The notes under the pieces: model-generated | The model's input: the letters and a program-made list of their open reading frames with translations, nothing else | Told to the model about the DNA's origin: nothing | Database searches by the model: none | Position numbers and translations under genes: made by a program | Source of the DNA: a virus | Reading direction: 5' to 3' (one strand) | Virus record (IMG/VR): IMGVR_UViG_3300024346_007022 | Coordinates: 1 to 23,992 of that record | DNA: 23,992 bases | Shown here: one piece after another, positions 1-23,992 of the stretch | Numbering within the stretch: the first letter of the stretch is position 1 | Layout of the letters: every line of letters begins with the position of its first letter

Positions 1-443
1 ACACACTACAGGCTAATGATGAATTAACTTATAACTCACCTGAAGCCGTATATCCTAAGTTCAACGACCTAATGGAAATAACACAACTCACAGATGTCGC
101 TACAGATATGTATGGAGCAGAAGTATTGGTCACCTGTGCCTATTGGCGCAAGGCTAATCAGATACACAACTGGTTCGTCACAAATATTCAAGGCGGTAAT
201 GATAATTGCGGCGATTACTATGTTTCACAAGATAAACTAGCAGAACTAAAAGTTATCTGCGAACACGCACTTGAAACTAAAGACCCAAGCCTATTGCCAC
301 CACAAGAAGGATTTTTCTTTGGTGGAACAGATATTGATGAGTGGTATTGGAACGACCTTACTAATACTATTAATCAATTAGAGCGTATCTTTGCGCTACC
401 CGAAATTGATAAGTTATCATTTTATTATTCATCATCTTGGTAA
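1..443 (+). CDS. Conserved phage protein of unknown function (5' end missing)
   Basis: The reading frame is open from the left edge and ends with TAA at 441-443, so the N-terminus lies outside the window. An internal ATG at 72 exists but has no visible ribosome binding site, and the upstream codons look coding, so I treat the gene as truncated by the window. The visible part has a WRKANQIHNWF stretch, a CGDYYVS segment and a Gly/Phe-rich GFFFGGTDIDEWYW segment. From memory this pattern recurs in small uncharacterised proteins of many phages and plasmids. It has no membrane segment or signal peptide. A promoter for the next gene starts directly after the stop codon. Function unknown. Confidence 0.75.
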   Translation, partial: TLQANDELTYNSPEAVYPKFNDLMEITQLTDVATDMYGAEVLVTCAYWRKANQIHNWFVTNIQGGNDNCGDYYVSQDKLAELKVICEHALETKDPSLLPPQEGFFFGGTDIDEWYWNDLTNTINQLERIFALPEIDKLSFYYSSSW

Positions 444-473
444 TTGACATTTGTCAGTTCCATACCCTATAAT
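444..473 (+). promoter_or_regulatory. Sigma70-type promoter for the 506 gene
   Basis: TTGACA at 444-449, an 18-base spacer, and TATAAT at 468-473. Transcription would start near 480, giving a leader of about 25 bases with a Shine-Dalgarno site. The -35 box directly follows the preceding stop codon. Confidence 0.75.
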
Positions 474-505
474 TAAACTAACCAACAAACAGAAAGAGGG
501 CCCCC

Positions 506-931
506 ATGGACCAGTCAGAAACATCAGTAACAATAGTAAACGCTACAGAAGACTTTCTTAAGTCTCAAATAGCACAAAAGGATGAGCGCATTGCTAATCT
601 TGAATCACACATCTCAACGGTAACCCAGCGCTCCTATACAGAATCTGCAGAACGCAATCGAATGCGTAATGAAATGCAAGAGTGGACCTTGGAAGCAATT
701 GAGAATGGTACATTCGATGAGAGCACTGCACAAGAAATTGCTGACATATGCGGATTTGAATTAACAAAAGAATTCGAAGTTGAAGTAACAGTTCTGTACT
801 CGATGACAATCAATGCACGAGATGAAGAGTCTGCACAGAATGCAGTTCATGATATTGATTTTGATACTGTGCAATACAGTGATGAAAATATCTCATGGTT
901 GTCATCCAGTGTTGACCGTGTAGATATTTAG
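506..931 (+). CDS. Hypothetical acidic protein with N-terminal coiled coil
   Basis: 141 residues. Start ATG 506 is supported by an AAAGAGGG ribosome site. Residues 16-60 are rich in charged and Leu/Ile residues (SQIAQKDERIANLESH) and look like a coiled coil. The second half is acidic and contains a segment (around 88-120) of the form EFEVEVTVLYSMTINA followed by a DEESAQNAV helix, which resembles small ferredoxin-like folds of phage hypothetical proteins. It has its own promoter (444-473) and is followed by a weak hairpin and about 245 gene-free bases, so it is probably monocistronic. Function not recognised. Confidence 0.75.
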   Translation: MDQSETSVTIVNATEDFLKSQIAQKDERIANLESHISTVTQRSYTESAERNRMRNEMQEWTLEAIENGTFDESTAQEIADICGFELTKEFEVEVTVLYSMTINARDEESAQNAVHDIDFDTVQYSDENISWLSSSVDRVDI

Positions 932-946
932 TAGGGGGCTACTAAT

Positions 947-966
947 AGACATACCGAATGTCTTTA
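947..966 (+). terminator. Weak terminator-like hairpin after the 506 gene
   Basis: AGACAT (947-952) and ATGTCT (958-963) form a 6-bp stem with a 5-base loop followed by only a short T run. Plausible but weak. The rest of 967-1116 contains short GC-rich palindromic patches (for example ACACGCCGTGT at 1067-1077) and no gene I can support. Confidence 0.35.
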
Positions 967-1116
967 AACTAGGTTAACGACCTGAGCATTGTCTACGTAA
1001 ACGGCTCACTTTTAATTTCCTTCAAAATTTTGACGTCCCGCCGATCCTGATTTGTCAAGTCGACACGCCGTGTGTTTATGAAATGTCCATTTTGTCCTAT
1101 GTTTAACTATCCCAAT

Positions 1117-1145
1117 TTGCATTTGTCAGACCCCTATGTTATACT
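1117..1145 (+). promoter_or_regulatory. Promoter for the DUF932 gene
   Basis: TTGCAT (1117-1122), a 17-base spacer, and TATACT (1140-1145). The predicted start near 1152 leaves a leader of about 26 bases containing AAAGGAG. Confidence 0.7.
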
Positions 1146-1177
1146 TAAATTATCAATCAACAATAAAGGAGAAAAAA

Positions 1178-2194
1178 ATGGCTCATGAAATCGAAACGCA
1201 AAACGGCGTTGCTTCATTCGCTTCATTTAGAGAACCTGCTTGGCATGGCTTAGGCACAGTTTTCACAGATGAAAAAACTACAAAAGAAATGCTAGACCTA
1301 GCAAATCTTTCTAATTGGAATGTTCGCTTAGAGGATTTGGAAACCCCCTCACATCTAACAAGCGACAAGAACTATCAGTACGTATTGCGTACTAACCCAA
1401 CAGATAATTCACAGACAGACATTCTTGGTGTCGTTGGTGAGCGTTATCATGTAATGCAGAATGAAGATTTATTTTCATTTGGTGATAACATTCTAGACGG
1501 CGGAGGTCGTTGGGAAACGGCTGGCTCAATCAAGGGTGGTCGTGTCGTATTTGGTGCATTAGCATTAGAGCGTGAAACAATCCTTGACCCTAATGGTGTT
1601 GCAGATAAGGTAAAAACTTATTTACTTATCAACACATCACATGACGGTTCTATTGCAATTCAAGCAAGCATAACGCCAGTTCGTGTTGTATGCGCTAACA
1701 CTCTTAACCTTGCTCTTGGCTCACTCAAGAAAAAGAATGGCGTTAAGCAATCATTCAAGATTCGTCACACACAGACCGCAAGCGGTAAGGTTGCAGTTGC
1801 TCGTGAAACTCTTGGTCTTGCACATAAGTACATGGACTCTTTTGATGTTATGGCTAACGCTATGATTCAGAAAGAAGTTAATGCTAAGCAATTCAACGAC
1901 ATCATTCTTGCTGCATACCCTAAGCCAGAAAAAGATTCTAAGGGTGCTTTCAAGAAATGGGAAAACAAGGTTGATGTTATCAATGACATCTACACAGGCG
2001 AGTTTAATGGAATGATTGCTGGTAATGCGTGGGGTGCTTTCAATGCACTAACTGAACGCCTTGATTGGTATCGTTCTGCTCGTGGTGGTTCTAACGAATC
2101 AATCCTTGCAAGCGCAAGCGGATTTGACCCTGCTATCAATGCAGAAAAAAATCGTTTGCTAAAAGTTGTGCAAAATGTTTTGCAGATTGCATAA
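1178..2194 (+). CDS. DUF932 / phage-plasmid-like protein (TIGR03299 type)
   Basis: 338 residues. The start ATG 1178 follows AAAGGAG at a good distance; the frame extends 42 bases upstream but that part lies in the promoter/leader. Recognised family features are the N-terminal FREPAWHGLGT segment (about residues 13-23), the LGVVGERYHVMQNED block (about 85-99), and the SITPVRVVCANTLNLAL block (about 165-181). DUF932 proteins are common on phages, plasmids and near replication/recombination genes; their biochemical role is not established. The length matches the usual 300-370 residues, so the gene looks intact. It is followed by tRNA-Asp, probably on the same transcript. Confidence 0.9.
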   Translation: MAHEIETQNGVASFASFREPAWHGLGTVFTDEKTTKEMLDLANLSNWNVRLEDLETPSHLTSDKNYQYVLRTNPTDNSQTDILGVVGERYHVMQNEDLFSFGDNILDGGGRWETAGSIKGGRVVFGALALERETILDPNGVADKVKTYLLINTSHDGSIAIQASITPVRVVCANTLNLALGSLKKKNGVKQSFKIRHTQTASGKVAVARETLGLAHKYMDSFDVMANAMIQKEVNAKQFNDIILAAYPKPEKDSKGAFKKWENKVDVINDIYTGEFNGMIAGNAWGAFNALTERLDWYRSARGGSNESILASASGFDPAINAEKNRLLKVVQNVLQIA

Positions 2195-2233
2195 ATAAAA
2201 AAATTCCTGAGCAAGAATTAAAACTGCTCGCAT

Positions 2234-2307
2234 GGAGTGTTAGCATAGTTGGTTAATGCGCTACCCTGTCACGGTAGAGATCACGGGTTCAAGTCCCGTA
2301 CACTTCG
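2234..2307 (+). tRNA. trnD: tRNA-Asp (GUC)
   Basis: 74 bases forming a full cloverleaf: acceptor GGAGTGT with ACACTTC (one G-U pair), anticodon stem CTACC/GGTAG, anticodon GTC at 2268-2270, and T stem ACGGG/CCCGT with loop TTCAAGT. CCA is not encoded, so a CCA-adding enzyme is needed. No clear promoter of its own is visible; it lies 39 bases after the DUF932 stop codon. Confidence 0.95.
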
Positions 2308-2343
2308 CAAAATATTTTTAAATAAATTTTTGCGGACGTCGGG

Positions 2344-2359
2344 TGTGATGCATATCACA
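2344..2359 (+). promoter_or_regulatory. CRP-like palindrome
   Basis: TGTGA at 2344-2348, six bases, TCACA at 2355-2359; the match extends to TGTGAT/ATCACA. This equals the CRP/FNR-family consensus TGTGA-N6-TCACA, also used by actinobacterial Crp proteins. Its centre lies about 75 bases upstream of the predicted transcription start of the 2427 gene. Binding is inferred only. Confidence 0.45.
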
Positions 2360-2391
2360 TAACATTTTTGTCAATATAACTTTACGAAGAG

Positions 2392-2420
2392 TTGATATTT
2401 TTCCCGAAACCTGCTACAAT
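2392..2420 (+). promoter_or_regulatory. Leaderless-type promoter for the 2427 chain
   Basis: TTGATA (2392-2397), 17 bases, TACAAT (2415-2420), then six bases and ATG 2427. Transcription would begin at the start codon. Confidence 0.75.
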
Positions 2421-2426
2421 TAATTT

Positions 2427-2591
2427 ATGACCCAAACAATAAGAACGATTGACGAACTAGTCAATGAGATGTATATGGACAACGAGTCCCATCTCGAATA
2501 CATGGAAAATATGAACGGTGGGGATTGTGATTGTGCAATTCACACTACCTTAAACACAATTGTCAAATACTGGTGGGATGAGGAGAACTAA
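2427..2591 (+). CDS. Small acidic hypothetical protein
   Basis: 54 residues, first gene of a chain of overlapping mini-genes. The ATG lies six bases after a TACAAT -10 box and has no Shine-Dalgarno site, which fits a leaderless message. The protein is acidic and predicted mostly helical, with a GGDCDCAIH stretch (Cys at about 36 and 38). Its stop codon overlaps the next ATG (TAATG). Not recognised. Confidence 0.65.
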   Translation: MTQTIRTIDELVNEMYMDNESHLEYMENMNGGDCDCAIHTTLNTIVKYWWDEEN

Positions 2592-2743
2592 TGTTAGGCT
2601 ATACTGAAACAGATATTGCAGTAATGACAGATGCAATGGAAGACGCTATCAAATCAGGTAGACTCTCTGATGAAATCACAGATGGTTTGGAGAAGGCTAT
2701 GTCTTTCTTTGATGGCCTATGGTCAGAAGGGTACTTTGACTAA
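2591..2743 (+). CDS. Small acidic hypothetical protein
   Basis: 50 residues, starting inside the stop codon of the previous gene (TAATG) and ending the same way into the next one. This points to translational coupling. The sequence is acidic and helical (VMTDAMEDAIKSGRLSDEI, then an aromatic FFDGLWSEGYFD tail). Not recognised; could be a small regulatory or anti-host protein, but nothing shows this. Confidence 0.6.
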   Translation: MLGYTETDIAVMTDAMEDAIKSGRLSDEITDGLEKAMSFFDGLWSEGYFD

Positions 2744-2853
2744 TGCATAATCATTATTGGGAATGTGATGATGTACCAGGATATTTTTACTGTGCCTGCG
2801 GAGTTACGGCTATCCATAACAGAGAAACAGGATTGAAGGACATCCATGACTAA
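2743..2853 (+). CDS. Cys/His-containing mini-protein
   Basis: 36 residues, start overlapping the previous stop. The sequence begins MHNHYWEC and contains CAC at residues 17-19, so three Cys and several His could bind a metal. It overlaps the next gene by 8 bases. Part of the tightly coupled 2427-3158 chain. Not recognised. Confidence 0.55.
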   Translation: MHNHYWECDDVPGYFYCACGVTAIHNRETGLKDIHD

Positions 2854-2935
2854 AGAAGATATGATTGTTGTATGTGAACAGGCTATTGATGCCTTAGAAG
2901 AAGTTCGTGCCTATTTAGTTAATCAAGGAGATTAG
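2846..2935 (+). CDS. Hypothetical mini-protein (29 residues)
   Basis: A 29-residue helical acidic peptide (core VVCEQAIDALEEVRAYLV) that starts within the end of the previous gene and stops 1 base before the next ATG. The AAGGA upstream (2837-2841) is a possible ribosome site. Supported mainly by its perfect fit into the chain. Confidence 0.5.
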   Translation: MTKEDMIVVCEQAIDALEEVRAYLVNQGD

Positions 2936-2936
2936 T

Positions 2937-3158
2937 ATGTGGAACTGGACTAAGTATGATTATCTATGTACTGACTGTGATGCTCTTATTGAGATAACTA
3001 CCCTGCAAGATATCAAACAGTGGCGGGGCTGGTGTCCTTGTGGATCTGCTAATATAATTAATATTGGGGTATCAGACGGTAATGCTCCCCTCTTTGAACC
3101 TGTGATAAAGGTCACACCCCCAAAACTTGTCAAAATCAACACCAACCCGTATAATTAA
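2937..3158 (+). CDS. Zinc-ribbon mini-protein
   Basis: 73 residues; ATG 2937 is preceded by CAAGGAG. It contains CTDC (about residues 11-14) and CPCG (about 33-36), the two Cys pairs of a zinc ribbon, with a Trp-rich N-terminus. The C-terminal 25 residues are hydrophilic and Pro/Lys-rich. The end of the gene carries the promoter of the next gene (3127-3155). The specific function is unknown. Confidence 0.7.
   Translation: MWNWTKYDYLCTDCDALIEITTLQDIKQWRGWCPCGSANIINIGVSDGNAPLFEPVIKVTPPKLVKINTNPYN
3127..3155 (+). promoter_or_regulatory. Strong promoter inside the end of the 2937 gene
   Basis: TTGTCA (3127-3132), 17 bases, perfect TATAAT (3150-3155), then seven bases to ATG 3163. Nearly leaderless. 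The whole -35 and spacer are in coding sequence. Confidence 0.8.
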
Positions 3159-3162
3159 TACT

Positions 3163-3318
3163 ATGAACCCAAACACACTTATAGAGTATATAAAGATAAA
3201 CATCATCTCTCTAGAGCAAGACCTAGAAAACGAGGACGGTGCTGATAGCATTGTTCCTTACCTTGAAGGAGCCATTGATGTATCCCGCCATTATTTGGAG
3301 GCAGTAAATGGAGAATAA
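3163..3318 (+). CDS. Small acidic hypothetical protein
   Basis: 51 residues. The frame opens upstream at 3127, but ATG 3163 is preferred because it sits seven bases after TATAAT. The protein is helical and acidic (SLEQDLENEDGADSIVPYL), and overlaps the next gene by 11 bases; its end carries the next gene's GGAGG site. Not recognised. Confidence 0.65.
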   Translation: MNPNTLIEYIKINIISLEQDLENEDGADSIVPYLEGAIDVSRHYLEAVNGE

Positions 3319-3595
3319 CACAACACTAGACCCATACTTAATGAAACTAGTAGAACTAGGTATGGACGGAGCAGACATCCTGCATGGTCACCTTAAAGTT
3401 TTAATGGTTGAGGCAGAAGCAATCCTTGACCGTTGTATTGAAGCAGAGGAGTACTCAGAGGACGCAATGGACTCAATGGCTCGTACTGAGGCCACAGGCT
3501 ATTTTGACGCACTGTCTGAGGTTTATGCCCTAACATATGCTATCGCTTTTGCCAAGGAAGAAGTAAAAAACCGTAAGGAGATTCTTAATGGATAA
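3308..3595 (+). CDS. Hypothetical acidic helical protein
   Basis: 95 residues; start ATG 3308 preceded by GGAGG. Almost entirely predicted alpha-helix, acidic, with a single Cys (CIEAEEY). It overlaps the following gene by 8 bases. Second gene of the 3163-4616 operon. Not recognised. Confidence 0.7.
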   Translation: MENNTTLDPYLMKLVELGMDGADILHGHLKVLMVEAEAILDRCIEAEEYSEDAMDSMARTEATGYFDALSEVYALTYAIAFAKEEVKNRKEILNG

Positions 3596-4106
3596 CTTTA
3601 TTGAACTTACCTTTGATGAATGGTGTGAGCAATACAAGCCAATCAAAAACCATATAGATACAAATGCCTCCTTTGACGGAGAGATGTTTGAGACCTATGG
3701 TGATGAGGTTGCTTTCGTAAAAGAGCAGGACCCTGCTTACATATGGATGTATGGTGACGGTGACGACGGTGGTTCTTATATCTGGAATGGTTGGCACTTT
3801 GTCAATCGAATAGGATACTTTATCACTGATGTACCCTGCCCACCTGACACGACCATTCAGGTCTTGGTCAGTCATAACTGGTACTACTGTGAGAACTGCC
3901 ATGCTGAACTGGAGGACCCTGATAATCTTATTAGAGATTCCTTCCAAGACCACGATTTGGAAAAATGCCCACAATGTGCTACACTTGAAGAAATGACCCT
4001 AGTAGGATTGGAAAACAAAATGGAACAGAACCCAACAAATGAAGTAGAACAAGATGAAGATGAGTATGTGTTACATACATTTGGAGAAAAGACGGTTCAA
4101 TTATGA
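3588..4106 (+). CDS. Hypothetical protein with zinc-ribbon-like Cys pairs
   Basis: 172 residues; start ATG 3588 preceded by AAGGAG. The N-terminal two thirds have an aspartate/glycine-rich YGDGDDGGSYIWNGWHF segment. It then has CENCHAEL (about residues 104-111) and CPQC (about 128-131), a spacing that would fit a four-Cys zinc site. The C-terminal tail is acidic and probably disordered. Its stop overlaps the next start (ATGA). The fold and role are unknown. Confidence 0.75.
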   Translation: MDNFIELTFDEWCEQYKPIKNHIDTNASFDGEMFETYGDEVAFVKEQDPAYIWMYGDGDDGGSYIWNGWHFVNRIGYFITDVPCPPDTTIQVLVSHNWYYCENCHAELEDPDNLIRDSFQDHDLEKCPQCATLEEMTLVGLENKMEQNPTNEVEQDEDEYVLHTFGEKTVQL

Positions 4107-4249
4107 ACGAGTACCAAGTTGAAGTAATCTTTGAACCAACAGGCGATTACATGAATTTTAGATACGAGGCTGAATCAGATAATGAAGAAGACCTCTGCAG
4201 AGAAATATTAAACCAATTGTCAATTGTATCTTTTAAGGTGGAGGAATAA
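4103..4249 (+). CDS. Small hypothetical protein
   Basis: 48 residues, start overlapping the previous stop by ATGA. The sequence begins MNEYQVEVIFEPTGDYMNF, which looks like a beta-strand start followed by an acidic helix. Its end carries the GGAGG site for the next gene, which starts 1 base after the stop. It resembles the C-terminal beta-alpha unit of the 506 gene product only loosely. Not recognised. Confidence 0.65.
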   Translation: MNEYQVEVIFEPTGDYMNFRYEAESDNEEDLCREILNQLSIVSFKVEE

Positions 4250-4250
4250 A

Positions 4251-4616
4251 ATGGGAGCACGGATCAACTATGTATTTAAAGATTCATTAACTAAGCCTTC
4301 AGTTGTACTTTACAGTCACTGGGGTGAGGATGAATGGCAGCGGGACCTAGCAATGGCCCTGCAGCATGCCGAGCCTAGGTGGACAGACGCCCCATATGGT
4401 ACCCGCATGATGATTAGTTATCTTATTCAAGACTCCGTGCTGGGTGAGACAGGGTTTGGAATTTATGCAGTGAATGTGGATGAACACGAGTTTTGGGACA
4501 CCACGGTAGTCATCGACTTCAATACTAATACTATCTATGAACTGGGCTCCGACCTTCATGTTAAATGGGACCTATTTGTAGCAGCCTATCATCCAGTTTT
4601 AGTTGAGCAGATCTAG
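4251..4616 (+). CDS. Hypothetical protein
   Basis: 121 residues. The frame opens at 4224 but ATG 4251 is chosen because GGTGGAGG lies 6 bases upstream and it follows the preceding stop by 1 base. Contains INYVFKDS at the start, HWGEDEWQRDLAMALQHA, and a FWDTTVVIDFNTNTIYEL strand-rich C-terminus. From memory, similar proteins of about 120 residues starting with a G-A-R-I-N-Y-like segment are known in phages and bacteria without an assigned role. Last gene of its operon, followed by a strong terminator. Confidence 0.75.
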   Translation: MGARINYVFKDSLTKPSVVLYSHWGEDEWQRDLAMALQHAEPRWTDAPYGTRMMISYLIQDSVLGETGFGIYAVNVDEHEFWDTTVVIDFNTNTIYELGSDLHVKWDLFVAAYHPVLVEQI

Positions 4617-4641
4617 GTATTGGGTCACCTAGATTAAATAC

Positions 4642-4689
4642 GAGTGGGGCGTAGGGTTCTTGCCTACCTTGCGCCCCCTCACCTTTTTT
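4642..4689 (+). terminator. Rho-independent terminator
   Basis: GAG-T-GGGGCG pairs with CGCCCC-C-CTC, with an inner TAGG/CCTA stem, followed by ACC and six T. It ends the 3163-4616 operon. The 3' arm overlaps the next promoter's -35 box. Confidence 0.8.
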
Positions 4690-4697
4690 GGTACAAT
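4669..4697 (+). promoter_or_regulatory. Promoter nested in the terminator, for the 4715 gene
   Basis: TTGCGC (4669-4674), 17 bases, TACAAT (4692-4697). The start near 4704 would leave an 11-base leader containing GGAGGGA. Confidence 0.55.
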
Positions 4698-4714
4698 AGA
4701 GTAGAGGAGGGACT

Positions 4715-4957
4715 ATGGCTTATTCAGTACGCAGGACATCGGCGCAACACACTAAAGAAACACGAGCAGCGGAGCAGTTAGGCAAACTCCTTACCCAAGA
4801 TTTTGCGGTAGACTTAGAAAGAGTAGGCTATTACTTAGTAAGAAACCTACCCTTAATAAATTACCATAGATTTGAGGTTGTCAGTTTGACAGCAATGGAA
4901 GAGTATGATAAACTTATGTTAGAGATGAAAGGACCCAACAATGGATTTCGCAGATAA
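4715..4957 (+). CDS. Hypothetical protein
   Basis: 80 residues, ATG 4715 with GAGGAGGGA just upstream. The N-terminus is basic and hydrophilic (RRTSAQHTKETRAAEQLGK), followed by a LERVGYYLVRNLPLINYHRFEVV segment and a helical tail. It overlaps the following gene by 17 bases. A small DNA- or RNA-binding role is possible from the basic N-terminus, but no motif shows it. Confidence 0.7.
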   Translation: MAYSVRRTSAQHTKETRAAEQLGKLLTQDFAVDLERVGYYLVRNLPLINYHRFEVVSLTAMEEYDKLMLEMKGPNNGFRR

Positions 4958-5246
4958 AACAGGAGTTCTTGCCCAACTGTGGCTAGACTTCCGTGAGGAT
5001 GAAAAGTTTGAAGCATTTGTAGACTACAATGACATTGGTTTGCCAATGGCATACTATGTGGCACAAGGTTTGGTAAAAGACCTAACGCCACTTGGTGAGC
5101 AGTACATTGAGGAATCATTCCGAATGCTAATAGAATTACTAAACATTACAGAGGATGACATTTCAATCCTGCCTGACCAAAACCTAGGAGCAATCTTAGT
5201 CTTTGCTTACAATAAAAAGAAGGCTAACGAAGCACAAGAGGAATAA
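4941..5246 (+). CDS. Conserved phage hypothetical protein
   Basis: 101 residues, ATG 4941 with AAAGGA upstream, within the end of the previous gene. The N-terminal LAQLWLDFREDEKFEAFV and YNDIGLPMAYYVAQGLV segments (about residues 10-46) match, from memory, a small all-helical protein seen in many actinobacterial and other phages without a known role. A conserved-looking LLNITEDD follows at about 74-81. The downstream 219 bases to the next gene hold a GC-rich hairpin without T run (5260-5283) and the first CAAACC and ATTACGA motifs. Confidence 0.75.
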   Translation: MDFADKTGVLAQLWLDFREDEKFEAFVDYNDIGLPMAYYVAQGLVKDLTPLGEQYIEESFRMLIELLNITEDDISILPDQNLGAILVFAYNKKKANEAQEE

Positions 5247-5430
5247 ACTAATCAGTCATGGGTGGGGGCCTTGCGCCCCTGCCTTGGGCTGGCTGGACGT
5301 CAAATCATATCAAATCGGACATATCAGACAAACCACATTTCCTCAAAACTTTATTACGAAACCTATAAAATTTTCCCAGATTGTACCAAATATTGATTAC
5401 GATGTCAAACCTTCTTTCCCCAAACCATGT

Positions 5431-5459
5431 TTGCCAAACCTTTATATCGGGTGTATAAT
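5431..5459 (+). promoter_or_regulatory. Leaderless-type promoter for the 5466 gene
   Basis: TTGCCA (5431-5436), 17 bases, TATAAT (5454-5459), six bases, ATG 5466. One CAAACC hexamer (5435-5440) overlaps the end of the -35 box. Confidence 0.8.
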
Positions 5460-5465
5460 GATATT

Positions 5466-5696
5466 ATGAGTCCAAGACACTTTGCAGCATATGCTAAAAG
5501 AAATCCAAAACAATATCAGGCATTCTCTGATTCTATGTGGAACTCCTTTGTTAGTGTTACCCATGCTATAGGTTTGTCTAACTATTTTTCTTTCTCCCCG
5601 CCGTTTTTGGACGGGCTTGATCCAGAGGCGATTGGCCGCGAACTTGGCGCGGTATATAACGAATCAACCAAAGAAGAAGAAACTCCTATAGTATAA
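5466..5696 (+). CDS. Small hypothetical protein beside the origin-like region
   Basis: 76 residues. An upstream in-frame ATG exists at 5427, but the promoter architecture selects ATG 5466. The sequence starts MSPRHFAAYAKRNPKQYQAF, basic and aromatic, followed by a Phe/Pro-rich FSFSPPFLDGLDPEAIGRELG segment and an acidic tail. It lies directly upstream of the repeat-rich 5697-6182 region, so a role in controlling it is conceivable, but no DNA-binding motif is evident. Confidence 0.65.
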   Translation: MSPRHFAAYAKRNPKQYQAFSDSMWNSFVSVTHAIGLSNYFSFSPPFLDGLDPEAIGRELGAVYNESTKEEETPIV

Positions 5697-5773
5697 ACAT
5701 ACCAAACCTTTTATCCTGGTTTGTAAAGTTTTTTAAAACTTTTTAAAAAAAAGATTACGAAATTCGAATAAAT

Positions 5774-5797
5774 TTCCCTGAATTTGGGGATTTTTTT
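5774..5797 (+). terminator. Terminator downstream of the 5466 gene
   Basis: TTCCC pairs with GGGGA (one G-U) around a 7-base loop, followed directly by seven T (5791-5797). It would also insulate the origin-like region from upstream transcription. Confidence 0.6.
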
Positions 5798-5823
5798 ATG
5801 GGCAAAATCATGCATATCAGGAC

Positions 5824-5852
5824 TTGACAAACCAAGGTTTTGCATGTATAAT
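5824..5852 (+). promoter_or_regulatory. Orphan consensus promoter in the origin-like region
   Basis: Perfect TTGACA (5824-5829), 17 bases, perfect TATAAT (5847-5852). Transcription would start near 5859 and run across the three direct repeats toward the DnaA boxes. The first ATG (5875) gives only nine codons, so an untranslated or primer-like RNA is possible. Confidence 0.7.
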
Positions 5853-5870
5853 GCCCAAACCTTACAATGG

Positions 5871-5937
5871 GATATGAGGTTTGACAATATGGGGCATATG
5901 TGATATGAGGTTTGAAGGTTTGGGGATATGAGGTTTG
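5871..5937 (+). repeat. Three direct repeats GATATGAGGTTTG
   Basis: Identical 13-base copies at 5871-5883, 5902-5914 and 5925-5937, with start-to-start distances of 31 and 23 bases. Each includes one GGTTTG. The first copy leads into TTGACA at 5881-5886, 17 bases before TATGAG of the second copy, so copies also resemble degenerate promoter elements. Iteron-like or operator-like. Confidence 0.75.
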
Positions 5938-6042
5938 GCCCCAGGCATTACGAAGCCCCTCTATAAAAGCGCTCCCTACTCCACTATCCTCCACAACACT
6001 CCACTTCTACTCTGTCTAATAATATAATCAGTAAGATCTATC

Positions 6043-6162
6043 TGTGGATAAACCTGTGGATAAGTATTACGAAAGGTACATTCTTAACCCTATTTCCTAT
6101 TCAAATGTACCTTAACTGACCAATAGGTACATTGTGGATAACTATTGTTGACATGTGGATAA
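6043..6162 (+). other. Four perfect DnaA boxes
   Basis: TGTGGATAA (reverse complement of the DnaA box TTATCCACA) occurs at 6043-6051, 6055-6063, 6133-6141 and 6154-6162, all in the same orientation. They form two close pairs with start-to-start distances of 12 and 21 bases. The last box directly follows a -35 hexamer, in the spacer of the 6183 promoter. Confidence 0.8.
6073..6133. repeat. Inverted repeat AAGGTACATT plus a third arm
   Basis: AAGGTACATT (6073-6082) and AATGTACCTT (6104-6113) form a perfect 10-bp inverted repeat with a 21-base spacer. AGGTACATT recurs at 6125-6133, where its last base is the first base of the third DnaA box. The set lies exactly between the two DnaA box pairs. 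Confidence 0.7.
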
Positions 6163-6176
6163 CTTTGTGATATGAT
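6148..6176 (+). promoter_or_regulatory. Leaderless-type promoter containing a DnaA box
   Basis: TTGACA (6148-6153), 17 bases, TATGAT (6171-6176), six bases, ATG 6183. The fourth DnaA box fills the first nine bases of the spacer, so DnaA and RNA polymerase would compete here. Confidence 0.75.
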
Positions 6177-6182
6177 GGATAT

Positions 6183-6323
6183 ATGAAACTAAACTATGGC
6201 ACTATGACCTCCAATTACTCTATTGGGGTATATCTGCATAACTGGGGTTATCCGATCAAACACCAATGGGAAATTGGTTTGTATCTTTTTAAGTGGTATG
6301 TGGGAATAGACTTCTTCAAATGA
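6183..6323 (+). CDS. Small aromatic hypothetical protein
   Basis: 46 residues, first gene of a three-gene chain downstream of the DnaA boxes. Leaderless start at ATG 6183. The sequence is rich in Tyr and Trp (YLHNWGYPIKHQWEIGLYLF, WYVGIDFF) without an obvious membrane helix. Its stop overlaps the next start by ATGA. Not recognised. Confidence 0.6.
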   Translation: MKLNYGTMTSNYSIGVYLHNWGYPIKHQWEIGLYLFKWYVGIDFFK

Positions 6324-6451
6324 CATGTACAAAATATGGATGCAACTATGAACTAGACCTTGATGGTCAAGTAACCTGTACTGTATGTGGGGCTATGGAT
6401 GATGACAAGCAGCCTGTGGATATCTTTGAGTTCCAGGTGGATTTCGAATGA
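6320..6451 (+). CDS. Zinc-ribbon mini-protein
   Basis: 43 residues starting at the ATGA overlap with the previous gene. Cys at residues 3 and 8, then CTVC at about 20-23, followed by an acidic tail (MDDDKQPVDIFEFQVDFE). This is the shape of a one-knuckle zinc ribbon. It overlaps the next gene by ATGA. Role unknown. Confidence 0.6.
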   Translation: MTCTKYGCNYELDLDGQVTCTVCGAMDDDKQPVDIFEFQVDFE

Positions 6452-6534
6452 AACCTTTTCTTATCATACTTTTAGGACTATTCATCTTTCTAAACTATAT
6501 GGCCTATCTACAACAAATCCGTATGACTGGATGA
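6448..6534 (+). CDS. Single-pass membrane mini-protein
   Basis: 28 residues, start overlapping the previous stop. After MKPF comes a hydrophobic run (LIILLGLFIFLNYMAYL) long enough to cross the membrane, then a short polar end. Could be a small membrane-acting phage peptide; nothing identifies its target. Its stop lies just before the -35 region of the next promoter. Confidence 0.5.
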   Translation: MKPFLIILLGLFIFLNYMAYLQQIRMTG

Positions 6535-6563
6535 TGACATGACAAACCCTAATGTGATACAAT
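6534..6563 (+). promoter_or_regulatory. Leaderless-type promoter for the 6570 gene
   Basis: ATGACA (6534-6539), 18 bases, TACAAT (6558-6563), six bases, ATG 6570. Confidence 0.6.
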
Positions 6564-6569
6564 AGTCCA

Positions 6570-6851
6570 ATGAGTGATCTAATAACTGGAGATTGGGAAG
6601 CGTTCAAATCTTCATGCCAAGTTGTATTTGAAAACCCTAATCCTAATTGTGGTTATGTCGGACCAGTAGGTTTGTGTGGCATATGTTCTGCTTTAGTTCT
6701 TATGAGTGATACTACACTTGGCTCACATTGGAATTGGCACTATACACACTACGCAAACCACTCAATTTTTGCACCACATTGCCACTCTCCTGTAACTGGA
6801 CTAGTAGTAGGATTACCAGATGGTCCTGGTTGGGATAAGGCATTCGGATAA
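6570..6851 (+). CDS. Cys/His-rich hypothetical protein
   Basis: 93 residues with a leaderless start. Cys occurs at positions 16, 27, 36 and 39 (the last two as CGIC), followed by an unusual His cluster: HWNWHYTHYANH at about 53-64 and HCHSP at about 70-74. The Cys and His pattern suggests a bound metal such as zinc. It ends 2 bases before the next ATG. I do not recognise the family. Confidence 0.65.
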   Translation: MSDLITGDWEAFKSSCQVVFENPNPNCGYVGPVGLCGICSALVLMSDTTLGSHWNWHYTHYANHSIFAPHCHSPVTGLVVGLPDGPGWDKAFG

Positions 6852-6853
6852 AA

Positions 6854-7003
6854 ATGGATAAATTTCAGTCCTCTTGGAGCCTATATGCCAATAAGATTGA
6901 TTCTTATAAGGTAGCCTGTAGCCAATGTAATCAACTATATGTAAAGGCTAATGATGAGCCCTTTATATGTCTTACTTGTACTACTAATAAACGATTACGA
7001 TAG
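6854..7003 (+). CDS. Zinc-ribbon mini-protein
   Basis: 49 residues; ATG 6854 follows the previous stop by two bases. CSQC (about residues 22-25) and CLTC (about 39-42) form a classic zinc ribbon. Its end overlaps the opposite-strand GIY-YIG gene by 9 bases, and the overlap carries one ATTACGA motif (6994-7000). Not recognised beyond the zinc ribbon. Confidence 0.65.
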   Translation: MDKFQSSWSLYANKIDSYKVACSQCNQLYVKANDEPFICLTCTTNKRLR

Positions 7004-7309
7004 GTCCTTTATAGCCTTATTGACCATACGGATCAAACCTCGTCTAGTCACTTTAGACGCATCAAATGTCTCCGTATAACCCCCTTGTGGCATATCTTCC
7101 TTACTGAGGTAATGGCCATATCTCTTAGTAAGGGTTTGTACTACTAGGGATTCTATGTATCTTGCTTGATCCCGTTCGGAAAATGCCCAATACTTGATCA
7201 ATATCCAACCCTTGGTCCTATGGCTTGCAAACCTTCTACCAGACACATCTGATATACCCACCTTGATGGCCTTGTGTATAGGGCTGTAGAGTATGTAGAG
7301 TAGGGTCAT
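6995..7309 (-). CDS. GIY-YIG / T5orf172-like nuclease domain protein
   Basis: 104 residues. The start at 7309 lies six bases after a TATAAT box (leaderless). Motifs fit the T5orf172/Mug113 branch of the GIY-YIG superfamily: YILYSP near the start (residues 5-10), KVGIS (16-20), R at about 25-26, a helix with Glu (YIESLVVQTL, about 51-60), and GYTETF near residues 77-82. Such proteins are stand-alone nuclease-like domains in phages, sometimes mobile or involved in DNA processing. The short length matches single-domain members. It converges on the 6854 gene. Confidence 0.75.
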   Translation of the reverse strand: MTLLYILYSPIHKAIKVGISDVSGRRFASHRTKGWILIKYWAFSERDQARYIESLVVQTLTKRYGHYLSKEDMPQGGYTETFDASKVTRRGLIRMVNKAIKDLS

Positions 7310-7315
7310 GTCTTT

Positions 7316-7343
7316 ATTATACCCTGCCGAAATAGTGTATAAT
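7316..7343. promoter_or_regulatory. Divergent pair of leaderless-type -10 boxes
   Basis: Minus-strand TATAAT at 7316-7321 serves the 7309 gene (six-base gap); plus-strand TATAAT at 7338-7343 serves the 7350 gene (six-base gap). Each -10 falls in or near the other's -35 zone, so the two promoters probably exclude each other. Neither has a good -35. Confidence 0.65.
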
Positions 7344-7349
7344 AGTTAT

Positions 7350-7436
7350 ATGAATACAGAAAAAGCCGAAAAGGCCGTTAAATACTTACTTATCTTAGTT
7401 GTTGCCGTTGTTCTTATTACAGCAATTCTTGCTTGA
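7350..7436 (+). CDS. Single-pass membrane mini-protein
   Basis: 28 residues with a leaderless start at ATG 7350. A Lys/Glu-rich N-terminus (MNTEKAEKAVK) is followed by a hydrophobic helix (LLILVVAVVLITAILA) up to the end. The stop codon overlaps the -35 box of the next promoter. Similar in design to the 6448 mini-protein but without sequence similarity. Confidence 0.6.
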   Translation: MNTEKAEKAVKYLLILVVAVVLITAILA

Positions 7437-7461
7437 CATATCCTGCTAAATATGAGATACT
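7433..7461 (+). promoter_or_regulatory. Leaderless-type promoter for the 7468 chain
   Basis: TTGACA (7433-7438), 17 bases, GATACT (7456-7461), six bases, ATG 7468. The -35 includes the previous stop codon. Confidence 0.75.
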
Positions 7462-7467
7462 TAAGGT

Positions 7468-7611
7468 ATGACCAATCCAGAAATATCTGATTTACTCAAC
7501 AAAGAATCATATAGGGTTTGGGACACTGCCAAGGTGATCAAGAACCAAGACTACCATGATGGTTTGGTTAAAGGTTTAAAGATGGCTGCTCAGTATGTGG
7601 CTAAACTATGA
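7468..7611 (+). CDS. Small basic helical protein
   Basis: 47 residues, first of a long chain running to 8685. The sequence MTNPEISDLLNKESYRVWDT continues into a basic helix (KVIKNQDYHDGLVKGLKMAAQYVAKL). It overlaps the next start by ATGA. Not recognised. Confidence 0.6.
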   Translation: MTNPEISDLLNKESYRVWDTAKVIKNQDYHDGLVKGLKMAAQYVAKL

Positions 7612-7814
7612 TCAATATGGAAATACCAGATCCATTTCAAACCTTTGTAACCAACAAGTATGCCAACGCTAAGGGTGCTGTGTATGATTTCTTTGCTAGA
7701 GAATGGCATATGAAGTGTGGATGCTGTAAGGAAGATTTGTTTGCTCCATCCCGCAAAATATTAACAAAAATTAGGTTGTTCCACACCCGTAATGAATGCT
7801 TAGGAGGATACTGA
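7608..7814 (+). CDS. Cys-containing hypothetical protein
   Basis: 68 residues, coupled by ATGA to the gene before and by TGATG to the gene after. It contains CGCC (about residues 37-40) and a later single Cys (63), with basic residues around them (APSRKILTKIRLFHTRNEC). Possibly a zinc-binding fold. Not recognised. Confidence 0.6.
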   Translation: MINMEIPDPFQTFVTNKYANAKGAVYDFFAREWHMKCGCCKEDLFAPSRKILTKIRLFHTRNECLGGY

Positions 7815-8044
7815 TGAAGAAGATAGAAAAGACCAACATCCTGCCATTACGATGGATAGGAAACTTTCTTGGAGAGTATGCTGGAAATCATATCCTTAAG
7901 GCTGTTTACTTAGATGAAGATGGCGACCTAGGATTTCGCTATAGATATCATGCTTTTATGTGGAAATATCTTAACAAACCATACTCATGGTGGGGAACAT
8001 ATTACGAATTTGATTTAAAAAGCCTCAAGAAAGATAAAAAGTGA
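7814..8044 (+). CDS. Small aromatic hypothetical protein
   Basis: 76 residues. The frame opens at 7796, but ATG 7814 is chosen because it follows AGGAGG and overlaps the previous stop as TGATG. The protein is rich in Trp and Tyr (WKYLNKPYSWWGTYYEF) and has a DEDGDLGFRYRYHAF segment suggesting beta strands. Two ATTACGA motifs lie within it in different frames. Not recognised. Confidence 0.65.
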   Translation: MKKIEKTNILPLRWIGNFLGEYAGNHILKAVYLDEDGDLGFRYRYHAFMWKYLNKPYSWWGTYYEFDLKSLKKDKK

Positions 8045-8397
8045 ACAAAGAAGAGCGCAACAGGATTCAGCGTTTATGGTATGAGCGCAACAAAGAGATG
8101 AGACTGCTTCAGATTAAGGCCAGAGTTTCAAAAAATAGGCAATATGTTATTGACTACAAGACTGAGCATTCTACCTGTACTGACTGTGGTATAGATTATC
8201 CTTGGTACTCCCTTGATTTTGATCATCTCCCTGAATTTAAAAAGTCCTTTCCTTTATCCGTTGCTGGCTCAAAAGGAAGAAGCATTGATAGCATAAACAA
8301 AGAGATAGCCAAATGTGAAATAGTCTGTGCTAACTGTCACAGACACAGAACTGCTACTAGAAAGGCTAAGTCAAGAAATGAACTGTCCAGTATGTAA
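8041..8397 (+). CDS. HNH endonuclease-like protein
   Basis: 118 residues. Translation probably starts at GTG 8041, overlapping the previous stop as GTGA. A basic N-terminal helix is followed by the zinc and catalytic elements of a phage-type HNH domain: CTDC (46-49), DFDH (59-62), and CANCHR (96-101) preceded by KCEIV. Free-standing HNH genes of this kind act as homing endonucleases or as packaging/restriction cofactors; which applies here is not visible. A second protein of the same type is at 15631-15903. Confidence 0.8.
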   Translation: MNKEERNRIQRLWYERNKEMRLLQIKARVSKNRQYVIDYKTEHSTCTDCGIDYPWYSLDFDHLPEFKKSFPLSVAGSKGRSIDSINKEIAKCEIVCANCHRHRTATRKAKSRNELSSM

Positions 8398-8485
8398 CTT
8401 ATCTAAGGATTCAGAATGGTTTTGGGATGCTCATCAAACGATGAGTGATGGTAAGGTGTGGTGCGTAAATGCCAAGAGAACCTAA
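8378..8485 (+). CDS. Cys-pair mini-protein
   Basis: 35 residues, beginning MNCPVC and containing one more Cys near residue 30. It starts inside the end of the HNH gene (20-base overlap) and overlaps the next gene by 17 bases. Its position in the chain and the CPVC pair support it as real, but evidence is thin. Confidence 0.5.
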   Translation: MNCPVCNLSKDSEWFWDAHQTMSDGKVWCVNAKRT

Positions 8486-8588
8486 GATTACGAAGATGGA
8501 TTGGCGTTCACTGGGCTATTGGCCTGTCTGGAAAGATGGAAAGAAAGTATGGGTTCCTAAAGACAAGGTAAAAGATTCAAATGGCTAG
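8469..8588 (+). CDS. Small basic Trp-rich protein
   Basis: 39 residues: MPREPKITKMDWRSLGYWPV followed by WKDGKKVWVPKDKVKDSNG. Basic, with four Trp, and overlapping both neighbours. One ATTACGA motif (8487-8493) lies within it. Short Trp/Lys-rich proteins of this style are common in phages; no function is known. Confidence 0.5.
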   Translation: MPREPKITKMDWRSLGYWPVWKDGKKVWVPKDKVKDSNG

Positions 8589-8685
8589 AACCATTGTGTG
8601 CCCTATATGTAAAAAAGAATGGGACTTTAGAGTAGGCTTTGCTCACGAGAGTTTATATAAGCATATGAAGGCAGATCACCGATAG
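8581..8685 (+). CDS. C2H2-type zinc-finger mini-protein
   Basis: 34 residues. CPIC at 7-10 is followed by Phe/Leu hydrophobic positions and HMKADH at 28-33, giving a single C2H2-like zinc finger. ATG 8581 overlaps the previous gene by 8 bases. It is the last gene of the 7468 chain and is followed by hairpins. A single finger could bind nucleic acid or protein; the partner is unknown. Confidence 0.6.
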   Translation: MARTIVCPICKKEWDFRVGFAHESLYKHMKADHR

Positions 8686-8726
8686 TGCCCGTTTAGGGCA
8701 TAGAGTGGTTTAAGAACCTCTATTTT
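8686..8726 (+). terminator. Terminator after the 7468-8685 chain
   Basis: A small hairpin TGCCC/GGGCA (8686-8700) is followed by a second stem, TAGAG-tg-GTT with AACCTCTA (8701-8721), ending in TTTT. It separates the chain from the opposite-strand gene that ends at 8748. Confidence 0.55.
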
Positions 8727-8747
8727 GCGCCGAACTTTAAAATCGTA

Positions 8748-8984
8748 TTAAGCAATTTCGCCCGAACCTGTAATCGATCCATCACCGTCTATACCTTTAG
8801 GCATATTGTATATGCTCCATGACCCTGTGTCTCCTGGTGGATACCCTGGGTTGTTTGGATTACCGCTTCTAATATAATATGCTCCTGCTATACCGTAGGG
8901 GTTGCCATCAGCAAGAATAATATCTCCTATAGCGTAATCTGCGCCGTTGTTGTATGCGCCTTGAAAATTTGGTGGGATTGCCAT
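8748..8984 (-). CDS. Small tail-fibre/carbohydrate-binding-like protein
   Basis: 78 residues. The start at 8984 lies six bases after a TATAAT box. The sequence has the pattern of CBM5/12-like or phage fibre modules: GAYNNGADYAIGDIILADG, a YYIRSGNPNNPGYPPG segment, then GSWSIY, followed by a Gly-rich DGDGSITGSGEIA end. Normally such modules are parts of larger tail or fibre proteins, so a stand-alone copy among small genes is odd. It may be an adhesion accessory or a relic of a fibre gene. The fold assignment is by pattern only. Confidence 0.6.
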   Translation of the reverse strand: MAIPPNFQGAYNNGADYAIGDIILADGNPYGIAGAYYIRSGNPNNPGYPPGDTGSWSIYNMPKGIDGDGSITGSGEIA

Positions 8985-8990
8985 GAGATA

Positions 8991-9034
8991 ATTATATCAT
9001 CTGTTTTGACATACCTTTTCAAATAGGGTATACT
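8991..9034. promoter_or_regulatory. Divergent leaderless-type promoters
   Basis: Minus: TATAAT at 8991-8996, six bases before the start at 8984, with no clear -35. Plus: TTGACA (9006-9011), 17 bases, TATACT (9029-9034), six bases, ATG 9041. Confidence 0.75.
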
Positions 9035-9040
9035 TAATAT

Positions 9041-9214
9041 ATGAGTATTGACGAAATGACATTAAGAGAAGAAATTGCAAGGGCTATTGAGTCAATTAAT
9101 ATTGAAGAATCTGTAACTAATGCTCTGGGTATGCGTATTCTTGCTGCCCAGATCGCACGGGGAGAAGATAACTATATGACAAACATATTTGAACAACAGG
9201 CTAATTTTGAGTGA
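9041..9214 (+). CDS. Small acidic helical protein
   Basis: 57 residues with a strong leaderless promoter. Acidic and helical (MTLREEIARAIESINIEESV, then MRILAAQIARGEDNYMTNIF). The promoter is close to consensus, so the protein may be abundant. Not recognised. Confidence 0.65.
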   Translation: MSIDEMTLREEIARAIESINIEESVTNALGMRILAAQIARGEDNYMTNIFEQQANFE

Positions 9215-9219
9215 TATGG

Positions 9220-9225
9220 TATGAT
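9220..9225 (+). promoter_or_regulatory. -10 box for the 9232 gene
   Basis: TATGAT six bases before ATG 9232; no good -35 is visible, so transcription may also come from upstream. Confidence 0.45.
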
Positions 9226-9231
9226 TAATAC

Positions 9232-9354
9232 ATGAAGTCTATATATAAGTGTGAAGAGTGTTTAACAGTAATTACAATAGAGACAGATGTACATGCTATG
9301 CCTGAGTCTATTATATGCCCTTGTGAAAAAGTAATGCCTTCTATTGGGGCCTAG
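9232..9354 (+). CDS. Zinc-ribbon mini-protein
   Basis: 40 residues: CEEC at 7-10 and CPC at about 28-30, in a short sequence beginning MKSIYK. Looks like a minimal zinc ribbon. The start lies six bases after TATGAT. Upstream of the ferredoxin gene with a 38-base gap. Function unknown. Confidence 0.6.
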   Translation: MKSIYKCEECLTVITIETDVHAMPESIICPCEKVMPSIGA

Positions 9355-9392
9355 TCATATTTTGATTTTAGTATTTATGAGGAATTCAATAA

Positions 9393-9632
9393 ATGACTTA
9401 TGTTATTACTGAAAACTGTATAGACAATATGGATAAGTCCTGCATGGATGAGTGTCCAGTTGACTGCATAAAGGTTGGCAAAAACATGCTTTTTATCGAC
9501 CCCAATGATTGTGTTGATTGCGGGGCGTGTTTACCTGTCTGCCCAGTAGATGCCATATACTATGAAGACGACTTACCAGATAACCTATTGCACTATAAAG
9601 AAATAAATAAAAAATTTTTTAATAAAGACTAA
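9393..9632 (+). CDS. fdxA: FdxA-type 7Fe ferredoxin
   Basis: 79 residues, a small electron carrier with one [3Fe-4S] and one [4Fe-4S] cluster. The eight Cys lie at 9, 17, 21, 25, 40, 43, 46 and 50. By alignment with the 7Fe family, C9, C17 and C50 hold the 3Fe cluster; C21, C40, C43 and C46 hold the 4Fe cluster; C25 matches the free Cys. The CVDCGACLPVCPVDAI block and MTYVI start match actinobacterial FdxA, which serves cytochrome P450s and other oxidoreductases. The protein is shorter than the host type, lacking the usual C-terminal tail. GAGGA lies upstream. The stop region overlaps the converging methyltransferase gene by 4 bases. Confidence 0.9.
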   Translation: MTYVITENCIDNMDKSCMDECPVDCIKVGKNMLFIDPNDCVDCGACLPVCPVDAIYYEDDLPDNLLHYKEINKKFFNKD

Positions 9633-10279
9633 ACTATCTTAATGTTATCTACATCTGGTGGAAGACCCCAGTTAATTATCTGGTAAAACTTTGACATTTC
9701 TGAAGGTGTGTAGTGATACTCTTTTGGAACATCAACAACATTTGGATCAACCCACCAATCTTCAAATTCTCCACCGCCTTTAATTTTTGCATTTTCAACA
9801 ACTAACTTATATCCAAAACTTTGTAATATTTCAATCTGTTCATTCTTTACCTTTTCAGAGTCATTTCCATTCTCTTTTCCTCTAAATATGTCATGTTCAA
9901 ATGTTATAACTGAAAATCTATATTCTTTTAATGGTAAAGCCTTTAAAATATTTAACGTAACCTCTGATGGGTCTGTGTCTAATTGTAAATAATCCACTTG
10001 CTTGGGCACATTATGTGCTAAAAACAACTCGCTATAATTAAATCCTGTTTGTGCGTCTCCAAGCAAACAAAGCGACTTTCTATTCTGATTGTATTCTTCT
10101 ACATATTCTGGCTGAACATCAAAACTAAGTCCACTCCAATTAAACTCAGATTCAAGCAAGAATGTGTTGCTGCAGGCTTTTGAATGGTATGCACCAAACT
10201 CTAAAAAGTATCCATTTCTTTTGTTATTTAGCATATCTAATACAAAAAGGTCCTGACCAGCCTGACTATAATAGTTCAT
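9629..10279 (-). CDS. FkbM-like SAM-dependent methyltransferase
   Basis: 216 residues. The frame extends to a GTG at 10294, but ATG 10279 lies exactly six bases after TATACT. The N-terminus has the FkbM-family SQAGQDLFVLDML element (residues 5-17), followed by the SAM-binding GYFLEFGAYHSKACSNT segment, WSGLSFDVQPEY, and a VDYLQLDTDPSE acidic loop. FkbM-type enzymes O-methylate sugars in glycans and antibiotics. It stands near two glycosyltransferases, so sugar methylation is likely. Length is typical. No membrane segment. Confidence 0.85.
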   Translation of the reverse strand: MNYYSQAGQDLFVLDMLNNKRNGYFLEFGAYHSKACSNTFLLESEFNWSGLSFDVQPEYVEEYNQNRKSLCLLGDAQTGFNYSELFLAHNVPKQVDYLQLDTDPSEVTLNILKALPLKEYRFSVITFEHDIFRGKENGNDSEKVKNEQIEILQSFGYKLVVENAKIKGGGEFEDWWVDPNVVDVPKEYHYTPSEMSKFYQIINWGLPPDVDNIKIV

Positions 10280-10285
10280 ATAATC

Positions 10286-10309
10286 AGTATACACCTACTA
10301 TGGTATAAT
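10286..10309. promoter_or_regulatory. Divergent pair of leaderless-type -10 boxes
   Basis: Minus TATACT at 10286-10291 (six bases before the start at 10279) and plus TATAAT at 10304-10309 (six bases before ATG 10316). The -10 boxes are 12 bases apart, so each lies in the other's -35 zone. Confidence 0.65.
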
Positions 10310-10315
10310 TATTTT

Positions 10316-10438
10316 ATGATTACCCGCAAAACAGAAAAATGTTATTACTGTGATAACGAAGCACTATACAACGATATGGTTGATTATTCTGTTGTTGGAG
10401 TATGCAAGAAACACCTAAAGAATTATCACTCTGGGTGA
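10316..10438 (+). CDS. Zinc-binding mini-protein
   Basis: 40 residues, leaderless start. CYYC at 9-12 and CKKHLKNYH near the C-terminus (about 29-37) give a Cys2-Cys/His pattern that resembles the CxxC/CxxH design of the 22870 protein. Basic overall. Role unknown. Confidence 0.6.
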   Translation: MITRKTEKCYYCDNEALYNDMVDYSVVGVCKKHLKNYHSG

Positions 10439-10444
10439 TGCTGT

Positions 10445-10600
10445 ATGGATGAGCACAAAGTAAAGGCTATGTTTGCATTAGCAAACAAATTAGACAAATT
10501 AGATAATGTTTTAAGGCTAAAGTGTGAAATCTGTGGTCCAGTATTGCGTGGGGATGATCCAAAAAAATACCCACAATGCAAAAGACATGGTATAAAATAG
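10445..10600 (+). CDS. Cys/His mini-protein with N-terminal helix
   Basis: 51 residues. ATG 10445 begins a helical segment (VKAMFALANKLDKLDNVLRL), followed by CEIC (about 28-31), then C and H at CKRH (about 45-48). One metal site is likely. No clear ribosome site; GTGATG just upstream may allow reinitiation after the previous gene. Confidence 0.55.
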   Translation: MDEHKVKAMFALANKLDKLDNVLRLKCEICGPVLRGDDPKKYPQCKRHGIK

Positions 10601-10604
10601 TTCT

Positions 10605-10706
10605 GTGATCAAGGCTGTAAGAGAAAATAAAGTTGTAGAAAGAAAAGAAACATTAGAAGGCCTAGAGAGGTCTTTTACTTGGAATGGCAAGGGTATTTAT
10701 TTGTAA
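10605..10706 (+). CDS. Possible mini-gene with GTG start
   Basis: 33 residues from GTG 10605: basic/acidic helix (AVRENKVVERKETLEGLERS) then FTWNGKGIYL. TAAAAT lies six bases before the GTG, mirroring the leaderless pattern, but the -35 is weak. Codon content looks normal. Low certainty. Confidence 0.4.
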   Translation: MIKAVRENKVVERKETLEGLERSFTWNGKGIYL

Positions 10707-10725
10707 ATGAATATCAGGACATAAC

Positions 10726-10754
10726 TTGACTCCTAGTTCTCTAGTTGCTATACT
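10726..10754 (+). promoter_or_regulatory. Promoter of the tRNA array
   Basis: TTGACT (10726-10731), 17 bases, TATACT (10749-10754). The predicted start near 10761 is only about two bases before the 5' end of tRNA-Met at 10763. Confidence 0.75.
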
Positions 10755-10762
10755 CATAGTAT

Positions 10763-10836
10763 GCACCAGTAGCCAAGTTGGTTAAGGCACCGAACTCATA
10801 ATTCGGCTATCGTAGGTTCAAGTCCTACCTGGTGTA
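10763..10836 (+). tRNA. trnM: tRNA with CAU anticodon (Met or Ile2)
   Basis: 74 bases: acceptor GCACCAG/CTGGTGT (terminal G-U), anticodon stem CCGAA/TTCGG, anticodon CAT at 10797-10799, T stem GTAGG/CCTAC. It has a pairing first base pair, unlike initiator tRNA, so elongator Met or lysidine-type Ile. CCA not encoded. Confidence 0.92.
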
Positions 10837-10840
10837 CTGA

Positions 10841-10913
10841 TGGGGATTAACTCAGATGGTAGAGTGCCGAACTGTTAATTCGGATGTCGCAGGATCGATG
10901 CCTGCATCCCCAG
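10841..10913 (+). tRNA. trnN: tRNA-Asn (GUU)
   Basis: 73 bases: acceptor TGGGGAT/ATCCCCA, anticodon GTT at 10874-10876, T stem GCAGG/CCTGC. The T loop reads ATCGATG, so position 54 is A instead of the nearly universal T. Confidence 0.92.
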
Positions 10914-10917
10914 CAAA

Positions 10918-10988
10918 GCGAGTGTTGCATAATGGTAGTGCACCATCCTTCCAAGTTGGTTGTGCCAGTTCGATTCTGGTCACTCGCT
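10918..10988 (+). tRNA. trnG: tRNA-Gly (UCC)
   Basis: 71 bases: acceptor GCGAGTG/CACTCGC, anticodon TCC at 10950-10952, T loop TTCGATT. The anticodon stem CCATC/GTTGG has one T-T mismatch. Confidence 0.9.
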
Positions 10989-10992
10989 CCAA

Positions 10993-11065
10993 GTCTCCAT
11001 GGTCTAGTGGCCTAGGACTCCACCCTTTCACGGTGGCAACACGGGTTCGAATCCCGTTGGAGATA
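10993..11065 (+). tRNA. trnE: tRNA-Glu (UUC)
   Basis: 73 bases: acceptor GTCTCCA/TGGAGAT (terminal G-U), anticodon stem CCACC/GGTGG, anticodon TTC at 11027-11029, T loop TTCGAAT. Last of the array; CCA not encoded. Confidence 0.93.
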
Positions 11066-11118
11066 CATGATAGTGCTAAGTGGGAAAGACATATAACACA
11101 AAATTATAACTGGTAAAA

Positions 11119-12204
11119 CTAATTAAACTGTTTTTCATTAAGTTCTTGTATTAAAACATTTACATCCGAAAAGTATAACTTTTTTAAATCAGGTGGTGGA
11201 GACATTACAGCCCCATTAGTTACCACATTATCTAGATAAGGGTATTTACTTGACTCTTCTTGTCCAATTATTGTGTAGTCTATCTTGCAATGCTTCAGAT
11301 AATACCAGAAATCATATCCCCAAGAGTTTGTAGTAAGTATTATGCTTGCTTTTGTTTCTGGTTTAGCCCAGCAAAAATTAAATACATTACTTCCATTAAT
11401 ACCCGCTAACTCTGTTGCATAAAGGCACTCACTTAATTGATCAATAAATGACATCTTGTTAAAGTTCATAATAGAATATCCTTTATCAAGAAAATAGTCT
11501 ATTAGTTTGCCCTCATCTTCATACCCTCTACCAATGGGCAACTTTCTAAACTTTATGTATTCTTGATCTTCTTCTGAGTACTTAGATATATCTGTTGGCG
11601 TATATGTATGTGGAATTCTTGCAGAGTATATCTTCTTTGGTTCTTTTTCAATAATAAATGGCTGTATTGCTTTTTTTAAATAGTCTATCATTAATGGCCT
11701 ATACTCCCAACATTCTGGATGTGTAAACCATCTAAGATCTTGTTGTATATCGTATGGAACTATTCGATCCTGATTCCATTGCGACCTAGTAGGAAGATGA
11801 ACAACCTCTTCAAAAATATAGTTATTATTTTTAATATCTAGAATGTCCTCATATTTAGCATTGTAGAAATCTAAGACATCTTTCATATAATCTTTATCTA
11901 TACTAAGATATCTATCAATAGTGTACATGTTATCGTTTGAACAAAAAAGTATTTTTATATCAGGGTAAACCTCTTTAATGGTCTCATAATGTGACATTGT
12001 ATCTAATACTGCATGGTAGTAATCATTTGCTGCTGGTGCCAAAAATACTTTGCCTGGAATATACACATGATCTTCATCTGGCTGGTTCGTAAATTTTAAA
12101 TCATAAATATGTATAGATGGCAGAGGTATTAACGGAAAGTCTTTTAGTTCTGACTTACCAAAAGAGTATACATCTTTATCTTGATTTCCAAGTATTTTCT
12201 TCAT
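11119..12204 (-). CDS. GT61-like glycosyltransferase (DUF563 type)
   Basis: 361 residues. Family signs are GKVFLAPAANDYYHAVLDTM (about residues 51-70), with the conserved His before a D-x-(M/L) motif, and the C-terminal LYATELAGINGSNVFNFCWA region (about 280-300), followed by ASIILTTN. These match the DUF563/GT61 pattern of capsular and other sugar transferases. No signal peptide or membrane helix, so cytoplasmic. The start at 12204 lies about eight bases after a palindromic -10. It shares fold motifs with the plus-strand protein at 13663-14721. The acceptor is unknown. Confidence 0.8.
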   Translation of the reverse strand: MKKILGNQDKDVYSFGKSELKDFPLIPLPSIHIYDLKFTNQPDEDHVYIPGKVFLAPAANDYYHAVLDTMSHYETIKEVYPDIKILFCSNDNMYTIDRYLSIDKDYMKDVLDFYNAKYEDILDIKNNNYIFEEVVHLPTRSQWNQDRIVPYDIQQDLRWFTHPECWEYRPLMIDYLKKAIQPFIIEKEPKKIYSARIPHTYTPTDISKYSEEDQEYIKFRKLPIGRGYEDEGKLIDYFLDKGYSIMNFNKMSFIDQLSECLYATELAGINGSNVFNFCWAKPETKASIILTTNSWGYDFWYYLKHCKIDYTIIGQEESSKYPYLDNVVTNGAVMSPPPDLKKLYFSDVNVLIQELNEKQFN

Positions 12205-12208
12205 ATGC

Positions 12209-12218
12209 TATAATTATA
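12209..12218. promoter_or_regulatory. Self-complementary TATAATTATA serving both directions
   Basis: The ten bases read TATAAT on both strands. Leftward it lies eight bases before the GT61 start; rightward it would start transcription near 12221 ahead of AAAGGAG and ATG 12240. A single element could therefore drive both operons. Confidence 0.5.
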
Positions 12219-12239
12219 TCAGAACCTTAAAGGAGAGTA

Positions 12240-13340
12240 ATGAATATAGTAGTCCCAATGTCTGGGCTTGGTTCCAGGTTTCGTAATATAGGAATAGAAA
12301 TTCCAAAACCTTTGATTGTTGTAGAGGGCAGACATATAGTAGAACACGCTGTAGACTCTCTTGGCATAGAAGGACAGTATATTTTTATAACAAAAAAGTA
12401 TGATAAAAAAGAATATAATGATCAGTTAACCAAAATACTAAAAGACTTAGTCCCAGATTGTATAGAGATTCAGGTTGATAGAGAGCAATACGGTGCTGCA
12501 GATGCATGTCTATACGCAGAAAAATATATAGACAATGAGCAGCCACTAATTATAACTAACTGTGATCAACTTCTAAGGTGGGACGCACAAGAATTTTTAG
12601 ATGATTTAGATAGTAAAGATCCAGATGGTGCAATATCAATTTTTAAATCCAATGACAGCAAAAATAGTTTTGCCATAATTAAAGATGAAAGCGTTATAGA
12701 ATTAGCAGAGAAAAAAGTTATTAGTGATAATGCTCTTATGGGTATTCACTACTGGAAGCATGGCAAAGATTTTGTATCATCAGCCAAAAAACTACTCACC
12801 GAATACAAGACAATAGGTCTAAAGGAATGTTATATATCTAATACCTATAACTATCTTATAGAGGATGGTATGTACATAATGCCTTTCTATATGCAGAAAA
12901 ATTCTTTTATCCCGCTTGGAACACCTGAAGATGTAAACATTTATGAGGCTAAGGTAAAAGAATTTTATACAGAAAAGCCAAAGACAATATTCTGTGATAT
13001 TGATGGAACCATAATAAAGCATGCACATAGGTTTAGTCATATTGGCAAAGAGGATCCAATTGATCTAGATGGTGTAATAGATAAATTTAATGAGTGGGAC
13101 TCTAAAGGTCATAAAATAATTCTAACAACTGCAAGAAAAGAATCTGCAAGATATATAACTGAAAAGCATCTAAGTGATTTAGGCTTTTGCTGGGACTATC
13201 TTCTTATGGGTATGACAAGTGGAACAAGACTATTAGTCAATGATAAACTACAGGAAATTGACGATGACAGAGCAATTGCAATTAATGTTATTACAGACTC
13301 AGGTTTTAGTTCTGTTGATTGGAGTCAATACGATCTATGA
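12240..13340 (+). CDS. Sugar nucleotidyltransferase fused to HAD phosphatase
   Basis: 366 residues, ATG 12240 with AAAGGAG upstream. Residues 1-240 form a GT-A-type nucleotidyltransferase: GLGSRF (9-14), PKPL (23-26), TNCDQ (106-110) and the family-typical LGTPED (226-231). It would couple a sugar phosphate to a nucleotide. Residues 248-350 form a HAD domain: FCDIDGTII (251-259) supplies the nucleophile Asp and TTAR (296-299) motif II. A kinase/phosphatase step coupled to NDP-sugar formation is plausible, as in heptose pathways. Similar fusions occur in phages and capsule clusters. It overlaps the cupin gene by ATGA and heads a four-gene operon. Confidence 0.85.
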   Translation: MNIVVPMSGLGSRFRNIGIEIPKPLIVVEGRHIVEHAVDSLGIEGQYIFITKKYDKKEYNDQLTKILKDLVPDCIEIQVDREQYGAADACLYAEKYIDNEQPLIITNCDQLLRWDAQEFLDDLDSKDPDGAISIFKSNDSKNSFAIIKDESVIELAEKKVISDNALMGIHYWKHGKDFVSSAKKLLTEYKTIGLKECYISNTYNYLIEDGMYIMPFYMQKNSFIPLGTPEDVNIYEAKVKEFYTEKPKTIFCDIDGTIIKHAHRFSHIGKEDPIDLDGVIDKFNEWDSKGHKIILTTARKESARYITEKHLSDLGFCWDYLLMGMTSGTRLLVNDKLQEIDDDRAIAINVITDSGFSSVDWSQYDL

Positions 13341-13666
13341 AAATTTTAAAACTAGAGGATACTGAAAGAGGATGGTTTGTAGGAAACTTTACAAAGGCTG
13401 CTTTTCAAACTGATGCCTGCGAAGTTTCATACAAGTATCATTCAAAAGGAGAGTTTTGGCCATTACATTATCAAGAAATAATAATTGAAATAAATCTTTT
13501 GACCCATGGACAAATGAAGATGCATGGAAAAATTTTAAATCCTGGAGATATTTTTATTTTATACCCATACGAGATTGCTGATCCAGAATTCATAACTGAT
13601 TGCGAAGTTGTTTGCGTAAAGGTTCCTGGAATTACAAATGATAAGGTTGTTGTAGAAAGAATATGA
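13337..13666 (+). CDS. Cupin-like protein (sugar isomerase/WxcM type or sensor)
   Basis: 109 residues. ATG 13337 is preferred over the upstream frame opening (13319) because it overlaps the previous stop by ATGA. Strand-rich sequence with WPLHYQEIIIEINLLTHGQM followed by LNPGDIFILYPYEIAD, which is the cupin second motif (P-G-D-x(3)-Y/P). Small cupins in glycan clusters are often dTDP-ketosugar isomerases or WxcM-like proteins; the exact reaction is not visible. It overlaps the next gene by ATGA. Confidence 0.75.
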   Translation: MKILKLEDTERGWFVGNFTKAAFQTDACEVSYKYHSKGEFWPLHYQEIIIEINLLTHGQMKMHGKILNPGDIFILYPYEIADPEFITDCEVVCVKVPGITNDKVVVERI

Positions 13667-14721
13667 TAACTTTAACTCATGGCGATATATCAAAAATTCC
13701 AATGGATGGATATAAGTCTCCAATTTATCATATCAAAAATGTTACATTTAATGAAGTTACAGATGAAAATGTTTTCATACCTGGTAACTCTTTTATTGTT
13801 ACTGCAGACAATTGGCAGTATGCTCACCTAATTCAAGAGTGCATTGGACACTATGAATTTTTAAAGCAATACATTCCAGACCTTAAGATATATTTCATAA
13901 CTCCATTTAAAGCGCACGAAGATCTTTTTGAAAAAAGAGACGAGCATGGAGCATGGATTTTTAGAGATTTATTAATTAAATATAATATAAAGAAAGAAGA
14001 TATTCTCGACTATTCTAAATCACTTACATTTGAAAATATTTATTATGTTTTTAATTTCTTTACTTTTATCATAAAAGACTATATAGAGGCGAACCCAGTA
14101 ATTCATAGTCACTTACACGAAGATTTTAGTTTACAAAGAGAAACTGCAAAAATTGTTAGTGAACTTTTTGTTCCAGAAAAAGTAAGACTTCCTAATAAAA
14201 ATAAGATTTTTATTTCAAAAAGAAAATCAGATAAGTTTTATGAAAAATTTATGGAAAAGAAAGCACAGTTAAGGATTGATTATCCAGAAGATGAAGAATT
14301 TCTTGTACAACTTAAAAAAATGCAGGGACAAAATGATTTTGGAACTATGGAAAAAAACTATAACATTCGCAGGTATAGTGGACAAAAAGAAATAGAAGAT
14401 TTCTTTGAGGATCGTGGATATGAGATAGTTTTTACAGAAGATCTTGGACTATTTGAACAAATTAACAAATACTATAATGCAAGTCACATAGCATCAATTA
14501 ATGGAACTGGATGCTATAACGCAATATTTTCAGATAGAAACACAAAGGTTTTTATGATTAATACTCACGGTGAGTTTTACTGGTTCTTTGACTATTTATT
14601 AAAAGATAGACTTGGGGAAGATAATGTATTTGTTTTTCCTAAAATAGATATGAGTATAAAACAGCCTGTTTCTATTGAAGAAATTATGCAAGAGTTAAAA
14701 AAGATTGAGCATTTAATATGA
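13663..14721 (+). CDS. GT61-like glycosyltransferase (second copy)
   Basis: 352 residues, coupled by ATGA overlaps on both sides. It has the same layout as the 11119-12204 protein: FIPGNSFIVTADNWQYAHLI (about 38-57) with His at 55, EFLKQYIPDLKIYFI just after, and C-terminal ASHIASINGTGCYNAIF (about 276-292) before VFMINTHG. The middle has a Lys-rich insert (about 180-220). The two proteins are distant paralogs encoded on opposite strands around the nucleotidyltransferase gene. Probably transfers the sugar activated by the neighbouring enzyme. Confidence 0.78.
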   Translation: MITLTHGDISKIPMDGYKSPIYHIKNVTFNEVTDENVFIPGNSFIVTADNWQYAHLIQECIGHYEFLKQYIPDLKIYFITPFKAHEDLFEKRDEHGAWIFRDLLIKYNIKKEDILDYSKSLTFENIYYVFNFFTFIIKDYIEANPVIHSHLHEDFSLQRETAKIVSELFVPEKVRLPNKNKIFISKRKSDKFYEKFMEKKAQLRIDYPEDEEFLVQLKKMQGQNDFGTMEKNYNIRRYSGQKEIEDFFEDRGYEIVFTEDLGLFEQINKYYNASHIASINGTGCYNAIFSDRNTKVFMINTHGEFYWFFDYLLKDRLGEDNVFVFPKIDMSIKQPVSIEEIMQELKKIEHLI

Positions 14722-15176
14722 AAATAATAGCCCACAGAGGAAATATAGACGGACCAGATCCAAAAAATGAGAATAACCCTTTGTATATTGGTTTAGCAAT
14801 TAAACATGGTTTTGATGTAGAAGTTGACATATGGGTAGTTAATGATAATATATTCCTTGGCCATGACAGCCCTCAGTATGCCGTTAATAAGGCCTACATA
14901 GCCGATATAGGCCTCAATGCATGGTTTCACTGTAAGAACCTGGGTGCATTAGAATACCTCAAAGATAATTTTATTAGTCTTAATTATTTTTGGCATCAAG
15001 AAGATGATTTTACTCTAACTAGTCAGGGATATATATGGACATATCCAGGGAAAGATATAAATAAAAACTCTATTGTCGTTATGCCTGAAAGAGTTAATAA
15101 TTCTATACCTGATAAGATTATTCCATATGGGGTATGTACAGATTTTTGCTTACAGTTATCTAAAAGCATTAAATAG
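14718..15176 (+). CDS. Short glycerophosphodiester phosphodiesterase-like protein
   Basis: 152 residues, starting at the ATGA overlap with the GT61 gene. GDPD motifs: AHRG (5-8) with the catalytic His/Arg, ENNPLYIGLAIKHGFDVEVD (about 20-39) giving the acidic metal ligands, and FLGHDSPQY (about 48-56) with the second His. It lacks part of the usual 230-250-residue TIM barrel, so it is either a reduced phage form or a non-catalytic relative. It could cleave a phosphodiester in a glycan or lipid. Its end overlaps the opposite-strand 15169 gene by 8 bases. Confidence 0.8.
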   Translation: MKIIAHRGNIDGPDPKNENNPLYIGLAIKHGFDVEVDIWVVNDNIFLGHDSPQYAVNKAYIADIGLNAWFHCKNLGALEYLKDNFISLNYFWHQEDDFTLTSQGYIWTYPGKDINKNSIVVMPERVNNSIPDKIIPYGVCTDFCLQLSKSIK

Positions 15177-15300
15177 TTTTTTTATTCTTTACTTCATATG
15201 GTGCAATTTTAGATTTAATTCGACCATCTTTATATAGTCTTACAATCCAGCCATCTTTAATTTGAACTGGGTTAAATGCTGATGCTTTTTTCTTTGGCAT
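15169..15300 (-). CDS. Small basic hypothetical protein
   Basis: 43 residues: MPKKKASAFNPVQIKDGWIV, then RLYKDGRIKSKIAPYEVKNK. It is very basic and strand-rich (WIVRLYKDGRIKSKI) and resembles phage mini-proteins with an SH3-like strand pair. It starts 2 bases after the stop of the upstream 15303 gene and is the last gene of the minus-strand block. AGGAC in the preceding gene end may act as a ribosome site. No function known. Confidence 0.65.
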   Translation of the reverse strand: MPKKKASAFNPVQIKDGWIVRLYKDGRIKSKIAPYEVKNKKTI

Positions 15301-15302
15301 AA

Positions 15303-15623
15303 TTAGTCCTTAAATAAGTTAGTAACTCGTGTTTGCTTTGAATAATCTTTTGCTGAAAAGAATATTGATTCTGTTTTTGTAACAGGAATGCAATTAGGAA
15401 CTGGATTACCATCTGCTCCTGGCTTCATACCACGCATTACGTAGCCTTCCCAGCACGGATCAGCCTTACCTATTGAGGAATCGTACATTGCCATAGCAAC
15501 TTCTGAATCCATTTCTTTAGAACAAATTGGGCAGTCTGGGCAATCTACATTTAGTTCTTTGCAGGTTTCGCAACCGCATCCTTGGTATGTGCTTGTTGGC
15601 ATCATTGAATCGTCTTTAATCAT
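15303..15623 (-). CDS. Cys-rich phage protein with CWxGY...PNC motif
   Basis: 106 residues; start at 15623 six bases after TATAAT (leaderless). CGCETC (about 16-21) and CPDCPIC (about 28-34) look metal-binding. The region DPCWEGYVMRGMKPG followed by VPNCIPV matches, from memory, a short C-W-x-G-Y / P-N-C-(I/V)-P motif found at ends of varied phage structural and scaffold proteins. A stand-alone copy here suggests a virion or assembly accessory role. This link rests on memory, not on a search. Confidence 0.7.
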   Translation of the reverse strand: MIKDDSMMPTSTYQGCGCETCKELNVDCPDCPICSKEMDSEVAMAMYDSSIGKADPCWEGYVMRGMKPGADGNPVPNCIPVTKTESIFFSAKDYSKQTRVTNLFKD

Positions 15624-15629
15624 ATAACT

Positions 15630-15635
15630 ATTATA
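15630..15635 (-). promoter_or_regulatory. Leaderless-type -10 for the 15623 gene
   Basis: TATAAT on the minus strand, six bases before the start. It lies within the last codons of the upstream HNH gene. Confidence 0.65.
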
Positions 15636-15903
15636 TCATGTCGTTTAGCCTGTTATGGGTCCTGATCCTGTGGCAATTTGCACAAACCACCTCACACTTT
15701 TCTATCTCTTTCTTGATAGCCCTCCAGGAAAACCCATCATGAATCATTCTGGATACATTGTATTTCTTGTCTCGTATGTGGTCAAAGTCTAATATTATAT
15801 GGTTACCGACACCACAATCCACACAGCCAGAATCTTCTTTTATCTTAGCAAGCATCTTTTTATACTCTTGCTTATTATAATGTTCTAACTCTTTGTCAGT
15901 CAT
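15631..15903 (-). CDS. HNH endonuclease-like protein (second copy)
   Basis: 90 residues. The frame continues upstream to 15945, but ATG 15903 lies seven bases after TATAAT (15911-15916), so the shorter form is chosen. CVDC (27-30), LDFDH (38-42) and a CEVVCANCHR block near the C-terminus repeat the plan of the 8041 protein with a shorter N-terminal helix. Its own promoter and its position between Hsp20 and the Cys-rich gene fit an inserted mobile endonuclease. Confidence 0.8.
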   Translation of the reverse strand: MTDKELEHYNKQEYKKMLAKIKEDSGCVDCGVGNHIILDFDHIRDKKYNVSRMIHDGFSWRAIKKEIEKCEVVCANCHRIRTHNRLNDMI

Positions 15904-15910
15904 TGATATT

Positions 15911-15916
15911 ATTATA
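15911..15916 (-). promoter_or_regulatory. -10 box for the HNH gene
   Basis: TATAAT on the minus strand, seven bases before ATG 15903; the -35 is unclear. Confidence 0.6.
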
Positions 15917-15931
15917 CCGCCAAATATTAAG

Positions 15932-16013
15932 CCCCACACAGGCAATTCACCTGACTTGCGCCACGGTCTCTATCCAATGGGTAACTAATCCATCACTAAG
16001 GTCCTGTGTGGGG
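15932..16013. other. 82-base element closed by a perfect 11-bp inverted repeat
   Basis: CCCCACACAGG (15932-15942) and CCTGTGTGGGG (16003-16013) are perfect complements enclosing 60 bases. The interior holds a further CAGG/CCTG stem option (15939-15953) and several short complementary blocks. It fills the gap between Hsp20 and HNH. No T run follows on either strand, so it is not a standard terminator. A structured RNA, a processed leader or a protein-binding site are options. Confidence 0.6.
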
Positions 16014-16027
16014 ACATTTATATTGTA

Positions 16028-16453
16028 CTACCTGATTTTGATTGTCTTAGGTTTTTTGTCTTCTGGAACAACACGATCTACATTAATATGTAGCATGCCG
16101 TCTTTAAGGTCTGCCCCAGTTACTTCCATATATTCTCCAAGGGCAAAAGATCGTGTAAACTTACGACTTGCTATACCTTTGTGAACTACTTCTGCATCTG
16201 TTACTTCTATAATCTCACCCTTAATAATTAATGTTCCATTATCTACTGAAACATCAATATGTTCCTTTGAAAATCCTGCTACTGCAATAGATATAAGATA
16301 TGTATCTTCATCTAGTTTTAGGATGTCATAAGGAGGATATGACTGTGAATTTACTTTGTGTGCATTGTTTAGACGGGCTAAGTCTCTATTAAAGCCAATA
16401 AAAAAAGGATCATTGAATAGATCCATTGCGAAGTTTGTTGCGTTCATGTGCAT
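16028..16453 (-). CDS. Hsp20 / IbpA-type small heat shock protein
   Basis: 141 residues, ATP-independent holdase chaperone that binds unfolding proteins. The N-terminus DPFFIGFNRDLARL (about 15-28) and the alpha-crystallin domain from about 40 to 130 are clear: PPYDIL, the GFSKEHIDVSV strand, GTLIIKGE, GIASRKFTRSFAL and GADLKDGMLHI. The end PEDKKPKTIKI contains the I-x-I anchor. The length matches IbpA. The start at 16453 has GGGGA upstream; a second ATG two codons later is possible. A -10 lies about 50 bases upstream. Phage Hsp20 genes are known in cyanophages and some other groups. Confidence 0.93.
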   Translation of the reverse strand: MHMNATNFAMDLFNDPFFIGFNRDLARLNNAHKVNSQSYPPYDILKLDEDTYLISIAVAGFSKEHIDVSVDNGTLIIKGEIIEVTDAEVVHKGIASRKFTRSFALGEYMEVTGADLKDGMLHINVDRVVPEDKKPKTIKIR

Positions 16454-16510
16454 TTTATTCCCCTTTCAAGCGAATAAGTTAATTTACCCCCCATTTGGGC
16501 AGGTATTAAT

Positions 16511-16516
16511 ATTATA
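16511..16516 (-). promoter_or_regulatory. -10 box upstream of Hsp20
   Basis: TATAAT on the minus strand about 58 bases before the start codon, giving a leader of about 50 bases. The -35 is weak. Confidence 0.5.
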
Positions 16517-16543
16517 GCATAAGAAATGAGCAGTTTACAGACT

Positions 16544-16607
16544 TACTCAGGTCCCCCAGGTAAAACCCTGGATCCGTACTCAGCAATAAAGTTACTTTAA
16601 AAGCAAC
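16544..16607 (-). other. Hairpins between the holin-like gene and Hsp20
   Basis: Reading the minus strand, a weak terminator-like stem GTTGC/GTAAC with TTTATT (16607-16585) is followed by hairpin CCAGG/CCTGG (16571-16556). The latter is bracketed by two direct copies of CTGAGTA (16583-16577 and 16550-16544). Probably separates the holin transcript from Hsp20. Confidence 0.4.
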
Positions 16608-16634
16608 TGCATGTATCATGACGGAATAGTTATA

Positions 16635-16931
16635 TTATAGAGCCCTTTGTGACCCTCCGCCACCAGATGACTTCTTTGCAGGAGCCTTCTTAACAGCCTT
16701 CTTTACTACATTTGCAGTCTTAACTGCTTTATCTACCTCATCAACTGAAGGCATCTTTCCAAACGCCAAGTCATTAGGGTTGGCTGCTCTCATTACTACG
16801 GGCACAAGTGCTCCAAGTAGTGAGTAAGCAAGTGTTTGAGGATCAGTCACACCAGATGCGTACATTGCTGTTCCTGCTCCGATTACTGATCGTCCATATG
16901 ACGCTAGTGCTGCTTTAATTTGTTCATTCAT
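16635..16931 (-). CDS. Holin-like phage membrane protein
   Basis: 98 residues; ATG 16931 preceded by AGGAGG. The N-terminal part IKAALASYGRSVIGAGTAMY and ALLGALVPVVMRA (about residues 5-50) gives two moderately hydrophobic helices. A NPNDLAFG segment follows, then a Lys/Ala-rich tail (KKAVKKAPAKKSSGGGG). From memory, proteins with the ALASYGRS...NPND pattern are widespread in actinobacteriophages near lysis genes and are annotated as holin-like or hypothetical. The Lys tail fits a class II-like holin but function is unproven. It follows XapX by 10 bases. Confidence 0.65.
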   Translation of the reverse strand: MNEQIKAALASYGRSVIGAGTAMYASGVTDPQTLAYSLLGALVPVVMRAANPNDLAFGKMPSVDEVDKAVKTANVVKKAVKKAPAKKSSGGGGSQRAL

Positions 16932-16941
16932 TTTATTCCTC

Positions 16942-17100
16942 CTAGGATATGAATTTTGTTAGTACTGTAAAACCAATCCATAGACCAATAATTCCTGCGA
17001 CTCCCGCAAAAACTGGTGGTGCTGGTACTGGCAATTTGAATGCAGCAAATACTACGCCACATCCAAAACCTGTTAGTGTTGATAGAATAATATCTTTCAT
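16942..17100 (-). CDS. XapX-domain membrane protein
   Basis: 52 residues, two membrane helices. The sequence has the XapX hallmark KLPVPAPPVFAGVAGIIG (about residues 22-39) after a first helix, with little else. XapX (DUF1427) proteins are small bacterial membrane proteins of unknown function. The start overlaps the preceding gene's stop by ATGA, and the gene is followed by the holin-like gene, so a helper role in lysis or membrane maintenance is possible. Confidence 0.8.
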   Translation of the reverse strand: MKDIILSTLTGFGCGVVFAAFKLPVPAPPVFAGVAGIIGLWIGFTVLTKFIS

Positions 17101-17261
17101 TGATAGTCCTTTTCTGATAATTCTTTATGATGGCCAGAACATACATCTATAATATTTGATTGTGTTGCGTATATTTTTTCTGCTTCAATATCACAACCAA
17201 GAATATGGCATGAGTAAAAGGCATCATACGCAAGGTCTTCCCGTGACTTGAATCTTATCAT
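17097..17261 (-). CDS. Small Cys/His hypothetical protein
   Basis: 54 residues. The start lies six bases after TATACT (17268-17273), another leaderless start. The sequence MIRFKSREDLAYDAFYSCHI is followed by GCDIEAEKIY and VCSGHHKELSEKD, giving three Cys and three His. It overlaps XapX by ATGA, forming a three-gene unit with XapX and the holin-like protein. Confidence 0.65.
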   Translation of the reverse strand: MIRFKSREDLAYDAFYSCHILGCDIEAEKIYATQSNIIDVCSGHHKELSEKDYQ

Positions 17262-17267
17262 TGTTCT

Positions 17268-17273
17268 AGTATA
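17268..17273 (-). promoter_or_regulatory. Leaderless-type -10 for the 17261-16635 unit
   Basis: TATACT on the minus strand six bases before the start, with TTGCCA 15 bases upstream inside the preceding gene's end. Confidence 0.6.
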
Positions 17274-17675
17274 TCACTTTTCATCTTCTGGCAACAGAAG
17301 TTTTAACTTATTGTAAGAGTTTATGAGCCTATCCTGTGTCTCTTCTAGGATAATTGGTGGTCTAAACTTCTCCATATATTCTATATCTGGACCAGCAACA
17401 TCCACGAACTCTTTTATACCACTTTGAGCAGTTTCTATATACTCAAAAGCCCAATCTCTTGACTGAGAAATAAATTTTAAAAAACCTTCTTTAGTTGAGT
17501 CAGCCTCTTGTGCTTGGACACTCATTAAAATATTTTCTTTTAAGATTGCATTTTCTATATTTAAAGAAAGCCATTTGTTTCTTAAGTTTGCTATCTTGTA
17601 TCTTAGTCTTATTTCATCTGCAACAACTATAGAAAAAATAGAAAAAGAAATAATAAAAATAACAAATTCTAACAT
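17274..17675 (-). CDS. Membrane-anchored coiled-coil protein
   Basis: 133 residues. One N-terminal membrane helix (FVIFIISFSIFSIVVA, residues 4-19) is followed by a coiled-coil region (IRLRYKIANLRNKWLSLNIE, about 22-50) and a mostly helical soluble part. The layout resembles a spanin- or Rz-like protein topologically, but no lipobox or partner gene is seen. A topologically similar protein of the same phage type may act as a membrane scaffold. It starts within the previous stop (TAATG). Confidence 0.65.
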   Translation of the reverse strand: MLEFVIFIISFSIFSIVVADEIRLRYKIANLRNKWLSLNIENAILKENILMSVQAQEADSTKEGFLKFISQSRDWAFEYIETAQSGIKEFVDVAGPDIEYMEKFRPPIILEETQDRLINSYNKLKLLLPEDEK

Positions 17676-18304
17676 TACTGACCCCCTATAAGTTTTAAGT
17701 TCATGTTTATAATAAATCTGAAATTATTTTTTTGATTAGAATAGTTTGTGTGATATCTACTTCCATCAAAAATAACTGCTGACCCAGCCTTTGGTGTTAT
17801 CTTTTTAAAGATTGTTAAATCAGATTGATCATACTCACTACCTGTATATTTTTGATCGTACACTATTGTATCTCCATCAGAATCATTAACATAATAGATA
17901 AATACTAAGTGCTCGTCTTGTCCATCAATGTGTGGCCAAGAAGGTTTACTTTCTTTAGTTATGGTAGTAAGGTTAGACTTAGCACGAAAAATAGACATTG
18001 GTGCTAAAGAATTTTTTAAAGAAAGTTGATGCAAGACATACTTACCAATTTCAAACACTGATCCTTCAGGCTCTATTGAGTTTGTTCCAGATGTTAAAAA
18101 TGGAAAGTCTTCAAACATGTCTCCAAATATATGATGTGGATCTTCTGGTTTTTCTTCCCACTCAAAAGGATTTACACGAAACTGTTGATTATATATGATT
18201 TCATTTTGTATGCTTTTTATAGCATCTAAACTTAAAAACTCATCATCATATAAAAAGAAGTCTTCTACCTTAGTTAAATTCTCTACCATTGAAAGATCTT
18301 TCAT
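17675..18304 (-). CDS. 2-oxoglutarate/Fe(II) oxygenase (prolyl 4-hydroxylase-like), copy 2
   Basis: 209 residues. Iron ligands: PHID (His125, Asp127) and distal His185 in GSRYHTNYS; 2-oxoglutarate-binding Arg196 in FRFIIN. The core YYVNDSDGDTIVYD is typical of phage and marine bacterial P4H-like enzymes. They hydroxylate protein, small-molecule or nucleic-acid substrates; the substrate cannot be told. It overlaps the previous oxygenase gene by 35 bases; a second start at 18289 would reduce this. The two neighbours are clearly paralogous. Confidence 0.85.
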   Translation of the reverse strand: MKDLSMVENLTKVEDFFLYDDEFLSLDAIKSIQNEIIYNQQFRVNPFEWEEKPEDPHHIFGDMFEDFPFLTSGTNSIEPEGSVFEIGKYVLHQLSLKNSLAPMSIFRAKSNLTTITKESKPSWPHIDGQDEHLVFIYYVNDSDGDTIVYDQKYTGSEYDQSDLTIFKKITPKAGSAVIFDGSRYHTNYSNQKNNFRFIINMNLKLIGGQ

Positions 18305-18884
18305 CGAGGCTTAGGTTCATATTAATTACACATCTAGCATAGGAATCTTGTGGGCCATTCCAAGAGTGGAACCGATTGCCACTAAAAAGAAGTGCTCTAC
18401 CCGCTTTGGGAGACACTCTTTTAAATTCAGTTAAATCTTCTTGTGTATAACTTGTAACCCTATCAGAAATTTGATCATAAAGAATTGTATCTCCATCAGA
18501 ATCATTTACGTAATATAAAAAAACATAGTGCTCTTTGTCAACATCTACATGAGGGCGTGATGGCCTGGTGTCTAAAGATCTAAATGTCATGTTTGATCGT
18601 GCACGTATTTCTTCTTTAATTATAAACCTGTGTTTATCTAAAAACCTTGAAACTACAAAGTTTGCAATATCTTGAACTTGAGATAGCGCATTTGGAATGT
18701 TTGAACCACTAACAAACATTGGAAACTCTCCAAAATTATCCCCAACCACACCGCTCAAGCCATCTTCTGCACTTCCAGTTTCAGGCTGATAACGAAATTC
18801 ACAGTTCCATATTCCAGTTTCAACAGCAAGAATTTCAATTTCATTTAAAAAGTTATCATCTTGCATAAAAATATCACTTCGCAT
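18270..18884 (-). CDS. 2-oxoglutarate/Fe(II) oxygenase (prolyl 4-hydroxylase-like), copy 1
   Basis: 204 residues. Iron ligands His112 and Asp114 (PHVD), distal His173 (FHSWNG) and Arg184 (RCVINMN). The central FLYYVNDSDGDTILYDQ is almost the same as in copy 2, while the N-terminal halves differ, so the pair arose by an old tandem duplication. All catalytic residues are kept in both, so both should be active. A TATAAT (18914-18919) lies upstream, so transcription may start here, and GAAAGGG is the likely ribosome site. Confidence 0.87.
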   Translation of the reverse strand: MRSDIFMQDDNFLNEIEILAVETGIWNCEFRYQPETGSAEDGLSGVVGDNFGEFPMFVSGSNIPNALSQVQDIANFVVSRFLDKHRFIIKEEIRARSNMTFRSLDTRPSRPHVDVDKEHYVFLYYVNDSDGDTILYDQISDRVTSYTQEDLTEFKRVSPKAGRALLFSGNRFHSWNGPQDSYARCVINMNLSLDERSFNGREFN

Positions 18885-18913
18885 TTTAGACCCTTTCGTT
18901 TCTATACTTATTA

Positions 18914-18919
18914 ATTATA
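18914..18919 (-). promoter_or_regulatory. -10 box upstream of the oxygenase pair
   Basis: TATAAT on the minus strand 29 bases before the start at 18884. It can give a short leader with a GAAAGGG site. Confidence 0.6.
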
Positions 18920-18938
18920 CCATAGCAGACAGTCATAA

Positions 18939-19169
18939 CTATTTACCGCCTTCTCTTACCAATAATACTATTGCCCCATTTTCTTCTAAGGCCTTTTTTA
19001 CTCTAATCATATACTCTACCGCTATTTTTCTATCTTCCCCACTCAAACTCATAAATTCTTTCTCACTAGCCTTCACTGTTAAGAAATTTTCATGATCTAT
19101 TATTTGTAGGTTAAAGTTTTTTGGAGCCCTTAAAGATCTAAAGGCCATTTTCATTTGATCTGTGTACAC
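18939..19169 (-). CDS. Hypothetical protein
   Basis: 76 residues. GTG 19169 overlaps the stop of the previous gene (TAGTG); ATG codons at residues 6 and 8 are alternatives without a ribosome site. A strand-rich N-terminus (NFNLQIIDHENFLTVKAS) is followed by a helix and VLLVREGGK at the end. Ends an operon segment: the oxygenase promoter follows. Not recognised. Confidence 0.65.
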   Translation of the reverse strand: MYTDQMKMAFRSLRAPKNFNLQIIDHENFLTVKASEKEFMSLSGEDRKIAVEYMIRVKKALEENGAIVLLVREGGK

Positions 19170-19378
19170 TATTCTTCTCTTCGCCAGTGAAGGTAGGATT
19201 TAATATAAACTGCTGCGTAGGCTAATGCAGAAAATATAAATCCATATTGATCAGTTATCAATGCATACGCTATCCATAGTACCTCATTAAACAATAAGAC
19301 AAACCATCCCCAGATAGTCTTACGACCAACAAAGAAAATTCCAGTTACACCTATTATTGCTAATATCCACGACCACAT
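19169..19378 (-). CDS. Three-helix membrane protein
   Basis: 69 residues. ATG 19378 is chosen because GGAG lies 5 bases upstream and the WhiB stop is 2 bases away; the frame also opens at 19405 inside WhiB. Helices: WILAIIGVTGIFFV, WGWFVLLFNEVLWIAYALI and FIFSALAYAAVYI, ending in a basic HWRRE. The pattern (N-E-x(2)-W-I-x-Y in helix two, Tyr-rich helix three) recalls half of a PnuC or SemiSWEET transporter, but it is far shorter than PnuC. Only the membrane topology is certain. Confidence 0.7.
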   Translation of the reverse strand: MWSWILAIIGVTGIFFVGRKTIWGWFVLLFNEVLWIAYALITDQYGFIFSALAYAAVYIKSYLHWRREE

Positions 19379-19380
19379 GT

Positions 19381-19662
19381 TTACTCCATAACTAAGGACT
19401 GCCAAGTTTCAGCCCAGACTTGTTTTGTTTTATGATTGTTAAACTCTCTTGAAACAGATCCTGTATCAAGATAAACTCCACCCCAGACTCCCCACTCTTT
19501 TTGTGAGATTCCTACTGCAAAGCACTGTGTTCTAACAGAACAGCCAGAGCAAAGTTTATCTATTGCTGGCCTTAGACTTTCATCTTCTTCGTATTTATCA
19601 AAAAATAAATTTGTATCATACTCAAAGCATGCAGCCTTATCTTTCCATTCTTGTCTATTCAT
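19381..19662 (-). CDS. WhiB-family [4Fe-4S] transcription factor
   Basis: 93 residues, an actinobacteria-specific regulator that carries a [4Fe-4S] cluster and contacts the sigma factor of RNA polymerase. Cluster Cys are 12, 38, 41 and 47 (C-x2-C-x5-C), followed by GVWGGVY (58-64), the signature G-V/I-W-G-G turn. The basic C-terminal region is short (HKTKQ), so DNA contact may be weak. Phage WhiB proteins such as that of TM4 can block host WhiB2; the same is possible here. It starts one base after the stop of the 19664 gene. Confidence 0.95.
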   Translation of the reverse strand: MNRQEWKDKAACFEYDTNLFFDKYEEDESLRPAIDKLCSGCSVRTQCFAVGISQKEWGVWGGVYLDTGSVSREFNNHKTKQVWAETWQSLVME

Positions 19663-19663
19663 A

Positions 19664-19873
19664 CTACTTCACAAACTTGTTTGGTATCTCCCAACCAACA
19701 GAAGAAGGTGTGAATCTAGACTGAATGTGCCAGGCTCCTTTAACAAGTGCGCCAAATTTAGAAAGTCTTCCCTTCTCTGAAGGATAAGAATTGACAACTG
19801 TCCAGCCATCCCAATGAAGAGACTTGTTGTTTAAAACGATCTCTTCCATCTTTTTTAAATCTTTTACAATCAT
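19664..19873 (-). CDS. Small basic hypothetical protein
   Basis: 69 residues, AAGGAG upstream of ATG 19873. Contains a helical N-terminus (KDLKKMEEIVLNN) and a strand-rich part with HWDGWTVVNSYPSEKGRL and WHIQSRFTPSSVGWEIP. The Trp-rich strands suggest a small winged or SH3-like fold. From memory it resembles small unnamed proteins of actinophages. It sits directly upstream of WhiB with one base between. Confidence 0.65.
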   Translation of the reverse strand: MIVKDLKKMEEIVLNNKSLHWDGWTVVNSYPSEKGRLSKFGALVKGAWHIQSRFTPSSVGWEIPNKFVK

Positions 19874-19882
19874 TACTACTCC

Positions 19883-20245
19883 TTAGTGTCTAAACATTCC
19901 AACTTCAATATTTTTGAGTTGGGCATTACTAACTAACTTAGAAACTGGTTCTTTTGGCTTTGATAAAAAAGCAAAATAATTTACAGAATCCATATTCTCA
20001 TCAATCCAACTTGGTGCTACTTTATACATCTTAATTTTTTTGCCACGGGACTTCAGTCCTCTTTCTGACAAATTTACAAACTCCATAGCCATATCATTTA
20101 TATTTGATGGTCCTGCGCTATAAACATAAAAATAGGGATCTTCAGATAAAAGGTTTGACATAGCCACACCCATAGCACGAAGAAATACCTGGTAGTCATT
20201 AAAACTACTAGTTCCCTGTACTGCTACTATCATCATTTTTCCCAT
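19883..20245 (-). CDS. SLOG/DUF2493-like nucleotide-binding protein
   Basis: 120 residues. The start MIVAVQGTSSFNDYQVF (from residue 5) is a Rossmann-like beta-alpha entry with a G-T/S-R/S-x-F loop. It continues with YVYSAGPSNINDMAMEFV (about 40-57), the typical second Gly/Ser loop, and a KKIKMYKVAPSWID strand. This matches SLOG/DUF2493 proteins, thought to bind nucleotide-related ligands in signalling or defence. The Gly-Gly-x-x-Gly-x-D motif is modified (SAGPSNIND), so ligand binding may differ. It overlaps the previous gene by 38 bases. Confidence 0.65.
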   Translation of the reverse strand: MGKMMIVAVQGTSSFNDYQVFLRAMGVAMSNLLSEDPYFYVYSAGPSNINDMAMEFVNLSERGLKSRGKKIKMYKVAPSWIDENMDSVNYFAFLSKPKEPVSKLVSNAQLKNIEVGMFRH

Positions 20246-20624
20246 CTCTAAGTCTATCCATTATAAAAAGCATCTTATCTAATTGTACCTTATCCATACC
20301 CATCGTGTCAACTAGGCGTGTAGTCTCTGAATCTACTCCATCCCCGTCCATATCTGCCATATAAAACAGGTTATCTTTTACCCAATAGGCATAGCCATCT
20401 ATAATAATAACTTTAATGTTTGTTTTTTCTTCATGAATAGATGACTGCCTGATTATATTTTTATTGAAAAGTCCTTCTGGCAATAATGGTTTAACTATTT
20501 CATGTATGTGGCTTTGACTATATCTAAAAGGATTTTTGTCTTTTTGATACTGGTTGTACGGCAAAAGTTTAATTACACAAAATATTATAATAAGAGTTGA
20601 TAGGGATCCTATAAAATATTGCAT
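20208..20624 (-). CDS. Membrane-anchored hypothetical protein
   Basis: 138 residues. An N-terminal membrane helix (FIGSLSTLIIIFCVIKLL, about 4-21) is followed by a soluble domain. The latter has KVIIIDGYAYWVKDNLFYMA (about 71-90), then DMDGDGVDSETTRLVDTMGM and a C-terminal helix. AGGTGA lies upstream of ATG 20624. The strand-turn-strand with IDGYAYWV followed by an acidic DMDGDG loop is seen, from memory, in phage proteins of unknown function. The stop lies 38 bases inside the next gene. Confidence 0.68.
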   Translation of the reverse strand: MQYFIGSLSTLIIIFCVIKLLPYNQYQKDKNPFRYSQSHIHEIVKPLLPEGLFNKNIIRQSSIHEEKTNIKVIIIDGYAYWVKDNLFYMADMDGDGVDSETTRLVDTMGMDKVQLDKMLFIMDRLRDGKNDDSSSTGN

Positions 20625-20633
20625 ACTTTAAAA

Positions 20634-20969
20634 TCACCTACCTTTCTCCATAAGTATTCTAATTATTTCTTTTAAGGTATATCTGTGACCTTTATCCAGT
20701 TTTTCAACTGCATCTTTATCAAGTGCTTTGGGTGTTAGACTTACAATGGGATTCTTATCAGTAACATCCATATCTATAAAACCATTTTCCCACAAAGCCA
20801 TTGTTTCTGTTGAAAAGTATGTAGAGAATTCATTATGTAGTTCAGGATTAATTTCTTTTAATGTTTCAGTAAAATTATAAAGCATCTCTCCTGTTTCTAG
20901 ATCAATTCCAGCAGGCTCTAGAGCACCTTGTAAAATTAAATTATCAATGATGTCATCTTCTTCAGCCAC
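20634..20969 (-). CDS. Tandem paralog A, hypothetical
   Basis: 111 residues, mostly helical and acidic. Its first 60 residues match the neighbouring 20962-21183 protein in pattern: a hydrophobic helix ending LILQGALEPAGIDLETGEML, YNFTETLKEINPEL, and a M-x(2)-L-x(3)-G segment. The C-terminal 50 residues are extra. It overlaps the paralog by 8 bases, consistent with tandem duplication inside an operon. Families with this L-I-x-Q-G-A...G-I-D pattern are found in phage genomes without a known role. Confidence 0.7.
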   Translation of the reverse strand: MAEEDDIIDNLILQGALEPAGIDLETGEMLYNFTETLKEINPELHNEFSTYFSTETMALWENGFIDMDVTDKNPIVSLTPKALDKDAVEKLDKGHRYTLKEIIRILMEKGR

Positions 20970-21183
20970 GGATTCTCCAGTTCATAGTTTTTGGTCCTTG
21001 CTTAATTAAACTAAACATATGATGTTTATATTGTTCTGTAAGTTCTGCATACAATTCAGGATGAACCTCTTCAAGTTTATCAGTAATAGAATAAGTCAAC
21101 TCTCCACGCTCATCGATTCCAGCCATCTGAATTGCACCCTGCATAATAAGATGCTCAATCAATGCTTCATTTTTAAGATTCAT
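20962..21183 (-). CDS. Tandem paralog B, hypothetical
   Basis: 73 residues: ALIEHLIMQGAIQMAGIDER, GELTYSITDKLEEVHPELYA, and a MFSLIKQG end. This matches paralog A but lacks its C-terminal extension. The start at 21183 lies 11 bases inside the thioredoxin gene's end. The helix-turn pattern could be a small protein-protein adaptor. Function unknown. Confidence 0.7.
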   Translation of the reverse strand: MNLKNEALIEHLIMQGAIQMAGIDERGELTYSITDKLEEVHPELYAELTEQYKHHMFSLIKQGPKTMNWRIRG

Positions 21184-21433
21184 TTAAGTCTACAAAATCT
21201 AAAAAGTCTTGCTTAGTCTTTGCACCATTCATTCTTTTTACCTCAGATCCATCTTTAATCAAAAGATATGTTGGAATAGACTTTATTCCAAATTCTTGAA
21301 CAAGTTCTATTTCAGTATCTGCATCAATAAAAATAAAATCTATAACGCCTTCACGCTTAAGTTCTTCTGCTACTGGCCTTGTTCTTTGACATGGATTGCA
21401 CCACTCTGCAGTAAAGTATAAAACATGGGTCAC
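21173..21433 (-). CDS. Thioredoxin-like protein
   Basis: 86 residues, a thiol-disulphide oxidoreductase or reductant for other phage enzymes. The active site is W-C-N-P-C (Cys12, Cys15), and cis-Pro lies in KSIPTYLL (Pro54). Strand VLYFTAEW and FIFIDADTE complete a compact thioredoxin fold without the N-terminal strand, as in phage and glutaredoxin-like short forms. CNPC differs from the classical CGPC, so the redox potential may differ. It overlaps the nuclease gene by 4 bases, indicating coupling. Confidence 0.92.
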   Translation of the reverse strand: MTHVLYFTAEWCNPCQRTRPVAEELKREGVIDFIFIDADTEIELVQEFGIKSIPTYLLIKDGSEVKRMNGAKTKQDFLDFVDLNES

Positions 21434-21837
21434 TTTCCAGACTTCTTTCTTGCTTTTGCAAGCGCTCCAAAATCCTTAACCTTGGTATCTCCAAGATATC
21501 CCCATGCATACCCATCATTAATCATCATGTCATTAAGAGATACTGTGTTTCCATCTACATATACCCAGCCTAAAATGCGACCATACTTTTCAGATGAGTC
21601 CATCTTTTCAGTCTTAATTACAACAGACTTAGCATCTTTAAAAGACTTCTTTAAGTACTCTTTAGCCTCAAGCCCAAGAGCCTTCTCAGCAAGATCCTTT
21701 GTGCGAGACTCAGGGGTATCAATACCAGCCAGTCTAACACGGGATGCAAACAAAATATCAAACCCTAAATCAATAAGAACATCAATGGTATCTCCATCTA
21801 CTACGTTCTCTACTTTCCTTACATAGTATTCATACAT
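21430..21837 (-). CDS. Staphylococcal-nuclease (SNase)-like nuclease
   Basis: 135 residues. ATG 21837 is preferred to 21852 because GGGGGAG lies at the right distance and it overlaps the previous stop (TAATG). Catalytic residues of SNase are all present: DGDT (14-17) for the calcium Asp, Arg35, Asp40 and Glu43 in RLAGIDTPES, and Arg87 in EKYGR. These enzymes cut DNA and RNA in a calcium-dependent way. No signal peptide is seen, so it acts in the cell, perhaps on host DNA or phage replication intermediates. Confidence 0.92.
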   Translation of the reverse strand: MYEYYVRKVENVVDGDTIDVLIDLGFDILFASRVRLAGIDTPESRTKDLAEKALGLEAKEYLKKSFKDAKSVVIKTEKMDSSEKYGRILGWVYVDGNTVSLNDMMINDGYAWGYLGDTKVKDFGALAKARKKSGK

Positions 21838-22040
21838 TATTTTCTCCCCCATTTAACTTTATTCCAACCACGCTCATGGAAGTAATAAAGGATTGTCTTT
21901 GTAACTACCTCAAAACTTGCGATTGCTCCTGCTGTAATTGGTTCTTTGGTTATAAACCATGAAATAGCAAAGGTATCTGCTGTGCCAATGCAACGCCAGA
22001 CAATGGCTTTTACTGCTGATCTTTGTTTACTTGCGTTCAT
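21837..22040 (-). CDS. DUF2061 membrane protein, copy 1
   Basis: 67 residues. ATG 22040 is preceded by GAGG; a TTG further upstream (22055) is less likely. DUF2061 signs: AVKAIVWRCIGTADTFAISW, then a second helix and the YYFHERGWNKVKWG end. DUF2061 proteins are two-helix membrane proteins of unknown role. A second member lies at 23406-23606. It overlaps the 22027 gene by 14 bases. Confidence 0.88.
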   Translation of the reverse strand: MNASKQRSAVKAIVWRCIGTADTFAISWFITKEPITAGAIASFEVVTKTILYYFHERGWNKVKWGRK

Positions 22041-22149
22041 CTTTATCCTCAGCAAAAAGTCTTTCTTCTGCTTCGTTCATTGATTTGCCAGCATTTTCCA
22101 GTTGTTTAAAGACCCATTTGCTTGCGTTTTTCAGTAGCCGAAATAGCAT
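22027..22149 (-). CDS. Small charged hypothetical protein bridging two genes
   Basis: 40 residues from ATG 22149, inside the end of the kinase-nucleotidyltransferase gene (44-base overlap), ending 14 bases inside the DUF2061 gene. Basic helix first (MLFRLLKNASKWVFKQLENA), then an acidic end (MNEAEERLFAEDKDERK). GGGGG upstream could serve as a ribosome site. It fills an otherwise unexplained gap between two genes; charge segregation suggests a real short helical peptide. Confidence 0.55.
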   Translation of the reverse strand: MLFRLLKNASKWVFKQLENAGKSMNEAEERLFAEDKDERK

Positions 22150-22867
22150 GAATGTCTGCCCCCAAATCTACTTGTTCAATTTTATATCCTACATCACGAC
22201 CATATACAATGTTGGTAATGTTAGGTAGTCTTAGTACTAATGCCCCATCCATAAAGTCGTCCTTGGCAATATATTCTTTTACCTGATCAAACTTAAGGGG
22301 ATCCTTTTCGCTTGTATTGTAGGTATTACGGACTCCAAGAAGCACTTGGTCAGTTCTATTGCCAGCCTCTTTGTAAAGGGCGTGGTGGCCCTCGTGCCAA
22401 GGCTGATACCTACCCAGCATAAGAGTTGTAGGAGCAGACCAATCATGAAGACCAAACTGCTTAATGATTTCTGTTGCCTTTTCATTTGCATCCCGCTCAT
22501 GACTAATAAAAGCCATATCAAAATTGCTGGGGACTTCAAACATTTTATTAGTATCTTCAAATCTACTTTCTTCAATTGTTTCCATATAAATTAAAATATC
22601 TGGCTTGCCAAATGCTACACGAGTTAAATCTGTTGGACATATAAAATCCACGATTACTGGCGCTACACCCTGCTTAGAGATAAGTCTTGCTATTTCTCCC
22701 ATGCGTCGTGCTTGTTCAATTCTATCTTCAGGGCTAAACCCTAAATCTGAATTTACAGTTGCACGGACTTCATCTGCATTAAGGTGGATAGCATTAATAC
22801 GCTCTTTTAGGGCTTTTGCTAATTCTGTTTTACCAGAACCAGGTAGGCCAATAATCTGAATAATCAT
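22106..22867 (-). CDS. CysC-like kinase fused to NMNAT-like nucleotidyltransferase
   Basis: 253 residues. Residues 1-130: P-loop GLPGSGKT (7-14), LNADEVRATVNSDLGFSPED and RIEQARRMGEIARL, which follow the pattern of adenylylsulfate kinase (CysC). Residues 147-253: GRYQPWHEGHHALY with HEGH at 158-161, and ISATEKR (242-248), the two signatures of NMN/cytidylyl-type adenylyltransferases. NadR has a similar pair of activities in the reverse order. The natural substrates are not visible: sulfate activation, NAD salvage or nucleotide modification are options. From memory, such fusions occur in other marine and freshwater phages. Confidence 0.85.
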   Translation of the reverse strand: MIIQIIGLPGSGKTELAKALKERINAIHLNADEVRATVNSDLGFSPEDRIEQARRMGEIARLISKQGVAPVIVDFICPTDLTRVAFGKPDILIYMETIEESRFEDTNKMFEVPSNFDMAFISHERDANEKATEIIKQFGLHDWSAPTTLMLGRYQPWHEGHHALYKEAGNRTDQVLLGVRNTYNTSEKDPLKFDQVKEYIAKDDFMDGALVLRLPNITNIVYGRDVGYKIEQVDLGADIHAISATEKRKQMGL

Positions 22868-22869
22868 TT

Positions 22870-23106
22870 TTATTCCTTAACTAATTTATCTCGTTCATCA
22901 ACAATACTAATCATAAACGACATCATGCTATTATATCCATCTGGGATAGCCATTATTTTATTATAGTGATGTCCGCAAAACAATAAGTCTCCAGAAATAC
23001 CAGTAACTTTTACCAATGCTTCTGCGCTACATCTATCGCAGCGATCATGTGGTGATAGTAGCCAGTCTTGCTTGACTTCATCCCTAACTTTAATCATTGT
23101 AAACAT
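22870..23106 (-). CDS. Actinobacterial CxxC/CxxH zinc protein (DUF7455-like)
   Basis: 78 residues. ATG 23106 is chosen because GGAAGG is upstream and the preceding gene stops one base away; an upstream frame opening (23142) lies in FmdB. The block DRCDRCSAEALVKV followed by GDLLFCGHHYNKI is the pattern of a small actinobacterial zinc protein (CDRC...C-x-H-H). Its role is unknown. It supports an actinobacterial host range. Confidence 0.8.
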   Translation of the reverse strand: MFTMIKVRDEVKQDWLLSPHDRCDRCSAEALVKVTGISGDLLFCGHHYNKIMAIPDGYNSMMSFMISIVDERDKLVKE

Positions 23107-23107
23107 A

Positions 23108-23293
23108 TTATACCTTCCGATTATCAGTGGAATAAAATCCACTACCGTTGAATACTGCTCCTATAATAGAGTATACACGAGTTAGATCTAAATTGCAAGT
23201 CTCACACTTGTAACCTGGATCATTTTCAGAAATAGATCGCTCTTTAAGAAAATTGTCATTGCATTGTGTGCAATTGTATTCATAAATAGCCAT
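23108..23293 (-). CDS. FmdB-family zinc-ribbon protein
   Basis: 61 residues. MAIYEYNCTQCNDNFLKERS with CTQC (8-11) and CETC (about 30-33) is the classic FmdB zinc ribbon, followed by a short GAVFNGSGFYSTDN tail characteristic of this family (F-x-G-S-G-F-Y-x-T-D). FmdB-like proteins are considered regulatory; the short tail fits most members. GAAGAAG upstream may act as the ribosome site. The stop is one base before the next ATG. Confidence 0.92.
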   Translation of the reverse strand: MAIYEYNCTQCNDNFLKERSISENDPGYKCETCNLDLTRVYSIIGAVFNGSGFYSTDNRKV

Positions 23294-23298
23294 AAATA

Positions 23299-23406
23299 TT
23301 ACTTCTTCTTTTTTGCTTTTACTGTCCAGACTGGTGCATTGAGATTATCTCCACCCCATTCATATCCTAAAGCCTTAACAACAAACCTAATAATTTTAAT
23401 ACGCAT
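23299..23406 (-). CDS. Small basic hypothetical protein
   Basis: 35 residues: MRIKIIRFVVKALGYEWGGD, then NLNAPVWTVKAKKKK. The start overlaps the preceding stop (TAATG). Basic, with a Lys-rich end. Too short for family recognition; operon position supports it. Confidence 0.55.
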   Translation of the reverse strand: MRIKIIRFVVKALGYEWGGDNLNAPVWTVKAKKKK

Positions 23407-23606
23407 TACTTTACCTTTTGTCCGAACTTAGCCCAGACCCTTTCGTGTAAGAAATATCCGAGTGCTTCCCAACCAATGTAAATAAGAGCACCAAGACTAG
23501 CATACTCCCACTCACCAGTAAATAAATAAATAACACCTGCAACTCCAACAAGGTGAAAAGTTTCCCAACTTGCTGTCTTTAGTAGTGTTCTTTTAATTGA
23601 TTCCAT
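23406..23606 (-). CDS. DUF2061 membrane protein, copy 2
   Basis: 66 residues, start overlapping the endolysin stop (TAATG). MESIKRTLLKTASWETFHLV begins the first helix, followed by GEWEYASLGALIYIGWEALG and YFLHERVWAKFG. It aligns with copy 1 in the helix layout and the Y-F-H-E-R-x-W-x-K end. The position directly after the endolysin gene suggests it belongs to the lysis segment, possibly as a holin-like or membrane-modifying protein. Confidence 0.85.
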   Translation of the reverse strand: MESIKRTLLKTASWETFHLVGVAGVIYLFTGEWEYASLGALIYIGWEALGYFLHERVWAKFGQKVK

Positions 23607-23992
23607 TATAGGGCCACATGACCCTTTCCTCCGCCATTGCGACCTGCTGATTTATTTTCTACAGGCTTAATTTCTTTTGGTGCTGGCTTCTTTGCTGCTA
23701 CTGCAGTTGTTGCAGATGAAACTATTTTATTTAATAGTGGAGCATTCTCTTCTCCAGTATAGACTGGACGACCCCAACCAACAACAGCATTGACCAACTT
23801 CTTCTTGTTATTCTTTACATATGCACGATTCTTCTCCACACACATTCCTCCATTGCGCTGGTCTCCCTTTGCAGTTCCTGAAGTGTTTCCTTCAATAACT
23901 TGGATTGTTCCGTCGCCATTGTTCTTAATGCAAAGACCAACATGTGAAATACGATTTACACCATCTTCTGGGAAATCAAAATAGATCCAGTC
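23606..23992 (-). CDS. CHAP-type endolysin, C-terminal part (N-terminus outside window)
   Basis: 128 residues are visible; the frame is open to the right edge. DWIYFDFPEDGVNRISHVGL gives the CHAP-type strand pair with the catalytic His, followed by NNGDGTIQVIEGNTS, where Glu/Asn complete the active site. The catalytic Cys lies outside the window. A linker rich in Ala, Lys and Pro (AAKKPAPKEIKPVE) and a Gly-rich end follow, without a clear cell wall-binding domain. CHAP endolysins cleave peptidoglycan peptide bonds. It is the first visible gene of the minus-strand block. Confidence 0.85.
   Translation of the reverse strand, partial: DWIYFDFPEDGVNRISHVGLCIKNNGDGTIQVIEGNTSGTAKGDQRNGGMCVEKNRAYVKNNKKKLVNAVVGWGRPVYTGEENAPLLNKIVSSATTAVAAKKPAPKEIKPVENKSAGRNGGGKGHVAL

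Follow-up and report, generated by a model that had tools for sequence, protein, structure and literature searches.

What is signalled by ATTACGA, a heptamer repeated on one strand of an uncultured phage genome, and what reads it? The 24-kb stretch analysed here (the window) is IMG/VR virus record IMGVR_UViG_3300024346_007022, 23,992 nucleotides long, which carries tRNAs, a WhiB-like gene and a DUF932-like gene (phrog_1221). Exact matching across the whole window gave the same count as the first-pass annotation, nine copies on the + strand at 5353–8493 and none elsewhere on that strand (Table 1); the sole − strand copy lies at 12281. Dinucleotide composition predicts about 1.1 copies per strand over the whole window. 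Ranked by clustering in the window, ATTACGA is the top of all 7-mers, and the Markov-background check proposed for it upheld the cluster: its score (−log10 p) is 13.2, whereas the best scores from 60 first-order Markov simulations have their median at 6.6 and never exceed 8.4. Five of the nine copies (sites 1 to 5) lie no more than about 0.7 kb from an origin-like element at 5947–6063, and the remaining four are scattered out to +2.5 kb of it.

Using the DUF932-like protein as search query, 80 viral contigs were returned. Nearly all contigs extending past the DUF932-like gene have several + strand copies around a conserved noncoding element, on which 52 loci were anchored once near-duplicates had been taken out. 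Between −1 and +5 kb of the element these relatives contain 394 + strand and 12 − strand copies of ATTACGA, with + copies outnumbering − copies in all 52. If the neighbouring bases are also required to fit the flanking preference (not A before, A or T after), the counts are 348 and 7. The same + bias was seen in 14 genomes or near-complete genomes, which mostly have 2–12% of their 14-mers in common. Beyond the cluster ATTACGA is sparse and roughly balanced by strand, with a weak + excess to about +55 kb. The excess at +5 to +55 kb (60 versus 21) was not used, since some of it appears to come from shared orthologous sites, for example near RecA. A uniform distribution, equal strand use and loss in relatives were all tested, and none of them occurred.

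The arrangement of the copies is itself conserved. Class A is a pair or triplet near −700, with a spacing of mostly 34–39 bp; class B is mostly a single site near −264 or −340; class O, [CG]ATTACG[AG], lies 93–97 bp before the first DnaA box in 52 of 52 relatives; and class D comprises scattered sites from 0 to 5–10 kb past the element. Class A and B sites stand in the extended context ATTACGA-N8-AAATTTTTCCCC, whereas class D sites consist of the core alone. Three TCCAC repeats and an AT-rich stretch, kept in most relatives, separate the class O site from the DnaA boxes. The motif takes the form BATTACGAW in the freshwater group and WTTACGA in the wider family. In the genes that follow the DUF932-like gene, the relatives have a further, smaller + strand group of ATTACGA at −4.5 to −3 kb (29 + versus 1 −), which was not seen in the Streptomyces phages described below.

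Table 1. Positions of the ATTACGA copies and neighbouring elements in the window
Feature	Position	Strand	Remarks
Predicted inner part of long terminal repeat (TR), probable pre-early block	1..5982	+	right edge predicted at 5946–5985
ATTACGA site 1, class A	5353..5359	+	relatives have a class A pair/triplet at about −700/−665
ATTACGA site 2, class A	5396..5402	+	43 bp past site 1
ATTACGA site 3, class B	5754..5760	+	just 5' of terminator-like hairpin 5775–5790
ATTACGA site 4, class O	5947..5953	+	candidate position of the physical genome end
Three TCCAC repeats, 10-bp period (5980, 5990, 6000)	5979..6006	+	kept in most relatives; alternative candidate for the physical genome end, about 5982
AT-rich conserved stretch with TCAGTAA	6015..6042	none	
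Tandem DnaA boxes, TGTGGATAA at 6043 and 6055	6043..6063	−	
ATTACGA site 5	6066..6072	+	adjoins second DnaA box
Additional DnaA boxes	6133 and 6154		
ATTACGA site 6, class D	6994..7000	+	convergent end of a short + strand ORF and a − strand GIY-YIG-like gene
ATTACGA site 7, class D	7846..7852	+	CCA-TTA-CGA within LPLRW gene
ATTACGA site 8, class D	8001..8007	+	TAT-TAC-GAA, also within LPLRW gene
ATTACGA site 9, class D	8487..8493	+	ATT-ACG-AAG

Sites 7, 8 and 9 confirm that coding copies occur in all three frames, as had been stated in the first-pass annotation. When synonymous codons were permuted with proteins and codon usage held, 38.5 ± 5.1 sense copies were expected in genes at 0 to +6.5 kb and 123 were seen; the corresponding numbers are 81 seen versus 21 expected at −5 to 0 kb and 0 versus 31 at −15 to −5 kb, all of which are effect sizes rather than independent trials because the loci are kin. 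The proposed look at synonymous sites in relatives thus found the motif to be kept through codon choice. Single genes gave the same picture: at the motif, CGA and ACG are retained although they are rare (6% of Arg and 4.5% of Thr codons, respectively), and the codons around it vary. At site 7 the motif with the rare CGA is present in 12 of 19 distinct LPLRW orthologues, and at site 9 the rare ACG is present in 10 of 11 distinct orthologues. Since codons are retained in all three frames, selection acts on the nucleic acid and not on the protein, and we conclude that ATTACGA is a real, selected signal. The codon-shuffle count for − strand ORFs (20 versus 3) was set aside because most such ORFs are short and doubtful, and only the five sites in long − strand genes were counted. 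A codon shuffle of the Streptomyces phages gave 5 versus 1.9, a sample too small to be useful.

The window is an uncultured freshwater relative of Streptomyces phages of the family Stanwilliamsviridae. The nearest annotated phages are those of Streptomyces cluster BE in this family (about 53% identity in the DUF932-like protein); between genome G002 and cluster BE phages, identity is 55% for TerL and 52% for DnaE. Cluster BE phages have direct TRs of about 11 kb, and the ends of BE1 phages have been read from a build-up of read starts together with doubled coverage (PMC5764925). We oriented the Streptomyces phages with the DUF932-like gene on the + strand. In Riptide, four TTTACGA copies occupy the last 750 bp of the TR and five more WTTACGA copies the 3.5 kb past it, all on the + strand. 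Across nine Streptomyces phages the last kilobase of the TR contains 39 + and 0 − copies of WTTACGA, and the next two kilobases past the TR end contain 7:0 and again 7:0 (14:0 in total); farther than 2 kb past the TR end no + bias was found in these nine phages. The recorded TR ends abut a conserved CATTACACAC, which has ATTAC in common with the motif. A DnaA box lies 60–62 bp past the TR end in seven of the nine phages and at 49 bp in EGole; in Tomas the array is present and no exact DnaA box was found. The DnaA boxes of the region that had been called origin-like are real, but that label is only partly right: eight of the nine Streptomyces relatives have their boxes 49–62 bp past the TR end.

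Compared with the freshwater motif, the junction array of Stanwilliamsviridae has the same core on the same strand relative to DUF932, a class A pair of similar spacing and adjoining DnaA boxes. It differs in that the core is mostly TTTACGA, the DnaA boxes are inverted and the distal sites end at about 2 kb. Strand and position relative to DUF932, together with the DnaA boxes, place the 52 freshwater loci and the nine Streptomyces phages in one class of junction array, for which we infer the freshwater TR from the Streptomyces relatives, the freshwater assemblies being collapsed or partial. By this analogy the right end of the window's TR should be near the O site (5946/5947) or at about 5982, the latter estimate placing it 61 bp to the left of the first DnaA box. 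In freshwater phages the genes around the distal sites are mostly co-directional with the motif, whereas in Riptide four of the five distal sites lie within genes of opposite direction. Because the Riptide genes past the TR run opposite, motif orientation follows the DNA end and not transcription. Same-strand WTTACGA copies on both sides of the TR/unique junction therefore indicate a polar signal that is read at the level of DNA and linked to the genome terminus. The first-pass annotation had argued for a signal at the DNA or RNA level: the DNA part holds, the signal being selected and conserved in relatives, while an RNA-level signal was judged unlikely given that the Riptide sites run against the genes. 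The literature searched gave no account of the motif. A match to Streptomyces phage Cursive, 86% at the DNA level, at first resembled the conserved element but proved to be the HNH gene (window 8300–8351). In a separate observation, Riptide has 12 copies of CCGGGGCGG in its left terminal repeat (804–8716) and none elsewhere in the 121 kb scanned.

The DNA to the left of the array has a character of its own. CRP-like operators, TGTGA-N6-TCACA, number 67 in the 154 kb that make up the −13.5 to −2.5 kb block of the 14 genomes and 2 in their other 1345 kb; control palindromes number 0 in the block. The operators thus mark a distinct block, probably a pre-early one, immediately left of the array, and their distribution suggests host-CRP-controlled pre-early promoters limited to the presumed terminal repeat. 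Confinement of these operators to the left of the array is a second line of evidence that agrees with the predicted TR edge, and positions 1 to 5982 of the window are assigned to the predicted TR on account of both the Streptomyces relatives and this confinement. The window itself has CRP/GlxR-like palindromes at 2344 and 3101. Repeats of CAAACCT/AGGTTTG occur on both strands at 5406–5940, some of them overlapping the −35 region of strong sigma-70-type promoters (5431–5459, 5824–5852), and look like operators of another regulator. In three genomes (G002, G013 and G017), another two DnaA boxes stand in tandem at about −9 to −13 kb, with a CRP-like palindrome beside them in G002 and G013; these boxes may lie close to the left TR edge. 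An Rfam search found no RNA.

Similar arrays are present at the same junction in phages of other families. T7 carries CCTAAAG exclusively on one strand, inside and beyond its TR, so that here too a one-strand heptamer stands on both sides of the TR edge. However, the T7 sequence is another one, the TR is 160 bp long, and the array is compact and is also found at the right end; ATTACGA copies are spread over kilobases. In SPO1 the first 180 bp past the TR end contain five direct repeats of ATTCAAAACTA, all on the same strand, which resemble the array described here in strand use and in their position at a TR end but are compact and confined to the unique side. The closest layout is that of T5, in which GTGCRAATCCGAY occurs on one strand only, together with a DnaA box: the annotated injection-stop block contains six copies, and another four lie beyond the TR end. 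One-strand repeats across the TR end, the DnaA box and the gene layout are all shared with the phages studied here, as is the placement of repeats and DnaA boxes at the inner end of a long TR. T5 differs in its repeat, GTGCRAATCCGAY, and in having only one exact copy more than 0.3 kb past the TR end in that region; T5 is not known to have the WTTACGA motif in common with these phages. A published description of the T5 injection-stop signal lists repeats, inverted repeats, palindromes and DnaA boxes (PMC13250531). The D13 recombination-endonuclease gene of T5 contains two further copies of its repeat on the same strand, of which one is exact and the other has a mismatch (AY543070, 78936–78963). 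Since T7, T5 and SPO1 all have arrays at this junction, the design is not limited to phages with two-step entry. The repeat sequences are unrelated or loosely similar across families, and we therefore speak of a shared design and not of homology. Finally, two satellites have been described that carry their own terminase and are without key replication genes (PMC10690885), and the WTTACGA array is absent from both. One of them, MiniFlayer, was seen to have a one-strand array of six AATGCGA copies beside a DnaA box (14889–15255), and a single TTTACGAATG in the same region.

Because one-directional repeats span the inner TR edge in Streptomyces phages, the array probably marks where the genome is cut and packaged, or where cell entry pauses. 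We tentatively prefer, with slightly less than even confidence, a packaging role in which polar sites across the TR/unique junction would be read most likely by the small terminase, TerS, and would position the genome-end cut. A site for a packaging protein, one of the functions listed in the first-pass annotation, is thus the best supported of them. It fits best because phages have the array whether or not an entry pause is known for them, because the recorded end carries the same ATTAC core, and because the satellites, with a terminase of their own, have no array. A phage protein, most likely TerS acting through an N-terminal helix-turn-helix, would bind the repeats on the concatemer. The bound protein would fix the direction and position the genome-end cut near the O site or the TCCAC repeats (about 5946–5985), and the DNA left of the cut would then be packaged as the right genome end. 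The distant class D sites might keep the complex in place on the unique side or load it there again, which is the weakest step of the scheme. TerS is a candidate reader whose binding to the repeats we infer: it is 42% identical between the freshwater and Streptomyces groups, and its N-terminus is predicted to be of the helix-turn-helix type in a single-sequence model with a mean pLDDT of 82, its Pfam helix-turn-helix match being below the cut-off. At P1 pac and similar terminase sites, short repeats flank the packaging cut and are read by the packaging enzyme; those sites are compact and serve headful packaging, in contrast to the long TR with fixed ends considered here. Against a packaging role, the class D sites of freshwater phages reach 5–10 kb into unique DNA, farther than known terminase sites, and the DnaA boxes have no obvious packaging role. 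The far class D sites are not well explained by any of the models. The O site is also just a candidate for the end, which could instead be at the TCCAC repeats.

The main rival, by virtue of its close match to the layout of T5, is an injection stop: the TR with its pre-early genes would enter first, and repeats and DnaA boxes would pause entry until pre-early proteins release the DNA. In both cases TR genes on the + strand are followed by a noncoding block at the inner TR end, then by one-strand repeats spanning the end, a DnaA box and genes on the − strand, and the confinement of CRP-like operators suggests a distinct pre-early block. However, class D sites lie past the stop point, no evidence of two-step entry was found in Stanwilliamsviridae, and arrays are also present at this junction in T7 and SPO1, neither of which is known for a T5-like stop. 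We regard an injection stop as a limited possibility. A dual track, in which the kilobase-wide, codon-embedded array would encode both direction and stop for genome translocation, the same sites aligning the terminase as packaging finishes and halting the incoming DNA at the inner TR edge during ejection, is somewhat less probable still; to our knowledge, T5-like two-step entry has so far been unreported in actinobacteriophages.

Two tandem DnaA boxes adjoin an AT-rich stretch, an arrangement kept even by very diverged relatives, and they could belong to a replication origin at which an initiator would bind the repeats, host DnaA would bind the boxes and the AT-rich stretch would open. We consider this less likely than packaging or an injection stop, given that Tomas keeps the array without an exact DnaA box, that the satellites described as without key replication genes have no WTTACGA array, and that the sites, unlike iterons, are spread over kilobases. 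Asymmetric, oriented sites in early genes, some beside promoter-like or terminator-like sequence, might also be stoperator-like operators of a transcription regulator. Such a regulator was not identified, and sites of the L5 type are oriented with transcription; in Riptide site orientation is independent of it, with distal sites running against the genes, and we hold operators to be improbable. Chi-like sites acting on nucleases that enter from the genome end are about as improbable, or slightly more so: the class A and B sites, 0.2–0.75 kb from the right end, do have the orientation expected of Chi read from that end, but neither the class D sites nor the left end agrees with this, and the binder would need to be common to very different hosts. 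A KOPS-like, genome-wide polarity marker for a translocase, suggested in the first-pass annotation, is largely refuted and deserves next to no weight. Polarity is strong, and an FtsK-like translocase is annotated in the Streptomyces relatives Riptide and Cursive. Nevertheless, the motif is local, lying within a few kilobases of one junction, with no mirrored set and no bipolar switch, and neither an FtsK-like translocase nor the FtsK_SpoIIIE domain (PF01580) was found in ten freshwater relatives.

The mechanism of second-step transfer in T5 has been called poorly understood (PMC13250531). A motif common to uncultured lake phages and cultivable Streptomyces phages, alike in polarity and placement, offers concrete sites and a candidate reader with which to approach how phages with long TRs define their ends and how T5 halts entry at the inner TR end. 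It may also yield a sequence rule for predicting, in metagenome contigs, the physical genome ends that are lost in assembly.

Follow-up and report, generated by a model that had tools for sequence, protein, structure and literature searches.

Iteron-type theta origins that carry DnaA boxes are known from phage P1 (oriR) and from pSC101. DnaA boxes also belong to the injection stop signal of phage T5, for which the work of Heusterspreute from 1987 is said to be the primary source. In the accessible part of a 2026 paper, this signal is described by repeats, palindromes and DnaA boxes (PMC13250531). As far as the accessible text of the respective sources goes, a DnaA-box origin was predicted for a lytic Pseudomonas phage (PMC11512268), the origins of mycobacterial prophages are RepA- or RNA-based, with DnaA unmentioned in that portion of the source (PMC7157519), and the isolated Nanopelagicales phages of about 39 kb belong to a different group (PMC10202952). 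Overall, we found little relevant literature on DnaA boxes at phage origins. Neither for the Stanwilliamsviridae nor for large actinophages with their own DnaE replisome was a described origin found in the literature searched, most subscription literature being outside the reach of that search.

Here, we analysed the virus record IMGVR_UViG_3300024346_007022 over its full length of 23,992 bases (the window), which is a fragment of the genome of an uncultured phage. We conclude that a gene-free stretch in this window is a strongly conserved control site and probably the start point of DNA copying. By protein similarity, the phage is related to the Stanwilliamsviridae, a family of Streptomyces phages. 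Its DUF932 protein shows 51-53% identity to those of the Karimac/Jay2Jay group of this family, and a 114-kb relative (contig G001) encodes a DnaE that is 55% identical, over 100%, to the DnaE of Wakanda and BillNye, together with a DnaB-like helicase, a DnaG-like primase and RecA. Since a WhiB gene is present in the window and the relatives are Streptomyces phages, the host is very likely actinobacterial, in agreement with the sequence-only reading, which had assigned the DNA to an actinobacterial phage. One relative sits in a reservoir MAG, which may hint at a freshwater source of the window phage.

Host-like genes of the window encode a 4Fe-4S ferredoxin (9393-9632), Hsp20 (16028-16453), WhiB (19381-19662), a thioredoxin-like protein (21173-21433, identified by eye only) and an APS-kinase-like protein (22106-22867). 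GC content drops to 0.27-0.34 between 11000 and 15200, compared to 0.36-0.44 in most of 1-9 kb. This low-GC run includes a nucleotidyltransferase gene and was possibly acquired.

Relatives were gathered via two window proteins, resulting in 18 loci by the gene at 4941-5246 and 80 loci by the DUF932 gene. A set of 57 sites was obtained by dereplicating 78 full-flank sites, all of which had been selected with a core-plus-box pattern that allowed up to 2 mismatches; this set is biased toward boxes, as a core next to a box was the selection criterion. The features of the locus are the following (window positions).

5329..5937, both orientations: iteron-like GGTTTG/CAAACC array by motif count, with copies at 5329, 5406, 5421, 5435, 5571, 5703, 5718, 5828, 5856, 5878, 5909, 5917 and 5932
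5697..6182, no strand: gene-free stretch that contains the entire element; the preceding ORF ends at 5696 and the following one, of 45 aa, starts at 6183
5724..5783, no strand: AT-rich patch of lowest stability, a candidate for DNA unwinding, which precedes the core by about 300 bp
5824..5852, plus strand: consensus promoter TTGACA-17-TATAAT directed toward the boxes, 12/12 consensus matches
5871..5937, plus strand: three copies of the 13-mer GATATGAGGTTTG (5871, 5902, 5925)
5947..5953, plus strand: ATTACGA motif, with other copies at 5353, 5396, 5754 and 6066, all on the plus strand
5961..6016, plus strand: CTATAAAAGCGCTC, then a C-rich, G-poor CTCCACT-repeat tract, conserved in ungapped columns from about -70 to -18 across the 57 sites
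6018..6037, plus strand: AT-rich segment ending in the core ATCAGTAAGAT (6027-6037), near-invariant and kept without boxes
6043..6051, plus strand: DnaA box 1, TGTGGATAA, exact match
6055..6063, plus strand: DnaA box 2, TGTGGATAA, exact match, 12 bp after box 1
6073-6082 / 6104-6113, no strand: perfect 10-bp inverted repeat between the box pairs
6133..6141, plus strand: DnaA box 3, TGTGGATAA, exact match
6154..6162, plus strand: DnaA box 4, TGTGGATAA, exact match
6148..6176, plus strand: promoter-like TTGACA-17-TATGAT by sequence match, its spacer holding DnaA box 4

The sequence-only reading had proposed a DnaA-dependent phage replication origin from four identical same-strand boxes within 486 gene-free bases, and these were recovered at 6043, 6055, 6133 and 6154. 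They are the only copies of TGTGGATAA in the window, and their number is far above chance, as four copies were reached in 0 of 100 dinucleotide shuffles (mean 0.42). The many GGTTTG/CAAACC hexamers noted in the same reading are likewise there, with 8 copies in 5697-6182 and 34 in the window, 26 of which fall within 5.0-8.0 kb. Two further elements of that reading are present but proved not to be conserved: the inverted repeat between the box pairs was found at 2/57 sites only, and the three identical 13-base repeats occur as three copies at a single site, with zero copies of GATATGAGGTTTG at 48/57. The AT-rich patch, also reported before, has counterparts in six long relatives, at 268-327 bp upstream of the core in all seven sequences. 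It is unexceptional, as each of these sequences contains 16-54 patches of 60 bp that are just as weak.

What is conserved among the relatives is the order of the remaining parts. Across the 57 dereplicated sites, a TATAAAAGCGCTC segment, the CTCCACT tract, AT-rich DNA and ATCAGTAA[G/C]AT follow one another without gaps, and the usual arrangement runs from the GGTTTG array through the C-rich tract and the almost invariant ATCAGTAA[G/C]AT to a tandem box pair and a third box. Conservation of box number and spacing in related phages had been suggested as a check, and here the spacing held while the number of four did not. The spacing between boxes 1 and 2 is 11 bp at 31 sites and 12 bp at 21, which together make up 52 of the 55 sites that have two or more boxes, and the third box follows 32-34 bp further on at 33 sites; three boxes were counted at 44 of the 57 sites and four at only 2. 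An opposite-strand box within 200 bp was found at 0/57 sites. In the 420 bp upstream of the core, GGTTTG occurs on average 7.5 times (range 2-11, 57 sites), compared to 0.17 expected from base composition; the repeats are thus strongly enriched, but they are irregularly spaced and in both orientations. The TTACGA motif shows a pronounced strand bias at the relatives' sites (121 on the plus versus 3 on the minus strand). In the window, ATTACGA has 10 copies, 9 of them on the plus strand between 5353 and 8487. In all six long contigs (98-114 kb), the core is single-copy, and the kilobase with the highest density of GGTTTG (9-14 copies) coincides with it or adjoins it.

The upstream gene is the same in 47/57 loci, whereas the downstream genes belong to many families and lie on both strands. 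Therefore, we rejected the possibility that the element serves as the promoter of a single gene. A wider role in transcription, in which the locus would be a control hub with several promoters set by GGTTTG-binding proteins and, where present, by box-bound DnaA, the other box pairs upstream of early genes acting likewise, appears unlikely to us. Such a hub would account for the 12 promoter-like sites in 5250-6600 (4.7 expected), for the box inside a promoter-like spacer at 9/57 sites and for the frequent overlap of GGTTTG with TTGACA (GGTTTGACA, 48/57 sites); TATAATGCCC at the consensus promoter is common to 30/57 sites. It is harder to reconcile with downstream genes that vary, with a locus that occurs once per genome and with a longest conserved block that is not a promoter consensus. 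Further intergenic box pairs near the DUF932 gene, within the same 10-13 kb segment, would also fit a hub, and a single origin leaves them unexplained.

These extra TGTGGATAA pairs, 11-13 bp apart (L147:7884-7904, L182:1347-1366, L192:7873-7893 and others), often lie beside TGTGA/TCACA palindrome-like sequences. Pairs of TGTGGATAA at 12-bp steps are common in many kinds of viral contig, and 118 of the 131 tandem pairs in the first 120 loci were without the ATCAGTAA core; some of these 118 (e.g., L047) come from relatives of the window group, hence they do not all represent unrelated viruses. On the right flank of the site, the window encodes a small endonuclease-like protein (6995-7309, PHROG 681). 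Similar proteins are encoded just downstream of the site in 17/57 loci, so that the right flank looks insertion-prone. Searching bacterial genome contigs with the core-plus-box pattern gave two matches. One of these (L273, CANGYR010000020.1) is a phage site of the same kind that is filed under a Chitinophagaceae MAG, apparently by a binning error, while the other (L274) was rejected as a genuine site and looks like a chance match.

A comparable cluster is found in isolated phages. Each of ten isolates, nine from the Boydwoodruffvirinae and Loccivirinae and the unclassified DekoNeimoidia, has one box cluster per genome, with two exact boxes within 25 bp in nine of them and one exact plus one 1-mismatch box in Paradiddles. 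According to the three gene tables examined (Karimac, NootNoot and Wakanda), the cluster is situated in a gene-free stretch of about 1.3-1.4 kb. The annotation of BillNye includes a small gene that extends to the first box. As in the window, the Stanwilliamsviridae isolates thus have one cluster in or beside a gene-free stretch with the TTACGA motif nearby, and Karimac has the same order relative to the DUF932/DUF945 gene. The TTACGA motif recurs in Streptomyces phages among the matches listed, and TCGTAAA is among the commonest 7-mers near the boxes of Boydwoodruffvirinae isolates. The boxes of the Boydwoodruffvirinae are divergent, whereas those of the window are in tandem, and the second repeat of the isolates is lineage-specific, with TATAAGACA, ATATAC or CAGGTCA replacing GGTTTG.

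No match to the Bac_DnaA_C domain was obtained in 15 phage records, so that a protein binding the boxes would have to come from the host. According to the accessible part of one study, TTGTCCACA is the high-affinity box of Streptomyces coelicolor and TTATCCACA that of E. coli and Bacillus subtilis (PMC4285127). The cluster boxes of the Streptomyces phages are TTATCCACA, with TTGTCCACA copies in Karimac and BillNye being single and located elsewhere. We take the use of TTATCCACA as a mild point against a tuned use of host DnaA, or as a sign of a box that may serve several hosts.

We also investigated whether the rest of the element occurs by itself, using a scan for the C-rich tract plus ATCAGTAASAT that ignored the boxes. 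It returned 119 stretches, 80 of which were listed; five of these were not real sites (no GGTTTG) and one was skipped at a contig end, leaving 74. Among these listed matches, 58 sites have at least one box and 16 have none. Four box-less sites inspected in full all kept the GGTTTG array, the C-rich tract and the core. No replacement 9-mer for the box was seen in 21 box-less loci; two of the box-less loci (L399 and L401) carry TGTGAACAA, and TATCAAACC-type repeats are common in box-less sites. Box density in the surroundings was 0.155 per kb upstream of boxed sites and 0.075 per kb upstream of box-less sites, and downstream 0.066 per kb and 0, respectively.

A tree of the upstream protein, built from those 124 of 132 rows that had the gene (20 of the 124 box-less, in a set biased toward boxes), required 13 changes of the box label, at least 5 of them on well-supported branches, compared to 18.7 with shuffled labels; the tree is short of columns, and the change count is therefore rough. 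Because 16 of the 74 listed matches are box-less and the label flipped at least five times on the tree, we conclude that the DnaA boxes are, as far as these sequences tell, an optional add-on, gained and lost by lineages while the rest is kept. This weakens the earlier claim that the locus is DnaA-dependent. The sequence-only reading had named the absence of boxes in close relatives as evidence against it, and the outcome is mixed: the boxes are kept in most relatives and absent from those 16. With the remainder of the element fixed, the repeated gain and loss of its boxes would amount to a natural experiment on how phages are coupled to host replication initiation or become free of it.

With these observations, we propose with moderate confidence that this Stanwilliamsviridae-like actinophage has a single-copy site here that acts in cis and is most likely its replication origin, repeat-based and assisted by host DnaA. 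A phage or host protein would bind the GGTTTG array, host DnaA would bind the tandem boxes where they are present, and AT-rich DNA would open at the core (6018-6037), at the patch near 5724-5783, or at both. This would be followed by loading of the replisome proteins that the phage itself encodes (DnaB-like helicase, primase and DnaE polymerase), the boxes being helpful, not indispensable. Protein binding, unwinding and origin function at the site are what we infer from the following features. The single locus in 6/6 long contigs and the box cluster in 10/10 isolates point to an origin, as do the strong conservation without a fixed downstream gene, the order of repeats, C-rich tract, AT-rich core and boxes, a box spacing of about one helical turn, and a phage replisome (G001) without a detectable phage DnaA.

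Several results argue against an origin. Apart from the box-less sites and the unexceptional AT-rich patch, the Rep3 initiator (Rep3_N, PF01051) was found in 0/15 phage records, and the cluster boxes are not the high-affinity type of Streptomyces coelicolor, as given in the accessible part of PMC4285127. GC skew had been suggested as a further check; no minimum was found at the site, as the skew follows the coding strand in all six long contigs (a weak test for such phages), and we rejected it as support for the origin. Further, such boxes need not mark an origin, since the T5 injection stop signal has them as well. The earlier proposal of a phage replication origin is thus partly supported, by one conserved cluster per genome, whereas the skew is silent, the boxes are dispensable and a T5-like reading competes.

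The T5-like reading regards the locus as a checkpoint of DNA entry. In this view, the non-coding, repeat-rich block and its DnaA boxes would mark the inner boundary of the DNA that is transferred first, and entry would stop there and resume once early proteins have been synthesised. This checkpoint is the strongest rival to the origin reading and a serious one, although in itself we consider it improbable. In the T5 record AY543070, the injection stop signal is located at 9140-10149 in the left terminal repeat and contains two pairs of box-like 9-mers, all on the same strand and with a step of 12 bp within each pair (9437/9449 and 9498/9510). One of these four is exact and three have one mismatch; all exact T5 boxes are within the terminal repeats. 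For nine isolates, whose records appear to start at a genome end, we calculated a distance of about 7.4-12.7 kb between the site and the right end. NootNoot, Paradiddles and Karimac have the site just outside the terminal repeat, at a distance of about 60 bp (sizes of the repeat in these three from PMC5764925 and gene duplication). The distance to the repeat is about 720 bp in Jay2Jay and 5-6 kb in BillNye and Wakanda, whose terminal repeats are much shorter (about 2.3 and 1.8 kb, respectively). Therefore, adjacency to the repeat is not general. To our knowledge, no two-step DNA entry has been described for these phages.

The same distances bear on the idea that the locus is a packaging or terminus region recognised by terminase, with incidental boxes, which we regard as very improbable. 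It would agree with the location of the site in three isolates, where the physical end is about 60 bp away, and with the 10/118 contigs of relatives that begin 19-176 bp upstream of the core, compared to one that ends at most 200 bp downstream. These contig ends near the core are heterogeneous, however, and resemble assembly breaks in a conserved block, in Loccivirinae the terminal repeat is 5-6 kb from the site, and a fragment starting there and including the boxes would not equal the Karimac end. Rather than a physical genome end, the contig ends probably mark assembly breaks.

The origin reading can be combined with the checkpoint. One conserved non-coding block might unite both functions at the boundary of the DNA that enters first, with host DnaA boxes as a plug-in repeatedly gained and lost, perhaps with host changes; we put this forward as a quite improbable, speculative possibility. 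The locus represents a defined origin candidate in cultured phages such as Karimac and NootNoot, in which origin function, the use of host DnaA and a T5-like entry pause become testable.

Compared to P1 oriR and pSC101, the locus shares the order of short repeats, AT-rich DNA and tandem DnaA boxes, with host DnaA as a likely helper. It differs in that the repeats are 6-7 bp long, irregularly spaced and in both orientations, in that the 15 phage records contain no Rep3 gene, and in that about a fifth of the phage sites are box-less. With bacterial oriC it shares perfect DnaA boxes clustered beside AT-rich DNA, whereas the phage lacks a dnaA domain (15 records), its boxes are dispensable and the gene context is viral. 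T5 belongs to an unrelated phage family, its injection stop signal is inside the terminal repeat, and three of its four boxes are mismatched. Both loci are long, non-coding, repeat-rich blocks in which same-strand box pairs have a 12-bp step, and in some isolates a long terminal repeat is close by, as in T5. If the combined function of origin and checkpoint were true, the T5 signal would be remotely parallel to it in function, host DnaA being the protein that docks at both.
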